Shown: positions 1 through 64,000 of the stretch, piece by piece
How the letters are laid out: each line of letters starts with the position of its first letter
How positions within the stretch are numbered: position 1 is the first letter of the stretch
Assembly: GCA_903913215.1 (NCBI GenBank)
Contig: CAIWKE010000036.1
Location: 1-64,000, forward strand
Length of the DNA: 64,000 bases
Direction: 5' to 3'
Origin: an uncultured Holophagaceae bacterium
GTDB taxonomy: Bacteria; Acidobacteriota; Holophagae; Holophagales; Holophagaceae
The notes under the pieces: model-generated
Told to the model about the DNA's origin: nothing
The model's database searches: none
Seen by the model: only the letters and a program-made list of their open reading frames with translations
Translations under genes and position numbers: made by a program

Positions 1-35
1 ATCCCCGTCCATCACCGTTCATCCCCGGCGAAAAA
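1..35. repeat. CATCCCCG-type intergenic repeat arm (family 2), cut by window edge
   Basis: Three degenerate units of the form atccccgtcc / atcaccgttc / atccccggc run from the window edge and end in an A-tract. The same arrangement recurs at 36458, 44474 and 47467. At two of those sites a complementary arm exists; any partner here would lie outside the window. Confidence 0.6.
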
Positions 36-426
36 CGGCTCTGAGTTGTCTCCGCCTCCAGCCCATTTCCGCGTCTTCTGCGTCAGGTTTTTTCAGGGGT
101 GCAACCCAGCCGACCCCATGGTTGGATTGGCCCGAGACTCCCCGGTAAAGCGCGATGAACCGAAAAAGATCACTTCCGGCAAAGCCGGAAGCCGCCACGG
201 GTGGGGCCATCCTTCGGGCTAGGCCCAGGCGCGGCACTGGCTCGCCCTTGGGATTGAGACCCACTAGGGCGTCGCCAGCCAGGGACTGGAATACCCATTG
301 CTCGTAGCCCTCGCCCTGGATGAAGTCCAGAGGGCCGGGGTCGCGGCTCAGGGATTCCTCCACCACCTAGGCAGGAGCGACAGAGGCAGCGAAGAGCAGC
401 CAGAAAACCATCAACAAGCGACGCAT
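19..426 (-). pseudogene. Remnant of a peptide/solute-binding protein (SBP_bac_5-like), interrupted by TAG
   Basis: On the minus strand an ATG at 426 begins a 19-residue secretion signal (MRRLLMVFWLLFAASVAPA), immediately followed by an in-frame TAG at 369-367. The same frame then continues with VVEESLSRDPGPLDF and DALVGLNPKGEPVPRLG, which resembles the start of mature family 5 extracellular solute-binding proteins (dipeptide/oligopeptide ABC importers). The resemblance fades after about 50 residues and the frame ends at 19, so most of the usual 500-residue protein is missing. I read it as a decayed fragment. The family call rests on a short motif. Confidence 0.5.
66..87. repeat. Fragment of CNAAG-type intergenic repeat (family 1)
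   Basis: Read on the minus strand this stretch gives GACGCAGAAGACGCGGAAA, the same purine-rich unit with a period of about 8 nt that builds the hairpins at 31305, 37308, 39039 and 58008. No partner arm is visible. It adjoins a family 2 arm, an association also seen near 36.4 and 47.4 kb. Confidence 0.4.
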
Positions 427-490
427 GGGCGATCCCGATTTGCGCCCAGCATGGTCACCGCTGCTCCGGGGGTAAAGGGCGGGCCCCGAT

Positions 491-518
491 TTGACATAAT
501 GTGTAAGTTCTTTAATAC
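491..518 (+). promoter_or_regulatory. Possible promoter upstream of the ABC exporter
   Basis: An AT-rich island in a GC-rich gap (427-683). TTGACA at 491-496 is followed after 16 nt by TAATAC; a better -10-like TATAAA at 523 is spaced too far from it. Nothing else is recognisable in the gap. Confidence 0.25.
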
Positions 519-683
519 AAGGTATAAAAAGGTGTCTGATGCCTATTGGTCGGAAAACGACATGGAAGCAGACGAGACCGCGCAATACCTTGCCTGACTC
601 AGCGCGGCTTGGGGAGTTCCAACCTCTGGACCGCCACCCGCCTCGCTGAGCCTTCGCGGCCCCTGAAAATACGCGGCCTTCCA

Positions 684-2468
684 ATGGGTGTTGCTACTCT
701 GAATGCTGGAGGCCTGGTGGTGGATCTTTCGAAGTCGAAGTTGGCGTGGTGGTGGCCCCTGATGGCCCATCACCGGCGTACCTTGTACTGGGGCTTGGCG
801 GCCACGGTCTGGTGCAGCGTTGCGGCTTCGGTGGTGCCCTACTGGTCGGGTCGGGCCGTGAACGCTCTGGTCCGCTCGGACTGGCACGGCAGCCGGGTGA
901 ACCTGGTCTGGATGCTCGGTTTCACGGTGGTCGCGGGCATCGGCCGCTATCTGATGCGGAACACCCTCATCGGCCTCAGCCGCGATGTAGAGCGGGAGCA
1001 GCGGGAGAGCCTCTACCTCTTCCTGCTGGGTCGTCCCTTCGCCTTTTACGAGCGGCAGCGGGTCGGCGATCTCATGTCCCGCCTGGGCGATGACGTGGGC
1101 ACGGTCCGCATGGCCACGGGGCCCGGCCTCATGAGCTTCCTGCAAGTGCTCAGCATCCTGCCCGTGACCCTGGGCCTCATGTTCCACACCAGTTGGCGCC
1201 TCACGGTGGCGGTGATGCTGCCGTTCTCCTTCCTGGCCCTGGGTTTCTACATCATCGGGAAGTGGAGCCACATGGTGCAGCAGAAGCTACAGCTGGCCTT
1301 CTCGGCCCTGTCCACCTTCAGCCACGAGACCATCAGCGGTGAGCGGGTGGTGCAGGCCTTCGGGCTTGAGGAGGCCCGGGTGGCCCAGTTCAGCGCCCTC
1401 AGCCACCGCCACGCCTCGCTCAGCATGAAGCAGTCCGTGATCTTCAGCGCCTATGCGCCCCTATCGGCCCTCATCGGCGGGCTCTCGGCCCTGGTGCTGG
1501 TCTCCTATGGCGGCAGTCTGGTGCTGCGGGGGGCCTTGAACCTGGGCGATCTCACGGCCTTCACGGGCTTTCTGGTGGCCCTGGCCTGGCCCATGATGAG
1601 CCTGGGCTGGTCCGTGAACCTCTTTCAGCGGGCCCACGCCGGGCAGGAGCGCCTGGATCAGCTGCTCCACAGCCCCGAGCCCACGCTGCCCCCGGCACAG
1701 GCCATCGTTCTGCCGGAAGTTCCGGCGGCCCTGCGCCTGGAGGGTCTCAGCCATCGTTTCGAGACGGGCCGGGGCCTGGGGCCCCTGGACCTGGACCTGG
1801 CCCCGGGCGACAGCCTGGCGGTGGTGGGCGGCATCGGCTCGGGCAAGACCCTGCTGCTCCAGGTGCTGGCGGGGCTGCGCGAGCCCCAGCAGGGCCGCCT
1901 GCTGGTGGACGGCGAGCCCCTGTCCGAGGCCAACCTGCGGCGGCACTGGGCCGGCCTGGGCTGGGTGCCTCAGGAGGCCTTCCTCTTCTCGGACACGTTG
2001 AGGGTGAACCTGGCCATGGGCCACCCCGATGCCACCGAGGATGAGATCTGGGAAATCGCCCGGGTGGTGGCCATGGACGAGCTGATCCGCCGCTTGCCCG
2101 ACGGGCTGGACACCATCGTGGGTGAGCGGGGCGTGATCCTCAGCGGGGGCGAGCGTCAGCGCACGGCCCTGGCCCGGGCCCTGCTGCGCCGGCCACGGCT
2201 GCTGCTGCTGGATGATGCCCTATCGGCTGTGGACGCCGAGACAGAGAGCCGCATCCTGGAGAACCTGCGGAGCTTCCTGGGGAAGTCCACCCTGGTGGTC
2301 GCCACGCACCGGGTCTTTGTGGCGGAGACCTGCGCCCGGATCCTGGTCCTGGAGGAAGGGCGGGCCATCCAGCTGGGTCGCGCCGAGATCCTGGCTGAAC
2401 AGGTCGGCACCTTCGCCCGCCTGAAGCGACTGCAGAGCCTGGAGCGCGAGATCGTGGGCGGGTTATAG
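684..2468 (+). CDS. ABC transporter, fused permease and ATPase (MsbA/MdlB-like exporter half)
   Basis: 594 residues from the ATG at 684 (MGVATLNAGG). An in-frame ATG at 762 would start nearer the first membrane helix; the long upstream extension of the frame has no family character. An N-terminal six-helix ABC exporter membrane domain is followed by an ATPase domain with Walker A GGIGSGKT near residue 382, signature LSGGERQR near 486, Walker B LLLLDD near 505 and H-loop VATHR near 538. It should work as a dimer in the inner membrane, exporting lipid, peptide or drug. No partner half-transporter is adjacent, so a homodimer or a distant partner is likely. Substrate unknown. Confidence 0.9.
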   Translation: MGVATLNAGGLVVDLSKSKLAWWWPLMAHHRRTLYWGLAATVWCSVAASVVPYWSGRAVNALVRSDWHGSRVNLVWMLGFTVVAGIGRYLMRNTLIGLSRDVEREQRESLYLFLLGRPFAFYERQRVGDLMSRLGDDVGTVRMATGPGLMSFLQVLSILPVTLGLMFHTSWRLTVAVMLPFSFLALGFYIIGKWSHMVQQKLQLAFSALSTFSHETISGERVVQAFGLEEARVAQFSALSHRHASLSMKQSVIFSAYAPLSALIGGLSALVLVSYGGSLVLRGALNLGDLTAFTGFLVALAWPMMSLGWSVNLFQRAHAGQERLDQLLHSPEPTLPPAQAIVLPEVPAALRLEGLSHRFETGRGLGPLDLDLAPGDSLAVVGGIGSGKTLLLQVLAGLREPQQGRLLVDGEPLSEANLRRHWAGLGWVPQEAFLFSDTLRVNLAMGHPDATEDEIWEIARVVAMDELIRRLPDGLDTIVGERGVILSGGERQRTALARALLRRPRLLLLDDALSAVDAETESRILENLRSFLGKSTLVVATHRVFVAETCARILVLEEGRAIQLGRAEILAEQVGTFARLKRLQSLEREIVGGL

Positions 2469-2529
2469 GGCATAGCCCAAGGCCCGCGGCCAAAATCAAC
2501 CCGCCGGTGGGTTGTTCCGATGCGGTGGC

Positions 2530-2904
2530 ATGCTGGATGCCGAAAGCCGACGCAAGACCGTTCGGATCACCCTGGATGACCGGTACACCCTGCGCTTCGA
2601 GGTGGAGGGGCGGGTGTTCCGAAGCGTGGAGTTGACCAACATCTCCATGGGGGGACTGGGCCTCAAGGTGGATCACCGCGAGGCGGTGCGCATGCAGGTG
2701 GGCACCCTCCTCAAGGGCATGGTCTTTGAGCACCCCCTCATGCCCAAGGTGAAGGTGGATGGGGAGGTCCGGCACCTCATGGGCCAGAACCTCCACAACG
2801 CCGACGGCAAGGTGATTGTGGGGGTCCAATTCCACAATCCTAGTCCGGGCGTGATGATCCTGATCCAGGAATACATCGAGGGGCGGCTGGAGTTGGAGAG
2901 CTGA
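2530..2904 (+). CDS. PilZ domain protein (predicted c-di-GMP binding)
   Basis: 124 residues from the ATG at 2530; a TTG at 2512 would add six. RKTVR near the N-terminus matches the RxxxR half of the PilZ c-di-GMP site and NISMGG matches the [D/N]xSxxG half, so binding residues are intact. There is no other domain, so it probably acts as a small effector or adaptor. It is convergent with and abuts the GspE/PilB gene, whose N-terminus looks like an MshEN domain, itself a known c-di-GMP binder. A link to pilus or secretion control is plausible. Confidence 0.85.
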   Translation: MLDAESRRKTVRITLDDRYTLRFEVEGRVFRSVELTNISMGGLGLKVDHREAVRMQVGTLLKGMVFEHPLMPKVKVDGEVRHLMGQNLHNADGKVIVGVQFHNPSPGVMILIQEYIEGRLELES

Positions 2905-4536
2905 TTAGGCCCCGTCGCGGAAGGTCACCTTGTTGATTTCCGCAAACGTCGTGACTCCAGTCCGGACCTTCTCCACGGCACTGTCCCGCAGGAACTGCAT
3001 GCCCCCCCGGCGGGCGGCGGCCTTCACTTCGCGGACCGGGGCCCGCTGGATGAGCAGCTCCCGCAGTTCGTCGTTGAGGCCCATGAACTCAATGATGGCC
3101 TGGCGGCCCCGGAAGCCGGTGCCGTGGCACTCCACGCAGCCCACCTTGTCGAAGAGCTTGGCCTCCCGCAGCCAGGCCTCGTCCACGCCGTTCTCCTCCA
3201 GCTCCTGGGGACTGGGCATGGGGGCGGGGCGCTTACACTTGGGGCAGAGCACGCGCACCAGGCGCTGGGCCAGGATGCAGTTGAGGGAGGACACGAAGTT
3301 GTAGACCTCGACGCCCATGTGCTGGAAGCGGCCGAGCACGTCCAGCACGTTGTTGGCGTGGACGGTGGTGAAGACCAGGTGACCCGTGAGGGCGGACTGG
3401 ATGGCGATCTGGGCGGTCTCGGGGTCGCGGATCTCGCCCACGAGGATCTTGTCGGGGTCATGGCGCAGGATGGAGCGCAGGCCCAGGGCGAAGGTGAGGC
3501 CCTTCTTCTCGTTCACGGGGATCTGGGTCACGCCCTCAAGCTGGTACTCGACCGGATCCTCGATGGTGATGATCTTGTCCTCGGGGGACTTGATCTCGCT
3601 GAGGACGGCGTAGAGGGTGGTGGTCTTGCCCGAGCCTGTGGGGCCTGTGACTAGGAACATGCCGTAAGGCTCCCGGGCGAAGCGGCGCAGGCGCTTCAGC
3701 TCGTGGTCGGAGAAGCCCAGGATCTCCAGGGTCAGGGTCTGGAACTCCTCGGTGAGGTTCTCCTTGTCGAGGATGCGGATGACCGCGTCTTAGCCGTGGA
3801 TGGTGGGCATGATGCTCACTCTGAAATCGATGGCCCGGCCGCGCACCTTGAGCTTGAAGCGGCCGTCCTGGGGCTTGCGCTTCTCGGCGATGTCCAGCTC
3901 GGACATGACCTTGATGCGGCTGATGATGGGTGAGGCGAAGCGGCGGTCGATGGGCTCGGCGGCGGTGTAGAGGCTGCCGTCGATGCGGTACTTGATCTGG
4001 AAGCCCGTGGCCGTGGTCTCCAGGTGGATGTCCGAGGCCCGGCGCTGCAGGGCGTTGAAGATGGTGGTGTCCACCAGGCGGACGATGGGGGCCTCGTCCT
4101 TGTCTGTGAGCCGCTCCAGGTCCAGGACCTCGTCGTCCCATTCCTCCTCGTGGAGCACCTGGACCTTGAGCGCCTCGCCGGCCTCGTCCATGACCTTCTG
4201 GCCGCTCTCAGACTTCTTGAGCACTTCCTGGATCTGGGCCAGGGGGGCGCCGGCAAAGCGCAGGGGCCGCTTCAGCCGCTGGCGCAGCATGTCCTGGGTG
4301 GGGAGGTCCAGAGGGTCGGCCATGGCCAGCCAGAGGGCGCCCTCCCGCTCCTGGACGGGCACGAAGTGATGTTTGAACATCAGATCCAGGGGCAGGGCCT
4401 GAAAGAGGGCGAAGTCCACGGTCTCCCGGGTGAGGTCCAGGGTGGGATAGAGCTCCCGGACCGGACGGAAGTCGTCCTTGCTGCGGTCGTTAGGCTCCAC
4501 CGCGTCGGCGGGAACCGGGGGATTGGAAGTGGCCAT
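2905..4536 (-). pseudogene. GspE/PilB-type secretion/pilus ATPase split by a premature TAA
   Basis: One frame runs from ATG 4536 to the stop at 2905 (544 codons) except for a TAA at 3792-3790. The N-terminal part has an MshEN-like domain (about residues 40-115) and the N2 domain up to MPTIHG. The frame resumes as DAVIRILDKE, then GPTGSGKTTT (Walker A), DPDKILVGEIRD (Walker B), TTVHANN and the zinc motif CPKC...CVEC. Homologues usually carry Glu after PTIHG, so one GAA-to-TAA change explains the break. Every other motif is intact, implying a recent mutation, a sequencing error or readthrough. An internal ATG at 3660 starts right at the ATP site. PilB versus GspE cannot be settled here. Confidence 0.85.
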
Positions 4537-4621
4537 GGATGAATCCTACCGGAAGCGGAATGAACGGGGACGCCCGATTCGGGCAAGGGTCACAACCGAC
4601 CGGCAGGTCGGGTCTGAGAGA

Positions 4622-4651
4622 TTGACCCCACGTCAAGGGACAGCCCACAAT
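4622..4651 (+). promoter_or_regulatory. Candidate sigma-70-type promoter of the nuo operon
   Basis: TTGACC at 4622-4627 is followed after 18 nt by CACAAT at 4646-4651, 20 nt before the nuoA ATG, with a GGGAGGG ribosome site between. The gap also serves the divergent GspE/PilB gene. Motif-level evidence only. Confidence 0.35.
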
Positions 4652-4671
4652 CAGGTTGTCTGGGAGGGCCC

Positions 4672-5025
4672 ATGCGTGGGTATGCGCCAATTCTGCTTCT
4701 GGTTCTCATCGCGTTGGTCCTGCCGCCCCTGGTCTGGACCATCTCGAAGCTCTTGAGACCCACGTTTCCAAGTGCCAACAAGTATTCAGCCTATGAGTGC
4801 GGCATCACCGCGCCCACCGAGGCCCGGGAGAAATTCAGCGTTCGTTACTATTTGGTAGCAGTGATGTTCCTGGTGTTCGATGTGGAAACGGTCTTCCTCA
4901 TGCCCTGGGCCATTCAGATGAAGGAACTGGCCCTCTTCGGCCTCATCGAGATGGGTATCTTCCTGTTTCTGCTGCTCTTCGGCTACGGCTACATCTGGAC
5001 CAAGGGAGCCCTGACATGGGAGTAA
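4672..5025 (+). CDS. nuoA: NADH-quinone oxidoreductase subunit A
   Basis: 117 residues with three membrane helices. The conserved matrix [15 protein letters not shown] loop and the [13 protein letters not shown] helix identify subunit A of complex I, a small membrane-arm protein at the junction with the quinone site. It is the first gene of an 11-gene run on one strand and is preceded by a strong GGGAGGG ribosome site. Its 3' end overlaps nuoB by 10 nt. Confidence 0.95.
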
Positions 5026-5525
5026 ACCAGCCCACCGCCCTTGAGCATGTGCTCATTACCACCAAGGTGGAAAAAGTCATCAACTGGGCCCGGGCTTCGA
5101 GCGTGTGGCCCATGACCTTCGGCCTGGCCTGCTGCGCCATCGAGATGATGGCCGCCGGCGCCAGCAAGTTCGACTTCGACCGCTTCGGCGCCGGCATCTT
5201 CCGCGCCACGCCCCGCCAGAGCGACCTCATGATCGTGGCCGGCACCGTCACCTACAAGATGGCGCCCGTGATCAAGAAGCTCTACGACCAGATGCCCGAG
5301 CCCAAGTGGGTCATCGCCATGGGCTCCTGCGCCACGGCCGGTGGGCCCTTCGACTCCTACCACACCATCCAGGGCGTGGATAAGGTCATCCCGGTCGATG
5401 TCTTCATCCCCGGCTGCCCGCCCAAGCCTGAAGCCCTCATCTACGGCTTCCTGAAGCTGCAGGACAAGATCATGACCAGCAGCATCGCCGACCGCTACAA
5501 GGACATCTTCGAGGAGGTCGGCTGA
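5016..5525 (+). CDS. nuoB: NADH-quinone oxidoreductase subunit B (N2 cluster protein)
   Basis: 169 residues from the ATG at 5016, which overlaps the end of nuoA; the upstream frame extension is not family-like. The four N2 [4Fe-4S] ligands are in place: the tandem cysteines of [10 protein letters not shown] (C39, C40), GSCATAGG (C105) and PGCPPKPEA (C134). N2 is the last iron-sulfur centre before quinone. Translationally coupled on both sides. Confidence 0.96.
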
Positions 5526-6403
5526 TGGCTGAACCCATCGAACCCCAGGCCCCTGCAGCGCCAGAGGCTCCGGCGGGACCCTACGTCTACGACCATGCCG
5601 CGGCTCCCTTTCGCCAGGTCGTGATGCCCAAGACTGTGCCCCTGCCCAGCTTCCGCACCTACACCGCCGAAGTGGCTGCCGCTGCAGCCGCGGACGAGGC
5701 CAAGTGGCAGAAGCAGCTGGCGGACTTTGAGGTGGCCAAGACCAAGGCCGAGACCGAGGGCAAGGATGCCCCCAAGCCTCCGGTTCGCGCGGTGCCTCGC
5801 AAGGATGACAACGACATGAAGACACCCTGGCCCGTGGCGGCCACGGACGCGGACCTGCTCAAGCTGCAGGAGCTGCTGGGGGATTCCGTCGAGGAGTGCT
5901 TCGAGCAGGCCGGCGAGCGGGTCTGCCAGGTGAAAAAGGAAGCCATCCTTGAGGCCCTCAGGGTCTGTCGGGAGGAGCCGAGCCTGAAATACGAGATGCT
6001 GGCCGATCAGTCCGCCACCCACTACCCGGCGGCCAAGGACTTCGCATTCTCCATCGTCTACCACCTCACCAGTGTCAGCCGCAGCAAGCGGCTCCGTCTG
6101 CGGATCCTGGTGCCCGAGGGCTTCATCCCCGAGAGCGCCTGCGATCTCTACCCCAGCGCCAACTGGATGGAGCGCGAGATCTACGACATGCTCGGCATCC
6201 GCTTCGCGAACCACCCGGACATGACCCGCATCCTCTGCCCAGAGGACTGGGAGGGCTACCCCCTGCGGAAGGAATACCCGACCGTGGGCTGGGGCCAGCG
6301 CGACATCGACTTCCGGGATGACCGCGGCGGGGTACTCAACCGCCTCGCCATGGAAAAGGCCGGTCAGCTGGGCATCAATCTGAAGCAACCCAAGGCGGAT
6401 TAG
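5525..6403 (+). CDS. nuoC: NADH-quinone oxidoreductase subunit C, with N-terminal extension
   Basis: 292 residues; overlaps the nuoB stop by one base. The 30-kDa subunit signature is in the C-terminal half (PSANWMEREIYDMLGIRF, then GYPLRKEYP). The first roughly 100 residues are an Ala/Pro-rich and charged extension, much of it predicted helical, that is not part of the core NuoC fold; bacterial NuoC alone is commonly 150-220 residues. It belongs to the peripheral arm with NuoB and NuoD. The role of the extension is unknown. Confidence 0.93.
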   Translation: MAEPIEPQAPAAPEAPAGPYVYDHAAAPFRQVVMPKTVPLPSFRTYTAEVAAAAAADEAKWQKQLADFEVAKTKAETEGKDAPKPPVRAVPRKDDNDMKTPWPVAATDADLLKLQELLGDSVEECFEQAGERVCQVKKEAILEALRVCREEPSLKYEMLADQSATHYPAAKDFAFSIVYHLTSVSRSKRLRLRILVPEGFIPESACDLYPSANWMEREIYDMLGIRFANHPDMTRILCPEDWEGYPLRKEYPTVGWGQRDIDFRDDRGGVLNRLAMEKAGQLGINLKQPKAD

Positions 6404-6412
6404 GAGCGGACG

Positions 6413-7513
6413 GTGTTCAAGAACGAGGAAATGGAAATCAACCTCGGGCCGCAGCACCCCTCCACCCACGGTGTGCTGCGGGTGAAGCTGCGTCTCGACG
6501 GCGAAACCGTCACCAAGTGCACGCCGGTCATCGGCTACCTGCACCGTGGCGTCGAGAAGATCTGCGAGAACAAGACCTTCTTCCAGGGTCAGGTGTGGAC
6601 GGACCGCATGGACTATGTGGCCTCCATCAGCAACAACCTGGGCTGGGCCGAGGGTGTCGAGAAGCTCTTCGGCATCGAGACGCCTCGCCGCGCCCGCTAC
6701 ATCCGTACCATGCTCACGGAGCAGAACCGCCTGGCCTCCCACCTGTTGTGGCTGGCCACCCATGCCCTGGACATCGGGGCCATGACGGTCTTCCTCTACG
6801 CCTTCCGCGAGCGCGAGTACCTGCTGGATCTCTTTGAAGCCTTCTGTGGCGCCCGCCTCACCACCACCGCCTTCCGCATCGGCGGACTGCGCGAGGACCT
6901 GCCCCCGGGCTTCATCAAGAATGCGCAGGCCTTCCAGGATCGCTTCCTGGCTTGCATCGATGAATACGAGGAACTCCTCACGGAAAACCGCATCTGGAAG
7001 AAGCGCACAGTGGGCGTGGCCAAACTCAATGCCGAGGACTGCATCGCCCTGGGCGTGACGGGCCCCGTACTGCGGGCTGCCGGCGTCCCCTACGACATCC
7101 GCAAGGCCTTCCCCAGCGCCGCCTACGCGGAGATGGACTTCGAGATCCCCACCCGCACCGAGGCCGACACCTATGCCCGGTACCTGGTGCGCCTGGCGGA
7201 AATGCGCCAGAGCCACCGCATCATCCAGCAGTGCATTGATGGCCTGCCCGAAGGCCCGGTCATGGCGAAGATCCCCAAGATCCTCAAGTCTGAGGTCAAC
7301 GAGGTCTACCACCCCATCGAGGCCCCCAAGGGTGAGCTGGGCTACTACTTCGTGGCCGAAAAGGGCGGCACCATGCCCTATCGCATGCACGTCCGGGCCC
7401 CGAGCTTCGTGAACCTTCAAGCCCTCCCCAAGATGACCGAAGGCCGCCTCCTGGCCGACGTGATCGCCGCCATCGGCACCCTCGACGTGGTGCTGGGCGA
7501 GATTGACCGCTGA
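6413..7513 (+). CDS. nuoD: NADH-quinone oxidoreductase subunit D (49-kDa, quinone site)
   Basis: 366 residues from a GTG at 6413. [12 protein letters not shown] near the N-terminus is the conserved quinone-site segment with its key His. [24 protein letters not shown] and the C-terminal [12 protein letters not shown] and DVVLGEIDR complete the family pattern. NuoC and NuoD are separate genes here, unlike the NuoCD fusion of enterobacteria. The protein lines the quinone cavity with NuoB. Confidence 0.96.
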
Positions 7514-7524
7514 GGACGACACCG

Positions 7525-8682
7525 ATGCCGACGATGACGCTGACACAAACCTTGGTGATGGGCCTGCTCCAGTGCGTGGCCGTGCTGATCCTCATCTTCG
7601 TGATGGTGCCCCTCCTCACCTTCGCCGAGCGCAAGGTCATCGGCTACATCCAGGTCCGCCTGGGGGCCACCCGCACCGCTGGCGGCCTCGTGGGCATCAC
7701 GGGCGCCCTCAACCGCGGAATGTGGGCCATGGGCAAGCTGCCTGTGCTGTCCATCCTGCGTGGCCTGCCCGTGTTCATCGCGGACATCCTGAAGCTGATC
7801 CTCAAGGAAGACATCATTCCGGCCAAGGCCGAGCGCAGCGTCTTCACGCTCGCTCCCATCATCTCGGTCATGGCCGCCTTTGGCGTCTTCTCCGCTATCG
7901 CCTTCTTCCCCGGCGTGCTCTTCACCTTCCCTGCCAAGTTCCCCATTGTGGGCGGGCTGCCCTTCATGGGCTTCATTTCCGATGTGAATGTAGGCGTGCT
8001 CTACATCCTCGGGCTGTCGTCCGTGGGTGTCTACGGCATCGTCCTGGGTGCCTGGGCTTCCAACTCGAAGTACCCCCTCTTGGGCGGGCTCCGCAGCGCG
8101 GCCCAGATCATCAGCTATGAAGTGCCCCTCACCTTGAGCCTGCTGACCCCCGTGGTCCTGGCCGGATCTCTCAACTTCAAGGATCTGTCCATCCGCCTTT
8201 CCACCGGTGCCGATATGCACTGGCTGGGCGCCATCCCCTTGTTCGTCGGCTTCCTGGTCTACACGACCTGCGGGTTCGCCGAGACGAACCGCACGCCCTT
8301 CGATCTGCCCGAGGCCGAGACCGAGTTGGTGGCAGGCTTCCACACCGAGTATTCAGGCATGAAGTTCGGGTTCTTCTACCTGGCCGAGTACACCAACATG
8401 ATCGTGGTGTCCTGCTTCGCCAGTGCTTTCTTCCTGGGGGGCTACTACCTGCTGCCCTTCGGATTGCAGCGGCTGATCCCGGCCTCGGTGCCCTTCCTGG
8501 GCCAGCCGAGCATCCTCTTCTTCTTCCTGAAGGTGTTCGCGATCCTCTTCCTCTTCCTGTGGGTGCGGGCCACGCTGCCCCGCTACCGCTATGACCAGCT
8601 CATGGATGTGGGTTGGAAGTGGCTGATCCCCCTGACCCTCGTGAACCTCTTCGTGGCGGGCCTCATCCGCTACGCGTTCTGA
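7525..8682 (+). CDS. nuoH: NADH-quinone oxidoreductase subunit H
   Basis: 385 residues, eight to nine membrane helices. FAERKVIGYIQVRLG and the later TCGFAETNRTPFDLPEAETEL segment are hallmark NuoH sequences, with the acidic residues of the E-channel. It sits directly after nuoD. Finding nuoH here means nuoE, nuoF and nuoG, which usually lie between D and H, are missing from the cluster. NuoH anchors the peripheral arm to the membrane arm and forms the quinone entry. Confidence 0.96.
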   Translation: MPTMTLTQTLVMGLLQCVAVLILIFVMVPLLTFAERKVIGYIQVRLGATRTAGGLVGITGALNRGMWAMGKLPVLSILRGLPVFIADILKLILKEDIIPAKAERSVFTLAPIISVMAAFGVFSAIAFFPGVLFTFPAKFPIVGGLPFMGFISDVNVGVLYILGLSSVGVYGIVLGAWASNSKYPLLGGLRSAAQIISYEVPLTLSLLTPVVLAGSLNFKDLSIRLSTGADMHWLGAIPLFVGFLVYTTCGFAETNRTPFDLPEAETELVAGFHTEYSGMKFGFFYLAEYTNMIVVSCFASAFFLGGYYLLPFGLQRLIPASVPFLGQPSILFFFLKVFAILFLFLWVRATLPRYRYDQLMDVGWKWLIPLTLVNLFVAGLIRYAF

Positions 8683-8692
8683 GAGAGGACCC

Positions 8693-9202
8693 ATGAGCTT
8701 CCTGAGAACCCTCATCCCTTTTGACATCATCGGTGGCCTCACGGTCACCGGCCGCTACTTCGGCAAGGTCTTCTTCTCGGCCAACCGCAAGAAGATCCGC
8801 GCCAACCTCGCACACTTCACCCAGGAATATCCTGAAGTGCCGGTGAAGCTGCAGCCCCGCTTCCGGGGTCGCCTCACGCTGCTCAAAGACGAGCAGGGCG
8901 AGATCAAGTGCGTGTGCTGCCTGGCCTGCGAAAAGATCTGCCCCACCCAGGTCATCACCATCGAAAAGGGCAAGAAGGAGGGGCGCAAGATGCCCTTCCC
9001 CGTGCGCTACGACTTCGAGATGGAGCGCTGCATCTTCTGCGAGTTCTGCGTGGAAAGCTGCGGCTTCGACTCCATCATCCTCAACCACCAGTTCGAACTG
9101 GCGGGCTACAACCGCGAGGACTTCTCCCTCGGCATGGACGGCCTCGGCCATAACATGTTCGAGCCCTCCCCTGTTGGCCGCCACAGCGTGGCTGAGGACT
9201 GA
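8693..9202 (+). CDS. nuoI: NADH-quinone oxidoreductase subunit I (2x[4Fe-4S] ferredoxin-like)
   Basis: 169 residues with two [4Fe-4S] motifs: CVCCLACEKICP (C73, C76, C79, C83) and CIFCEFCVESCG (C113, C116, C119, C123). The second motif ends CG where CP is usual, a mild variant that keeps all four ligands. These are clusters N6a and N6b, which hand electrons to N2. In complexes without NuoEFG this is a plausible docking site for ferredoxin. Confidence 0.95.
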   Translation: MSFLRTLIPFDIIGGLTVTGRYFGKVFFSANRKKIRANLAHFTQEYPEVPVKLQPRFRGRLTLLKDEQGEIKCVCCLACEKICPTQVITIEKGKKEGRKMPFPVRYDFEMERCIFCEFCVESCGFDSIILNHQFELAGYNREDFSLGMDGLGHNMFEPSPVGRHSVAED

Positions 9203-9233
9203 ACCTTCCCTTCGCGCAATCCCGAGGACGCCC

Positions 9234-9785
9234 ATGGAACATCTACTCGAAACGATCGGCCGGAACATGTTCGCCATCTTTGGCGTCATGGCCCTGTGCG
9301 GCGCCGCCTTCATGGTGGCCGCCAAGAGCGCCGTCCACAGTGTGCTTGGCTTCCTCTTCACCATGCTCTGCGTCTCTGGCTGCTTCCTGGCCCTGGATGC
9401 CGAGTTCATCGGCATGGCCCAGATCCTGGTCTACGCTGGCGGGATCGTGGTCCTCTTCCTCTTTGTGGTCATGCTCGTGGAACTGAGCAAATTCAAGGAG
9501 AAGGGGGTCTTCCAGCTCCAGTCGCGCTATGCGGTGGTGGCCGTCCTGGTGGGCGCCGCGGCCTTCGTAGCCGCCTTCAAGAACGTGATCTTCGGGGCCA
9601 GCTCGCCTGAGGCCCTGATCCTCCGCCCGGAACTGGCCAAGGGTCTGGATGTGGCCCAGCAGAACGCCCAGGCCGTGAGCCGCGGGCTCTTCTCCGACTA
9701 CCTCCTGCCCTTTGAGATCCTCAGCGTGATCCTGCTGGTGGCCCTCGTGGGCGCAGTGGTCCTGGCCAAAACGGAGCGGGTGTGA
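9234..9785 (+). CDS. nuoJ: NADH-quinone oxidoreductase subunit J
   Basis: 183 residues from the ATG at 9234, preceded by GAGGA; the longer frame from 9174 would run into nuoI and was not used. Five membrane helices, with the conserved segment AEFIGMAQILVYAGGIVVLFLFVVML that carries the pi-bulge helix of complex I. The start of nuoK overlaps its stop. Confidence 0.94.
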   Translation: MEHLLETIGRNMFAIFGVMALCGAAFMVAAKSAVHSVLGFLFTMLCVSGCFLALDAEFIGMAQILVYAGGIVVLFLFVVMLVELSKFKEKGVFQLQSRYAVVAVLVGAAAFVAAFKNVIFGASSPEALILRPELAKGLDVAQQNAQAVSRGLFSDYLLPFEILSVILLVALVGAVVLAKTERV

Positions 9786-10087
9786 TGGTCAACCTCAACG
9801 CGGTCCTCCTCATCTCTTTCCTGCTGTTCTCCATCGGCATCGCGGGTGTGCTCATCCGCCGCAACGCCCTGGTGATCCTCATGTGCGTGGAGCTGATGCT
9901 CAACGCCGCCAACCTGAACTTCATCGCCTTCGCCCGCCACAGCGGGTCTGTGTCCGGCCAGGCCTTCGCCCTGCTGATCATGGGCTTCGCCGCCGCCGAA
10001 GTGGCGGTGGGCCTCGCCCTGGTGGTGGCCCTCTACCGCAAGCGCGACACCGTCCAGGTGGACGACATCAACCTGTTGAAGGGATGA
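9785..10087 (+). CDS. nuoK: NADH-quinone oxidoreductase subunit K
   Basis: 100 residues from the ATG in the TGATG overlap with nuoJ; a GTG one codon earlier is possible. Three helices. Conserved acidic residues in CVELMLNAANLNF and AAAEVAVGLALVVALYR are part of the proton path of the membrane arm. The start of nuoL overlaps its stop (ATGA), so translation is probably coupled. Confidence 0.95.
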   Translation: MVNLNAVLLISFLLFSIGIAGVLIRRNALVILMCVELMLNAANLNFIAFARHSGSVSGQAFALLIMGFAAAEVAVGLALVVALYRKRDTVQVDDINLLKG

Positions 10088-12426
10088 CGACGACCATGGA
10101 ACATGCGATGACCGCCGCTTCCCACCCCGCCAGCTACCTCTGGCTGATCCCCTTTCTGCCCTTCTTCGGCTTCCTCATCAACGGCCTCAGCGGCAAGAGG
10201 CTGAAGAACAACGCCGTGGTGGACACCATCGCCCTGGGCAGTGTGGGCGTGGGCTTCCTGCTCACCGTCTACTACTTCATCCAGCTGATCGGCCTGCCCG
10301 CCGAAGGTCGCTCCCTGCACCAGGATCTCTGGACCTGGTTCGACGTCGGCGGCGCCCGCGTCCTGGGCGGCCTCAGCACCTACAAGATCCAGTGGGCCTA
10401 CAAGTTCGACGTGCTCAGCGCCTGCATGGCGCTGCTGGTGACCGGCGCGGGCTTCCTCATCCACCTCTTCAGCACCGGCTACATGGCTGAAGAGCGCAAT
10501 GATGGCCGCTACTACCGGTTCATGGCCTATCTGAACCTCTTCGTGTTCAGCATGCTGAACCTGGTGCTGGGCGCCAACATCATGATGATGTTCCTGGGCT
10601 GGGAAGGGGTGGGCCTCTGCTCCTACCTCCTCATTGGCTTCTACTTCGACAAGGAATCCGCGGCCATTGCCGGCAAGAAGGCCTTCGTCACCAACCGCAT
10701 CGGCGACTTCGGCTTCATGATCGGCTTCTTCCTGATCTTCCAGGTCTTCGGCAGCCTCGACTACGACACCCTCATGGGCTCCGTGCGCGAAGTGGTGAAC
10801 CTGCCCCTGATCACCCTCTACGGCCACACGGCCAGCCCCACCTGGTGGTTCAACCTCATCGGCTGCTGCCTCTTTGTGGGCGCCATGGGCAAGTCGGCCC
10901 AGATCCCCCTCTACGTCTGGCTCCCGGACGCCATGGCGGGCCCGACCCCCGTGTCCGCGCTCATCCACGCGGCCACCATGGTGACCAGCGGCCTCTACAT
11001 GATCACGCGGCTGAACTTCATCTACGTGAGCGCCCCCGTGGCCCTGGCGGTGGTGCTGGCCTTCGGCTCTCTGACGGCCTTCGTAGCCGCCACCATGGGC
11101 CTGGCTCAGTACGACATCAAGAAGGTGCTGGCCTACTCCACCGTGTCCCAGTTGGGCTTCATGTTCATGGGCATGGGCGCGGGGGCCTTCACGGCTGGCA
11201 TGTTCCACGTCTTCACCCACGCCTTCTTCAAGGCCAGCCTCTTCCTCGGCTCCGGCGCGGTCATCGCAGCCTGCCATCACGAGCAGGACATGCGGAACAT
11301 GGGCGGCCTCAAGAAGGTCATGCCCATCACCGCCATGAGCATGATCCTGGCGACCTTTGCCATCGCCGGCATCTTCCCCTTCTCGGGCTTCTTCTCCAAG
11401 GATGAAATCCTCTGGAAGGTATTCGAGGGTTGGTATGCCCATGGCCACTACACGGGTCCGGTCCTGAACCTGGTGGCCTGGATCCTGGGCATGCTGGGCG
11501 CCTTCTGCACCGCCTTCTACATGACCCGCCTCATCGCCATGACCTTCTACGGCGAATACCGCGGGGGCGGCAATGACCCCCATGGGCTCACCGTCCAATC
11601 CGAGGCCCACGGCCACGACGATCACGGCCACGATGCGCATGGTCATGCCGCCCCTGACCATCACGTGCCTGTGCACCATGAAAACCACGTGCATGAGTTG
11701 GACAAGCCGCACAACCACCGTACTGATGATCCCGAAGACCATGACATCGTCCCCGGCCATGTGCCCCACGAAGTCTCCTGGCGCATGTGGCTGCCCGTCG
11801 CCATCCTGGCGGGTCTGGCAGTGGTTGGCGGTTTCCTGAACTACCCCGAGAGCCTCCACCGCATTCTGCCCCTGGCGCCCTCGGAGCTCTTCACCAAGTG
11901 GCTGGAGCCCCTCCTCTACCAGGTGGCCCCCGCCCACCACGGAGAGCACGTGCCTCCCGCCATGGAATACGGCCTCATGGCCTGGGCCACCTTCATCTGG
12001 GCCCCGGGCGCCATGCTCCTGGCCTGGTGGATGTACAAGATCGATCCCAGCTGGAGCCGCCCTAAGGCCTTCGTGGCCAAGTTCCCCAACCTCTACCGCT
12101 GGGTCAACGCCAAGTACTACGTGGACGAGTTCTACGAGGCGGCCATCATCGAGCCCCTCAAGCGCTTCTCCGCTCAGCTCTGGAGTTTTGACACTTGGGT
12201 GGTGGATGGCGTGGTGAACGGCGTGGCCCGGGTCACCCTCATCTGGGCCTCGCTCATGAACTGGGCGGACGAGTATCTGGTGGACGGAACCGTCGACCTC
12301 ATCGAGTACATCGTGCAGGAGACGAGCCAAGTCTTCCGCGGCCTCCAGTCTGGCCGTGTTCAGAACTACGCCTTCGTCATGTTCATTGGCTTCCTCGTCT
12401 TCGCCTTCTGGAAATTCCTGGCCTAG
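10084..12426 (+). CDS. nuoL: NADH-quinone oxidoreductase subunit L (antiporter-like), with His-rich insert
   Basis: 780 residues from ATG 10084, overlapping nuoK. The antiporter core (residues about 60-500) has the usual GWEGVGLCSYLLIGF, LPDAMAGPTPVSALIHAATMV and HAFFKASLFLGSGAVI segments with the proton-path Lys and His. The protein is longer than E. coli NuoL (about 613). Much of the surplus is a soluble loop at residues about 506-560 holding 17 histidines among acidic residues, followed by further helices and the C-terminal lateral helix. The loop looks metal-binding; its function is unknown. Confidence 0.95.
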   Translation: MTTTMEHAMTAASHPASYLWLIPFLPFFGFLINGLSGKRLKNNAVVDTIALGSVGVGFLLTVYYFIQLIGLPAEGRSLHQDLWTWFDVGGARVLGGLSTYKIQWAYKFDVLSACMALLVTGAGFLIHLFSTGYMAEERNDGRYYRFMAYLNLFVFSMLNLVLGANIMMMFLGWEGVGLCSYLLIGFYFDKESAAIAGKKAFVTNRIGDFGFMIGFFLIFQVFGSLDYDTLMGSVREVVNLPLITLYGHTASPTWWFNLIGCCLFVGAMGKSAQIPLYVWLPDAMAGPTPVSALIHAATMVTSGLYMITRLNFIYVSAPVALAVVLAFGSLTAFVAATMGLAQYDIKKVLAYSTVSQLGFMFMGMGAGAFTAGMFHVFTHAFFKASLFLGSGAVIAACHHEQDMRNMGGLKKVMPITAMSMILATFAIAGIFPFSGFFSKDEILWKVFEGWYAHGHYTGPVLNLVAWILGMLGAFCTAFYMTRLIAMTFYGEYRGGGNDPHGLTVQSEAHGHDDHGHDAHGHAAPDHHVPVHHENHVHELDKPHNHRTDDPEDHDIVPGHVPHEVSWRMWLPVAILAGLAVVGGFLNYPESLHRILPLAPSELFTKWLEPLLYQVAPAHHGEHVPPAMEYGLMAWATFIWAPGAMLLAWWMYKIDPSWSRPKAFVAKFPNLYRWVNAKYYVDEFYEAAIIEPLKRFSAQLWSFDTWVVDGVVNGVARVTLIWASLMNWADEYLVDGTVDLIEYIVQETSQVFRGLQSGRVQNYAFVMFIGFLVFAFWKFLA

Positions 12427-12448
12427 CCCCATCCTGGTTGGAGTTCAT

Positions 12449-14149
12449 ATGTTCACCGCAAACACGACACTGATGTTGGTGGCGACCTTTCTGCCCGTTC
12501 TGGGCGGCCTGGTCCTGCTTTTCGTCCCCAAGGAACAGCGCCGCGTCTTCGAAGTCGGCTCCCTCCTGCTGATGATCGTCAGCCTGCTCCTTAGCCTGCC
12601 CTTCTGGTTCGGCTATGACCGGGCCAGCGACGCGGTCCAGTGGGCCGGGTCCTGGACCTGGATCCCCGCCCTGGGCGTTCGATTCAGCGTGGGCATGGAC
12701 GGCATCAGCCTCCTGCTCTGGCTGCTGACCACCTTCATCGGCCCCATCGCCGCCGCCTGCTCCTTCAGCTCCATCCTCGAGCGCCACAAGGAGTACTACA
12801 TCTGGCTGCTGGTCCTCCAGACCGCCATGCTCGGCGTCTTCATCACCCAGGACATGTTCCTCTTCTACCTGTTCTGGGAAGTCATGCTCGTCCCGATGTA
12901 TTTCCTCATCGGCATCTGGGGCGGACCCCAGAAGCTCTACGCCGCCATCAAGCTCTTCCTCTACACCCTCGCCGGTTCTGTGCTCATGCTGGTGGCCATC
13001 CTCGCCATCTACTTCCTGCAGCACAAGACCACCGGCTCCTACGACTTCTCCCTGGCCAGTTTCCAGGCCATGGCCCCGATCATCGCGCAGCAGTCCAAGA
13101 ACTACCAGCACCTGATGGCCCTCGCCTTCTTCGTGGGCTTCGCCATCAAGGTCCCCATGTTCCCCTTCCACACCTGGTTGCCAGACGCCCACGTGCAGGC
13201 CCCCACGGCCGGCTCGGTGATCCTCGCCGCCATCCTGCTGAAGATGGGCACCTACGGCTTCGTACGCTTCCTGCTGCCCATCCTGCCCACGGCCACCAAG
13301 GAGCTGATGCCCTGGTTCATCGCCCTGGCGCTCATCGGCATCGTCTACGGTGCCCTGGTGGCCATGATCCAGAAGGACATGAAGAAGCTCGTGGCCTACT
13401 CCTCTGTGAGCCATCTTGGCCTTTGCATGCTGGGCCTCTTCGCCCTCAATCCCTACGGCATCAAGGGTGGCCTCTTCCAGATGATCAACCACGGCATCAG
13501 CACCAGCGGGCTCTTCCTCGCGGTGGGCATCGTCTACGAGCGCCGGCACACCCGCATGATCGCGGACTTCGGCGGCCTCTCCAAGAGCATGCCGGTCTAC
13601 GCCACCATCTTCATGATCATGACCATGAGCAGCATCGGCCTGCCGCTGCTGAACGGTTTCATCGGTGAGGGTGTCATCCTCATGGGCTCATTCCAGGCCT
13701 TCCCCTGGGCCGCCCTGGTGGCCACCCTCGGCATCATCCTGGGCGCCGCCTACATGCTCTGGATGTTCCAGCGCGTCATGTTCGGACCCATCACCGCCGT
13801 CAACGAGAAGATGGACGACCTCAACCTGCGCGAGGTGCTCTACTTCGCCCCGCTGGTCATCGCTGCCTTCTGGATCGGCCTATACCCCAAGCCGCTCATG
13901 GACGTCATGGATGCTCCGGTGCACAAGCTGGTGGAGCAGGTCAGTCCCGGCTTCCACGCCGCCGAGGCCCTGGCTGCCAAGCAGGCCGTCGCTGCCAAGC
14001 TGGGAATGCAGGGCATGACTGCTCCAGCTCACCATGAGGCCGCGCCTGGACATGAGGCCGCCCCCGCAGGCCATGGCCATGAAGCTGCTCCCGCCGCCCA
14101 CGAGGGCCACGAGCACCATGAAGCCCCTGCCCACGGTGGAGGCAACTAA
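12449..14149 (+). CDS. nuoM: NADH-quinone oxidoreductase subunit M (antiporter-like), with His-rich tail
   Basis: 566 residues from ATG 12449, with a TTGGAG ribosome site. Antiporter-like subunit: FYLFWEVMLVPMYFLIGIWG carries the conserved Glu, FHTWLPDAHVQAPTAGSVIL and KLVAYSSVSHLGLCMLG the channel segments. The last 45 residues are an Ala/His/Glu tail with 10 histidines, echoing the His-rich loop of NuoL. Overlaps nuoN by one base. Confidence 0.95.
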   Translation: MFTANTTLMLVATFLPVLGGLVLLFVPKEQRRVFEVGSLLLMIVSLLLSLPFWFGYDRASDAVQWAGSWTWIPALGVRFSVGMDGISLLLWLLTTFIGPIAAACSFSSILERHKEYYIWLLVLQTAMLGVFITQDMFLFYLFWEVMLVPMYFLIGIWGGPQKLYAAIKLFLYTLAGSVLMLVAILAIYFLQHKTTGSYDFSLASFQAMAPIIAQQSKNYQHLMALAFFVGFAIKVPMFPFHTWLPDAHVQAPTAGSVILAAILLKMGTYGFVRFLLPILPTATKELMPWFIALALIGIVYGALVAMIQKDMKKLVAYSSVSHLGLCMLGLFALNPYGIKGGLFQMINHGISTSGLFLAVGIVYERRHTRMIADFGGLSKSMPVYATIFMIMTMSSIGLPLLNGFIGEGVILMGSFQAFPWAALVATLGIILGAAYMLWMFQRVMFGPITAVNEKMDDLNLREVLYFAPLVIAAFWIGLYPKPLMDVMDAPVHKLVEQVSPGFHAAEALAAKQAVAAKLGMQGMTAPAHHEAAPGHEAAPAGHGHEAAPAAHEGHEHHEAPAHGGGN

Positions 14150-15603
14150 TGACCGGCTTCGCGCAGGGGCTTCTGGATGCGCTCCTTCGGGACGCGCATC
14201 TGATCACGCCCCAACTATTCCTCATCACCGTCGCCACGCTCATGCTCTGGCCCGGGGATCTTTTCTTCAATCGGGCTGAAAAGCACAAGTGGGCCCCCAT
14301 CACGATGGTGATCCTGGCCATCACGGCCTACCTGGTCGTCAAGAGCGTGGATGGCGAGGGCTTCTCCCGCATGTATAGTCTGGACGGCCTCACCCGGGGC
14401 TTCCAGCTGCTCTGCATCCTGGGATCCGCCGGCGCGGTGCTCCTCAGCGTGAAGCTGCTGGACAGCCTCAAGCAGCAAACGGTGGAGTACTACGCCCTGA
14501 TCCTGTTCTCCCTGGCGGGCATGCTCTTCCTCTGCGGCGCAACGGATCTGATCTCGGTCTACTTCAGCATCGAGCTCATGGCCATCTGCATCTACATCCT
14601 GGTGGCCTACCTCCGGGAGCGCGCCACCAGTGTGGAAGCAGGCATGAAGTACTTCCTGCTGGGGGCCTTCTCCAGCGGCATCCTCGTCTACGGCATCAGC
14701 CTGTTGTTCGGCGCCGCGGGCGGCACCACCACCAACCTTGCGGACCTGAACCGGGCCCTGGCCCTGGCCCCCACCACCAGCAACTTCCTGGTCTATTCCG
14801 GGGTGCTCATGGTGCTGGTGGGCATGGCCTTCAAAGTGGCCGCCGTGCCCTTCCACATGTGGGCGCCAGATGCCTATGAGGGCGCTCCCACGCCCATCAC
14901 CGCCTTCATGGCCACGGCCCCCAAAGCCGCCGCCATGGCCGCCTTCCTGCGGGTCTTCGGCGTGGGCTTCCACGGTGTCACCAGCGACTGGGTGCTGCCC
15001 CTGACCTACATCGCCGGCGCCAGCATGATCCTGGGCAATGTGGCCGCCGTCCGCCAGGAAAGCATGAAGCGCCTGCTGGCCTACTCCAGCATCGCCCACG
15101 TGGGCTACATGCTGCTGGGCGTGCTTTCTGGCGATCCCCGGGCCGGGGCCCAGGCCGTCTGGCTCTACATGCTCATCTACATCGTCATGAACACTGGCGC
15201 CTTCGCTGTGGTGATCTACCTCCAGGGCAAGGGCGAGGGCGAGCGCATCGAGGACTTCAAGGGCCTGGGCCGCAAGCATCCTGTGTTGGCCTTCGCCATG
15301 ATGGTCTTCCTGCTGAGCCTGGCCGGCATTCCTCCCCTGGTGGGCTTCTTCGGCAAGTTCTACCTCTTCAAGCTGGCCATCGAGCAGGGCTACGTCACCC
15401 TCACCACCATCGCGCTGCTCACCAGCGCCGTGAGCGCCTACTACTACCTGGGCGTGGTGAAGGAGATGTACTTCAAGCAGCCTGAGGGCGAAGCCGCGCC
15501 CATGGGCGCTGCCGCGGTCTTCATCGTGTCCGTGGCCTGCGCTCTGGTCCTGGTGGGCACCGCCTTCGGCCCCTGGCTTCTTGATTGGGCTATGAAGATC
15601 TGA
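14149..15603 (+). CDS. nuoN: NADH-quinone oxidoreductase subunit N (antiporter-like)
   Basis: 484 residues, 14 helices. VYFSIELMAICIYILVAYLR carries the conserved Glu; VPFHMWAPDAYEGAPTPITA and MKRLLAYSSIAHVGYMLLG are channel segments. Last subunit of the operon, followed at once by an intrinsic terminator. No His-rich addition is present, unlike NuoL and NuoM. Confidence 0.96.
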   Translation: MTGFAQGLLDALLRDAHLITPQLFLITVATLMLWPGDLFFNRAEKHKWAPITMVILAITAYLVVKSVDGEGFSRMYSLDGLTRGFQLLCILGSAGAVLLSVKLLDSLKQQTVEYYALILFSLAGMLFLCGATDLISVYFSIELMAICIYILVAYLRERATSVEAGMKYFLLGAFSSGILVYGISLLFGAAGGTTTNLADLNRALALAPTTSNFLVYSGVLMVLVGMAFKVAAVPFHMWAPDAYEGAPTPITAFMATAPKAAAMAAFLRVFGVGFHGVTSDWVLPLTYIAGASMILGNVAAVRQESMKRLLAYSSIAHVGYMLLGVLSGDPRAGAQAVWLYMLIYIVMNTGAFAVVIYLQGKGEGERIEDFKGLGRKHPVLAFAMMVFLLSLAGIPPLVGFFGKFYLFKLAIEQGYVTLTTIALLTSAVSAYYYLGVVKEMYFKQPEGEAAPMGAAAVFIVSVACALVLVGTAFGPWLLDWAMKI

Positions 15604-15623
15604 GGCCCGCAGGGCCTACACTG

Positions 15624-15653
15624 AAAGGCGCGGGCTTATTCCGCGCCTTTTAG
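15624..15653 (+). terminator. Intrinsic terminator of the nuo operon
   Basis: AAAGGCGCG (15624-15632) and CGCGCCTTT (15642-15650) form a perfect 9-bp stem with a 9-nt loop, followed by a short T-rich tail, 20 nt after the nuoN stop. Confidence 0.85.
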
Positions 15654-15666
15654 TTTGAGGTCGGCC

Positions 15667-15966
15667 TTGATTCTGAAACGAAACGTGGAAGCCGATCCGG
15701 GCGAGCGGGCCCTCTGGGGCGACCTCATGTCCCTGGGCTTCTCCTTCCCCCTCTGCATCGCTCTGGGCTTCTTCCTGGGGCGCTGGGTGGGGGGCTGGTG
15801 GGGCCACCCCGCCTTCGGGCAGTGGATTGGGCTGGCCTGGGGCATTGCCGCGGCCTTCTGGGAGCTCTACAAGGTGAACCGGCGCATGGCCCGGCGGGAC
15901 GCCGCCGAGCTGGAGAAGCTGGGCCCGGGGCCTGGGCCGGGAGAAGGGCGGGGGCCCCTTGAGTGA
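15667..15966 (+). CDS. AtpZ/AtpI-like small membrane protein of the ATP synthase cluster
   Basis: About 99 residues with two membrane helices (GFSFPLCIALGFFLGRWVGG, then IGLAWGIAAAFWELYKV) and a Gly/Pro-rich tail. Size, topology and position before atpB match the AtpZ family thought to aid assembly or Mg2+ supply of F-type ATPase. The start is uncertain: TTG 15667 has GAGG six bases upstream and is preferred over TTG 15655; a GTG at 15685 is also possible. The 3' end overlaps the next gene by 8 nt. Confidence 0.65.
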   Translation: MILKRNVEADPGERALWGDLMSLGFSFPLCIALGFFLGRWVGGWWGHPAFGQWIGLAWGIAAAFWELYKVNRRMARRDAAELEKLGPGPGPGEGRGPLE

Positions 15967-16369
15967 GGTCGGACCCCAGAACGGCCTCGAGGGAGCGGAA
16001 CACCTCCGCCGCATCACCGGGGGCATGGTCGTCCTGGGGCTCCTGGGCCTGTTGCTCTGGGGTCTCCTGAGGTCAGGGGTCGCCGCCCTGGCCTTTGGGG
16101 TGGGGGCCGCCACCAGCTTCGGGTTCTGGAGCCTCCACCGCTACCTGACGGTTCGGATGCTGACCCCATCCGTGCGTCGCCGCTGGCTTTATGCCTTCCT
16201 GTCCCTGGGCAAACTGGGATTGATCGCGCTGGTGCTGCGTGGGATGATGGGTAGATACCCGGCGGAAGCCCTGCCGCTGGCTACGGGAGTGCTCCTCTTT
16301 GTGGCCGGCATCCTTCTGGAGGCCCTGCGCATCATGTTCCAGAAACCCGAAGTCCCGCCACCTGCTTGA
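15959..16369 (+). CDS. atpI: ATP synthase subunit I-like membrane protein
   Basis: 136 residues from a TTG at 15959 that overlaps the upstream gene. Four predicted helices and the LHRYLTVRM stretch between helices 2 and 3 resemble the AtpI family, accessory factors for c-ring assembly that are encoded just before atpB in many operons. Sequence conservation in this family is low, so the call relies on topology and position. Confidence 0.6.
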   Translation: MSEVGPQNGLEGAEHLRRITGGMVVLGLLGLLLWGLLRSGVAALAFGVGAATSFGFWSLHRYLTVRMLTPSVRRRWLYAFLSLGKLGLIALVLRGMMGRYPAEALPLATGVLLFVAGILLEALRIMFQKPEVPPPA

Positions 16370-16381
16370 GGTCTGACCAAC

Positions 16382-17113
16382 ATGGAACACCACGCATCGT
16401 TGCTCGCCATGTGGCTCACCCAGGTGTTGCACCTTAGCCAGCATGCCTGGCCCGGCTTCGCCCACGGGGCCCACTTGTCCTTCCTCGAGCGCTATGACCA
16501 CCTGCTGAACGCGGCCCTGGCGGCGTTCACGGCCATGGCGATCACCACCTTGGTCCGCAAGAACCTTGCCCGCATTCCCGGCCCCCTCCAGCAGACCTTC
16601 GAGGGCGTGGTCGAGGGCCTCAAGGAGATGATCAACAGCAACATCGCCCATCACGGGGAGAAATACCTGCCCTTCATCGGCACCATGGCGCTGTTCGTCT
16701 TCTTCAACAACCTCTTCGGCCTCATCCCAGCCCTGAGCCCCGGCACCAGCAACTGGAACGTGACCCTGGGCGCGGCCCTTGTGGTCTTCGGCTACTACAA
16801 CTTCCACGGTATGAAGGAGCAGGGCTTCCTGAACTACTGGAAGCACTTCGCGGGCCCCATCTGGTGGCTGAGCCCCCTCATGTTCCCCCTGGAGATCCTG
16901 GGCCTGCTCAGCCGCATTCTCAGCCACTCCCTGCGTCTCTTCGGCAACATCGCCGGTGAGCACGTGGTGGCCGGGATCTTCTTCGGCCTCATGCCCATCC
17001 TGCTGCCGGTCCCCATGATGTTCCTGGGCCTCTTTTTCGGGCTCATCCAGACCTTCGTGTTCACCATGCTGGCGACCATCTACTTGAGTGGTGCGGTGTC
17101 GCACGAGCACTAG
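16382..17113 (+). CDS. atpB: ATP synthase F0 subunit a
   Basis: 243 residues, five to six helices. SHSLRLFGNIAGEHVVAGIF contains the essential Arg facing the c-ring, and IQTFVFTMLATIYLSGA is the conserved last helix. This subunit forms the two ion half-channels. F0 partner atpE follows; atpF and all F1 genes are absent from this cluster. Confidence 0.95.
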   Translation: MEHHASLLAMWLTQVLHLSQHAWPGFAHGAHLSFLERYDHLLNAALAAFTAMAITTLVRKNLARIPGPLQQTFEGVVEGLKEMINSNIAHHGEKYLPFIGTMALFVFFNNLFGLIPALSPGTSNWNVTLGAALVVFGYYNFHGMKEQGFLNYWKHFAGPIWWLSPLMFPLEILGLLSRILSHSLRLFGNIAGEHVVAGIFFGLMPILLPVPMMFLGLFFGLIQTFVFTMLATIYLSGAVSHEH

Positions 17114-17118
17114 GCCTG

Positions 17119-17141
17119 CGAAAATCGCTGTGCGATTTTCG
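17119..17141 (+). other. Perfect hairpin between atpB and atpE
   Basis: CGAAAATCG (17119-17127), loop CTGTG, CGATTTTCG (17133-17141): 9 bp, no T-tract. It sits 6 nt after the atpB stop and 72 nt before atpE. It could stabilise the atpE message after processing or cause partial termination. The sequence shows only the fold. Confidence 0.7.
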
Positions 17142-17213
17142 ACGGAAAACTCAACAAGCAATCAACCGTTCTCGGGATTCCGAACCCCTGGAACAACACC
17201 ACGGAGTAACACC

Positions 17214-17510
17214 ATGAAGAAGTTCCTCACCACCGCCTTCCTGTTCACCCTGGCCGCTGTCGCCTTCGCGCAGGGCGCCCCCGTCGCCACCAAGAGCCTC
17301 TTCGAAGGCCAGTTCGTGGCTCACCTCTCCCTCGCCATCGCCGCCGCCGGTTGCGGTCTGGCCCAGGGCAAGGCCGTGGCCGCCGCCGTTGAGGGCGTCG
17401 CCCGCAACCCCCAGGCCGCCGGCAACATCCGCACCACCATGATCATCGGTCTGGCCCTCATCGAAGCCCTCGTGATCTACGTGCTCGTCGCCGCCTTCGC
17501 CATCAAGTAG
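17214..17510 (+). CDS. atpE: ATP synthase F0 subunit c, with N-terminal signal-like extension
   Basis: 98 residues. Two-helix c subunit: helix 1 with GCGLAQGKA, polar loop GVARNPQAAGN, helix 2 with the ion-binding Glu84 in LALIEALVIY. The first about 20 residues (MKKFLTTAFLFTLAAVAFAQ) look like a cleavable signal sequence, absent from the shorter E. coli c subunit. Gln51 aligns with the Na+-ligand Gln of sodium-type rings, but the residue after Glu84 is Ala rather than Ser/Thr, favouring H+. Ribosome site GGAG lies upstream. Confidence 0.93.
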   Translation: MKKFLTTAFLFTLAAVAFAQGAPVATKSLFEGQFVAHLSLAIAAAGCGLAQGKAVAAAVEGVARNPQAAGNIRTTMIIGLALIEALVIYVLVAAFAIK

Positions 17511-17530
17511 GCTTTCCAGGCCGGTTCAGC

Positions 17531-17562
17531 GAGGCGCCCTTTCATGGGCGCCTCGTTTTTTT
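17531..17562 (+). terminator. Intrinsic terminator after atpE
   Basis: GAGGCGCCC (17531-17539), loop TTTCAT, GGGCGCCTC (17546-17554), then G and a T7 run. It closes the F0 operon, confirming that F1 genes are not co-transcribed downstream. Confidence 0.95.
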
Positions 17563-17599
17563 AAGATTCTTGGAATCTGCCGATGAGAGTCTGGTAACC

Positions 17600-18769
17600 A
17601 TGACTCCCCATTCGATGTTCCCCATGCCGCCGGAAGTCACCCAGGTCATCCTGGGGGGCGGCTCTCCCATCGACCTGGATGCCCTGCACGTACATTCGCC
17701 GGGTGAGGCCCTGCACTTCGCCCTGAACTATGGCTACGACATGAGCGTCCCCGTCCAGCGGGCGGCGGTGCTACGGGTCTACGAGGATGCCGTGGACTTT
17801 CTGGAGGGCGTGGTGCTGGAGGGCACGGACCTGCACGTGCCGCTTGAAGTCCGGGATCTGCAAGACCCCCTGGAGCTGCTGGTCTGGGCCTCAGACCGGC
17901 CCCGGAACCACCGGGGACGCTGGTCCTGCGCCATCCTGCGCGTGATGCACACGCTCTTCCACGTGGACCACAACGTCAACCTGCGCTTCCTGCCTGAGAT
18001 CCAGCGGCAGGTCTTCAACCGCTACGATCAGTACCTGGTCTGCGATGAGGGCCGCTGGTGCCTGCGAGGGGCCTACGAGGTGCCGCTGGTGGCCACGGAG
18101 CGCAAGGAGAACAAGGACCGCGTGTCCATGCTCCTCAAGATGCTCCACAAGCCTGAGAATGTGGCGGAGACCATCTACGACCAGATCGGCATCCGCTTCG
18201 TGGCCGAGGACCAGCTGGGTGTGCTCATGGTCATCCGCTTCCTTCTGGACCACCACGTCCTGATGCCCACTCACATCAAGCCCAGCCGCAGCCGCAACCT
18301 CATGATCGACATGGAGGCATTAGCTGCCTGGAGCGAGGCTATGCCTCCTTTCTTCCGAATTCAGGACCTGACTCTCGAAGAACGCCGGGAGCTCAGTCAG
18401 ACGCTGGCTATAAAAACCCCCGGGAAGGATCAGAATCCCTTTTCCAGCAAGGAATATTCGGCGATCCAGTTTACGGCCCGCACCTTGGTGCGCCTCCCCA
18501 GTCCCGCCACCAAGGCACTGGAAACCCTGCAGACTCGGCTGCAGACGATGGGGGATACTGAGCTCTCGGACTTGGTAAGAATCCCTGAGTTGCTCTCCGA
18601 GCAAGAGGAGTTTACTTTCTTCTTCGCACATGAAGTTCAAGTGATGGAACAATCAGGGTTTCAAAGCTCACGTTCAGGTCCAGCATCCCATACCGAGTAC
18701 AAACAACGTCAGCGCGACGCCGCCCGGCGCCGCGTCCTACAGGGAATCCTTCAGGAGGAACCATGTTGA
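17600..18769 (+). CDS. Uncharacterised protein, weakly RelA/SpoT-synthetase-like (TIGR04552-like?)
   Basis: 389 residues from ATG 17600; a TTG at 17570 lies too close to the atpE terminator. Soluble, no signal peptide. A central stretch, MLHKPENVAETIYDQIGIRF followed by a helical segment and PSRSRN, faintly recalls RelA/SpoT nucleotidyltransferase domains (DxxGxRF...), but the catalytic EDD/EIQ-type motifs are not seen. I have a memory of similar proteins filed as TIGR04552 without function. The 3' third has lower GC than its neighbours. The stop overlaps the STAS gene by 7 nt, so it is likely co-translated with the partner-switch proteins. Confidence 0.55.
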   Translation: MTPHSMFPMPPEVTQVILGGGSPIDLDALHVHSPGEALHFALNYGYDMSVPVQRAAVLRVYEDAVDFLEGVVLEGTDLHVPLEVRDLQDPLELLVWASDRPRNHRGRWSCAILRVMHTLFHVDHNVNLRFLPEIQRQVFNRYDQYLVCDEGRWCLRGAYEVPLVATERKENKDRVSMLLKMLHKPENVAETIYDQIGIRFVAEDQLGVLMVIRFLLDHHVLMPTHIKPSRSRNLMIDMEALAAWSEAMPPFFRIQDLTLEERRELSQTLAIKTPGKDQNPFSSKEYSAIQFTARTLVRLPSPATKALETLQTRLQTMGDTELSDLVRIPELLSEQEEFTFFFAHEVQVMEQSGFQSSRSGPASHTEYKQRQRDAARRRVLQGILQEEPC

Positions 18770-19101
18770 ACATCCAGACCCGCCAAGAAGGTGCCGCTTC
18801 AGTGGTGTCCATTCAGGGCAAGGTCAATTTCGAAGTCACCGCGCAGCTGCGGGATGTGATCCGGGAGACGGTGGCCACGGTGCAGCCCAAACTCCTCGTG
18901 ATCAATCTGGAGGGCGTCAGCTTCATCGATTCTTCGGGTCTGGGCCTGCTCGTCGCGGCGCGCAACAGCGTGGACAAGTCGGGCGGCAAACTGCATCTCA
19001 GCTGCCTCCCCGCGCCCGTGAAGAAGACCTTCGACCAGACCAACCTCACCAACTACTTCTCCATCTTCGCCACGGAGCAGGACGCGCTTCGCGGCGCCTG
19101 A
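18763..19101 (+). CDS. STAS-domain anti-sigma factor antagonist (SpoIIAA/RsbV-like)
   Basis: 112 residues, a single STAS domain. GVSFIDSSGLGLLVAARN is the family motif and Ser58 is the expected phosphorylation site, at the SpoIIAA position. Such proteins bind an anti-sigma kinase when dephosphorylated. AGGAGG precedes the ATG. The phosphatase that follows 16 nt downstream is the natural reactivating enzyme. No anti-sigma kinase or sigma factor is adjacent. Confidence 0.9.
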   Translation: MLNIQTRQEGAASVVSIQGKVNFEVTAQLRDVIRETVATVQPKLLVINLEGVSFIDSSGLGLLVAARNSVDKSGGKLHLSCLPAPVKKTFDQTNLTNYFSIFATEQDALRGA

Positions 19102-19117
19102 TCAGGACAGGACGCCC

Positions 19118-20284
19118 ATGGCCAAGGGCTCTGTTCTGGTAGTGGACGATGAAGCACCCATCCGGGACATCCTCAGCTTCTATCTCAAGCGGGCGGGCTA
19201 TCAGGTCCTGACCGCAGCCAATGGCATGGAGGCGCTGGAGGAGATGGGCCGTTCGCGGCCGGATCTCATAATCTCGGATCTCCGCATGCCGGAGATGACC
19301 GGGGATGAGCTCTGCAAGCGGGTGAAGAGTGAGCCCAGCACCCGGGACATCTACTTCATCATCCTCTCGGCCATGGACGGCACCGCCTCGCGCATCGGCG
19401 GCCTATCCCTGGGCGCGGATGACATGATCCCCAAGCCCTTCCATGCCCAGGAAGTGCTGGCCAAGGTGGACTCCAGCTTCCGCCTCATCGAGATGCAGAA
19501 AGAGATCAAGCGCCAGAACCGGGAGCTGACCAGCTTCCAGCAGAAGGTGCAGGAGGAGATGGCCCTGGCCGCTGCCCTCCAGATGGGTTTGCTGCCGAAG
19601 CTGCCAGGCGAGACCCGCGGCGCGAAGTACACCCACCGCTACCTGCCCGCGGCGGGTATCGGCGGCGACATCTACGCCATCATCCCCCTGGCGGATGGCA
19701 GCACAGCCATGATGATCGCTGACGTGAGCGGCCACGGCGTCACCGCCGCACTCATCTCCGCCATGGTGAAGACTTCCTTCGAGAACCAGGCCCGCCTGGG
19801 CGGAGAGCCTCTGGGTTGGGCCCAGGGTATGAACCAGGATCTCTGCCGCTCCACCCTGGCTGAGCAGTTCGCCACGGCCTGGCTGGGCCGCCTGGATCCC
19901 ACCAGCGAGAAGCTGCGCTACGTGGTGGCGGGACACTGCGCCCCCTTGCGCATTGTGGGCGGGGCCCGTGGCGGTCTGCAGCGCTCCGAGGTGCTCCGCG
20001 GCAAGGGCTTCATGCTGGGGCTGGACCCGCAACTACCCTTCCGGGAGAACGAGGCGGAGTTCCTGCCCGGTGACCGTCTGGTGCTCTACACCGATGGCCT
20101 GGTGGAGGTGGAGCGGGAGGACCGGACCATGCTCGAAGAGGCTGGTCTGCGCCGCATCTGCGCCGAACTGCCTGGCGACATTGAAGCCGCCGCCGATGCC
20201 GTCATCGCCCAAACCCGCAGCCATAACCAGCCCGCCCCGTTCCTGGATGACGTGACCCTGGTGATCCTGGATCGCGACAGTTAG
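19118..20284 (+). CDS. Response regulator with PP2C (RsbU/SpoIIE-type) phosphatase output
   Basis: 388 residues. Receiver domain (5-120) with acidic pocket D10/D11, phospho-acceptor D54 in LIISDLRMPEM and Lys in PKPF. A short coiled coil (about 125-150) links to a SpoIIE-type Ser phosphatase with GGDIYAI, IADVSGHG and the C-terminal DDVTLVIL metal ligands. Phosphorylation of the receiver probably switches the phosphatase acting on the neighbouring STAS protein. The stop overlaps the convergent transporter stop. Confidence 0.9.
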   Translation: MAKGSVLVVDDEAPIRDILSFYLKRAGYQVLTAANGMEALEEMGRSRPDLIISDLRMPEMTGDELCKRVKSEPSTRDIYFIILSAMDGTASRIGGLSLGADDMIPKPFHAQEVLAKVDSSFRLIEMQKEIKRQNRELTSFQQKVQEEMALAAALQMGLLPKLPGETRGAKYTHRYLPAAGIGGDIYAIIPLADGSTAMMIADVSGHGVTAALISAMVKTSFENQARLGGEPLGWAQGMNQDLCRSTLAEQFATAWLGRLDPTSEKLRYVVAGHCAPLRIVGGARGGLQRSEVLRGKGFMLGLDPQLPFRENEAEFLPGDRLVLYTDGLVEVEREDRTMLEEAGLRRICAELPGDIEAAADAVIAQTRSHNQPAPFLDDVTLVILDRDS

Positions 20285-21231
20285 CCGATGGTCTCTTCTG
20301 CCTCGGTGGGGCTCAGCCGTCTTAAGAGGGTGGGGCCCAGTTCGGCCACGAGGTTGGCGGCGAGGATGAGGCCGCCCCCGAGGAGCTGCACAGGGCTGAG
20401 GTGTTCCCGGATGCCGGGGACGAAGCCGCTCATGGCGATGAAGGCGGTCCAGACGGGCTCGGCGGAGAAGATGATGGCGCATTCCGTGGCGCCCACGCGG
20501 GACTGGAAGGTGCTCTGCACATAGAAGGCCAACGTGGTGGCCAAGAGGCCCATGAAAGCCAGGGAGACCCAGGTGCTGCCTTGGTGGAGGGCCGGTCCCG
20601 CGCCCTGGAAGCCGTAGGGGGCGGGCAGGCAGAGCGTGATGGCCAGGGAGATCACGCCCACCACGGCCACCTGCATGAAGGCCAGCACCCAGCCATTGGA
20701 GCGGCGGCAGAAGTGGGCGGTCATCACGATGTGAAAGCCGCAGAGGATAGCCGCCAGCAGGGTCTCGGAATCCCCGCGGTTCCAGCCGCCCCAGGCGGCC
20801 CCAGGCTCGCGTACCAGCAGGGCCAGGCCCGCCAGGGCCACCAGGGCGCCCAGGCCGTGGGAGGGCCGCATCCGGTCTCCGGCCAGCAGGGCCACCAGGG
20901 GCGTGAAGATCACATAGAGGCCCGTGATGAAGCCGGACTTGGAGGTGGTGGTGAAGCGCAGTCCATCCGTCTGCAGCCAGAAGAGGGTGACCAGCACCAG
21001 ACCCAGCAACAGGCCGTCCAGGGCGTCCCGGCGGCGGATGGGCACCCGCAGGAGCAGCAGCATGAGGCCCAGGCCCGTGGTGCCGATGGCGAAGCGGATG
21101 CTGAGGATGGCTCCCACTGAGAGCCCCGCCTGGAGGCAGTATTTGGTGGCGGGAAAGCCCCCAGCCCACACCATGGCAATGGCGGCCAAGGCCAGCACGG
21201 CGACCAGGTGGGAGCGGCGGGTTTCGGGCAT
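20281..21231 (-). CDS. DMT-family (EamA) transporter
   Basis: 316 residues, ten predicted helices in two EamA repeats. The first begins with VWAGGFPATKYCL; TTSKSGFITGLYVIFTPLVALL belongs to the first half and LLATTLAFYVQSTFQSRVG to the second, typical of the RhaT/YdcZ-like drug/metabolite group. Substrate not predictable. It is downstream of the DUF1573 gene on the same strand, 65 nt away, so may be its own unit. Confidence 0.88.
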   Translation of the reverse strand: MPETRRSHLVAVLALAAIAMVWAGGFPATKYCLQAGLSVGAILSIRFAIGTTGLGLMLLLLRVPIRRRDALDGLLLGLVLVTLFWLQTDGLRFTTTSKSGFITGLYVIFTPLVALLAGDRMRPSHGLGALVALAGLALLVREPGAAWGGWNRGDSETLLAAILCGFHIVMTAHFCRRSNGWVLAFMQVAVVGVISLAITLCLPAPYGFQGAGPALHQGSTWVSLAFMGLLATTLAFYVQSTFQSRVGATECAIIFSAEPVWTAFIAMSGFVPGIREHLSPVQLLGGGLILAANLVAELGPTLLRRLSPTEAEETIG

Positions 21232-21296
21232 TGTTCAAGGCTAACGCCCACCCCGGAAGGACCCGAGGGAAATTCAGCGACAGCGCGCGGCGGGCC

Positions 21297-22259
21297 CTAT
21301 TTCAGCAGGGCGGTCACACGGATCGTCAACTCTGGCTGGTCTGGATCGTCCGTGCTGAGGGCCAGGGTCTCGCTGTAGCGCCCGGCCTTGAGGGTGGCGG
21401 GCAGGATCACAGTGATGTCCTGGGTCGCGGCCTTCTGGTTCAGGCCCTCCACGCGCACCCCCGCCAGGGAGCACCGGTTGCTGGTGATCCGGAAGGGGCG
21501 GCCGTCCACCTGCTTGAGGCTGAGCTTCTGGCGCAGCTCCTTGGCCCCCTGATCCTGGAGCACCACCTCGAAGGGGGTCACTGTGATGACGGGCTTCAGC
21601 TCCCACTGGATGTTCAGCGTCATCTGGCTCAGGCGGGGGTTGTTGAACTTCACCGTGGCCTGCTCCACACCGCGCAGCTGGCCCGCGGGCACCTTGCGGC
21701 CATCAAAGCTCACCTCCAGGACCACGTCCTTGCCCTCGGGGCGGTAGGCGAAGCCCAGGAAAGGGGCGCCTGGGGCCTTCACGTCCGTGAGCTGCACCGT
21801 ATCGCCGTTGCCGCTCTGGTAGCGGACGCTGCTCTTGGTGGTGGTGGACCGGGGGGCCTGGAGGAAGTAGACGGCCTCCACGGAGGGCATGATCTCCTGG
21901 ACCACTTCGGCTTCCAGGCTGAGGTTCAGGTTCGGGGTCTTGGGGTCATCGCAGACCACCAGGATGGACTTTCGCACCAGGCCCCGCATGCCCTTGGGGT
22001 CGAACTGGGCCTCGATCTCCGTGGCCTCACCCGGGGCCAGGGACCACTTTCCCAGCATGGTGTAGGTGCAGCCACAGCTGGGGCGCACCTGGGTGATGTT
22101 GAGGTAGGCGTTCCCGGTGTTGGATACCTTGAACTTGGCCGAGACCTTGCGCTCGGGCGAGATGCGGCCGAAGTCCTGGTGGGTCTTGTCGAAGGTGATG
22201 ACTGGGGCTTGGGCCATGAGGGTCAGGGCGGCGCAGGCGATGAAAAGATGTCGGAGCAT
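21297..22259 (-). CDS. Secreted DUF1573 protein
   Basis: 320 residues with a signal peptide (LFIACAALTLMAQA). HQDFGRISPERKVSAKFKVS and VRPSCGCT are the DUF1573 signature, an Ig-like fold of unknown function common in Bacteroidota and Acidobacteriota envelopes. The remainder (about 130-320) is beta-rich, including a second Ig-like stretch near the C-terminus. It follows the glycosyltransferase operon by 27 nt and probably shares its transcript. Confidence 0.8.
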   Translation of the reverse strand: MLRHLFIACAALTLMAQAPVITFDKTHQDFGRISPERKVSAKFKVSNTGNAYLNITQVRPSCGCTYTMLGKWSLAPGEATEIEAQFDPKGMRGLVRKSILVVCDDPKTPNLNLSLEAEVVQEIMPSVEAVYFLQAPRSTTTKSSVRYQSGNGDTVQLTDVKAPGAPFLGFAYRPEGKDVVLEVSFDGRKVPAGQLRGVEQATVKFNNPRLSQMTLNIQWELKPVITVTPFEVVLQDQGAKELRQKLSLKQVDGRPFRITSNRCSLAGVRVEGLNQKAATQDITVILPATLKAGRYSETLALSTDDPDQPELTIRVTALLK

Positions 22260-22286
22260 GCGGAACCTCGAAGCAGACCCGTGATT

Positions 22287-23264
22287 CTACCCGGAGATGA
22301 GGGCCTGGAGCTCGGTCCAGACCTGGTCAGGCCCCAGGTCGCGCAGGCAGGGCTGGCCGGGCGTGAAGCAGTCGGGCTTGAAGCAGGGGGCGCAGGGAAC
22401 GCCGGGGCGGCGCAGGGCCCGGCTCCGGGGACCCCAGGGGGTGGAGCCCCCTGGATCCGTGGCGCCATAGAGGGCCAGCACGGGGGCGCCCGTGGCGGCG
22501 GCGAGGTGGCTGAGGCCCGAATCATTGCCCAGCACCCCCGCGGAGCCCCGCAGCCAGGCGGCGGCCTCCTTCAGGCTGGTCTGGCCGCAGAGATTGAGCC
22601 CCTCCTGGCCGGCCACCTGGGCGCAGGTCTCGGCCTCGTCCGGGGAGCCCAGCACGGCCACGGCATAGCCTTCCCTGCGGGCCCGCAGCACAACCTCGCG
22701 GAAGTGCTCCCGGGGCCAGGCCTTGGAAGGCCAAGTGGAGCCGGGCATGAGGCAGAGGTAGGGCTGCTCCGGTCGGGCGATGGTCACCCGGGGATCGAAG
22801 TCGGCGTAGGGCATGGGTGGCAGGTCCGGCCAGCGCCGCTTCAACACTGCGTGGTAGCGCTGCAGGAAGGGCCCCTCGGCGGACCAGAAGGGGCCGCTGT
22901 GGGTGTTGAAGAAGCCCGCGAGGCTCTCATCGACCCCAATGCGCTCAGGCACCCGGGCCAGCCAGGCGGCCAGGGCCGGGCGCAGGGACTTGGGGAAGTG
23001 GATGCTGCGGGCGGCCTGGTACTGCCGGAGGGTTCGGGCCATGGCCAGGGGACCGGGCTTGCCCTCGTCCGGCAGGGCCGCATCGCAAAACCAGGTATCC
23101 GCCACCAGGCCTACGGCGGCCTTGGGCCCCCAGACCACCAGGGGGCCGATGTCCTGCTCCCGCAGCAGGCGCAGGATGGGCAGCTGCATGGCTGTGTCCC
23201 CCACGAAGCGGGGCAGGCGCAGCCAGGTGGCACCCAGGGGGATCAGCGACTCAGTAGCGGGCAT
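22287..23264 (-). CDS. Glycosyltransferase family 9 (heptosyltransferase-like)
   Basis: 325 residues from ATG 23264, with AGGGA seven bases upstream; a GTG just before is possible. LPRFVGDTAMQLPIL is the N-terminal acceptor-side motif and GNDSGLSHLAAATGAPVLAL the nucleotide-sugar site of the GT9 family (RfaF/WaaF type). A Cys-rich tail (CAPCFKPDC...PCL) is usual in the family. Last of five overlapping glycosyltransferase genes; the role is probably LPS core or surface glycan assembly. Confidence 0.88.
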   Translation of the reverse strand: MPATESLIPLGATWLRLPRFVGDTAMQLPILRLLREQDIGPLVVWGPKAAVGLVADTWFCDAALPDEGKPGPLAMARTLRQYQAARSIHFPKSLRPALAAWLARVPERIGVDESLAGFFNTHSGPFWSAEGPFLQRYHAVLKRRWPDLPPMPYADFDPRVTIARPEQPYLCLMPGSTWPSKAWPREHFREVVLRARREGYAVAVLGSPDEAETCAQVAGQEGLNLCGQTSLKEAAAWLRGSAGVLGNDSGLSHLAAATGAPVLALYGATDPGGSTPWGPRSRALRRPGVPCAPCFKPDCFTPGQPCLRDLGPDQVWTELQALISG

Positions 23265-24144
23265 CACGTCCCTGTTCGTTTCGCCAGCCTGCCAGCACCC
23301 CGTGCCAGGCCGGGGGCAGCAGATCCCAGCGGCCCTGGAAGATCCGCTTCTGCACCAGGTAGAGGCCGAAGAAGCAGCGGGCCACGCGCTTGGTGGGGTG
23401 GATCAGGTGGCGCAGCAGTAGACGATTCCTGGCGTTGTAGAAGACCTGCAGATGGCTGCGGCGGCCGATGGTCTGGGAGCTGAGGTGAAGCACCTCCAGA
23501 TCCGTAAGCACAAGGGGCAGACCCAGGGCATGGGCCTGGCGGGACCAGGCCACGTCCTCCCAGTACAGGAAGAACTGCTCGGGCCAGGGCCCCACACGCT
23601 CCCAGGCCTGGCGGGTGATGAACATGCTGGCGCCACCCAGGGACTCTGAGGGCTCCAGCACCTTGCAGCCGGTTGGGGCCGGATACTCGCAGCGTTTCAG
23701 GCCCTTGCGGTACCAGCCCTGGTGCACGTAGGTGCCTTCGCGCCGGTCCCCATTGAGCTGGTGCGTAGCCCAGAGGCCCACATCGGGATGGGCCGCGGCA
23801 AGTTCCATGAGGCGACCCAGGGTGGGGCCTTTGAGGATGGCGTCATTGTTCAGGAACCAGGCGGCGGCGGCACCCCCGGCAAAGGCGAAGTGAGCGCCTG
23901 TATTGCAGCCGGCGCCGAAGCCGGGGTTGCGGTGGTTGGCCACGATGGCGAAGTCCGGGTGGGCCCCCGCCAGAGCCTCGGCCAGGCCCGGCAGGGGGCC
24001 GTGGTCCACCACCACCACGCGATGGGGCGCCGTCTCCACCGCCACCAGGTTCTCAAGGCAGCGCCGGGTCAGCTCCGGGGAGCCGTAGTGGACGAGGATG
24101 ATGGCCGGGCGCGCGCTAGCCGCTAGCTCAGGTTCCGTGCTCAT
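23251..24144 (-). CDS. Glycosyltransferase family 2 (rhamnosyltransferase-like)
   Basis: 297 residues from ATG 24144, which overlaps the upstream gene by 4 nt (ATGA). GT-A fold: IILVHYGSPELTRRCLENL, the NPGFGAGCN loop, FLNNDA (DxD equivalent) and a downstream EDVAWSRQAH acceptor-side acid. The last 70 residues are basic and amphipathic, consistent with membrane association. Translationally coupled on both sides within the surface-glycan operon. Confidence 0.87.
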   Translation of the reverse strand: MSTEPELAASARPAIILVHYGSPELTRRCLENLVAVETAPHRVVVVDHGPLPGLAEALAGAHPDFAIVANHRNPGFGAGCNTGAHFAFAGGAAAAWFLNNDAILKGPTLGRLMELAAAHPDVGLWATHQLNGDRREGTYVHQGWYRKGLKRCEYPAPTGCKVLEPSESLGGASMFITRQAWERVGPWPEQFFLYWEDVAWSRQAHALGLPLVLTDLEVLHLSSQTIGRRSHLQVFYNARNRLLLRHLIHPTKRVARCFFGLYLVQKRIFQGRWDLLPPAWHGVLAGWRNEQGRDARY

Positions 24145-25103
24145 GCTCGGCTGCTCCTGGAGAAAACGCGGGTGGTGCGACCTGCGGCACCTTGGCAGAA
24201 ATCCCTGTACCCGAGCCACTCGAGTCTCATCTGCCAAAATTTGCCGCGGAAGAAGAGGGCCTGAAACCGAAGCCAGCGGCGCAACCTCTGCCGCGTAAGC
24301 GCCTGGGGGAAGTAGCGGGCGATGAAGATCCAGCGGTTGCGGCAGTTGTAGAACGTCATGAGTGGGCTGCGCATGCCTGAAGACAGGCTCTCGTGATGCC
24401 AGATCCGCACGGTGTCGAGGCCGCTGAGTCCAAGGCCATGCTGCTTGACCTCCATGGAGAAGGCCGGGTCCTCGAAGTAAAGGAAGTAGTCATCAGGGAT
24501 GAAGCCCAGTTCAGCGGCCAGAACGCTGCTGAGGAAGAGGCTACAGCCGCTCACGAAGGCCCTGGGGTGCCGTTCCAGTTCCGCCAAGTCCTCGCAGCGA
24601 TGCGGGCGGTAGTCCTTGGCGCTGATGACCCCGCCGAAGTAGGGACGGTAGAGGTCGGATGTGATGGCGGTGCCCCAGAGGCCCACCTCAGGTCGCGCCA
24701 AGGCTGCGTCCACCAGACAGGAGCTGTTCCCGTGGAGCAGCAGGGTGTCGTTGTTGAGCACCCAGGACCAAGGCACGCTGTGGTGGCTGAGGAAGCGCAA
24801 CCCCAGATTGTTGCCCCCGGCGTAGCCGAGGTTCTCCGGGATGGCGATCACACCCACGACCCCAGGACCAGGCAGGGGGTCCTGGGTGGGATCGAGCCAG
24901 ACCCAGGGAAAGGGTGCCTCGGCGAGGGCGGCCTCCAACTGGGGGCGACTGGCCTGGGCATCGTTCTCCAGCCACAGGATGCGGCTGGTGGCAGGCTCCC
25001 GTTCCAGCAGAGACTGGATGCATTTAGCTGTGGCGGCGGGCTGATGGTAATCCAGGACGCAGATGCCCACCACGGCGCCCGAAGCCGGTGGTTGCTCAGG
25101 CAT
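24141..25103 (-). CDS. Glycosyltransferase family 2 (rhamnosyltransferase-like)
   Basis: 320 residues from ATG 25103; the longer frame to 25214 lies inside the upstream gene. Same architecture as its neighbour: VVGICVLDYHQPAATAKCIQ, NLGYAGGNNLG, WVLNNDT (DxD equivalent), FLYFEDPAFSMEV, and a basic C-terminus. The two adjacent GT2 genes resemble each other in motif order and may be an old tandem duplication now divergent. Confidence 0.87.
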   Translation of the reverse strand: MPEQPPASGAVVGICVLDYHQPAATAKCIQSLLEREPATSRILWLENDAQASRPQLEAALAEAPFPWVWLDPTQDPLPGPGVVGVIAIPENLGYAGGNNLGLRFLSHHSVPWSWVLNNDTLLLHGNSSCLVDAALARPEVGLWGTAITSDLYRPYFGGVISAKDYRPHRCEDLAELERHPRAFVSGCSLFLSSVLAAELGFIPDDYFLYFEDPAFSMEVKQHGLGLSGLDTVRIWHHESLSSGMRSPLMTFYNCRNRWIFIARYFPQALTRQRLRRWLRFQALFFRGKFWQMRLEWLGYRDFCQGAAGRTTRVFSRSSRA

Positions 25104-26133
25104 GGCTACCCCCGTGCAGGGAAGGGGCTGGCCGCAGGACCTCTTGCAAAGCCTGCCAGATTTGGTCCACCGGAACCTCGCGCATGCAGGGGTGGCCGGG
25201 CACCGCGCAGCCATGCACGGCGCAGGGAAGGCAAGGCAGGTCCTTGCGCTGGATGATCCGAACGGCGGGACCCCGGGGGGCCGACCATTCTGTTCGGGTC
25301 GGTCCGAACACTGCCACCAGGGGGCAACCCACGGCGCCCGCCAGGTGGACTAAGGCGGAATCATTCCCCACCATGCCTCGGGCCAGCCCCAGCAGGGCCG
25401 ATGTTTCCGCCAGACTTAGGGCTCCAACGAGGTTCACCGTTCCATTGGTTTCGGCCTGCAACTCCTCGCCCAATTGCTGATCGTCAGGACCATGGCCCAT
25501 GAGGATGGCGGGCAAGCCATCGGCTTCCAGCCTATGGATAAGGTCGATCCAGGGGCCCGACTCCATGCGCTTGTTCCACTCATTTCCCCCCAGGGCTAGG
25601 ACCACAAAACCCGAGTCCAACTGCCTGCTCCGCAGCAACTCGGCTACGACGGCCTCCGCTTCTGGGCGGGGGCGGAAACAACTCGGGGGGACATCGGTCG
25701 GCAGGTGGGGGTAGGCCTTGCGCAGGAGCCCATCGTATCGGTCCATGTGGTGCAGGTTGGTCTGCCACCAGGGGTGATGGTGGGTGGCCAACAGCCAGCC
25801 ACCGCCCTCTTTCCACCCCAGGCGCAGTGGCACGCCAGCCACCAGGCCTGCCAGCAGGGGGCGCAGGCTTCTCGCGAAGCTGATGACGGCGGCTGCACGG
25901 GCGCGCCGGAGGGTCCGGGCGAGCACTCCGAGGCTGCGGCCTGCGGGTTCGTCCGCCTGGACGCCGTCGAAGGCGTTGCTGCCGCGATAGAGTTCCACCA
26001 CCTTGGCGGGGCCCCAGGCCACCAGGGGGACGCCGGTCTGCCGCAGGGGCTCCAGGGATTGGCTGATCATGATGCCGTCGCCAATGAAGCGGGGCAGGCG
26101 CACCCAGACGGCGCCCTTCGGAAGCTCGGTCAT
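25096..26133 (-). CDS. Glycosyltransferase family 9 (heptosyltransferase-like)
   Basis: 345 residues. WVRLPRFIGDGIMISQSLEPL at the N-terminus and GNDSALVHLAGAVGCPLVAVFG at the nucleotide-sugar site define GT9, and the Cys-rich tail (CLPCAVHGC...PCM) matches the 22.3-kb paralogue. The start overlaps the end of the upstream GT9 by 4 nt. Confidence 0.88.
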   Translation of the reverse strand: MTELPKGAVWVRLPRFIGDGIMISQSLEPLRQTGVPLVAWGPAKVVELYRGSNAFDGVQADEPAGRSLGVLARTLRRARAAAVISFARSLRPLLAGLVAGVPLRLGWKEGGGWLLATHHHPWWQTNLHHMDRYDGLLRKAYPHLPTDVPPSCFRPRPEAEAVVAELLRSRQLDSGFVVLALGGNEWNKRMESGPWIDLIHRLEADGLPAILMGHGPDDQQLGEELQAETNGTVNLVGALSLAETSALLGLARGMVGNDSALVHLAGAVGCPLVAVFGPTRTEWSAPRGPAVRIIQRKDLPCLPCAVHGCAVPGHPCMREVPVDQIWQALQEVLRPAPSLHGGSHA

Positions 26134-27341
26134 GCTCGGGATCCGGTTTCAGCGGCCTGGGCTTCCCCGGCCAGAGCGTGGAGCAGCAGGGCCACCCGGG
26201 CAGGATCCAGCCGGAAGGTGTCGTTGAGGTGGGCCGCAACTGGTCCAGGGCTGGGGCTCATATCCACGACCGGGGCTCGGACGGTCTGGGCGTGGGGACC
26301 TTGGGGGCTGGCGAAACACTCGAAGGTGGGGCCGCCAAACACGGTCACGGTGGGGCGCCCCGTCGCGGCCGAGGTGTGGGCGAGCCCGGTGTCCACGGCT
26401 ACCGTGCCATAGGCTTGGGACTGGATGGCGCAAGCCTGGGGGATGCTGGTCAGGCCCGTGGCGTTGAGGCTGCCCGGCGACAGGGCCGCAAGGCGCGCGC
26501 CGAGGGGCACCTCATCGGGGCCCCCCAGCCAGAGGACGCGGTAGCCCTGAGCCATGAGCAGGCGAGCAAGCTCGGGCCACTTCTCCTCCTCGGGGAACCA
26601 GCGTTTGCTGTCCAGGCGGGTGCCGAAGGCCAGGGCCACGAAGGGCTCTCCTTGCCAGCCCAGGGAACGCAGCAGGTCCAGCCCTGTTTCCCCGCCAAGG
26701 CGGTCAGGTCCCAGGGGCAGCCAGGCCATCCTCGTCCGGCCCGTGAGTTGCTGCAGCAGTCCCCCGAAGCGAAGCACGAGGTGTCCAGTGGGCTGCCGAT
26801 AGCTGAATGAGTAGTGGTACAGGAAGCCCAAATGGTTGTCGGCGTCCCCCGCACGCACAGGCACTCTGGCCATCCAAGCCGCCAGAGACAGGCGCACGCT
26901 CTGACTCAGGTTGATGACCGCCACAGGTTGACGTTCCCTCCAGCGCCGGAGCAGGTTCCAGGGGTCCGGTTTTCCCATCCCCATGTGCTCGATGGTCGTT
27001 TCAGCAATGAATTGGGGATTGGCTTCTGCGAGGAGGGAGACCCCGATGTCGTGCCCCACGGCGATCCAGCGGAGCTTCATGCCCAGCTCCGCCGCCACCT
27101 GATTCCAGTCCGCCTGCAGTTCCCCAAGGAATGGCATGGAGAAGACCACATCACCAAGCTGACGGGGAAAGCGAATCCAGACCTCAGGCGCAACACCTTT
27201 CTGCAGGGCTCTGCGCAGCCTATCCCTGCCACTCTCGATCACCCATGCCCCCAGTTCCCGATTCTTTCTGAACCAAGATGGTATCTCAACCAAGGACGTA
27301 CATGGGTGGCCAGCCGGGATGCGCCCGGCTGGGATTTGCAC
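26130..27341 (-). CDS. Glycosyltransferase family 9, first gene of the glycan operon
   Basis: Up to 403 residues from a GTG at 27341, but the start is unsure: a TTG at 27293 and a GTG at 27242 (preceded by GGGGG) are alternatives, the last giving about 370 residues and losing nothing conserved. VWIRFPRQLGDVVFSMPFL and VDTGLAHTSAATGRPTVTVFGG are GT9 motifs. It lacks the Cys-rich tail of the other two GT9 proteins. Divergent from the NtrC-type regulator, with about 70 nt between them. Confidence 0.83.
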   Translation of the reverse strand: MQIPAGRIPAGHPCTSLVEIPSWFRKNRELGAWVIESGRDRLRRALQKGVAPEVWIRFPRQLGDVVFSMPFLGELQADWNQVAAELGMKLRWIAVGHDIGVSLLAEANPQFIAETTIEHMGMGKPDPWNLLRRWRERQPVAVINLSQSVRLSLAAWMARVPVRAGDADNHLGFLYHYSFSYRQPTGHLVLRFGGLLQQLTGRTRMAWLPLGPDRLGGETGLDLLRSLGWQGEPFVALAFGTRLDSKRWFPEEEKWPELARLLMAQGYRVLWLGGPDEVPLGARLAALSPGSLNATGLTSIPQACAIQSQAYGTVAVDTGLAHTSAATGRPTVTVFGGPTFECFASPQGPHAQTVRAPVVDMSPSPGPVAAHLNDTFRLDPARVALLLHALAGEAQAAETGSRA

Positions 27342-27411
27342 TTGGGAGGGGCCATGTAAGGGGGCATTATGGGATTCAATAGACCCATCAAGTCACTCCC
27401 AGAAGGCAGCC

Positions 27412-28866
27412 ATGGCCCCTCCCGCGACCCAACGGATCCTTTTGGTGGAGGATGAACCCGGCCTTCGGGAAGTGCTGACCTTGGCCCTGGAGGGGGCTGG
27501 CTTCGCTTGCGAACCCGCCCCGGGCATCGCCGAGGCCCGCCGGGCCCTGGAGGAGACCACCTTTGATGGCGTGCTCTCAGACCTGAAGCTCAAGGACGGC
27601 TCTGGCATCGAACTGCTCAGCTGGATGAATGAGCAGGGCCTGAAGACCCCGGTGGTGATCATGACCGCCTACGCCACCACGGAAACCACGGTGCAGGCCC
27701 TCAATCAGGGGGCCGTGGACTTCATCACCAAGCCCTTCAAGCACGAGGACCTTATTGCCACCCTCAAGGGCCTCCTGGAGGCGGCCCTGCCCGAGGCGGC
27801 CCCCCCCGAGGACCTGGGCGAGCTTGTGGGTGTGGGGCCCATGATGCGGCGCATCAATGCCCTCATCGGTAAAGTCTCCCGGGCGGACACCACAGTGCTT
27901 CTGACCGGCGAGAGCGGCACCGGCAAAGAGGTGGTGGCCCGCCTCATCCACCGCTACTCGGACCGCGCCCGGGGTCCCTTCGTGGCCATCAACTGCGGGG
28001 CCCTGCCTGAGGCCCTGCTGGAGAGTGAGCTCTTAGGCTTAGAGAAGGGCGCCTTCACCGGTGCCGGGGCCCTGAAAAGGGGCCTCTTCGAGGAGGCCGG
28101 TGGCGGCATCCTTTTCCTGGACGAGATTGGCGAGATGCCCCTGGCCCTCCAGGTGAAGTTGCTGCGCGTGCTTCAGGAGCGCCGCTTTCGGCGCCTGGGC
28201 GCCACGGAGGAGAAACCCGTGGATGTGCGGATCATTGCGGCCACCAACCGGGATCTACGGGCCCGGGCCGGCACCGGGGCGTTTCGGGAGGACCTCTTCT
28301 ACCGCCTGAACATCCTCCAGATTGAGTTGCCCCCCCTGCGGGAGCGGCCCGAAGATCTGCCGGTGCTGGCGGAGCACTTCATCCGCCGCTTCTGCCAGAA
28401 GCTGGGCAAGGCGCCCATGCAGCTCCACCCGGAGACCATGACCCAGTTGCTGGGGCACCGTTTCCCGGGCAATGTCCGGGAGCTGGAAAACCTCATGGAG
28501 CGCTGCGTGGCCCTCAACCCGGGAGGCCCCATCACCCGGGATCTGCTGCCAGATGGCATCGGCCACCAGGGCGGCCCCGACGGTGCCGACCTGCCAGCGC
28601 CTCTGGTGATCCCCCCGGATGGCTTTGATCTGGAGGCCTGGATCACGGCCCTCAAGGGTCACTTCCTCCGGCGGGCCCTCGACGAGGTGGGGGGCGTCAA
28701 GACCAAGGCCGGCAAGCGCCTGGGCATGAGCTTCCGGGCCTACCGCTATTGGCTGGCCGAACTGGGGGGGCTGGAGGCCCTGCCCAAGGCCTTTCCCCGG
28801 CCCGAGGACTTCCCGGCTCCCCTGGTGGACGAATCTGGGGGAACCGAAGGCTCAAAGGAGGCATGA
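27412..28866 (+). CDS. Sigma-54-dependent response regulator (NtrC family)
   Basis: 484 residues from ATG 27412. Receiver domain with phospho-acceptor D57, AAA+ domain with Walker A GESGTGKE (near 166), GAFTGA loop (near 213) for sigma-54 contact, DEIGEMP, and a C-terminal Fis-type helix-turn-helix ([16 protein letters not shown]). Followed by a pseudopilin gene, so a PilR-like role in pilus or secretion genes is possible. No sensor kinase is adjacent, and I found no convincing -24/-12 element near the pseudopilin. Confidence 0.92.
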
Positions 28867-28871
28867 TCCCC

Positions 28872-29498
28872 ATGAATGCTTGTCTTTCCAGCCATTCCTG
28901 GCACACTGGAACGCTCGGATGCACCGCAGCCGCGCCCTCTAACCGGACCACGACCATGACCCCCTCCACCGACCTCCGCGCCCCTCAGGCCCAGAGCCCC
29001 GCTGCTAAGGCCCAGAGCCCAAGGACCAAGAGCAGGGGCTTCTCCCTGCTGGAGCTCCTGGTGGCCATGATGATCATTGCCGTCCTGGGCACCCTCGGGT
29101 TCTCCCAGTTCCGTAAGCAGTCGGCCCAGGCCCGCTACATCAAGGCCCAGGATGAACTCAAGATCGTGGCTGAGGGCCTGGACCAGTACTACCTCAAGCA
29201 CGGCAACTTCCCGGATTTCGGCAGCTATGACGCCATGGTGGATGGCAACTCGGCCCTGGTGAAGGAAAGCCTCATCAAGGTGGGCATGTCCGCCACGGAC
29301 CCCTTCAAGCAGCCCTACGAAGGCAAGTCCACCCGAGGCAACTACGAGCTGAAGTGCGCCGGGGATCCCGATAATCCCGATGTGGCGGGTCCTTTCACGC
29401 GCACCCCGGGTCAGATGACAGGCGGTTCACCCACGGGCGACGCCGCTCCTGGCACTGCCAAGGCTCCTGCGCCGACGGCGAGCGGGACGCCCAAGTGA
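28872..29498 (+). CDS. Type II pseudopilin / type IV pilin-like protein (GspG-like)
   Basis: RGFSLLELLVAMMIIAVLG is a prepilin peptidase site (cleavage after G) plus hydrophobic helix. The mature part ends DPFKQPYEG...GNYELKCAGDPDNP, resembling the GspG core, followed by a Pro/Thr/Ala tail. The start is ambiguous: ATG 28872 lies 10 nt from AGGAGG and gives a 56-residue leader; ATG 28863 is too near; ATG 28956 gives 28 residues but lacks a ribosome site. All leaders are much longer than the usual 6-10 residues, with a repeated AQSP(A/R) element. Confidence 0.85.
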   Translation: MNACLSSHSWHTGTLGCTAAAPSNRTTTMTPSTDLRAPQAQSPAAKAQSPRTKSRGFSLLELLVAMMIIAVLGTLGFSQFRKQSAQARYIKAQDELKIVAEGLDQYYLKHGNFPDFGSYDAMVDGNSALVKESLIKVGMSATDPFKQPYEGKSTRGNYELKCAGDPDNPDVAGPFTRTPGQMTGGSPTGDAAPGTAKAPAPTASGTPK

Positions 29499-30028
29499 TC
29501 GACCTCCACAAACTGCCCCTGGAGGGCCTCCGCCTGAACGGCACCACGGAGCGTCTGGAGCTCGAAGGGGACGTGTCCCTGCGGGATCTAAGCTGGTCTG
29601 TGTTCGTGCTGCGCTCGGACGCGGACATCTTCCTGGAAGTCAAAGGTCAGGCCATCTGGCAGGGCGCCTGCAGCCGCTGCCTGACCCCCCTGGACCGTCC
29701 CCTCCATGTCGAAAGCCAGTTCCTGGGCAGCAAGGATCCCGAACTCGTGGGTCGCGGCTGCCACACCTTGGGCTCCCAGGATCTCGACGTAGTGTTCCTC
29801 CCCGAGGACCTGCTGGACGAGACCGAACTGGTCCGCGAGCAGTTCGAGCTCCAGGCCCCCATGCATCCCCTTTGTCTCGAAGCGTGCCAGGGGCTCTGCC
29901 CCCAGTGCGGCAAGAACTGGAACAAGGGTGCCTGTCACTGCCAGCCTGAGGCTGAGCAGCTCCCTTCCGCCCTCAACAAGGCCCTCACCAAGGCCCTGGC
30001 GGGAATCAAGCTGGACCCTCAATCCTGA
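29495..30028 (+). CDS. DUF177 (YceD) family protein
   Basis: 177 residues from a GTG overlapping the pseudopilin stop (GTGA). The family signature is present: ACSRCLTPLDRPL, then EACQGLCPQCGKNWNKGACHC near the C-terminus, whose four cysteines could bind zinc. YceD is almost always upstream of rpmF and is linked to 23S rRNA accumulation in plants and bacteria. The next gene is rpmF, which supports the call. Confidence 0.92.
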   Translation: MIDLHKLPLEGLRLNGTTERLELEGDVSLRDLSWSVFVLRSDADIFLEVKGQAIWQGACSRCLTPLDRPLHVESQFLGSKDPELVGRGCHTLGSQDLDVVFLPEDLLDETELVREQFELQAPMHPLCLEACQGLCPQCGKNWNKGACHCQPEAEQLPSALNKALTKALAGIKLDPQS

Positions 30029-30072
30029 AACCATTAACTTAGAACTTTGCGTTCTTTTCCCAGGAGCATGTC

Positions 30073-30258
30073 ATGCCGAATCCCAAGCGCCGCCATTCCA
30101 AGGCCCGCCGCGACCGCCGGCGCACCCACGATTCGCTGGAGGTTATGAGCGCCAGCACCTGCCCCAACTGCCAGACGCCCAAGCTGCCCCACCGCGTGTG
30201 CCCCAGCTGCGGCTTCTACCGCGGCAAGCTGGCCGTCCGCGTCGCTGCAACGGCTTAA
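30073..30258 (+). CDS. rpmF: 50S ribosomal protein L32
   Basis: 61 residues from ATG 30073 with AGGAG upstream. PNPKRRHSKARRDRRRTHD is the conserved basic N-terminus; CPNC and CPSC form the zinc-ribbon variant of L32. Classic yceD-rpmF-plsX order. Confidence 0.97.
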   Translation: MPNPKRRHSKARRDRRRTHDSLEVMSASTCPNCQTPKLPHRVCPSCGFYRGKLAVRVAATA

Positions 30259-30268
30259 GAGTCGGCCG

Positions 30269-31294
30269 GTGCACGGCCATCGCATCGCACTGGATGTCAT
30301 GGGGGGCGACTTCGCTCCCCATGCCACCTTGCAAGGCGCCCGGGAGGCTCTCGAGGCCTGGCCCGGGCTGCACCTGCTCCTGGTGGGCAATGAGGGCGTG
30401 ATCCGGCCTCTGCTGGCTCAGCATGGCTTCACTCCAGAGCTCATGACCCGCACAGAGCTGGTCCACGCCTTCCACACAGTGGCAATGGATGACAAGGCCA
30501 CCTGCATCCTCAAAGAGAAAAAAGACAGCTCCATCCGTGTGGCCGCCCAGCTGGTGCGCGAAGGGCGGGCTCAGGGCGTCGTGTCCATGGGCCACACCGG
30601 GGCCGCCATGGTGGCCTCCAGCCTGGTTATCGGCAAGCTCGAGGGCGTGGACCGGCCGGCCCTGGCCAGCGTCCTGCCCAACATGATGGGTAAGCCCACG
30701 GTCCTGCTGGATGTGGGCGCCAATGTGGGCTCCCGCGCCGAACACATCGCCCAGTTTGCGGTCATGGGCTCGGTCTATGCCGAGGAGGTCCTGGGCGTGG
30801 AACGGCCCCGGGTTGGCATCCTCAGCGTGGGCGAGGAGGACGGCAAGGGCACGGACGTCACCAAGGACGCCTCCGCCATGCTGCGCAACATCGAGATCCG
30901 GTTCGAGGGCAACGCTGAAGGCCGCGACATCTGGAACGGCGACTTCGATGTCATCGCCTGCGATGGCTTCGTGGGCAACGTGGTGCTGAAGTCCAGCGAG
31001 GCGCTGGCCGAGGGCATCATCGGCGGCCTGCGGGAAAGTTTCATGGCCACCCCCCTCACCAAGTTCGCGGGCCTCCTGGCCAAGCCCGCCTTGAAGCGTT
31101 TCAAGCAGAAGCTGGACTACGCCGAGTACGGCGGCGCCCCCCTGCTGGGCGTGAAGGGCATCAGCATCATCGGCCACGGCCGCAGCGATGCCAAGGCCGT
31201 GCGCAACGCCATCCGCGCCGCCCTCCGCGCAGCGGAGCACCGCCTCCACGAACGCATCCAGGAGCGCGTCGCCCTGCTGCTGCCCCAGGATTGA
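30269..31294 (+). CDS. plsX: Phosphate acyltransferase PlsX
   Basis: 341 residues from a GTG 10 nt after rpmF. IALDVMGGDFAPHATLQGA at the N-terminus, VSMGHTGAAMVASSLVIG and DGFVGNVVLKSSEALAEG are family signatures. It converts acyl-ACP to acyl-phosphate for phospholipid synthesis. fabD follows, but a repeat hairpin with a T-tract lies between them. Confidence 0.96.
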   Translation: MHGHRIALDVMGGDFAPHATLQGAREALEAWPGLHLLLVGNEGVIRPLLAQHGFTPELMTRTELVHAFHTVAMDDKATCILKEKKDSSIRVAAQLVREGRAQGVVSMGHTGAAMVASSLVIGKLEGVDRPALASVLPNMMGKPTVLLDVGANVGSRAEHIAQFAVMGSVYAEEVLGVERPRVGILSVGEEDGKGTDVTKDASAMLRNIEIRFEGNAEGRDIWNGDFDVIACDGFVGNVVLKSSEALAEGIIGGLRESFMATPLTKFAGLLAKPALKRFKQKLDYAEYGGAPLLGVKGISIIGHGRSDAKAVRNAIRAALRAAEHRLHERIQERVALLLPQD

Positions 31295-31304
31295 GCATTT
31301 AAAA

Positions 31305-31405
31305 GATCCACCACGAACTATCCGTCTTTGCGTCTTCGTGTCTTCTCGGCATCGACTGCGCCGATTCGCGAGGCAAACTGATATTTCGTGGTGGATCAGT
31401 TTTTT
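31305..31405 (+). repeat. Family 1 intergenic palindrome with terminator-like end (plsX-fabD)
   Basis: GATCCACCACGAA (31305-31317) is perfectly complementary to TTCGTGGTGGATC (31385-31397), then T6 follows. The region between carries tttgcgtcttcgtgtcttc, the family 1 unit read on the other strand. It may attenuate transcription into fabD. Confidence 0.7.
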
Positions 31406-31418
31406 GTTGGGAGGAACC

Positions 31419-32357
31419 ATGAACAAGGTGGCTTGGCTGTTTCCGGGGCAGGGGTCGCAGGCGGTGGGCATGGGGGTTGCGCTGGCGGCGGCGGAGCCTG
31501 CGGCGCAGGCGGTGCTGACTGCAGCGGATGAGGCTCTGGGCTTTCCGCTCTCGCAGCTCATGGCCGAGGGCCCTGAGGAGACGCTGAAGCTCACGGAGCA
31601 CACCCAGCCAGCCATTCTCACCCACAGCCTCATGGTGGTGCGGGCCTGGGCGGAGCGCCTGCCCGCGCCGGATTTCGCGGCGGGCCACTCCCTGGGCGAG
31701 TACAGCGCCCTGGTGGCCCTGGGTGCCCTGGACTTCGCCGCCGCGGTGCGCACCGTGCGCGAGCGCGGCCGGGCTATGCAGCAGGCCGTGCCCGTAGGGG
31801 TGGGCGCCATGGCGGCCCTCCTGAACATGAGCCAGGCGGACGTGGAAGCCAGCTGCGCTGAGGCCGCTGCGGCCACGGGCCAGGTCGTGGTCCCTGCCAA
31901 CTTCAACGGTCCTGGCCAGATCGTCATCGCCGGCCACGCCGGCGCCGTGGAGGCCGCCATGGAGGCCGCCAAGGCCCGGGGCTGTCGCAAGGCCGTGAAG
32001 CTGCCCGTGAGCGCGCCCTTCCACTCTCCCCTCATGGGGCCCGCCCAGGCCCACATGGAGCCGTTCCTCCAGGGACTGAGCTTCGCGACGCCCCGCTGCC
32101 CCCTGGTCAACAACGTGGATGCTCTGGCGGTTTCTGAGCCCGAGGCCCTGCGGGACGGCCTGCGCCGCCAGATTCCTGGCGCCGTGCGCTGGCAGGCCAC
32201 CCTGGACCTGCTGCTGGACCAGGGTGTGACCACCTTCCTGGAGTTGGGGCCCGGCAAGGTGCTGGCGGGTCTGGTGAAACGCCAGGCCAAGGAGCGGGGC
32301 ATGGAGGTCAGCGCCCTCAGCTTCGGCGCCCCCGAGGATCTGGCCCAGTTGGGTTGA
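31419..32357 (+). CDS. fabD: Malonyl-CoA:ACP transacylase
   Basis: 312 residues from ATG 31419, with GGGAGGA upstream. FPGQGSQAVGMG, nucleophile Ser91 in GHSLGEYSALV, and catalytic His in SAPFHSPLM identify FabD, which loads malonyl onto ACP. A typical plsX neighbour. fabG is in this window too but 12 kb away. Confidence 0.96.
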   Translation: MNKVAWLFPGQGSQAVGMGVALAAAEPAAQAVLTAADEALGFPLSQLMAEGPEETLKLTEHTQPAILTHSLMVVRAWAERLPAPDFAAGHSLGEYSALVALGALDFAAAVRTVRERGRAMQQAVPVGVGAMAALLNMSQADVEASCAEAAAATGQVVVPANFNGPGQIVIAGHAGAVEAAMEAAKARGCRKAVKLPVSAPFHSPLMGPAQAHMEPFLQGLSFATPRCPLVNNVDALAVSEPEALRDGLRRQIPGAVRWQATLDLLLDQGVTTFLELGPGKVLAGLVKRQAKERGMEVSALSFGAPEDLAQLG

Positions 32358-32500
32358 GGGCCGTAATCCAGGCGAAACCGAAACAAGCTCAAGTCCGGGG
32401 CGGCTCCCGCCGAAACCCAGGGGATACCCAGCTCTGGACATGACAGTCAGCTATGTACCTGTGCATTCTGGGCGCGGTTCTTACCCAAAGGAGACATGCC

Positions 32501-32956
32501 ATGCGGTGGATGCGCAGCCTTGCAGTGGTAGCTGTGACCTGTGGAATGCTGTTCGCCCAGGCGGAGAACAGTTCCAAGGCTGAGGCCCTGGTGAAGGACG
32601 CCATCGCCTTCGCCAAGAAGAATGGCAAGGCCAAGCTCCTGGAGGCCACGAGCCTGCCCAGCGGGGCTTTCCACCTCAAGAAGGGGGACTCCCTTTACCT
32701 GTTCATCTACGACCTAAAGGGGCTCTGCCTCGCCCACGGATCGCGGGCCCCGCTGGTGGGCCTCAACCGCTTCGACGCCAAGGACCCGGACGGCAAGTTC
32801 TATGTCCGCGAGATGATTGCCAACGCCAAGACCAAGGGCAAGGGGTGGACGGAATACAAGTACCCGGATCCCAAGACTGGCAAAGTGGAGCTGAAATCCA
32901 CCTTTGTCATGCTCCACGAGGACATGGTCATCTGTGCCGGTGCCTACACGGAATGA
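32501..32956 (+). CDS. Secreted single-Cache-domain protein
   Basis: 151 residues from ATG 32501; AAAGGAGA lies upstream, close to an out-of-frame ATG at 32496. A signal peptide (SLAVVAVTCGMLFAQA) is followed by one Cache_2-type domain: LYLFIYDLKGLCLAHGSRA, the KDPDGKFYVREMI loop and GKGWTEYKYPDPKTGKVE. There is no transmembrane anchor beyond the signal and no output domain, so it would be a free periplasmic ligand-binder. The chemoreceptor at 54.5 kb has a related sensing domain. Followed by a stem-loop, so probably monocistronic. Confidence 0.82.
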   Translation: MRWMRSLAVVAVTCGMLFAQAENSSKAEALVKDAIAFAKKNGKAKLLEATSLPSGAFHLKKGDSLYLFIYDLKGLCLAHGSRAPLVGLNRFDAKDPDGKFYVREMIANAKTKGKGWTEYKYPDPKTGKVELKSTFVMLHEDMVICAGAYTE

Positions 32957-32969
32957 CTTGCCCAGTTTA

Positions 32970-32996
32970 GGCCCGGACCCCAGGTAAACCCGGGCC
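32970..32996 (+). terminator. Possible weak terminator hairpin after the Cache gene
   Basis: GGCCCGG (32970-32976) pairs with CCGGGCC (32990-32996) across a 13-nt loop, 14 nt after the stop. There is no T-tract, so intrinsic termination is doubtful. Confidence 0.35.
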
Positions 32997-33137
32997 ACGA
33001 CGGCAAACTGTGATGAATGCCGTGGCTCCAAGCGGCTAGGGTAAACAGATCGCCACGACCCATTTTCGTGTGCGGGAGGCGGGGCCGCCTTTGCATGCCC
33101 ACGCTTCCCTCACTCCACTCCTTTCCCGGAGGTGCTC

Positions 33138-34928
33138 ATGCGCAAGGATCTTGTCTTCGGAATGGCCGGTTCTGGAGGAGACGGCATCGTCTCCGCCGGC
33201 GACTCGCTCCTGCAGGCCGCTGCGGCCGAGGGCTACCACGGCGTCATGACCAAGAGCTTCGGTTCGCAGATTCGCGGCGGTGAGTCCTCTTGCCGCGTGC
33301 GCATCGCCACGGAGCCCATTCTCAATCCGGGCGGCAACCTCGACGTGGCCGTGGCCCTGAACTGGGAAGACTTCCTCAAGTTCGGCGCTGAGCTGCCCGT
33401 GAGCGGCAACACCGTGGTGATCTACGAGGCCGCCACGGGCATCAAAGAGACCGAGATTCCCTTGGTGGGCGTCACGCCCCTGCAGGTCATCGCCGTGCCC
33501 ATCGCGGCCATGGCCAAGGAGACCGCTGGCACTGAGCGCGCCAAGAACACCGTGGTGTTGGGCCTCATCGCCGGCTGGTTCGGCATCGGCGCCGTGGCCG
33601 TCATGAAGGGCATCCGGAAGAAGCTGGCCAAGAAGGGCGAGGAACTGGTGAACGCCAACCAGCGCGCCTTCGACGCAGGCCGCGCCTTCGCCATGGAACA
33701 TCCCCTCAAGACCAGCATGGCCGTCATGCCTTCGGAGACCAAGGGCCAGGTCAAGCTCATCACCGACGGCAACGACATGTGCGCTGCCGCCGCCATCTTC
33801 GCTGGCTGCCAGTTCTTCGGCGGCTACCCCATCACGCCCTCCACCGAGATCATGCAGTTCTTCACGGACCACGTCTGGAAGTACGGCGGCGCGGTGCTGC
33901 AAGCCGAGGATGAGATTGCGGGCATCGGAGCCGCCGTGGGCGCCTCTTTCGCTGGCAAGAAGTCCATGACCGCCACCAGCGGTCCGGGCCTCTCCCTCAA
34001 GTCCGAGATGATGGGTCTGGCCAGCATCGCTGAGCTGCCTCTGGTGATCGTGGACGTGCAGCGCGGCGGCCCCTCCACGGGCCTGCCCACCAAGACCGAG
34101 CAGTCGGACCTCTTCGCCGCCTGCTTCTCCGCTCACGGCGACGTGATCCGCCCGGTGCTGGCCCCCACCTCCGTGGCCGACACCTTCCGCATCACCATCG
34201 AGGCCTTCAACATCGCCGAGTACTACCAGACGCCCGTCATCATCCTCTCGGACCAGGAGATCGCCTCCCGCAAGGAGACGCTGGATCCCATCGACACCTC
34301 CCAGTTCAAGATCATCAACCGCCAGGAGCCCCACGGGGCGGACCTCGTGGACTACAAGCGCTTCAAGCAGACGGACAACCACATCAGCCCCATTAGCCAC
34401 CCGGGGATGCTCGGCGGCACCTACCTGGCCTCGGGCATTGAGCACGTGGAATCCGGTGCGCCCACCAACAGCGGCAGCGTCCACCAGCGCATGAACGACA
34501 AGCGCACCAAGAAGTTCGATCCCCTCAAGGACCGCAAGGACCTCTTCGAGGTGCTGGGCAACCCTGACGCGCCCATCGCCATGATCGCCTGGGGCAGCAT
34601 CGCCGGCGTCTGCCGCGAGGCGCTGGCCATGGCCCAGGCCGAGGGCCTGAACGTGAAGCTGCTGGTGCCCTACCTGCTCTACCCCGTGGCGGAGGGCGTC
34701 TACAACGAGTTTTTCACCTCGGTCCAGAAGGGCCTGATCATCGAGCAGACCCACCTGGCTCAGACCTTCAAGCTCCTCCGCATGCACATCGACCTGCCCA
34801 AGGGCGTCAAGTCCCTGGCCCGCAGCGGCGCCAATCCCTTCCTGCCCGGCGAGATCGTCGCGGCCCTCCACCATCTCCTCTCGGAGCTGCAGCGCAGCCA
34901 CGAGGGCCAGCTTCAGCCCCAGGAGTGA
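33138..34928 (+). CDS. korA: 2-oxoacid:acceptor (ferredoxin) oxidoreductase, fused gamma-alpha subunit
   Basis: 596 residues from ATG 33138 (GGAGG upstream). The gamma domain (about 1-190) has GSGGDGIVSAGD and FGSQIRGGESSCRV. The alpha domain (about 210-590) has GCQFFGGYPITPSTEIMQ and SGPGLSLKSEMMGLA. This fused form is typical of 2-oxoglutarate:ferredoxin oxidoreductases, but other 2-oxoacids are possible. No separate ferredoxin-like delta gene is nearby. Confidence 0.92.
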   Translation: MRKDLVFGMAGSGGDGIVSAGDSLLQAAAAEGYHGVMTKSFGSQIRGGESSCRVRIATEPILNPGGNLDVAVALNWEDFLKFGAELPVSGNTVVIYEAATGIKETEIPLVGVTPLQVIAVPIAAMAKETAGTERAKNTVVLGLIAGWFGIGAVAVMKGIRKKLAKKGEELVNANQRAFDAGRAFAMEHPLKTSMAVMPSETKGQVKLITDGNDMCAAAAIFAGCQFFGGYPITPSTEIMQFFTDHVWKYGGAVLQAEDEIAGIGAAVGASFAGKKSMTATSGPGLSLKSEMMGLASIAELPLVIVDVQRGGPSTGLPTKTEQSDLFAACFSAHGDVIRPVLAPTSVADTFRITIEAFNIAEYYQTPVIILSDQEIASRKETLDPIDTSQFKIINRQEPHGADLVDYKRFKQTDNHISPISHPGMLGGTYLASGIEHVESGAPTNSGSVHQRMNDKRTKKFDPLKDRKDLFEVLGNPDAPIAMIAWGSIAGVCREALAMAQAEGLNVKLLVPYLLYPVAEGVYNEFFTSVQKGLIIEQTHLAQTFKLLRMHIDLPKGVKSLARSGANPFLPGEIVAALHHLLSELQRSHEGQLQPQE

Positions 34929-34936
34929 GGTCCACC

Positions 34937-35812
34937 ATGAGCGCAACTTGCGAATTCCAGGCCAAGGACTATAAGAGCGACCTCAAGCCCATCTGGTGCC
35001 CCGGATGCGGTGATTTCTCCGTGGTCCAGGGCATCTACCGCGCCCTGGCCGCCATCGGCCGCCCCCCCCATGAGATCGCCTTCGTGTCCGGCATCGGCTG
35101 CTCCAGCCGCATTCCCGGCTACACCACGGCCTACGGCTTCAACAGTGTCCATGGCCGCTCCCTGCCCATCGCCCAGGGCATCAAGCTGGCCAACCCCGAC
35201 CTGCTGGTTCTGGCCGCCGGCGGTGACGGTGACGGCTTCTCCATCGGCGGTGGCCACATCGCCCACCTGATCCGCCGCAACGTGGACATCACCTACATCG
35301 TGATGGACAACCAGATCTACGGCCTCACCAAGGGCCAGCTCTCGCCCACCTCGCAGAAGGGCCGGGTCACCTGCACCTCGCGCTTCGGCAGCCTCGAAGA
35401 GCCGGTGAATCCTCTGCTCTACGTGCTCGCCTACGGCGCGGGCTTCGTGGCCCAGGCTTCGCCCACGGACCTGGCCGGCATGGCCGCGGTCATCGAGGAA
35501 GCCATCCGCTACCCCGGTTTCGCCTTCGTGAACATCCAGTCCCCCTGCGTCACCTACGGCGAGGAGGCCCAGCAGATCCGCGGCCTCAAGGCCATCTCGG
35601 AATCCCTGGTGAGCCTGGGGCACAACCCGGCAGACCGCCTGGCCGCCATGGACCTCGCCCAGCACTACGGCGAGAAGATGCACCTGGGCGTGTTCTACCG
35701 CAATCCCGAGCCCGCCCCCACCTACGACGCGCTGGTGCGCGAACGTCAGGCCCTGCTCTCCAAGGACGCTCTGCCCAAGGAGAACATCCTCGACCTCTTC
35801 ATCAAGAAGTAA
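34937..35812 (+). CDS. korB: 2-oxoacid:acceptor (ferredoxin) oxidoreductase, beta subunit
   Basis: 291 residues, 8 nt after korA. WCPGCGDF, GIGCSSR and SPCVTYGEE supply four cysteines for a [4Fe-4S] cluster; GGDGDGFSIGGGHI with the later MDNQIYGLTKGQ binds thiamine diphosphate and Mg2+. With KorA it would make CO2, acyl-CoA and reduced ferredoxin, or run in reverse. Confidence 0.94.
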   Translation: MSATCEFQAKDYKSDLKPIWCPGCGDFSVVQGIYRALAAIGRPPHEIAFVSGIGCSSRIPGYTTAYGFNSVHGRSLPIAQGIKLANPDLLVLAAGGDGDGFSIGGGHIAHLIRRNVDITYIVMDNQIYGLTKGQLSPTSQKGRVTCTSRFGSLEEPVNPLLYVLAYGAGFVAQASPTDLAGMAAVIEEAIRYPGFAFVNIQSPCVTYGEEAQQIRGLKAISESLVSLGHNPADRLAAMDLAQHYGEKMHLGVFYRNPEPAPTYDALVRERQALLSKDALPKENILDLFIKK

Positions 35813-35823
35813 GCGGAGGTCCC

Positions 35824-36348
35824 ATGGCCATTCAAGGCATCGATTTCGCCAACCTGTCCCTCATGGACGCCCTCGACCTCGCCATCCTCATCGAGGATGA
35901 GGCCCAGGAGCGCTACCAGGACTTCGCAGCGCAGATGGAACAGCACCACACCCCTGAGGCGGCCAAGTTCTTCACCTACATGGTGGAGAACGAGGCCAAG
36001 CACGGTCGGGAACTCCTGGCCCGACGGACGCAGCTCTTCGGCGACACGCCCCGTCAGGTCAAGGCAGCCATGATCTTCGATGTGGAGGCCCCGGACTTCG
36101 ACGAAGCCCGCGCCTTCATGAGCGCCCGCGAGGCCATGGCGGCTGCCCTGGCATCCGAGGTGAAGGCCCACGCCTTCTTTGAGTCGGCGCTCCCCTCCAT
36201 CAAGGATCCTGACGTCCGCGCCCTCTTCGAGGAACTGCGGATCGAAGAGATTGAGCACCAGGAACTGGTCCAGCTCGAACTCGCCAAGCTCGGCAAGGAC
36301 AACGGCGTGGATGGCAGCGCCTACGAGGATGAACCCGCCGCGCAGTGA
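35824..36348 (+). CDS. Ferritin-like (rubrerythrin-type) diiron protein
   Basis: 174 residues, 11 nt after korB. A four-helix bundle with diiron ligands spread as EDEAQERY, ENEAKHGREL, SEVKAHAFFE and EEIEHQEL. The C-terminal rubredoxin domain of classical rubrerythrin is absent. Co-transcription with an oxygen-sensitive ferredoxin enzyme suggests peroxide or oxygen protection; that role is inferred from context. Confidence 0.85.
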   Translation: MAIQGIDFANLSLMDALDLAILIEDEAQERYQDFAAQMEQHHTPEAAKFFTYMVENEAKHGRELLARRTQLFGDTPRQVKAAMIFDVEAPDFDEARAFMSAREAMAAALASEVKAHAFFESALPSIKDPDVRALFEELRIEEIEHQELVQLELAKLGKDNGVDGSAYEDEPAAQ

Positions 36349-36360
36349 TCCGAGCGCTAC

Positions 36361-36390
36361 TGATCCACCACTAAGACACGAAGAAAAAAA
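36361..36390. repeat. Family 1 repeat, single arm
   Basis: tgatccaccactaagacacg followed by AAG and an A-tract. It shares GATCCACCAC with the 31305 arm, but no complementary arm follows within the gap. Confidence 0.5.
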
Positions 36391-36457
36391 GGCTCATGGA
36401 GGGCAACCTCTTTGCGCCATTCTGCCGACTGGAACACTGCCGCAGCCCGGATCACCT

Positions 36458-36492
36458 CATCCCCGTCCATCCCCGCTCATCCCCGGCAAAAA
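36458..36492. repeat. Family 2 repeat, single arm
   Basis: Three units, CATCCCCGTC / CATCCCCGCT / CATCCCCGGC, then an A-tract. Nearly the same as positions 1-35 of the window and the right arms at 44474 and 47467. No left arm here. Confidence 0.65.
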
Positions 36493-36506
36493 AACAAAGC
36501 GACCGA

Positions 36507-36559
36507 TGAGGAACGGCGAGAAGCGGTGAGAAAGCAGCCATCCTTCTCACCGTTCCTCA
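36507..36559. repeat. Family 3 intergenic palindrome (GAGGAACGG)
   Basis: TGAGGAACGGCGAGAAG (36507-36523) pairs with CTTCTCACCGTTCCTCA (36543-36559), 16 of 17 positions. The loop repeats part of the arm (cggtgagaa) and the right flank continues with ctgctactcacc. With the two arms above it fills the gap 36349-36641, which has no gene. Confidence 0.7.
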
Positions 36560-36641
36560 CTGCTACTCACCGGTAGAAAAGCTTCTCTTGAATGCTTCGG
36601 AACCTGTGAAGAAGGCCCTTGGCCGGTACACTGGTTTCATC

Positions 36642-37292
36642 ATGGTTTCTGAATCCACGCCCACCCTGGTCTACCTGCACGGCTTCGCATCAGGTCCAGA
36701 GGGGAACAAGGCGAGGTTCTGCCGGGACTGGGCGGCGCGCCACAGCGTGCCCTTTCTGGCGCCGGACCTGAACCTGCCCAGCTTTGAAACCCTCACGGTG
36801 ACGGCCCAGGTGGAGGCGGTGCTGGCCCTGCTGGGCACGCTGTCAGGCCCGCCAGTGCTGGTGGGCTCCAGCCTCGGGGGCTTCGTTGCCACGGCAGTGG
36901 CCCATCGGGGCGCGGCCCTGCGGTCCATGGTTCTGCTGGCTCCGGCGGTGCACTTCGCCCGGCGCCGCCAGCAGAGCGCAGCCTGGGCCGAGTACCGCAC
37001 CCAGCGGCGCATGGTGACCTTCCACTTCGCCGCCAACCGCCTGCGCATGCTGGGGTCGGACCTGCTTGAAGACCTGCCGCACTGGCTGGGCGATGAGATC
37101 TGGCGCATCCCCGTGCCCACGCGGATATTGCACGGGCGCCTGGACGACGTGGTGCCCGTGGCCGAGAGCGAGGCCTACGCCCAGCGCAACCCCGAGGCCA
37201 GCCTGCACATGCTGGAAGACGATCACGGCCTTCTGGCCCCAGAATCCCTCGCCGCCCTGGACGCGGCGCTAGTGGCCAGTTTCACTCTCTAA
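36642..37292 (+). CDS. Alpha/beta-hydrolase, YqiA-like esterase
   Basis: 216 residues from ATG 36642; a TTG at 36588 would add 18 non-family residues. VYLHGFASGPEGNKARF resembles the YqiA/UPF0227 start; nucleophile Ser in VGSSLGGF, Asp in RLDDVVP and His in DDHGLL complete a triad. No signal peptide, so cytoplasmic. Substrate unknown. Flanked by repeat clusters on both sides. Confidence 0.8.
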   Translation: MVSESTPTLVYLHGFASGPEGNKARFCRDWAARHSVPFLAPDLNLPSFETLTVTAQVEAVLALLGTLSGPPVLVGSSLGGFVATAVAHRGAALRSMVLLAPAVHFARRRQQSAAWAEYRTQRRMVTFHFAANRLRMLGSDLLEDLPHWLGDEIWRIPVPTRILHGRLDDVVPVAESEAYAQRNPEASLHMLEDDHGLLAPESLAALDAALVASFTL

Positions 37293-37307
37293 AAAACAGA
37301 AAAAGAT

Positions 37308-37400
37308 TCACCGCCAAGACGCCAAGAGCGCCAAGAAATGACAGGAAGCCTTTTGTTTTTCTTGGTGCCTTTTCTTGGCGCTTTGGCGTCTTGGCGGTGA
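37308..37400. repeat. Family 1 intergenic palindrome, about 30-bp arms, between convergent genes
   Basis: The left arm (37308-37338) is CACCGCCAAG-ACGCCAAG-AGCGCCAAG. The right arm (37371-37400) is its complement with a one- or two-base indel. The loop has T-rich runs. It lies between convergent genes and could terminate both. Confidence 0.8.
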
Positions 37401-37417
37401 GCAGTTCTCTCTAAAAC

Positions 37418-38980
37418 CTACTCCATCGCCACAGGCCCTTGGGCGCGGCTGCGGCGCATGAGGAAGAGCAGGGGGAACAGCACGAAGCAGAGCACGCCCA
37501 TGAACCAGAAGGTGTCTGAGAAGGCCATCATGCTGGACTGCTTCACCACGGTGCCGTAGGCCGAGGCCTGGGCGACCTTGGCGGCGTCCGTGGGCGAAAG
37601 GCCGCCCCGCAGCACGCCCAGCTGGGTGGCGCGGTCCAGGAAGCCCTGGAAGGCCGGGGCGCCCGGGGCCAGGTTGCCGATGAGGTTGGCCTGGTGGAAT
37701 TGGGCGCGGCGAGACAGGAGGGTGGTGGCGATGGCGATGCCGGTGCTGCCGCCGATGTTGCGCACCAGGTTCATGAGGCCCGCCGCATAGGCGGTCTTCT
37801 CGTGGGGGATGTGCTGAAAGGCGGAGACATTGATGGGGATGAACAGGAAGGCGAAGCCCAGGCTCTGCACCACGCGGGACCACATGGCCGTGCGGAAGTC
37901 CACCTGCAGGTTGAAGCCCGACATCTGGATGAGGCCCAGGCCGCAGGTGAAGAAGCCGATGCCGATGAGGATCCGGGTGTCGAACTTCTTCAGCAGCAGG
38001 GCCACGACGGGCATCATGAACAGCACTGCAAGGCCGCCGGGACTCAGCACCCAGCCGCTGAGCAGGGCCGTGTAGCCCAGCAGGGTCTGGAGGAAGATGG
38101 GCAGCAGGGCCAGGCTGCCGTAGAGCACGAAGCCCAGCACGAAGAGCATGAGGATGGACACCGCAAAGGTGCGGTCCTTCAGCAAGCGCAGGTCCACGAT
38201 GGGCCGATCCTTACGCAGTTCGTGGAAGACCGCATAGACCAGGGCCACCACGGCCGCGATGGCGAAGAATACGATGAAGCCGGAGCTGAACCAGTCCTTG
38301 CGCTGACCTTCGTCCAGGACGATCTCCAGGGAGGCCAGGCCCAGGGTGATGACGCCGATGCCCAGGTAGTCGAAGCGCCCGCCCTCCTTGAGAGAGATGC
38401 GGTGGAAGGTGGGAGGATCCTTCACCAGGGCGCTGGTGAGGGCGAAGGAGAGCATGCCCACGGGGATGTTGATCAGGAAGATCCAGTGCCAGCTGAAGTT
38501 GTCGGTGATCCAACCGCCCAGCACCGGGCCGATGATGGGGGCCAGTACCACGCCCATGCCGTAGACGGCCATGGCCGCGCCGCGCTTTTCCGGCGGGAAG
38601 GTTTCCACCAGGATGGCCTGGGAGATAGGCTGGAGGCCGCCGCCGCCCAGGCCCTGCAGGACCCGGAAGAAGATGAGCCAGCCCAGCGAGGGCGCGATGC
38701 CGCAGAGGAAGGAGGCCACCGTGAAGATGGTCACGCAGGTGAGGTAGAAGCGCTTGCGCCCCATGAGGCTGGAGAAGTAGCCGCCCAGGGGCAGGACCAC
38801 CGCATTGGCCACCAGGTACGAGGTGAGCACCCAGGTGGTCTCCTCCACCGTGGCCGAGAGGTTCCCCGCGATGTGCGGCAGCGCCACATTGGCCACGCTG
38901 GTGTCCAGCACCTCCATGAACGTGGCGATCATCACCGTGAGGGCGATGATCCAGGGGTTGATGTGGCGGTGGGTGGACAT
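37418..38980 (-). CDS. DHA2-family (EmrB/QacA) drug efflux permease
   Basis: 520 residues, 14 predicted helices. EVLDTSVANVALPHIAGNL near the start, RVLQGLGGGGLQPISQAIL and GPVLGGWITDNFSWHWIFLI (motif C region) mark the EmrB group of MFS multidrug exporters. Last gene of a marR-tolC-emrA-emrB set. The palindrome at 39039 lies between it and emrA. Confidence 0.93.
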   Translation of the reverse strand: MSTHRHINPWIIALTVMIATFMEVLDTSVANVALPHIAGNLSATVEETTWVLTSYLVANAVVLPLGGYFSSLMGRKRFYLTCVTIFTVASFLCGIAPSLGWLIFFRVLQGLGGGGLQPISQAILVETFPPEKRGAAMAVYGMGVVLAPIIGPVLGGWITDNFSWHWIFLINIPVGMLSFALTSALVKDPPTFHRISLKEGGRFDYLGIGVITLGLASLEIVLDEGQRKDWFSSGFIVFFAIAAVVALVYAVFHELRKDRPIVDLRLLKDRTFAVSILMLFVLGFVLYGSLALLPIFLQTLLGYTALLSGWVLSPGGLAVLFMMPVVALLLKKFDTRILIGIGFFTCGLGLIQMSGFNLQVDFRTAMWSRVVQSLGFAFLFIPINVSAFQHIPHEKTAYAAGLMNLVRNIGGSTGIAIATTLLSRRAQFHQANLIGNLAPGAPAFQGFLDRATQLGVLRGGLSPTDAAKVAQASAYGTVVKQSSMMAFSDTFWFMGVLCFVLFPLLFLMRRSRAQGPVAME

Positions 38981-39038
38981 TTAGAAAGCTGCTCGCAAAT
39001 AGAAGGACTTGGGTGGGCTGCCGCAAAGAAATAAATCA

Positions 39039-39102
39039 GCCACAAGGAACACAAAGAAAAACAGAGATTCGAAGGGGAGCTTTGCTTTGTGTTCCTTGTG
39101 GC
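39039..39102. repeat. Family 1-like palindrome inside the efflux operon
   Basis: GCCACAAGGAACACAAAG (39039-39056) and CTTTGTGTTCCTTGTGGC (39085-39102) are a perfect 18-bp inverted repeat with a 28-nt loop. A further part-copy (ttccttgtgg) follows at about 39115. It sits between emrA and emrB and could lower emrB expression. Confidence 0.85.
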
Positions 39103-39126
39103 AAAAGGTCCTTTTTCCTTGTGGTT

Positions 39127-40236
39127 TTAGTTGAGAAGCACGGTCGCTTCGACGTTCATCCCGGGCCTCAGGATGACCTTGTTGGCCTCGGCTGCGTCGA
39201 TGCGGATCTTCACGGGGATGCGCTGCACGACCTTCACGAAGTTGCCCACGGCGTTCTCGGGGGGCAGGAGGCTCATGCGGGAGCCGGTGGAGCCGGCGAT
39301 GGAATCCACGCGGCCCTTCAGCTCGACGCCGTTCATGTCGATCTTGATCTCCACTTCCTGGCCGGGCTTCATGCGGGCCAGCTGGGTCTCCTTAAAGTTG
39401 GCGGTGACCCAGGTCTGGTGCAGGGGGATCAGTGTGAGCAGGCCCTGGCCGGGCTGGATGGTCTGGCCCATCTCCACCATGCGGCGGGTGACGACGCCAT
39501 CCACGGGGGCGAGGATGCGGGTGTAGCCCAGCTGCAGCTCCAGGGCCTCCTGGGCGGCGCGGGCCTGCTCCACTTGGGCCAGGGCCGCGCTGAGGCGGGC
39601 CTCGGCAGCACCGACGGCCACCTTGCGGATGTCCGCCTCACGCTGGAGGGAGCCCAGCTTCTGCTGGGCGGCGCGCCAGTCCCCCTCGGCCACCTCGGCC
39701 TGGGTGCGGACGCCATCGAATTGCTGGGCGGAGATCTCTTCGCGCTCCGCCAGAGGCTTCATGCGCTTGAGGTCGCTGGCAGCCTTGTCCAGGTTGGCCT
39801 TGCGGGAATCCAGCGTGGCCTTGGCGGAGTCCAGGTCCGAGCTGCGGGCCTGCTGGAAGGCCACGCGGGCCCGCTCCAGCTCCGCCTTGGCACCCTCCAC
39901 CTGGGCCTTGGCCATGGCCAGGGTGGCCTTGGTCTGGTCCAGCTTGGCCTGGGTGTCCCGGGGGTCGATGGCCACCAGGGGATCGCCGGCCTTCACAGCC
40001 TGGTTGTCCTCCACGAGCACTTTTTCGACGCTGCCGTAGACGCGGCTGCTGACGGGCACCAGGTGGCCGTCCACCTGGGCGTCGTCGGTGCTCACGCGGT
40101 TGCGGCTGTGGAACCAGAAGCCGAAGCCCAGCAGCAGCACGATGGGCGTGCCGATCAGGAGGGCCCGCATGGCGTTGGAGCTGCCACCTTCGTTCTCGTC
40201 GGCGGGGGTGGACTGGACGGGGGTATCTTCGCTCAT
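39127..40236 (-). CDS. HlyD/EmrA-family membrane fusion protein
   Basis: 369 residues from ATG 40236. One N-terminal helix (ALLIGTPIVLLLGFGFWF), DDAQVDGHLVPVSSRVYG lipoyl-like half, a long Ala/Lys/Gln-rich coiled coil (about 95-215), then RILAPVDGVVTRR and a beta-barrel with VTANFKETQLARMKPGQ. It bridges EmrB to the outer-membrane TolC-like channel encoded upstream. Confidence 0.93.
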   Translation of the reverse strand: MSEDTPVQSTPADENEGGSSNAMRALLIGTPIVLLLGFGFWFHSRNRVSTDDAQVDGHLVPVSSRVYGSVEKVLVEDNQAVKAGDPLVAIDPRDTQAKLDQTKATLAMAKAQVEGAKAELERARVAFQQARSSDLDSAKATLDSRKANLDKAASDLKRMKPLAEREEISAQQFDGVRTQAEVAEGDWRAAQQKLGSLQREADIRKVAVGAAEARLSAALAQVEQARAAQEALELQLGYTRILAPVDGVVTRRMVEMGQTIQPGQGLLTLIPLHQTWVTANFKETQLARMKPGQEVEIKIDMNGVELKGRVDSIAGSTGSRMSLLPPENAVGNFVKVVQRIPVKIRIDAAEANKVILRPGMNVEATVLLN

Positions 40237-40270
40237 AGGGAACTCCAACGGGAATGCAGGTCCTGGGGTT

Positions 40271-41650
40271 TTACTTGGAAGCCGGTGCGTAGAATTTTTC
40301 CAGCTGGCCTGTGGCCCGGGCCAGGTCCGCACGGGACTGGTTCATGCGATAGAGGGCGCTGATCTGGTTGTCCGTGGCGCGGGCCAATTCATCCTGGGCG
40401 TTGATCAGTTCGATGTTGTTGCTGACGCCCGCTTCGAAACGATGGCGCGCCTGGCTGAGGGCTTCGGTGGACAGGGACACCGAGAGGTTGGCGACCTCCA
40501 CCTCGTGGGCGGCGGCCTCCAGCTCGGCCTGGGCAACCTGGATCTCATACCCCACCTGGGCTTTGACATCACGCTGGGCCTCCTGCACCCGGGCCTGCTC
40601 GGACTTGGCGCGGGCCACCTGGGCGGAGACCAGACCCCCCGTGAAGAGGGGCACGCGCAGGCCCACCGTCAGCTGGTAGGTCGTTGCGCGAGACTCGGAC
40701 TGGAGCATGGTGCTGCCGTAGGAGCCCGAGGCCGTGAGGCTGGGCAGGCGCAGGCCCTGGGCGGCTTGGCGCAGGTTGTCTGCGGCCTGCTCCCGGGCGG
40801 CGAGGGCGGCCAGTTCCGGCCGCTGGGCGAGGCCGACCTGGTAGGAAGCCTGGAAGCCGCCCTCCGGCAGCAGCGGGGACTGGAGTGTGTCCGCCAGCTC
40901 GATGCGGGTGCCGGGCTCGACGGAGAGGAGACGGCCCAGACCCGCTAGGGCCGTGAGCTGCTGGGTCTGGGCCTGGATGAGACGCTGGCGTTCGGTCTGC
41001 AGCATCACCTGGGCGCGGAGGGTGTCGAGCTTGGTGCCCACACCCTGCTTCTGCTGGTTCTGGGCCAGGGTCGCCAGGGCCTCAGCCAGCTCCACGCGGG
41101 ACTGGCCCGCCTGGATGGAGGCGCCGGCGCGCAGCGCGCGGAGGTACTGGCCCACCACGAGGGCGGTGATCTCCTCGCGGACCGCCCGGCCCTGGGCGCG
41201 GGTGGAGTCCTCGGCATGCTGAGCCGCACGCCACTTCTTCCAGAGGCTCAGGTCGAAGAGGGACACTTGGGCTTCCAGGCCCACCTGGTTCCAGCTGAAG
41301 GGACCCACTAGCTGGGGGCCGTGGGGCTGGGGCATGCCCATGAGGGCGTCGAGGCTGTACTTGTTGCGCTGGGAGAAGGCCTGGGCGCCGACATGGGGCA
41401 TAAGGCTCGCGGCTGCGGATTTGCGGTCCTCGCCGCTCTCGGCGATGGCCAGCAGCGACTGGTGGACTCTGGGATTCTGGTCCAGGGCCGTCTGGATGGC
41501 CTGGATGAGGCTCAGGCGCTGGGCCGGGGCAGGGGCGGCGAGCGCGGGGCTGGCCACCTGGGCCCAGGCCGGGCTGGAGCCCAGCAGTGCCAGGCCCAGC
41601 AGCAGCCGCCGACCCGGGAACCCAAAACCACAGGGGCTGGCATCGGACAT
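40271..41650 (-). CDS. TolC-family outer membrane efflux protein
   Basis: 459 residues from ATG 41650, which has GGAGG at good spacing; ATGs at 41662 and 41668 are alternatives. A signal peptide (LLLGLALLGSSPAWA) is followed by two outer-membrane efflux repeats with long Ala/Gln-rich helices; FEAGVSNNIELINAQDELARA is typical of the family. Completes a tripartite pump with the two downstream genes. Confidence 0.92.
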   Translation of the reverse strand: MSDASPCGFGFPGRRLLLGLALLGSSPAWAQVASPALAAPAPAQRLSLIQAIQTALDQNPRVHQSLLAIAESGEDRKSAAASLMPHVGAQAFSQRNKYSLDALMGMPQPHGPQLVGPFSWNQVGLEAQVSLFDLSLWKKWRAAQHAEDSTRAQGRAVREEITALVVGQYLRALRAGASIQAGQSRVELAEALATLAQNQQKQGVGTKLDTLRAQVMLQTERQRLIQAQTQQLTALAGLGRLLSVEPGTRIELADTLQSPLLPEGGFQASYQVGLAQRPELAALAAREQAADNLRQAAQGLRLPSLTASGSYGSTMLQSESRATTYQLTVGLRVPLFTGGLVSAQVARAKSEQARVQEAQRDVKAQVGYEIQVAQAELEAAAHEVEVANLSVSLSTEALSQARHRFEAGVSNNIELINAQDELARATDNQISALYRMNQSRADLARATGQLEKFYAPASK

Positions 41651-41688
41651 CAAGACCTCCATCGGCATCGAAGAAACTCCAGGGCGGA

Positions 41689-42165
41689 TCACGAGGCGGA
41701 CCTGCTGTTGGCCTGCATCCGGCTCAGGAAGCCCTTGAACTGGTCCAGCTCCGCCCGCGTGAAGCCCTTCAGGTGGGCGTTCAGCACCTTGATGGCCACG
41801 GGAGGCAGGAGCGCGTGGAGCTCCCGGCCCGCGTCCGTGAGCTCCAGGTGGATGATCCGGCGGTCTGAGTTGCTGCGGACGCGGCGGATCAGGTCCTTCT
41901 CTTCCAGGCGATCGAGCATGCGCGTCATGGAGCCGGTGTCGTAGCGGCTGAAGCGGCACAATTCCGCTGCCGTGGAGCCACAGCCGCTGGCGATCCGCAT
42001 GAGGGTCACCCACTGCGCCCCGGTGATGCCCAGCTCGGTCACCTCGTCATCGAAGGCCGCCAGCAGGCGACCGGACACGTCGGCGATGAGGCGCCCCAGG
42101 CTGTCCTCCGGGTTGTAGTTCTCGGCGGTGTAAAGACTTTCTGCCTCGGCGTGCTGCGGTTTCAT
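41689..42165 (-). CDS. MarR-family transcriptional regulator
   Basis: 158 residues. Winged helix with AAELCRFSRYDTGSMTRMLDRLEEKDLIRR, then the wing NSDRRIIHLELTDAGREL, the MarR signature. First gene of the efflux operon, so probably its repressor, responding to a pump substrate such as an aromatic compound. Candidate operator upstream at 42184. Confidence 0.92.
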   Translation of the reverse strand: MKPQHAEAESLYTAENYNPEDSLGRLIADVSGRLLAAFDDEVTELGITGAQWVTLMRIASGCGSTAAELCRFSRYDTGSMTRMLDRLEEKDLIRRVRSNSDRRIIHLELTDAGRELHALLPPVAIKVLNAHLKGFTRAELDQFKGFLSRMQANSRSAS

Positions 42166-42183
42166 AAAGGAGGTCCAATCAAA

Positions 42184-42193
42184 TGCCTAAGCA
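42184..42193. promoter_or_regulatory. Candidate MarR operator core
   Basis: TGCCTAAGCA, an imperfect palindrome within caaatgcctaagcaatca, lies 18 nt upstream of the marR start. Short, so low confidence. Confidence 0.3.
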
Positions 42194-42280
42194 ATCACTG
42201 CCAGAGCAGCAATCTTGGGGGATGCCCCACCTTCTGTCAATCCCCAGCCTGCTGTGGGGCGGGAACTTCCAGATAATTTG

Positions 42281-42304
42281 ATATTTTGACAAACTTCAAA
42301 ATAT
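42281..42304. promoter_or_regulatory. Probable operator of the ArsR/SdpR-like regulator
   Basis: ATATTTTGA (42281-42289) and TCAAAATAT (42296-42304), a perfect 9-bp inverted repeat with a 6-nt spacer, ends 26 nt before the ArsR-type gene in an AT-rich pocket. Spacing and position fit autoregulation. It is shared with the divergent marR promoter region. Confidence 0.6.
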
Positions 42305-42330
42305 ACCTACCCTTGAACCAGGTGGACTGA

Positions 42331-42648
42331 ATGGAATCCCGCTCCCTCGTATTCAAGGCTCTGGGCGATCCCACCCGCCAGGAGATCCTGGAGCGCCTTC
42401 AGCGCGGGGACCTCAATGCGGGCGAGCTGGCCGAGGGCTTCCCCATCGGCAAGGCCAGCATCTCCCACCACCTCAACCTGCTGAAGCAGGCGGGCCTCGT
42501 GCAGGTCCGCCGCTCGGGCCAGCAGCAGATCTACTCGCTCCACACCACCGTCTTCCAGGAGGCGCTCCAATGGCTGATCACCCTGTTCCAGGAACCGACA
42601 CCGACGAAAGCCCGCGGCAAGTCCTCAAAGAATGGCCGGTCTGGCTGA
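42331..42648 (+). CDS. ArsR-family regulator (SdpR-like)
   Basis: 105 residues. Winged helix: LGDPTRQEILERLQRGDLNAGELAEGF, recognition helix KASISHHLNLLKQAGLV, wing RSGQQQIYSL. No metal-binding Cys motif, as in SdpR-type members. Its 3' end overlaps the SdpI-like gene by 79 nt, a pairing known from Bacillus sdpRI. Confidence 0.88.
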   Translation: MESRSLVFKALGDPTRQEILERLQRGDLNAGELAEGFPIGKASISHHLNLLKQAGLVQVRRSGQQQIYSLHTTVFQEALQWLITLFQEPTPTKARGKSSKNGRSG

Positions 42649-43028
42649 TGCTGGCGCTCCTCTGGGGAGGGAGCCTGTTGGTCCTGCAGTACCTTCCAGA
42701 GCGGGTGCCCATCCACTGGGATCTCCACAACCAGGTGAACGGCTGGGGCAGCCGCTGGCTGGCGGGCGCTGCCAGCGCGATCTATCTGTTCCTGCTGGCC
42801 ATGGACTGGACCGGCATCCGCATCCCTCCGACCCTGGAGAACCGCGAGGTCTGGAAGCAGACCCACCGCTTCGGCGGCAAGGTCTTCGTCATCGGCGGAA
42901 CCCTCCTCCTGCCCACGGCATTCCTTCCCGAGCCCTACCCGATGATCAGCCTGGTGGCGGGTCTGGTTCTGCTCAGCCTCATTCCCATCGTCTACGCCTA
43001 CCGCCTGCGGGCCGCTCTGTCTTGCTAG
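42570..43028 (+). CDS. SdpI-like membrane protein (DUF1648)
   Basis: 152 residues starting inside the regulator gene. Four to five helices. LQYLPERVPIHWDLHNQVNGWGSR is the DUF1648 signature. In Bacillus, SdpI gives immunity to the SDP toxin and sequesters SdpR at the membrane. No toxin gene is visible here, so a general envelope-stress role is just as possible. Confidence 0.8.
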   Translation: MADHPVPGTDTDESPRQVLKEWPVWLMLALLWGGSLLVLQYLPERVPIHWDLHNQVNGWGSRWLAGAASAIYLFLLAMDWTGIRIPPTLENREVWKQTHRFGGKVFVIGGTLLLPTAFLPEPYPMISLVAGLVLLSLIPIVYAYRLRAALSC

Positions 43029-43045
43029 ACTCCTTGGAGATTCAT

Positions 43046-44371
43046 ATGCGCCGTGCTCTGCTGCTCTCCCTGCTTTGCGTTCCGGCCCTGGTGGCTCAAG
43101 TGCCTGCCAGTCCCGTCGGCGATTGGAACGGTACCATCCAGACCCCGGGCCCGGGGTTGAAGATCCAGATCACACTGGAGGCCAAGGTCGGTGCCTGGGC
43201 GGGCCGCATTTCCATTCCGACTCAAGGGGTCAAGGACCTGCCCCTGGGCGATATCCAGGTGGCCGAGGGTTCACTGGCCTTCGCGCTGACGGGGATTCCG
43301 GGTGACCCCCGATTCAAGGGGCGTCGGCAGGCGGATGGCTCCTATGCGGGCCAGTTCACCCAGGGTGGGCAGAGCATCGCCTGCGCCTTCCAGCGTGCCG
43401 AGGCCGGGTCTGCGCCCACGTCTGCACCGGAGCCCTCCAGATCTGGGCCCGGGGACCGGGACTTGGCCTTCCCGGGCTTCAACGCCTTCCCCCTCAAGGG
43501 CAGTGTGCGGGCCGGGAAGACCAGCCCCTACTTCGCCGTGCAGGTGGCTGGCTCGGGCCCCACGGACCGCAACTGGTCCAACCCCCTCATCCCCGTGCCC
43601 AGCCACGGTGGACGGGACCTGGCCCTCTGGCTGCAAGAGCAGGGCCTGGGCTCTCTGCGCTACGACAAGCGCTTCATCGGGTCCGTGGATCCCAAGCTGG
43701 ACATCTCCCTGGATGCGCAGCTAGGCGATGTGAAGGGAGCCCTGAAGGCGGCTCGCCTGGTTCCGGAAGCCAGGGGGAAGAAGCTGCTCCTGGTGGGCCA
43801 CAGCGAAGGTGCACTGCTGGCCCTGCTGGCGGCTGGCGACGCGGATGCGGCCCTGCTCCTGGCCATGCCGGGCATGAGCATGGGCAAGCTCATCGTGGCC
43901 CAGGTGAAGGCCAGCCTGGACGCGGCCAATGCCCCAGCGGACGTGGCCAAGCTGAACCTGGACTTCCTGGAGGACACCCTGGGTGCCATCCGCAAGCACG
44001 CCTCCCTGCCCGGGGCGGCCGCGGGCGTGGCACCGGGCGTGGTGGGCCTCGCCAAGGCCCTGGGCCGACCAGAGAGCCTCACCTTCGTGCGTGACTTGCT
44101 GGACCTGGATCCCTGGGGCGCGGCCCAGCGCCTGACCATCCCCTGCGCCGTGGTCTGGGGCGACCGGGACATCCAGACCTGGCGGCCCGCCACGCTGCCC
44201 GCGGAGTTCAAAGGCGCGGTGCTGGAAATCGCCGGGGCCAACCACCTACTCAAGCGCGAACCCCGCAGCCGCGCCGAGCTCTCCGGGCAGACCGCCATGA
44301 GCGCCTACGGGGATGACACCCCCCTGGCGGACCTGGCCCCCCTGGCGCTGTGGCTTAGGCTGCTCAAGTAG
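43046..44371 (+). CDS. Secreted alpha/beta-hydrolase with N-terminal beta domain
   Basis: 441 residues from ATG 43046. A signal peptide (LLLSLLCVPALVAQ) precedes a beta-rich domain of about 110 residues starting PVGDWNGTI, as in DUF3887/lipocalin-like additions to such hydrolases, then the hydrolase: nucleophile Ser in LVGHSEGALLALLAAG, Asp in WGDRDIQ, His in GANHLLK. Probably periplasmic. Follows sdpI by 17 nt, so may share its transcript. Confidence 0.82.
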   Translation: MRRALLLSLLCVPALVAQVPASPVGDWNGTIQTPGPGLKIQITLEAKVGAWAGRISIPTQGVKDLPLGDIQVAEGSLAFALTGIPGDPRFKGRRQADGSYAGQFTQGGQSIACAFQRAEAGSAPTSAPEPSRSGPGDRDLAFPGFNAFPLKGSVRAGKTSPYFAVQVAGSGPTDRNWSNPLIPVPSHGGRDLALWLQEQGLGSLRYDKRFIGSVDPKLDISLDAQLGDVKGALKAARLVPEARGKKLLLVGHSEGALLALLAAGDADAALLLAMPGMSMGKLIVAQVKASLDAANAPADVAKLNLDFLEDTLGAIRKHASLPGAAAGVAPGVVGLAKALGRPESLTFVRDLLDLDPWGAAQRLTIPCAVVWGDRDIQTWRPATLPAEFKGAVLEIAGANHLLKREPRSRAELSGQTAMSAYGDDTPLADLAPLALWLRLLK

Positions 44372-44412
44372 AGCCGGGACTGGGGAATCGGCTGGCTTTC
44401 TGCAAAAACTCA

Positions 44413-44504
44413 TTGGCCGGGGATCTGCGGGGATGGACGGGGATGAAAAGCAGACTTGGGAATGGCCGAATCCCATCCCCGTCATCCCCGTCTATTCCCG
44501 GCAA
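44413..44504. repeat. Family 2 intergenic palindrome
   Basis: The left arm (44413-44445) reads ttggccgggg...gacggggatg and the right arm (44474-44504) catccccgtc...cccggcaa; they are complementary over about 30 nt with small gaps. It occupies the gene-free gap 44372-44670 upstream of fabG, otherwise without features I recognise. Confidence 0.8.
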
Positions 44505-44670
44505 ATTGCATTTCTCTTTTTTACGTTTGGGGGCGGTCCACTGTCGGAAGGTGGGAGGGCCTAGGTTAGGCTGACAGGCTAGAACCCCAGCGGGACTACC
44601 TGCAGTACGAGCTCGGGCGTCAGAGCTCCCCTGGGCGGCTAGACTGGACCTTCATCCCTTTGGAGGTCCC

Positions 44671-45417
44671 ATGTTCCGTCTTGACGGCAAGATCGCCCTC
44701 GTCACCGGCGCCAGCCAGGGCATCGGCGAGGCCATCGCCAAGCAGCTGGCGGCCCAGGGGGCCACGGTGGTCTGCGCGGCGCGGACCCTGGCCAAGCTGC
44801 AGCTGGTGGCGGACGCCATCACAGCGGCGGGTGGCAAGTCGGATGTACTCGAGGCGGACCTCAGTGACGGTGCCTCCGTGCGCAGCGCCATCGCCACCAC
44901 CATTGAGCGCCACGGGGCCCTCCACATCCTCGTGAACAATGCCGGCATAACCCGCGACAAGCTGCTCATCCAGATGAAGGAGGAGGACTGGGACGCCGTG
45001 GTGGACACCAACCTCAAGGGCGCCTGGACGGCCATCCAGGCGGCTACCAAGCCCATGATGAAGCAGCGCTGGGGGCGCATCATCAACATCGCGTCTGTGG
45101 TGGGCCAGATGGGCAATCCGGGCCAGTCCAACTACGTGGCCGCCAAGGCCGGGCTCATCGGCCTCACCAAATCCGTGGCGCGGGAGCTGGCCAGCCGCAA
45201 CGTGACCGCCAACGCTGTCACCCCCGGCTACATCGAGACCGCCATGACTTCGGGCCTTTCGGAAGATGTGAAGACCGAGTTCACCAAGCAGATCCCCCTG
45301 GGCCGCATGGGCACCCCCGCCGATATCGCCGCCGCCGTGGTCTTCCTGGCCAGTGACGAGGCCAGCTACATCACGGGCCAGATTCTCAGCGTCAACGGCG
45401 GCATGCTGATGCCCTGA
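44671..45417 (+). CDS. fabG: 3-oxoacyl-[ACP] reductase FabG
   Basis: 248 residues, SDR fold. TGASQGIGEAIA (NADP site), NNAG, INIASVVGQMGNPGQSNYVAAKAG with the Ser-Tyr-Lys catalytic set, and PGYIETAMT closely match FabG. GGAGG precedes the ATG. The next gene starts in its stop (TGATG). Confidence 0.92.
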   Translation: MFRLDGKIALVTGASQGIGEAIAKQLAAQGATVVCAARTLAKLQLVADAITAAGGKSDVLEADLSDGASVRSAIATTIERHGALHILVNNAGITRDKLLIQMKEEDWDAVVDTNLKGAWTAIQAATKPMMKQRWGRIINIASVVGQMGNPGQSNYVAAKAGLIGLTKSVARELASRNVTANAVTPGYIETAMTSGLSEDVKTEFTKQIPLGRMGTPADIAAAVVFLASDEASYITGQILSVNGGMLMP

Positions 45418-47342
45418 TGATCGCGAAGCTGCAGGACCTCCTCCGCCGCGCCTGGGCAGCCTTCCGCTTCGGGCGTCACTGGCCATGGGCAGCCTTCCTG
45501 CTGGGCCTTGCCCTTCTGGTCCTGGGGCACGGTTCCGGCTGCCTGGGCAGCGGGCTGGTCTGGTCAGGTGGCCTGGTCCTGGGCTGGCGCCTGCTGCGCT
45601 GGATCTGGCAGCGCCTGCTGTTCCGAGTCTCTCGGCGCCTCTGGGTCATCCTGGCGCTGCTCTCCGTGCTGCCCGTGGTGGGCCTTTCCCTCACCCTCCT
45701 CGGCTTCGCCTGGTTGGGTCTGGGCGCCCAGGTGAGCCGCTCCACCCAGCAGTCCCTCGGGGCCTGGGAGGAGGCTCTCAAGGTGGCCAACCAGGAGCCC
45801 ACGGATGCCGGGGCCCTGCTGGCCCTGCGCACCTACGGCGGCGCGTGGATCGAGCACCGCCCGGCCCTGCCCGAGGGCATCGCCCCCACTTTCCTGGGCA
45901 TGGTCTGGGCGGAGTCCCAGGAGGCCGGCGCCCCCAGGGACATCTTCCTGCGGACCCTGCGCCGGGAGCCCCAGGGCTACCGCATCCTCTCCCTCAACCT
46001 GGGCATTCTCGGGGATCGGGCCCAGGCCCTGGCCGGGGGCCAGGTTCTGTTCCAGCTGAGCCCTCGCCAGGGGGGCGCGAAGGGCGAGGGCAAGCTGAAG
46101 GTCCGGGCCGCAGGTCAGGGCGTGGGTGCTGAGGCGCCCATCCTGGAAAGCCAGGGCGAGGTCCTGGCCACCTGGACCAAGGGCAAGGCCCTGCAGGGCG
46201 ACGCCCTCTTCGCGCCCTTCGGCCTGCCCCCCCTGGCCTTCCCGCTCACGGACTGGGCCACAGGCCGCGCCCTGGTGCTCACGGCCACACCGGAGACCAA
46301 CCTCTACGCCCTCTTCGCGGGCTACCGCGCCCATGAACACCAGGGCCTCTCCCTGGGCACCGTGAAGGCCATCATCATCCTCAGCCTGGTGCTGCTGGGC
46401 CTGGCCGCGGCGCAGCTGCTGTCCACCCTGCTGGGGGTGAGCCTGGCCTGGTCCCTGGGCCGGGCCGTGAACGACCTCCATCGGGGCGTTCAGCGCCTGG
46501 CCCTGGGCGATTTCACGGCGCGCATCCGGCCCCGGGGACGGGATCAGGTGGCCCAGCTTTCCGTGGCCTTCAACGACATGGCGGCCCGCCTGCAGACGGC
46601 TGCAACCGAGCGGGAGGAGCGGCTGCGCATGGAGGAGGAGCTGCGCGTGGCGCGGGAGGTGCAGATGCGCCTGCTGCCCGATCTCGAGGCCCTCAAGATG
46701 CCCTCGGTGCGGGCCACCATCCTGCCGGCCCTGGAAGTTGCCGGGGACTACTACGACCTCTTCCCCCTGCTGGACGGCAGCCTGGCTTTCCTCATCTCCG
46801 ATGTGAGCGGCAAGGGCACCAGCGCCGCCTTCTACGCGGCGGAAACCAAGGGCGTGCTCTCGGCCCTGGACAAGCAGGCCCTGGATCCCCGGGAGGTGGC
46901 TTCGCGGCTCAACGCGATCTGGTGCGAGGGGCACGGGAGGAAGCTCTTCCTCACCCTGGCCTACGGCACCTTCCACCCCCGCACGGGCCGCTTCGCCTTC
47001 GTGCGGGCGGGCCATCCTCCGGCCTTCCACCGCCGCGCCGATGGCAGCGTCCTGCGCCTCCAGCCCCGGGGCCTGGGCGTGGGCCTCAGCGCCGACCGCT
47101 TCCTGGATTCCCTGGAGGTCTGCGAAGGCAACCTCGAGCCCGGGGAGAGCCTCATCTTCTTCACGGACGGCCTCAGCGAGGCCCAGGCCCCGGATGGTTC
47201 CTTCTACAGAGAGGCGCGCCTGGAAGCCCTGCTGGCCCGGCCCACCGAAGACCTGCAGGCCATGATCCTGGCCGACGTGGTGGCCTTCACCCAGGGACAG
47301 CCTTTTGCGGATGACCTCACCCTGCTGATCCTCAGCCGCTGA
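45417..47342 (+). CDS. Membrane HAMP-PP2C (RsbU-type) serine phosphatase
   Basis: 641 residues. Paired N-terminal helices (about 23-55 and 73-100), a long extracytoplasmic region (about 100-310), another helix (about 316-345), a HAMP segment (RAVNDLHRGVQRLALGDF), a coiled coil and a SpoIIE-type phosphatase with AGDYYDLF, ISDVSGKG and ADDLTLLILS. It should dephosphorylate a STAS antagonist in response to an outside signal. It is coupled to fabG by a TGATG overlap, an odd partner. Confidence 0.88.
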   Translation: MIAKLQDLLRRAWAAFRFGRHWPWAAFLLGLALLVLGHGSGCLGSGLVWSGGLVLGWRLLRWIWQRLLFRVSRRLWVILALLSVLPVVGLSLTLLGFAWLGLGAQVSRSTQQSLGAWEEALKVANQEPTDAGALLALRTYGGAWIEHRPALPEGIAPTFLGMVWAESQEAGAPRDIFLRTLRREPQGYRILSLNLGILGDRAQALAGGQVLFQLSPRQGGAKGEGKLKVRAAGQGVGAEAPILESQGEVLATWTKGKALQGDALFAPFGLPPLAFPLTDWATGRALVLTATPETNLYALFAGYRAHEHQGLSLGTVKAIIILSLVLLGLAAAQLLSTLLGVSLAWSLGRAVNDLHRGVQRLALGDFTARIRPRGRDQVAQLSVAFNDMAARLQTAATEREERLRMEEELRVAREVQMRLLPDLEALKMPSVRATILPALEVAGDYYDLFPLLDGSLAFLISDVSGKGTSAAFYAAETKGVLSALDKQALDPREVASRLNAIWCEGHGRKLFLTLAYGTFHPRTGRFAFVRAGHPPAFHRRADGSVLRLQPRGLGVGLSADRFLDSLEVCEGNLEPGESLIFFTDGLSEAQAPDGSFYREARLEALLARPTEDLQAMILADVVAFTQGQPFADDLTLLILSR

Positions 47343-47358
47343 GGGCGTTCAGAAAAAA

Positions 47359-47393
47359 AGAAACCACTAAAGGCGTGAAAAGGGCGCGAAAGC
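47359..47393. repeat. Family 1 repeat, single arm
   Basis: aaaccactaaaggcgtgaaa followed by agggcgcgaaag, the same periodic design as 50374. No complementary arm is seen. Confidence 0.45.
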
Positions 47394-47419
47394 AAAATTG
47401 CAAAGCGAACTGATTTTTT

Positions 47420-47496
47420 GCCGGGGATTCGCGGGGATGAGAAACGGGCCTACATCCGCCTCCTCCCATCCCCGTCCATCACCGCCCATCCCCGGC
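47420..47496. repeat. Family 2 intergenic palindrome between convergent genes
   Basis: Left arm GCCGGGGATTCGCGGGGATG (from 47420), right arm CATCCCCGTCCATCACCGCC then CATCCCCGGC (47467-47496). It lies between the convergent phosphatase and kinase genes. Confidence 0.75.
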
Positions 47497-47546
47497 CTAA
47501 TTCATTTACCTGGTGCTTCAACCCCCCTGCTAAAACACGGGCTGTC

Positions 47547-50336
47547 TCAGCGCAGGGCTTCCTTCAGCTCGCGCACGATCTCCGGGGCCTGGACCTTGGC
47601 GCTGGCGAGGGCCTTGGTGAAGAGGGCCGTGGCCTCGGGGCCGCGCCCCTCGCCCCGGGCCAGCCAGGCCTGGGCCCGCAGGATGTAGGGCGACTCCTCG
47701 GTGGAGAGGGCCTGGCTGCGCTCCATCAGATTGCGGGCCGGGGTCCGGTGACCCTCGCGGGCATGGCATTCCGCCGCACCGGCCAGACAGTAGGCTTCCA
47801 TAACCGAATCCTTGAGCTCCTCATGGACACTGAAGGACTGGAGGTAATAGGAGCGGGCTGCTTCGAAGCGGCCCGCGCTGCGGGCCAACTCGCCCAGGTT
47901 GTACAAAGCCAGGGCCTCCATGGGGCGCAGCGAGGCTTTCCGGGCCAGGTCCAGGTACTGGTGGACCAGCGCCTCGGCTCGGTCGATGTCACCCCGGGAC
48001 TGGTACACCGAAGCCAGGCCCATGAGGGTGTAGACGAGGCCGTTCTGGTCGCCGATGACCTCGCGCAGGGACTTGGCCTTCTTGAAGAGCTCCTCGGCCC
48101 TGTCCAGGCCGCCCTCCTGAGCCAAGGCCAGGTCCCCGAGGTTGTTGGTGATGACGGACTCACTCCATTTGTCGCCATTGCTGCGGACCACCTCCAGCGC
48201 CTCCAAATAGTGGCTTTCAGCGCCCTTGAGGTTCCCCCGCTCTCGTTCCACCACGGCCAGGTCAATGAGCACCATGGAACTCCCAACCCGGTCCTCCACG
48301 GACTGGAAGCCTGAGAGGGCAAGCTTGTACTCGGCCTCGGCCTCGGGCAGCCGGTGGCGGCGCTGGAGATTCACGCCCAGGGTCGTGTGGATGCCGGCCT
48401 CGCTGGCGGCGCCCAGGGTGCGGGCGAGGGTCAGAGCCTCCTGGGTGGCGCGGTCCGCAGCCTCCCACTGACCCCGGCTTCCGAGGCGGATGGCCAGCAG
48501 GTGGAGGGCCGTCAGCTCGGCCTGGCGGTTGCCCTGGGCCCGGGCGGCCCAGCGGGCCCACTGGATCACGGGCTCCGACGGGGCGTCCGCCAACCGCTCC
48601 AGGCAGCGGGCATAGGCCAGGATGGCGGGCACGTAGTCTGGAGCAGCCATGGCCACGGCCTGGAAGGCCGGAGCGGCCTCCTTGAAGGCGCCGTGGTCCA
48701 GCAACTCCCGGCCCCGGGCATAGGCCTCCAGCAGGGCAGGGGGCACGCCGGTCCGGGCGCGGTTGTGGGAGCCAAAAGGATCCGTGGCCCGGAGCAGGTC
48801 TCCGGCGGCCTTCATCACCAAGGCCTGGATCGCCTCCCCCTGGATCGGCTCCCGGGCTTCTCCGGCTTGGCGCAGCTTGCCTGTGGCGTCCTTGAGCTCG
48901 TAGTGGAGGACCACCATGTTGTCCTTGTCCCTCGTGAGGCTGCCCCGCAGCAGCAGCTTGGAGCCCAGGGCTGAGGCTAGGCGGACCTGATCCGCGGGGC
49001 TGAGGGCCGCCCCCGGCGGCAAGTGGAGTGCCGCTTGGGCCTTGGCCATGGTGTCAGCGTCCAGGGGCGAGAGCTTGGTGCTCTCCCGCAGGGCGGACTC
49101 CAGCATCTCAGGCAGGATGATCCGGGCGATGGTGTCCAGCTTTGGATCACCTGTGCCATTCACGATGGGGAACACAGCCACCCGGGCGGGCCGCTTCTTG
49201 GTGAGGTCCGAAATGACGCCCCGGCTCAGAAGCCAGTTGGTTCCGCCGGCCAGGAGCAGGGCACTGAGGACGCTGATCGAGACCCAGCGCAGGAGGCTGT
49301 GGGGCTTCAGCAGGCGTTCCAGGGTTTCGGAGACTTTGGAACTGGTGGGGCGCTTGAAGGGATGGGTCTCCAACATGCCCTTCAGGAGTTCTGCAGTGCC
49401 TGAGGGCAGGCCCCGGACCTTCAGCTCACTTCGCTTGCCTTCGAGGATGGCCCGCATGCGGGATCGGTCCTCGCCGGGATAGGGATGCTCGCCGGAAAGC
49501 AGCTCCCAGGCCACGATGCCCAGGGAGAAGATGTCGCTGGAGGAGCCCGCTGCCTGGCCCTGCAACTGCTCTGGCGAGGCATAGCGGGGACTGCCCATGA
49601 AGGTGCCCACCTGAGTGAGCCGGTCCCAGGTGTGGCGGGAACTCGCCTGGGAATCGACAGGTCCCCTGGTCACATTCTTGGATTGTGCTGTGAGCTGGTC
49701 CCCCAGTTCCTGGGACTTTTCGGCTTCATCCAGGGCCTGGAGCAGGGCGAAGTTCGGCACCCCCCCGGCGGGGGCCGTGCCGGACTCTGGGAGGCCACGG
49801 GGATCCACCAGACGGGCCAGGCCGAAGTCCAGGACCTTCACCAGTAGCCGCCGCCCACCCTGGGCAGGCACCACCATGATGTTGCCGGGCTTGAGGTCCC
49901 GGTGCACGATGCCCTTGGCATGGGCGATCTCCAGGGCCTGGGCCACCCCCTGGAGCACGTAGAGCTTGTCCTTGAGTTGCAGGGTCGGTGCGGCCTGGTC
50001 GAGGGTCAGGCCCTCCACCAATTCCATGGCGATGAAGGAGCCTTCGGGTGCATCCACCCAGTCATGGACCTGGCAGACATTGGGGTGGTTCAGTTGGGCC
50101 AGGACCAGGGCCTCCCGGCGGAAGCGCTCCAGCGAGCCCGGATCGCAGGCTTCCCGGGGGTGCAGGGCCTTGAGTGCCACGCTGCGCTCCAAGGTCGGAT
50201 CCCAGGCCTTGTACACCTCGCCCATGCCCCCTCGCCCCAGCAGCGCTTCCACCTGGAAGCGGCCCACGAGGGTGCCGGGTTCCAGGACCCGCAGGGCAGG
50301 GCCGGGAACGGCGGGATTTTGCGGCGTGTCGGACAT
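47547..50336 (-). CDS. Ser/Thr protein kinase (PknB-type) with transmembrane segment and TPR domain
   Basis: 929 residues. Kinase domain (about 25-340): GRGGMGEVYKAWD loop, VALKAL Lys, HRDLKPGNIM near 144, DFGLARL near 167, and a GSPRYASPEQLQG activation segment. One helix (about 347-369) leads to a TolB/CsgG-like segment (RVAVFPIVNGTGDPKLDTIA) and then a run of TPR repeats (about 560-929). Such kinase-TPR proteins are numerous in Acidobacteriota and Myxococcota. Substrate unknown. Confidence 0.9.
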   Translation of the reverse strand: MSDTPQNPAVPGPALRVLEPGTLVGRFQVEALLGRGGMGEVYKAWDPTLERSVALKALHPREACDPGSLERFRREALVLAQLNHPNVCQVHDWVDAPEGSFIAMELVEGLTLDQAAPTLQLKDKLYVLQGVAQALEIAHAKGIVHRDLKPGNIMVVPAQGGRRLLVKVLDFGLARLVDPRGLPESGTAPAGGVPNFALLQALDEAEKSQELGDQLTAQSKNVTRGPVDSQASSRHTWDRLTQVGTFMGSPRYASPEQLQGQAAGSSSDIFSLGIVAWELLSGEHPYPGEDRSRMRAILEGKRSELKVRGLPSGTAELLKGMLETHPFKRPTSSKVSETLERLLKPHSLLRWVSISVLSALLLAGGTNWLLSRGVISDLTKKRPARVAVFPIVNGTGDPKLDTIARIILPEMLESALRESTKLSPLDADTMAKAQAALHLPPGAALSPADQVRLASALGSKLLLRGSLTRDKDNMVVLHYELKDATGKLRQAGEAREPIQGEAIQALVMKAAGDLLRATDPFGSHNRARTGVPPALLEAYARGRELLDHGAFKEAAPAFQAVAMAAPDYVPAILAYARCLERLADAPSEPVIQWARWAARAQGNRQAELTALHLLAIRLGSRGQWEAADRATQEALTLARTLGAASEAGIHTTLGVNLQRRHRLPEAEAEYKLALSGFQSVEDRVGSSMVLIDLAVVERERGNLKGAESHYLEALEVVRSNGDKWSESVITNNLGDLALAQEGGLDRAEELFKKAKSLREVIGDQNGLVYTLMGLASVYQSRGDIDRAEALVHQYLDLARKASLRPMEALALYNLGELARSAGRFEAARSYYLQSFSVHEELKDSVMEAYCLAGAAECHAREGHRTPARNLMERSQALSTEESPYILRAQAWLARGEGRGPEATALFTKALASAKVQAPEIVRELKEALR

Positions 50337-50373
50337 GTGCCACTAGGATGGCACATCTTCTTACCGGAATTGG

Positions 50374-50403
50374 AACCGCGAAACACGCGAAAGGGCGCGA
50401 AGG
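50374..50403. repeat. Family 1 repeat, single arm
   Basis: aaccgcgaaacacgcgaaag then ggcgcgaagg, unit period 8-10 nt. It lies in the 86-nt gap between the hybrid kinase and Ser/Thr kinase genes. No partner arm. Confidence 0.45.
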
Positions 50404-50422
50404 GGATTCTGCTGCAAAGGGC

Positions 50423-53044
<2,622 letters not shown>

Positions 53045-53068
53045 GGGAGGCAGTGGTCCTGAATTTCC

Positions 53069-54379
53069 CTAGTCCAGCTTGGCTTTTCGCTCCCCGTCCT
53101 TCCAGCGCAGCCGCAGTTCGGCGCCGCTGGGGAGGGCCTGGGCGCGGGTCACGGGCCGCCCATCGGGGCCCAGGGCCAGCACGAAGCCACGCTGCAGGGG
53201 CCCCGTGGGGTCCAGGCCCTGGAGCCGCTCAGCCAGCACCGCCAGGCGCTGACCCCGGGCCTGGATGGCCTTCTGCAGCAGGGGGGCCAGGTGGCGTTGG
53301 GCCTCCCGCACCCGGGACAGATCCTCCTCGCGAGCGGCCCGGCGGCTCGCCTGGGCCAGACGCTGGCGCAGCAGAGCCAGGCGGGCGGCGGCCCCATCCA
53401 GGCCCCGGCTGGGGTGGGCCAGGGCCAGGCGCTGGCCCAAGCTCGCCAGGCGCGAGGCGGGTCCAGACAGGGGCTGGGCCCGCTGCAGGCCGTGGTCGAC
53501 CAGGAGGTTCAGGGTGGTCTCGAGGCCCCGCAGCCGCCAGGCGGCCTTGGCCTGAAGGGCCTCGGTGCGGCGCCGCAGCTCGGCGCCCAGGGCGGCCCGG
53601 TCCGGGGTGGCCAGTTCTGCGGCCTGGCTGGGGGTGGCGGCGCGGTGATCCGCAGCCAGGTCCACCAGGGTGGTGTCGATCTCATGGCCCACACCGGTGA
53701 TGACGGGCACTCGGCACTCAGCCACGGCGCGCACCAACTCTGGATCGTTGAAGGCCCACAGGTCCTCCAGGCTGCCGCCGCCCCGCACCAGCAGGATGGC
53801 CTCGCAGCCCCAGTGCTCGTCCTGTAGTTCCTGGAGGGCCAGAAGGGTCTCGGGCACACAGCGCTCCCCCTGAGCCGCGGCCGGGGCCAGGAGCAGGTGA
53901 ATGCCCGGGGCGCGGCGGCCCGTGACCTCCAGTACATCGCGCAGGGCGGCGCCGCCCAGGGCGGCCACGATGCCCAGGCGCCGGGGAAACCGGGGCAGGG
54001 GGCGCTTGGGCCGGTCAAAGAGGCCCTGGGCCCGGAGGTCCGCCTCCAGGAGTCGCAGGCGGGCCTGGAGGTCCCCGGTGCCCGCGGGTTCGCAGTGGGT
54101 GACGGCCAGGCTGAGGGTGCCCCCTAGCACGTAGACGTTGAGGCTGCCTTTGAGCACCACGCGCTGACCATCGGCTGGGCGGTGCTGGAGGAAGCGCTGC
54201 TGGCTGGCCCATACCGCGCAGGAGAGGGTGGCCCCCTCATCTTTGACGGTGAAGTACCAGTGCTTGCCTGAGCCCCGGAAGTTGGAGACCTCCCCCACCA
54301 CGCAGACCGCCGAGAAGGGCGGTTCCAGGCGGGCTTTGACCTGTTCCAGCAGGCGCTTGACGGAGAGGGGGGCATCCAT
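53069..54379 (-). CDS. xseA: Exodeoxyribonuclease VII large subunit
   Basis: 436 residues. The N-terminal OB fold (VGEVSNFRGSGKHWYFTVKD) and catalytic core (VRGGGSLEDLWAFNDPELVR, ITGVGHEIDTTLVDLAADHRAATP) are characteristic, followed by a long Ala/Arg/Leu-rich coiled coil. Degrades single-stranded DNA with the XseB subunit, whose gene is not in this window. The hybrid kinase starts 24 nt downstream. Confidence 0.96.
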   Translation of the reverse strand: MDAPLSVKRLLEQVKARLEPPFSAVCVVGEVSNFRGSGKHWYFTVKDEGATLSCAVWASQQRFLQHRPADGQRVVLKGSLNVYVLGGTLSLAVTHCEPAGTGDLQARLRLLEADLRAQGLFDRPKRPLPRFPRRLGIVAALGGAALRDVLEVTGRRAPGIHLLLAPAAAQGERCVPETLLALQELQDEHWGCEAILLVRGGGSLEDLWAFNDPELVRAVAECRVPVITGVGHEIDTTLVDLAADHRAATPSQAAELATPDRAALGAELRRRTEALQAKAAWRLRGLETTLNLLVDHGLQRAQPLSGPASRLASLGQRLALAHPSRGLDGAAARLALLRQRLAQASRRAAREEDLSRVREAQRHLAPLLQKAIQARGQRLAVLAERLQGLDPTGPLQRGFVLALGPDGRPVTRAQALPSGAELRLRWKDGERKAKLD

Positions 54380-54499
54380 CCCTGCATCTTCCCATGGTCC
54401 AGCCGACCTGGGCCCTGCGGGGAGTGTGTCGGCTTCTCATTGAAGCGCCGGTCCGTGCCGATTCTTAACCATCTCGTCAAATTTACTTGCGGAGGCAGC

Positions 54500-56089
54500 A
54501 TGTCCATCTCGGAGCTGTGGCAGCGGGCCAACCGCATCTCGGGGCGGATCCTGCTGCACAGCATGGTGCCCATCGGGTTGTTCCTGGTCGTGCTCTTCAC
54601 CGTCTTCCTGCCACGGCTCGAAAAGTCCGCCATGACGGCCAAGAAGGCGGGAGTGCGCAACGTGGTGGAGCTGGCCATGGGCATCCTCGAGAACCAGCAG
54701 GTGGAGGTCCAGGCAGGCCGCCGCACCCAGGAGTACGCGCAGGGCCGGGCCAAGGAGCTCATCGCCAACCTCCACTTCGATGGCAAGAACTACCTCTGGA
54801 TCCAGGCTGAGGGACCCAGGATCGTCTACCACCCCAATGCGAGCCTGGTGGGAAGGCCCACGGATACCTTGGAACCAGCCCTGGCCAAGCTCTTCCGGGA
54901 CATGGACCGGGTGGCGGCGAACCCGGAAGGAGGCACCTGGGAGTACCAGTGGCCCAAGCCCGGTGGGGCGAAGGAACTCTTCTCGAAGGTGTCCTATGTG
55001 AAGCGCTTCGCACCCTGGGGTTGGGTGCTGGGGGCGGGTGTCTATGTGGATGACGTGGACCGGGATGTCCGGGGCACCTTTCTCTGGATGCTCCTGGGCA
55101 CGCTTGCGGTCTCCGTGGTGGTGCTGCTCCTATCCCTGAAGTTCGCCGCTCAGATCACGCGCCCCTTGAACGCCCTGGCCATGGGCCTGAAGAACAGTGA
55201 CCTCTCCCGCTCCATTCCGGTGGAAGCCCAGGACGAGGTCGGCGAAGCGGCCATGGCCTTCAACGACTACAACGCCGACATGCGGACCACGGTGCTGGAG
55301 GTGGGTGAGCTGGCGGACCGGGTGGCTTCCGGGAGCACGGAACTGGCCACTTCCGCGCTCCAGATGGCGGGCACCGTGGAGGAGGTGGCCCGTCTGGGCG
55401 AGAACCTCCATGTCTCCGGGGAGCAGGTGGCCCAGGCCATGAAGTCCCTGAGCCAGAGTCTGGGTGAGGTCAGCGTCCAGACTCAGCAGGTGGGGGAGCG
55501 CAGCACTGAGGCCGTGCAGGGCACTGCCCGGGGCACCCAGGCGGGGCAGGCCGCCGCTGAGGGCATGGAGCGCATCCAGAAGGTCACGGGCGAGATCTTC
55601 CAGGCCGTGCAGGTGATCCAGGAGATCGCCAACCAGACCAACCTCCTGAGTCTCAATGCCGCCATTGAGGCAGCCAAGGCCGGCGAGCATGGCCGGGGCT
55701 TTTCTGTGGTGGCCGAAGAGGTGCGCAAGCTGGCGGAGCGCAGCGCCGAGGCCGCCAAGGACATCGAGAAGCTCATCAAATCTGCCCAGGGCACGGTCGC
55801 CGCCGGAACTGAACGGGTGGTTGAGACCCTGCGCACCTTGGAGAGCATCCGGGCCCAGATCGGAGCCATCGCCACCAATATCCAGGAAGTGGACAAGCTC
55901 GACCACTTCGAGGCCGCCACCAGCGCCACGGTGGAGCAGCTCATGGCCAGCACCAGCCAGCGCCTGGCGGAGAATGCCACCGCCACCCAGCAGCTGGCCG
56001 CCACCACTCGAGAGATCTCCAGCACGTCCGAAGAGCTGTCCCGGGTGGCTGAGGGCCTACGGCAGGTGGTGCGGGGCTTCAAACTCTGA
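54500..56089 (+). CDS. Methyl-accepting chemotaxis protein with single Cache (sCache_2) sensor
   Basis: 529 residues from ATG 54500 (GGAGG upstream). Helix 1 (about 18-40), a periplasmic Cache_2 domain (about 45-190; DGKNYLWIQAEGPRIVYHPN, APWGWVLGAGVYVDDVD), helix 2 (about 195-218), HAMP, then a signalling coiled coil with the hairpin EIANQTNLLSLNAAIEAAKA (from about 374). Cache_2 receptors often bind small carboxylates, and the neighbouring glycolate/lactate locus makes that an attractive but untested idea. No C-terminal CheR-binding pentapeptide. Confidence 0.94.
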   Translation: MSISELWQRANRISGRILLHSMVPIGLFLVVLFTVFLPRLEKSAMTAKKAGVRNVVELAMGILENQQVEVQAGRRTQEYAQGRAKELIANLHFDGKNYLWIQAEGPRIVYHPNASLVGRPTDTLEPALAKLFRDMDRVAANPEGGTWEYQWPKPGGAKELFSKVSYVKRFAPWGWVLGAGVYVDDVDRDVRGTFLWMLLGTLAVSVVVLLLSLKFAAQITRPLNALAMGLKNSDLSRSIPVEAQDEVGEAAMAFNDYNADMRTTVLEVGELADRVASGSTELATSALQMAGTVEEVARLGENLHVSGEQVAQAMKSLSQSLGEVSVQTQQVGERSTEAVQGTARGTQAGQAAAEGMERIQKVTGEIFQAVQVIQEIANQTNLLSLNAAIEAAKAGEHGRGFSVVAEEVRKLAERSAEAAKDIEKLIKSAQGTVAAGTERVVETLRTLESIRAQIGAIATNIQEVDKLDHFEAATSATVEQLMASTSQRLAENATATQQLAATTREISSTSEELSRVAEGLRQVVRGFKL

Positions 56090-56103
56090 CCTTCCACTGG
56101 GAT

Positions 56104-56290
56104 TACCTCGCGATGCAAGTCGTGGATGCCGCTCCGGAGCGGAAGGCAGGGTGAGGCCATAGGGGCCAAGCCTTGGCCCTACCCAAGCGCCCGGCGGACC
56201 CCGTGAAGACCAGATAACCCACCCCCTTACGCAGCCCTGCGCAGCACAGCAGCGAGGACCGGCACCCACCAGGGACCGGCCCTCGTTTTT
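56104..56290 (+). other. Structured non-coding stretch ending in a terminator (3' UTR, small RNA or lctP leader)
   Basis: Several local hairpins: the palindrome CCGCTCCGGAGCGG near 56129, GGGCCA/TGGCCC around 56165, and the terminal stem ending in T6. No ORF here has family character. I could not match it to a riboswitch I know. It may be the 3' end of the chemoreceptor transcript, a small RNA, or an attenuated leader for lctP. Confidence 0.4.
56253..56290 (+). terminator. Intrinsic terminator upstream of lctP
   Basis: CGAGG-A-CCGG pairs with CCGG-C-CCTCG across a 13-nt loop, one internal mismatch, followed by T6 (56285-56290). It lies 164 nt after the chemoreceptor stop and 70 nt before lctP. 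Confidence 0.8.
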
Positions 56291-56309
56291 TGATGCAAAT
56301 TGGCTTGGC

Positions 56310-56318
56310 GGTCCGACC
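56310..56318. promoter_or_regulatory. Candidate second FCD-regulator site upstream of lctP
   Basis: GGTCCGACC has the same GGTC-N-GACC core as the operator at 62863 and lies 42 nt before the lctP ATG. The same 9-nt pattern also occurs at 16370 before atpB, so chance cannot be excluded. Confidence 0.4.
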
Positions 56319-56360
56319 ATCCGGAGGTAAGGTCATTGGAAATTGATCAGGAGGTAGACA

Positions 56361-57992
56361 ATGTTACTAGGTGCCCTGGCGGCGACCCTTCCGCTCATCG
56401 TCCTGCTCATCGGCATTCCGCTGATGATGAAGCCCGCGGCCAAGGTGGCGCCCATCGCCTGGCTGGTGACGGTGCTCACGGCGATCTTCGTGTTCCACTT
56501 CCCGGCCAAGGTCACGTTGCTGGCCGCCCTGCAGGGTGGGCTCACGGGCCTCTTCCCCATCATGTACATCCCCTTCGGCGCCCTGGTGGTCTACAACGTC
56601 CTCAAGGTCACGGGTTGGATGGACAAGATGCAGGGGGCCATGGCCAACCTCACGGTCGATCGCCGGGCCCAGGCCCTGCTCATCGCCTTCGGCTTCGGCG
56701 CCTTCTTGGAGGGCATCTGCGGTTTCGGCGCCCCGGTAGCCATCCCCGCAAGTATTTTAGTTGGCTTGGGCTACAACCCGATGATGGCCGCCCTGGTCTG
56801 CCTGGTGGCCAACACGGGCCCTGTGCCCTTCGGTTCCCTGGCCATTCCCACGGTGACCCTGGCCAAGACCACGGGGCTCGATGTCATGAAGCTTTCGCAG
56901 ATGACGGGTCGCTTCATGGCACCCCTGGCCATGATCATGGCCTTTGCCACCGTCTATGCCATGTCCAAGTCCAAGGGCCTGCGTGGCGCCCTGGGCACCA
57001 TCTTAGTGGCGGGCCTCAGCTTCTCCATCACGGAGTTCCTGGTCTCCAACTTCATCGGCGCGGACCTCACCTCGGTGCTGGCGGGCCTGGCCTGCCTCAT
57101 CTCCGTATCCATCTACCTCAAGTTCCAGAAGCACGCCCAGCCCTGGCTCTTCGAGGGTGATGCCCCCGCCGACCGGGCCCCTGCTGAGTTCCACTTCAAG
57201 GAACTCTTCCTCTCCTGGCTCCCCTACTTGCTCCTGGCCGTGCTGGTCATCGCCGTGAACCTGCCCAAGACCAAGCCCCTCTTCAGTGGCGCCGCCGCCG
57301 GCTGGCACTGGGCTGTGATCAAGGTGCAGATCTCGGATCCGAATCCTGCCAAGTTCTACGCGTTCACCTGGCTGCAGACGCCCGGCACCATCATGCTCAT
57401 CGCGGGCGCCATTGCCTTCCCCTTCATGGGCATCAAGTATTCCGTGATGGGCGAGCAGGTCGGCAAGACCTTCAAGCAGATGATCCCCTCCTTCATCGCC
57501 GTGGCCTGCATCCTCTCCATTGCGTCCGTGATGAACCTGGCCCTGCCCATCATCGATCCCAAGACCAAGCTCGCCTTCGCCGGGGACCTGGCCGTCAAGC
57601 AGATCTCCATGGTGGCCACTATGGCCAACGGCATCGTGGCCATGGTGAGCAAGCATGTCTATCCGCTGCTGAGCCCCCTCTTCGGCACCATCGGCGTCTT
57701 CCTCACGGGCAGCAACACATCGGCCAACGCCCTCTTCGGCAACCTGCAGAAGCTCACGGCCCAGGGCATGGGCCTGTCGGACATCCTCATGGCCTCCGCT
57801 GGCAGCGCCGGCGCTTCTGCGGGCAAGATGATCTCCCCCCAGAGCATCGTCATCGCCGCCGCCGCCGTGGGCCTGGCCGGGAAGGAAGGTCTCATCATGC
57901 GCCAGACCATCAAGTACACCATCCCCTACGTGATCCTCTTGGCCCTCATGACCTTCGGGTTTGCGTTCCTGTTCCCGGGACTCGTGCCCTGA
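56361..57992 (+). CDS. lctP: L-lactate/glycolate permease (LctP/GlcA family)
   Basis: 543 residues with AGGAGG before ATG 56361. About 13 helices. AFGFGAFLEGICGFGAPVAIPA and the C-terminal GSNTSANALFGNLQ and GASAGKMISPQSIVIAAAAV are hallmark LctP sequences. The family moves L-lactate, D-lactate and glycolate with protons. With glcD, malate synthase and glycerate kinase downstream, glycolate is a likely substrate here. Confidence 0.94.
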   Translation: MLLGALAATLPLIVLLIGIPLMMKPAAKVAPIAWLVTVLTAIFVFHFPAKVTLLAALQGGLTGLFPIMYIPFGALVVYNVLKVTGWMDKMQGAMANLTVDRRAQALLIAFGFGAFLEGICGFGAPVAIPASILVGLGYNPMMAALVCLVANTGPVPFGSLAIPTVTLAKTTGLDVMKLSQMTGRFMAPLAMIMAFATVYAMSKSKGLRGALGTILVAGLSFSITEFLVSNFIGADLTSVLAGLACLISVSIYLKFQKHAQPWLFEGDAPADRAPAEFHFKELFLSWLPYLLLAVLVIAVNLPKTKPLFSGAAAGWHWAVIKVQISDPNPAKFYAFTWLQTPGTIMLIAGAIAFPFMGIKYSVMGEQVGKTFKQMIPSFIAVACILSIASVMNLALPIIDPKTKLAFAGDLAVKQISMVATMANGIVAMVSKHVYPLLSPLFGTIGVFLTGSNTSANALFGNLQKLTAQGMGLSDILMASAGSAGASAGKMISPQSIVIAAAAVGLAGKEGLIMRQTIKYTIPYVILLALMTFGFAFLFPGLVP

Positions 57993-58007
57993 TCAAGGGC
58001 TGAAAAG

Positions 58008-58100
58008 GATCACCACCAAGGCACCAAGACACCAAGAACTGAAACTGCGGTTCAATGGTTTTCCTTGGTGCCTTGGTGCCTTGGTGTCTTGGTGGTTATC
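58008..58100. repeat. Family 1 intergenic palindrome (CACCAAG units)
   Basis: Left arm GATCACCACCAAG-GCACCAAG-ACACCAAG (58008-58037); right arm CTTGGTGCC-TTGGTGTC-TTGGTGGTTATC (58072-58100), complementary except for about three positions. The right side has one extra unit. It separates lctP from glycerate kinase. Confidence 0.85.
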
Positions 58101-58126
58101 AGTTGTTTTCTCGAGGGTGGGTCAAT

Positions 58127-59272
58127 ATGCGCATCATCGTGGCTCCGGATTCATTCAAGGGCAGTGTCTCGGCGCTGGGTGTGGCGGAGGCCATGGAGCG
58201 GGGCATCCGCGCAGTGTTCCCGGAGGCGGAGGTGCTCAAGGTGCCCATCGCCGATGGGGGCGAAGGCACCGTGGAGGCCCTGGTGGCGGCCACGGGGGGG
58301 CGCCTGCTGCACACGGAGGTCCGGGGGCCGCTGGGCGAGCCGGTGCGCGCCCACTGGGGCGTGTCCGGCGATGGCACCACGGCCTTCCTTGAGATGGCCT
58401 CGGCCTCGGGGCTGCCCCTGGTGCCCCGGGACCAGCGCGACCCGCGCATCACCAGCACCTATGGCACGGGTGAGCTAATGAAGGCGGCCCTTGAACTGGG
58501 TCTGCGCAGGCTGGTCATCGGCATCGGTGGCAGCGCCACCAACGACGGTGGCACAGGCATGGCGAGGGCCCTGGGCGTGCGCTTCCTGGATGCCCAGGGG
58601 CGCGACCTGCCCGAGGGCGGGGCGGCCCTGGCGCGCCTGGCCCGCATCGATCTCACGAACCTGGACCAGCGCCTGGCGGAGGCCAGCCTGCTGGTGGCCT
58701 GCGACGTGGACAACCCGCTCTGCGGATCCCGGGGCGCCTCCGCCGTGTATGGCCCGCAGAAGGGCGCCTCACCTGAAATGGTGGCGGAACTCGATGCGGC
58801 CCTGGGGGTCTTCGCGGGCCATGCCGCCAGCGCCACCGGGCGGGATGTGGCGCTGCTGCCGGGGGCCGGCGCCGCCGGTGGCCTGGGGGCAGGCCTGCTC
58901 TTCTTCACGCCCGCGAGCCTCCGGCCCGGCGTGGCCATCGTCCTGGAGACCACGGGTTTCGAGGCCCTGGTACAGGGAGCCGCCCTGGTCCTCACCGGTG
59001 AGGGCCGCACGGACTTCCAGACCGCCATGGGCAAGGCCCCGGTGGGAGTGGCGGCGGTGGCGAAGCGCCACGGCGTGCCGGTGATCTGCCTGTCCGGGGG
59101 CCTGGGGGAAGGCGCCGGGGATGTGCTGGCCCACGGCATCGATGCCCTGGCCAGTGTCGTGCCCCAGCCCATGTCGTTGGAGGCCTGCATGGCCCAGGGC
59201 GCGGACCTGGTCGAGGCTGCGACGGCCCGGCTTTGCCGGCTACTCCTGGTAGGCCAGGCCCTGCGGGACTGA
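58127..59272 (+). CDS. Glycerate kinase (GK-I family, glycerate 2-kinase type)
   Basis: 381 residues from ATG 58127. IVAPDSFKGSVSALGVAEAM, PIADGGEGTVEAL, GIGGSATNDGGTGMARALG and LTGEGRTDFQTAMGKAPVGVA are family signatures (GlxK/GarK). Phosphorylates glycerate to feed glycolysis. Alongside a permease, SDR and glcD it suggests use of glycolate through glyoxylate and glycerate. Confidence 0.94.
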   Translation: MRIIVAPDSFKGSVSALGVAEAMERGIRAVFPEAEVLKVPIADGGEGTVEALVAATGGRLLHTEVRGPLGEPVRAHWGVSGDGTTAFLEMASASGLPLVPRDQRDPRITSTYGTGELMKAALELGLRRLVIGIGGSATNDGGTGMARALGVRFLDAQGRDLPEGGAALARLARIDLTNLDQRLAEASLLVACDVDNPLCGSRGASAVYGPQKGASPEMVAELDAALGVFAGHAASATGRDVALLPGAGAAGGLGAGLLFFTPASLRPGVAIVLETTGFEALVQGAALVLTGEGRTDFQTAMGKAPVGVAAVAKRHGVPVICLSGGLGEGAGDVLAHGIDALASVVPQPMSLEACMAQGADLVEAATARLCRLLLVGQALRD

Positions 59273-59351
59273 CGCCCCACCAAGGCCCTGCAACAGGGCA
59301 GAATGGAAGACTTCACCGGAATCCCAGTAGACCGGTTCTCCCGAGGTTGCC

Positions 59352-60074
59352 ATGAGCCTGACCGGCAAGACCATTCTCATCACCGGGGCCTCCTCGGGCA
59401 TCGGCCTGGCCACGGCGCGACGGCTGGCGAAGGAGGGCGCGCGGCTCTTCCTGGCTTCGCGCAACGGTGAGGCCCTGGCGGAGCTGGCCATGGAGCTGTC
59501 CAATTGTGCGGCCCTGCCCGTGGACATGAGCGACGTGGCCCAGGTGAAGGCCATGATGAAAGAGGCGGCCCGCCTGGGCGGATTCGATGGCCTGGTGAAC
59601 AACGCGGGCCGGGCCTACGAGGCCACCGTGGAGAACACAGATCTGGCGGCCATGGACTACATCTTCCGCCTCAATCTCACAGGCCCGGTCCTCGCCATGC
59701 AGGAGTCCCTGCCCATCCTGCGGGCCCGGGGGGGTGGCTCCATTGTGAACATCAGCTCTGGCACCACCCTCATGCGCCTGCCGGGCTATGGGGTCTACTC
59801 CTCCTCCAAGCGGGCCCTCAACGGCTTCACTCTCACGGCCCGGGAGGAGCTCAAGCACGAAAACATCCGGGTGAGTCTGGTCTACCCCCGCCTCACGGCC
59901 ACGGCCTTCGGCCAGAACAAGGTGCCGAGCGGCATGGCTGGTGGCGTTCCGGGTCGGCCTGCGGCGGATTACACCAAGGGTGATCCGCCAGAGCACATCG
60001 CGGGCCTCATCCTGAAGGCCCTCCTGGAGGGGGGCGCCGAGTATTTTGCCCACCCTGACATGCAGAAGCTCTAG
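59352..60074 (+). CDS. Short-chain dehydrogenase/reductase
   Basis: 240 residues. TGASSGIGLATARRLAKEGA (cofactor site), NNAG and YGVYSSSKRALNGF (Tyr-x3-Lys) define a classical SDR. An Arg after the first strand (LASRNG) favours NADP(H). The substrate is not predictable; tartronate semialdehyde reduction would fit the locus but is usually done by a different family. Not to be read as FabG. Confidence 0.88.
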   Translation: MSLTGKTILITGASSGIGLATARRLAKEGARLFLASRNGEALAELAMELSNCAALPVDMSDVAQVKAMMKEAARLGGFDGLVNNAGRAYEATVENTDLAAMDYIFRLNLTGPVLAMQESLPILRARGGGSIVNISSGTTLMRLPGYGVYSSSKRALNGFTLTAREELKHENIRVSLVYPRLTATAFGQNKVPSGMAGGVPGRPAADYTKGDPPEHIAGLILKALLEGGAEYFAHPDMQKL

Positions 60075-60108
60075 CCCCCGTTTCCCCCTCAGCCTTCTGG
60101 AGTCCCCC

Positions 60109-61983
60109 ATGACTTTGAGCCTCGAATTCCGTGACAGTATCCTGCAGGCCTACCCAGATGTCCTCACGCCGGAAGCCCTGCAGGCTCTGGCGGCCCTCGC
60201 GCCGATCAACGCGGCGCGGCGGGAGCGCCTGGCGGCCCGCACGGCCCGCCGCAAGGAGCGGGCCGAGCGGGGCGAGCGCATCGGTTTCCTGGACGCCGCC
60301 GCGCTCGTTCCGGGCACGCAGATCCGCGTGGCCGATGCCCGCTCTGGGAACTTCGACGGGGCCGTGATCCCGCCGGACCTCCAGCGCCAGTGGATCCAGG
60401 GCACGGGGCCCGCCACCAAGCCTCGCTCGGACGTGCGCTCCGGCATCCGCAACGTTGCCTACGCGTTGCTCTCGGGAGCGGACGGCTGGATGTTCGATGG
60501 CGAGGATGCCCTGGGCCAGGTGGACACCATGTCCCTGGACAACCACCGCAACCTCAAACTGGCCATCGCGCGGGATCCCCTCTTCCTGGAGGTGGCCGAG
60601 GAGGTCGCCGGGGAGATGAACCGCTGGGCTGAGGGCTTCTTCGGCCGCCCCATCATCGCCGACTGGCGCCAGCAGTTGGACTTCACCACGGTGATCTACC
60701 GCGTGCGGGGGCTCCACCTGGACGACCGGCACACGCGTTTCGAGGGCCACGGCTTCTCGGCCTCCATCGTGGACATGGTGCTCTTCGTCGTGAACAACCA
60801 TGAGCGCCTGCGAGCCGCGGGCCGCAGCCTGGTGCTCTACCTGCCCAAGACCCAGACCGCCGAGGACGCGGCCCTGTTCAACCGCATGATCCTGGCGCTT
60901 GAGGACCACCTTGGCCTGCCCGTGGGCACCATCAAGTGCTACGTGCTCGTGGAGCAGATCGAGCAGTGCTTCCAGCTGATGGAGATCCGCGCCGCCCTCT
61001 CGCCGCACTTCGTGGGCTTCAACACCGGGCGCTGGGACTACATCAACAGCGTCTCGGATGCCCTGGCCTGGGACAAGAGCTTCGTGAATCCCAACATCCA
61101 GGCCATCACCATGACCTACGGCTACATGCGGACCTACGAGGACCGCGTGCGCCGGGCCATGAACACCCCGGACCGGAATGGCCGCTTCGCCCTCTGGCAG
61201 GGTGGCATGGAGCCCAATATCCCCGTGGGCTCTGAGGAAGGTGTGGCGGCGAGCATGAAGCGCGCCGTGGCGGGCGCCGAGCGCGAGCAGCGCGAGGGCG
61301 CCTCGGGCAAGTGGGTGGCTCACTGGAAGATGGTCCACATCGTACGCCCGGTCTGGGAGAAGGTGGGCCAGGCCAATCAGGCGGGCCGCGCCTTCCCGGC
61401 CCTCACCTACACCGCGGAGGATGCGGCGGGCCTCAGCATGCTCGAGCCCGCGCCCCGCACCATTGCTGGGGCCCGGGACCTGCTGTCCGTGGCCCTGCAG
61501 TACGGCAACGCCTTCCTGCGCGGCTTCCAGGCCGCGGCCCTGAAGCCCGCAGATTTCTTTGGCAATGACGATGTGCTCTACCTCATGGAGGACATGGCCA
61601 CGGGCGAGATCCGTCTCTCCATTCTGTGGGAGTGGATCCACAAGGGCGCGGTGCTCACCGAGGCAGATGCCGAGACCGGCTGTGCTGAAGGAGCTCCCTT
61701 CACGCCCGCCCTCTTCGCCCGGCTGCTGGAGGAGGAGTACGCCAAGCTGCGCAAGGCCGGCAACCGCGATGTCCATGACGACTCCAAGGACACGACCCTG
61801 CCCATCGCCCGGGCCATCGTGCAGACCTACGTGCAGAGCGACATCAAGGCGCCCTGGTACGTGGACCTGCTCAACCTGAACCTGGGCGTGGAGCAGCTGG
61901 CCGAGGCCGAGGCACGCATCGCACGCTTCCTGGAAGCCTTCAGGAAAGACGGAACCCGGCTGACCGAGAACCTGGATTTCTAG
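60109..61983 (+). CDS. aceB: Malate synthase, divergent A-type
   Basis: 624 residues from ATG 60109. The A-type path is clear in order: MFDGEDALGQ, YRVRGLHLDDRH, LYLPKTQTAEDAALFN, TIKCYVLVEQIEQCF, FNTGRWDYINSVSDAL, GKWVAHWKMV and LMEDMATGEIRLSILWEWIH, whose Asp matches the general base. It is longer than typical A-type (about 530) and departs from usual consensus (HWKMV for HPDLV, GEI for AEI). Condenses glyoxylate with acetyl-CoA. No isocitrate lyase is nearby, so the glyoxylate probably comes from glycolate. Confidence 0.88.
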   Translation: MTLSLEFRDSILQAYPDVLTPEALQALAALAPINAARRERLAARTARRKERAERGERIGFLDAAALVPGTQIRVADARSGNFDGAVIPPDLQRQWIQGTGPATKPRSDVRSGIRNVAYALLSGADGWMFDGEDALGQVDTMSLDNHRNLKLAIARDPLFLEVAEEVAGEMNRWAEGFFGRPIIADWRQQLDFTTVIYRVRGLHLDDRHTRFEGHGFSASIVDMVLFVVNNHERLRAAGRSLVLYLPKTQTAEDAALFNRMILALEDHLGLPVGTIKCYVLVEQIEQCFQLMEIRAALSPHFVGFNTGRWDYINSVSDALAWDKSFVNPNIQAITMTYGYMRTYEDRVRRAMNTPDRNGRFALWQGGMEPNIPVGSEEGVAASMKRAVAGAEREQREGASGKWVAHWKMVHIVRPVWEKVGQANQAGRAFPALTYTAEDAAGLSMLEPAPRTIAGARDLLSVALQYGNAFLRGFQAAALKPADFFGNDDVLYLMEDMATGEIRLSILWEWIHKGAVLTEADAETGCAEGAPFTPALFARLLEEEYAKLRKAGNRDVHDDSKDTTLPIARAIVQTYVQSDIKAPWYVDLLNLNLGVEQLAEAEARIARFLEAFRKDGTRLTENLDF

Positions 61984-61985
61984 GG

Positions 61986-62714
61986 ATGGTCACCCGCCCC
62001 CGGGTTGCTGCTTCGCCGTTGGTGCCCCGCCCCCGCGCCTACGAACAGGTGCTTGATCGCATCGAGGCCGACCTGGCCGCCCACCGGCTCCGGGTCGGCG
62101 ACCGGATGCCGTCTGAGCGCGACCTGGCTCTCGACCTGGGCATCTCCCGGCCTGCGGTCCGCGAGGCGCTGCGCATCATGGAGGCCTGGGGAACCGTCGT
62201 CCAGGGCACCGGCTCGGGGCCTGATGCAGGCACGGTGCTCATCGCCTCCCCGGCGTCAGCGCTGACCCGGTTCATCCGGCTGCATGTCCTGCTCGCGAGC
62301 ATTGGGGCCACCGACCTGCTGCAGGCCCGCATCGCCCTGGAGCGGGAATCAACCCGGCTGGCGGCCCTGCATGCTACCGCCCAGGACCATGAGCTCATCG
62401 CCACGCCCCTCACGGCCATGGATCAGCCGGGACTGGACGCGGACGCCTTCAATGAGCTCGACTCTGCCTTCCATGTGGCCATTGCCCGCGCCGCGGGCAA
62501 TCTGCTGGTATCGGAGCTCACCATCGCGCTGCGGGAGGCCATGCGTCCCCGCCTGCTGGCCTCCCTGCAGGCTGCGCTGGATCTCCCGGGCATCACCAGG
62601 CGATTGCGGGCCGACCACCACGGCATCTACAAGGCGATCTGCCAGGGCCAACCACAGGCGGCCGCAGACCGGGTCGAGGTCCACATCAATCAGTTCTACG
62701 GGCGGGTGGATTAA
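61986..62714 (+). CDS. GntR/FCD-family regulator (GlcC/LldR/PdhR-like)
   Basis: 242 residues, two bases after malate synthase. N-terminal winged helix with GDRMPSERDLALDLGISRPAVREALRIMEAWG, then an all-helical FCD effector domain with metal-ligand candidates in FNELDSAFHVAIARAAGN and DHHGIYKAI. Members sense small carboxylates such as lactate, glycolate and pyruvate. It most likely controls this locus through the palindrome at 62863. Confidence 0.92.
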   Translation: MVTRPRVAASPLVPRPRAYEQVLDRIEADLAAHRLRVGDRMPSERDLALDLGISRPAVREALRIMEAWGTVVQGTGSGPDAGTVLIASPASALTRFIRLHVLLASIGATDLLQARIALERESTRLAALHATAQDHELIATPLTAMDQPGLDADAFNELDSAFHVAIARAAGNLLVSELTIALREAMRPRLLASLQAALDLPGITRRLRADHHGIYKAICQGQPQAAADRVEVHINQFYGRVD

Positions 62715-63109
62715 GAGGTCGTCACAGCACCCGGCACCCCCGCCGCACCTCCGTCGGGTTTGGTTCGGACCTCTGAAGCGCCCGGCAGCCTCCAGCGCAG
62801 CCATAGAGGCTGATTCCAGGCGCAATCAGATTTCAAAAATAGCCATGTAAATCAACGATTTTATGTGGTCTGACCACATGTGATATCCGTCATAGACGAG
62901 CAGGTTATCTATGGGCAATCTCTACCTGCACCCCCGCCCCTGAACAGAAGGTGCGAGATCTTTCCAGATCCCCATCGACTTGGTCTCCTGCCCACCTGGA
63001 ACCCGGACCTGGCCACCGGTGTCAGGTCGCGAACCAGCATGGATGAGTGCGCCGCAGGCCCACGATTCACCAACCCTACCAACTGTCCACCCAACCAGAG
63101 GGAGAACTG
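62715..63109 (+). other. 395-nt regulatory gap before glcD
   Basis: No credible gene; a 76-codon frame at 62880-63110 has no family character. The centre (about 62815-62900) is AT-rich and contains the operator at 62863. About 230 nt separate the operator from the glcD ATG, implying a long leader if transcription starts near the palindrome. AGAGGTC near the left edge pairs with GACCTCT near 62770, a loose stem of unclear meaning. Confidence 0.5.
62863..62879. promoter_or_regulatory. Probable operator of the FCD regulator
   Basis: ATGTGGTC-T-GACCACAT, a perfect 17-nt palindrome, contains TGGTCTGACCA, the known pattern of FadR-subfamily sites (TGGTCNGACCA). It sits between the regulator gene and glcD. 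Confidence 0.75.
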
Positions 63110-64000
63110 ATGCTCGACAAGGCGGTTGTTCTGAAACTCCAAGAATTGGTCGGCAAAGAAAACGTGCTCACGAGCAAGGTTGAGATGCTCGCGTACAGCT
63201 ATGACGCCACCGCGGACATGCCTCGCCAGATGCCCGACGTGGTCGTCATGCCCACGAGCAGCGCGATGGTCCAGCAGGTTGTGGACCTCGCCCGGGCCAA
63301 GCACCTCGCCATCTATCCCCGTGGCGCTGGATCCAACCTGAGCGGCGGCACCATCCCCTACAAGAAGGGCATCGTCCTGTCCTTCCAGCGCATGAACCAG
63401 ATTCTCGAGATCGACCCGGCCAACCTCACGGCCACCGTGCAGCCCGGCGTCGTCATCGCGGCCCTGAACGCCGCCATCGCCAAGCACGGGCTCATCTATC
63501 CCCCGGACCCGGGCACCGTGGCCACGGCCACCATGGGGGGCTCCGCCGCGGAAAACTCCGGCGGGCTGCGGGGCCTCAAGTACGGCGTGACGAAGAACTA
63601 CATCATGGGCATGGAAGTGGTACTGGCCAACGGCAACAAGGTCCGCTTCGGCGGCAAGACCGTGAAGAACGTCACGGCCTATGACTTCTCGAACCTCTTC
63701 GTGGGCTCGGAAGGGACCCTGGGCATCACCACTGAACTGACCTGCAAGCTGATCCCCGCGCCCCGGTTCCGCCGGACCATGATGGGGATTTTCAGCACCA
63801 TCGAAGATGCGGGCAACGCGGTGGCCGGCATCATCGCGGCCCATGTCATCCCCGCGACCCTCGAGATCATGGACAACATGACCATCCGCACCGTGGAGGC
63901 CTTTGCGAACATCGGTCTGCCGGTGGAGGCCAAGGCACTGCTGCTCTGTGAGGTGGATGGGATGTCCCAGGATCTGGTCGATACCGAGGCCGAGGCGGTC
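63110..64000 (+). CDS. glcD: Glycolate/D-lactate oxidase subunit GlcD (FAD-linked), 3' end outside window
   Basis: 297 codons visible from ATG 63110 (GGGAGA upstream), running off the window. FAD-binding PCMH domain: YPRGAGSNLSGGTIPYKKG, IYPPDPGTVATATMGGSAAEN, GGLRGLKYGVTKNYIMGMEV and SNLFVGSEGTLGI. Matches GlcD and related D-lactate dehydrogenases of about 460-490 residues. glcE and glcF may follow outside the window. Oxidises glycolate to glyoxylate, supplying malate synthase. Confidence 0.92.
   Translation, partial: MLDKAVVLKLQELVGKENVLTSKVEMLAYSYDATADMPRQMPDVVVMPTSSAMVQQVVDLARAKHLAIYPRGAGSNLSGGTIPYKKGIVLSFQRMNQILEIDPANLTATVQPGVVIAALNAAIAKHGLIYPPDPGTVATATMGGSAAENSGGLRGLKYGVTKNYIMGMEVVLANGNKVRFGGKTVKNVTAYDFSNLFVGSEGTLGITTELTCKLIPAPRFRRTMMGIFSTIEDAGNAVAGIIAAHVIPATLEIMDNMTIRTVEAFANIGLPVEAKALLLCEVDGMSQDLVDTEAEAV

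Follow-up and report, generated by a model that had tools for sequence, protein, structure and literature searches.

What is the function of a 389-residue protein whose gene overlaps that of a STAS-domain protein and is followed by a phosphatase gene? This question is raised by a three-gene cluster in the window, the stretch of 64,000 nucleotides from an uncultured Holophagaceae bacterium that was analyzed here. A sequence-only reading had described an uncharacterised protein coupled to a STAS-PP2C partner switch and pointed to a faint RelA/SpoT-like motif. The results below indicate that the protein is a distant and probably functional relative of the enzymes that synthesize ppGpp, the bacterial starvation signal, and the gene linkage suggests that a starvation-signal enzyme is run by a phosphorylation switch. 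The features of the region are as follows.

17217–17510, forward strand: atpE (ATP synthase c subunit), the conserved upstream neighbour; PF00137, 57.2 bits.
17528–17557, forward strand: intrinsic-terminator-like site, a 12-pair stem with a T tract, between atpE and the three-gene cluster.
17600–18769, forward strand: TIGR04562/TIGR04552 family gene, 389-aa product; ATG at 17600, stop codon ending at 18769.
17630–18028, forward strand: N-terminal all-helical domain, approximately residues 11–143, conserved across phyla; model 2, pLDDT 92.3.
18035–18736, forward strand: RSH synthetase-like domain, approximately residues 146–379; profiles, residues, and a fold alignment over residues 122–370.
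18763–19101, forward strand: STAS-domain protein gene (anti-sigma-antagonist type), 112 aa; PF01740, 80.2 bits, and TIGR00377, 84.5 bits; DSSG phosphorylation motif.
19118–20284, forward strand: receiver and SpoIIE/PP2C phosphatase gene, 388 aa, RssB-like architecture; PF00072, 91.1 bits, and PF07228, 146 bits.

The spacing of the genes was as the sequence-only reading had given it: the 389-residue gene (17600–18769) and the STAS gene (18763–19101) overlap by 7 nt, and the open reading frame of the phosphatase (19118–20284) begins 16 nt past the STAS stop codon. The phosphatase also contains a receiver domain (Response_reg, 91.1 bits), which had been omitted from that reading. A strong terminator-like site at 17528–17557 parts this operon-like cluster from atpE. 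Three such sites were found in the region against 1.5 expected, and the stem at 17528–17557 was by far the longest. No sigma-70-type promoter was found. atpE was located upstream in all eight Holophagaceae-type loci sampled and in one of five Acanthopleuribacter-type loci (L062).

The protein is a full-length member of TIGR04562 (413.4 bits; cut-off 140) and TIGR04552 (390.8 bits; cut-off 125) of NCBIfam, and all 64 aligned relatives are likewise full-length members. Hence, the protein is not an orphan. NCBIfam assigns this family no function; we place the family in the RSH superfamily. It is distributed in Holophagae, in Myxococcota (90 of 140 genomes), in Bdellovibrionota, to which the predatory bdellovibrios belong (126 of 144 genomes), and in some other groups, and it is mostly single-copy in Bdellovibrionota and Myxococcota. 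The gene was absent from two sampled genomes of the window's own taxonomic family, one of which (G143) is rated 100% complete. Within the set of 60 genomes formed by that of the window and those of its relatives, 57 had a PF04607 protein above the cut-off, as did all 15 family carriers from other groups, 14 of which had Rel-length open frames. One record filed as phage contains a relative of the family.

The faint RelA/SpoT signal turned out to be real in sequence profiles, fold, and active-site residues, although it lies below the cut-off for the window protein itself. The window protein matched PF04607 (RelA_SpoT) at 14.0 bits (E = 0.061), against a Pfam gathering score of 27 bits. That score is a limit of detection and not a property of the protein's biology, and it is by way of its relatives that the protein is linked to RelA_SpoT. 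Matches to PF04607 at E ≤ 0.1 were obtained for 50 of the 64 family members, with a best E value of 8e-9. When 10 chosen relatives were scanned singly with Pfam, three exceeded 27 bits (L145, 35.0; L220, 33.9; L133, 33.3), four matched below the cut-off, and three had no RelA_SpoT match at E ≤ 0.1. When the 64-row alignment of the family was compared by hhalign with the synthetase domains of 18 Rel proteins, the probability was 94.6 and the E value 7e-8 over 119 columns, against probabilities of 0.3 and 0.1 in controls with a STAS alignment. In a search of PDB sequences with the family HMM, RelSeq 1vj7 ranked first (E = 4.4e-4), and rows 2–6 were RSH enzymes too (E = 0.008–0.07). A PDB profile search from an 11-row alignment gave unrelated matches only, and RSH proteins surfaced only with the 64-row alignment. 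In the reverse direction, the TIGR04562 HMM detected canonical Rel in two genomes at E values of about 2e-4, under its cut-off.

The fold comparison of the product of 17600–18769, proposed earlier against both RelA/SpoT and anti-sigma kinases, came out for the former. In Foldseek, the top 46 rows for model 1 were all RSH proteins, as were all of the best 50 rows listed for model 2 (pLDDT 92.3), a tally that includes 3l9d (smu.1046c), though its title does not say so. RelP occupied the first rows with both models. The best E value was 1.2e-3, no row reached 0.001 or better, and TM-scores were low. VIA Z scores rose to 10.6 (132 residues, rmsd 3.2) with model 1 and 9.6 (146 residues, rmsd 4.2) with model 2; the better model did not raise Z. 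DNA polymerase lambda reached a VIA Z of 7.4 with both models and the Foldseek values were modest; taken by itself, the fold would therefore be compatible with a different nucleotidyltransferase as well. CapRel and Tas1 were also among the structural matches of model 1. The N-terminal domain had no sequence relative among solved structures in the PDB profile search (best E = 0.75). Comparison with the Rel HD region by hhalign gave probabilities of 0.54 and 0.17, by which a long Rel with HD hydrolase was ruled out. Identity as an anti-sigma kinase was also ruled out, as there was no HATPase match and the fold is of the RSH type.

The residues of the putative active site were examined in the 64 family sequences, which come from several phyla. 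K172, S176, K180, D194, E345, and Q347 were invariant and aligned with K243, S247, K251, D264, E323, and Q325 of RelSeq, respectively. Y286, which pairs with the G-loop Tyr, was Tyr in 58 and Phe in 6 sequences; position 199 was Arg in 59 and Lys in 5, and H364 was kept in 61. The position of E170, equivalent to R241 of RelSeq and R78 of SaRelP, was not conserved (including Glu 21, Ser 11, Pro 10, and Gly 10), and that of Q290, matching a Rel His that we take to be H312, was variable (Gln 44, His 9, Lys 6, Asn 4, and Arg 1). The window protein also has an insert of approximately 45 residues at about 234–279. In SaRelP, K80, S84, and K88 bind the ATP phosphates, D107 and E174 bind Mg, R112 binds adenine, and Y151 binds guanine, and R78 is reported to stack on adenine (PMC5794853). 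By alignment, K172/S176/K180, D194/E345, R199, and Y286 of the family are presumed to take these ligand roles. Retention of the presumed Mg and phosphate ligands in all 64 sequences, despite their spread over several phyla, is the pattern of an active site under selection. Because the R241 and H312 equivalents are not kept, the protein is assigned to a divergent RSH branch by homology only and its activity is a predicted one.

Approximately residues 122–370 share the fold of the Rel/RelA/SpoT synthetase domain (PF04607; RelSeq 1vj7), with K-xxx-S-xxx-K, DxxxxR, YxxxQ/H, and ExQ...GxxxHxxYK in collinear order and the Mg/phosphate ligand positions invariant. Unlike long Rel, the window protein shows no HD hydrolase match, its 389 residues leave no room for TGS/ACT, and it has its own helical N-terminal domain, the insert, and changes at the R241 and H312 positions. 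It resembles RelP and RelQ in having a synthetase domain without a hydrolase, and its ATP/Mg-binding positions match SaRelP except for R78; however, RelP and RelQ are only about 200 residues long, and the N-terminal domain is extra. A 2011 RSH survey describes 12 SAS subgroups, such as bdRel, capRel, RelP, and RelQ (PMC3153485).

The STAS motif DSSG was kept in the window and in all eight Holophagaceae-type loci aligned. The motif varied among Acanthopleuribacter-type loci (DSSV, DASM, DASV, GPSV, and DAAG), four of the five having a Ser at the second of the two DSSG serine positions. The phosphatase contains GGD, DVSGHG, TDG, and DD, which we take to be the PP2C/SpoIIE motifs. Its best NCBIfam match was RssB of Pseudomonas, at 135.8 bits far below the model cut-off of 700. 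The window pair has the same two-protein architecture as the RssB/RssC-type pairs of Pseudomonas, presumably a STAS protein with a receiver-PP2C protein, but the window adds a coupled RSH-fold gene on the upstream side.

The anti-sigma kinase reported missing is indeed not encoded in the cluster, and no kinase-family match was obtained among eight flanking proteins scanned (one of the eight matched nothing). Elsewhere in the genome, HATPase_c_2 had 28 matches, many of them in long open frames and two in short ones, 164 and 158 codons in length. A STAS-kinase-PP2C set is also encoded in this genome, on a different contig (C10). Since these provide candidate kinases in trans, the absence of a local kinase need not be a problem.

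The complete trio was present at each of the 55 Holophagaceae-type loci, and the synthetase/STAS overlap was exactly 7 nt in 51 of these, which argues that it is not due to chance. At the Acanthopleuribacter-type loci, where the synthetase is just 33–35% identical, the STAS gene came immediately downstream in all five, and none of them had a PP2C gene beside the synthetase gene. Outside Holophagae, no STAS or PP2C gene was found within the flanks examined of 39 loci. The three-gene survey that had been proposed thus gave a neighbourhood that is conserved beyond the genus and lineage-specific, with the STAS link alone extending past Holophagaceae-type loci. The refutation set out in the sequence-only reading, no conservation past the genus and no similarity in fold, thus fails on both counts. 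Given the lack of linkage in the 39 loci outside Holophagae, the switch does not belong to the core function of the family. Among the 40 neighbour clusters listed, the only ones to span the groups were the family itself and an antisense frame; within single groups, the best of those listed covered 7 of 14 loci in Bdellovibrionota and 7 of 12 in Myxococcota, the Myxococcota cluster lying antisense to the family gene. A receiver-domain open reading frame adjoins the family gene at the Bdellovibrionota locus L131.

With a probability of about 0.5, we interpret the window protein as a divergent alarmone-type pyrophosphokinase gated by the STAS/PP2C partner switch. It may instead be an active alarmone synthetase that is simply co-expressed, with STAS and PP2C controlling a sigma factor via a kinase in trans, as in a general stress operon. 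The lack of STAS neighbours at the 39 loci outside Holophagae, the HATPase_c_2 kinases elsewhere in the genome, and the resemblance of the STAS and receiver-PP2C genes to the RssB/RssC arrangement in NCBIfam matches are in line with co-expression. However, the recurrent 7-nt overlap and the PP2C-free synthetase-STAS pair of Acanthopleuribacter-type loci link STAS primarily to the synthetase, and the genome already has a STAS-kinase-PP2C set on C10; we regard simple co-expression as possible but doubtful.

The other two explanations concern the chemistry. A pyrophosphokinase or nucleotidyltransferase with another acceptor, namely tRNA/RNA as in CapRel/toxSAS or ADP/ATP as in Tas1, would perform a housekeeping modification or make a signal other than ppGpp. 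The guanine-side residues do differ most (Q290 for H312, and the insert), and CapRel, Tas1, and DNA polymerases are among the structural matches, but the G-loop Tyr is kept and we consider another acceptor rather unlikely. A toxin or defence role, plasmid-borne or otherwise, was also judged unlikely, as the family is mostly single-copy in Bdellovibrionota and Myxococcota and had no match in the plasmid collection or in PADLOC. Finally, in a pseudo-enzyme the RSH fold could sense a bound nucleotide, such as the (p)ppGpp that Rel produces, and signal this to the STAS protein, whose binding partner it would be in place of the kinase. Loss or variation of the R241 and H312 equivalents agrees with such a non-catalytic sensor, as does the PF04607 protein present in nearly all of the genomes checked for it, by which an extra synthetase is not required; the invariance of the presumed Mg ligands D194 and E345 and of the presumed phosphate-binding K172, S176, and K180 speaks against it, and we think it improbable.

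For the preferred reading of a gated pyrophosphokinase, the protein may plausibly serve as the switch output, a role with precedents among other messenger synthases. Regulation of diguanylate cyclases by STAS proteins has been described for HsbA and BgrV (PMC8457831; PMC5085249). HsbA-HsbD and BgrV-BgrR resemble our proposed switch in that a small phospho-protein under phosphatase/kinase control acts on a messenger synthase; in the SiaC-SiaD switch, a DUF1987 protein takes the place of STAS and drives a diguanylate cyclase. In contrast to HsbD, BgrR, and SiaD, the synthase of the window is of the RSH type, and the kinase is not in its cluster. We therefore propose a model in which an RSH synthetase fold, without HD hydrolase and set behind its own helical N-terminal domain, would serve as a partner-switch effector in Holophagae. 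On activation by way of its receiver domain, the receiver-PP2C protein would dephosphorylate the STAS protein at the DSSG serine, and an RsbW-type kinase encoded elsewhere would re-phosphorylate it. One phospho-form of the STAS protein would then bind the synthetase and turn it on or off. In this way, a signal read by a histidine kinase might adjust the amount of a (p)ppNpp-type messenger, made from GTP/GDP or another nucleotide, alongside canonical Rel. To our knowledge, no partner switch gating an RSH-type enzyme was known earlier, and a narrow search of open-licence PMC literature found none.

In the open-licence PMC literature, no ppGpp or alarmone synthetase work on Bdellovibrio and no small alarmone synthetase subfamilies of myxobacteria were found. 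TIGR04562 was absent from the literature searched, and TIGR04552 occurred there in a single paper (PMC9888234). In that work, prolonged coculture left a TIGR04552 gene of Bdellovibrio sp. NC01 with a 1-bp deletion in one of six lines, which was one of the 20 mutations above 75% frequency; the gene tag and the family name have one main-text mention each, in the mutation table (PMC9888234). This deletion would fit a growth-restraining enzyme.

More tentatively, at somewhat less than even odds, TIGR04552/TIGR04562 may be an overlooked RSH branch: a mostly single-copy second alarmone-type synthetase beside canonical Rel in Holophagae and most sampled Bdellovibrionota and Myxococcota, with its own regulatory N-terminal domain and a product that is possibly not ppGpp, captured by a STAS/PP2C switch in Holophagae. 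RSH surveys at the RelA_SpoT cut-off would miss many members, as 7 of the 10 scanned fall below it. If these proposals are true, the "TIGR04552 family protein" of most sampled Bdellovibrionota and Myxococcota would become a testable alarmone synthetase or sensor, and the Holophagae operon would widen partner-switch control, known to act on sigma factors and on diguanylate cyclases, to cover enzymes of the stringent-response class as well.

The synthetase-like gene, which encodes a 389-residue protein, lies in a cluster on the plus strand behind the ATP-synthase genes. The coordinates and shared strand of the three ORFs, as well as their 7-nt overlap and 16-nt gap, were all reproduced.

17217-17510: atpE, preceding the synthetase and STAS genes
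17528-17557: terminator-like site (12-pair stem), between the upstream ATP-synthase genes and the cluster
17600-18769, + strand: synthetase-like ORF, 389 aa
18763-19101, + strand: STAS ORF, 112 aa, overlapping the preceding ORF by 7 nt (STAS 80.2 bits; DSSG motif)
19118-20284, + strand: receiver-SpoIIE/PP2C ORF, 388 aa, 16 nt after the STAS ORF (receiver 91.1 bits, SpoIIE/PP2C 146 bits)

The window protein matched two NCBIfam families without function, TIGR04562 (413.4 bits) and TIGR04552 (390.8 bits). Its only Pfam match, RelA_SpoT (PF04607), fell short of the 27-bit cut-off at 14.0 bits (E 0.061). The family alignment drew on 182 full-length copies, among which many genes were represented twice; reduction at 85% identity left 65, of which 64 were aligned. 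The window protein replaced its own locus copy, and a near relative (L019) was omitted. Both TIGR models matched all 64 rows, and PF04607 matched 50 of them at E ≤ 0.1 (best 8e-9). In single scans of ten hand-chosen members, three exceeded the PF04607 cut-off, four fell under it and three gave no match, and six-frame searches gave sub-cut-off matches on family genes in three genomes (G046, E 7.5e-4; G332, E 2.1e-4; G342, E 8.1e-5). When the profile of the 64 rows was compared with that of 18 canonical Rel synthetase domains, the probability was 94.6 (E 7e-8, 119 columns); a smaller 29-row alignment gave 70.9 (E 3.7e-5), and controls with a STAS alignment reached only 0.3 and 0.1. In a profile search of PDB sequences, RelSeq (1vj7) ranked first (E 4.4e-4, two collinear blocks), followed in rows 2-6 by RSH enzymes only (E 0.008-0.07); an earlier 11-row profile had found no RSH enzyme there.

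The predicted fold agreed. The model from 11 rows (pLDDT 75.5) had RSH proteins in its first 46 Foldseek rows (best E 4e-3) and VIA Z up to 10.6 (132 residues, rmsd 3.2). That from 64 rows (pLDDT 92.3, pTM 0.86) had RSH proteins in all 50 rows listed, counting 3l9d, whose title does not say so; the best E was 1.2e-3, with no row at ≤ 0.001, and VIA Z reached 9.6 (146 residues, rmsd 4.2). DNA polymerase lambda gave Z 7.4 with either model. The structural match spans approximately residues 122-370, and the helical N-terminal domain had no sequence match to the Rel HD domain or to any solved structure. The faint RelA/SpoT-like motif of the sequence-only reading is thus borne out by family profiles, fold and active-site residues, and we place the protein in the RSH superfamily by homology with a probability of about 0.95.

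Conserved residues were counted in the same alignment. K172, S176, K180, D194, E345 and Q347 were invariant in 64/64 rows, as were D25, N233, N279 and R378; at Y286, 58 rows have Tyr and the other 6 Phe; at R199, 59 have Arg and 5 Lys; H364 is kept in 61/64 and K184 in 63/64. The PDB-search alignment paired the first six with RelSeq K243, S247, K251, D264, E323 and Q325; R199 fell on R269, and H364 on the His in the GxAAHWxYK motif of Rel. In the profile-profile alignment, Y286 and Q290 matched the Tyr and the His, respectively, of Rel YQSLH, a His that we take to be H312. Two features count against activity: this His position is mostly Gln in the 64 rows, and the position of RelSeq R241 (RelP R78) is variable. 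According to excerpts of PMC5794853, S. aureus RelP binds ATP phosphates by K80, S84 and K88, Mg by D107 and E174, adenine by R78 and R112, guanine by Y151 and ribose by H190. Carrying these roles over to the window protein is our own transfer, and that of H190 is doubtful because the spacing differs. We infer catalysis and the product; the protein is likely a catalytically active synthetase.

TIGR04552 exceeded its cut-off in 90 of 140 genomes in the phylum of a Myxococcales record, in 125 of 144 in that of an Oligoflexia record (126 at E ≤ 0.001), and in 17 of 78 in that of a Candidatus Eremiobacterota record. In this last phylum, G335, G336 and G337 hold three copies each and G664 holds two. 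The extra copies gave split matches missing TIGR04552 profile positions ~233-268, as if the insert of the window protein had been lost or replaced. Among 297 Acidobacteriota genomes, TIGR04562 exceeded its cut-off in 25, all in the window's family; in that draw it was absent from two further genomes of this family, G143 (with a completeness of 100%) and G222, a small one, and two more sub-threshold matches were canonical Rel proteins. Within the class, the protein query matched 5/7 genomes of a second family and 0/9 of a third. Neither model matched any of 14 control genomes. A separate PF04607 protein exceeded the cut-off in 57/60 genomes of the window and its relatives and in 15/15 carriers from other groups, 14 of which have a Rel-length open frame. 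In the tree, Holophagaceae and the Acanthopleuribacter group were each set off by their own branch (100/100) and united with moderate support (92/79).

Some records carry unexpected labels. Family genes from L111 (Deltaproteobacteria) and L123 (Bacillota) group with Holophagaceae, and that of L127 (Burkholderiales) aligns closely with a UBP9 record; these are probably mislabelled MAGs. The 274-kb 'Microcystis phage MaAM05' record contains a near full-length member of 30% identity (MW495066.1 123534-124622; L237 8001-9089) near glyS, secF/secDF, acpS and mtgA, and resembles a bacterial contig that was filed as a phage.

Gene neighbourhoods were compared in two sets. The first comprised 78 loci taken from the 80 top-ranking stretches among 242 confirmed ones. 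Of these, 55 were at ≥ 54% identity (L070-L123, L138; titled Geothrix, Holophagaceae, Acidobacteria, or single Deltaproteobacteria- or Bacillota-labelled records), and in all 55 the synthetase, STAS and PP2C genes share one strand, with a synthetase-STAS overlap of exactly 7 nt in 51. The second comprised 52 loci picked across groups. Here, STAS lay directly downstream in 8/8 Holophagaceae-type and 5/5 Acanthopleuribacter-type loci, whereas PP2C was in the cluster in 8/8 and 0/5, respectively; the other 39 had neither within flanks of unequal length, some of a few kb, by a STAS profile built from Holophagae. The synthetase-STAS pair, seen among the loci compared in Holophagae only, is therefore wider than the PP2C link and probably older. 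atpE was upstream in all eight Holophagaceae-type loci and in L062 (Acanthopleuribacter-type), and the atpE-synthetase-STAS order is an unusually stable neighbourhood. In the Acanthopleuribacter-type loci, which lack the clustered PP2C, the STAS motif drifts (DSSV, DASM, DASV, GPSV and DAAG in L132, L144, L061, L130 and L062); the lost serine in L062 suggests a phosphorylation-independent STAS partner there. In L131, of Bdellovibrionota type, the immediate same-strand neighbour of the family gene is an 860-aa ORF with a receiver domain.

The anti-sigma kinase reported as missing was indeed absent from the cluster, with a kinase-family match in none of the eight flanking proteins scanned. The top NCBIfam match of the phosphatase was RssB of Pseudomonas, far under that model's cut-off. 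The 3.9-Mb genome has seven STAS matches and 28 HATPase_c_2 matches; some of the latter lie in small open frames, on contigs C12 and C10. On C10 (63000-70000, L235), a STAS gene, a HATPase kinase and a SpoIIE-type phosphatase, the last recognised by eye from its sequence, are clustered, and the organism therefore has at least one further complete-looking switch, a candidate for cross-talk with the window's STAS protein.

A narrow literature search found no paper linking RSH enzymes with a STAS/PP2C switch. The 2011 RSH survey, as excerpted (PMC3153485), starts from PF04607, keeps sequences below 1e-5 for phylogenetic analyses and defines 30 subgroups; its delta-proteobacterial groups include bdRel and divRel, and the family may fall within one. 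The name TIGR04562 was not found in the literature searched, and TIGR04552 appeared there in one paper, as a mutation-table row (PMC9888234). In one of the six lines of Bdellovibrio sp. NC01, after long coculture with less susceptible prey, DOE51_RS08710, of the TIGR04552 family, had lost 1 bp, and this deletion is among the 20 mutations that exceeded 75% frequency. Selection may have favoured loss of the RSH-like gene.

Precedents exist for STAS control of messenger synthases: PMC8457831 and PMC5085249 describe two STAS proteins of this kind, HsbA, which controls HsbD, and BgrV, which controls BgrR. HsbD binds phosphorylated HsbA (PMC5085249), and SiaC, a DUF1987 protein, activates SiaD unless phosphorylated by SiaB (PMC8457831). 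By analogy, the receiver-PP2C protein would set the phosphorylation state of the STAS protein, which would then bind and gate the RSH-type enzyme. Computation shows the homology, the fold, the kept residues and the conserved gene coupling; we infer both this binding and the sign of regulation. The odds on the full model, from receiver-PP2C through STAS to an RSH-type enzyme, are about even; if correct, Holophagae would place such an enzyme under a partner switch.
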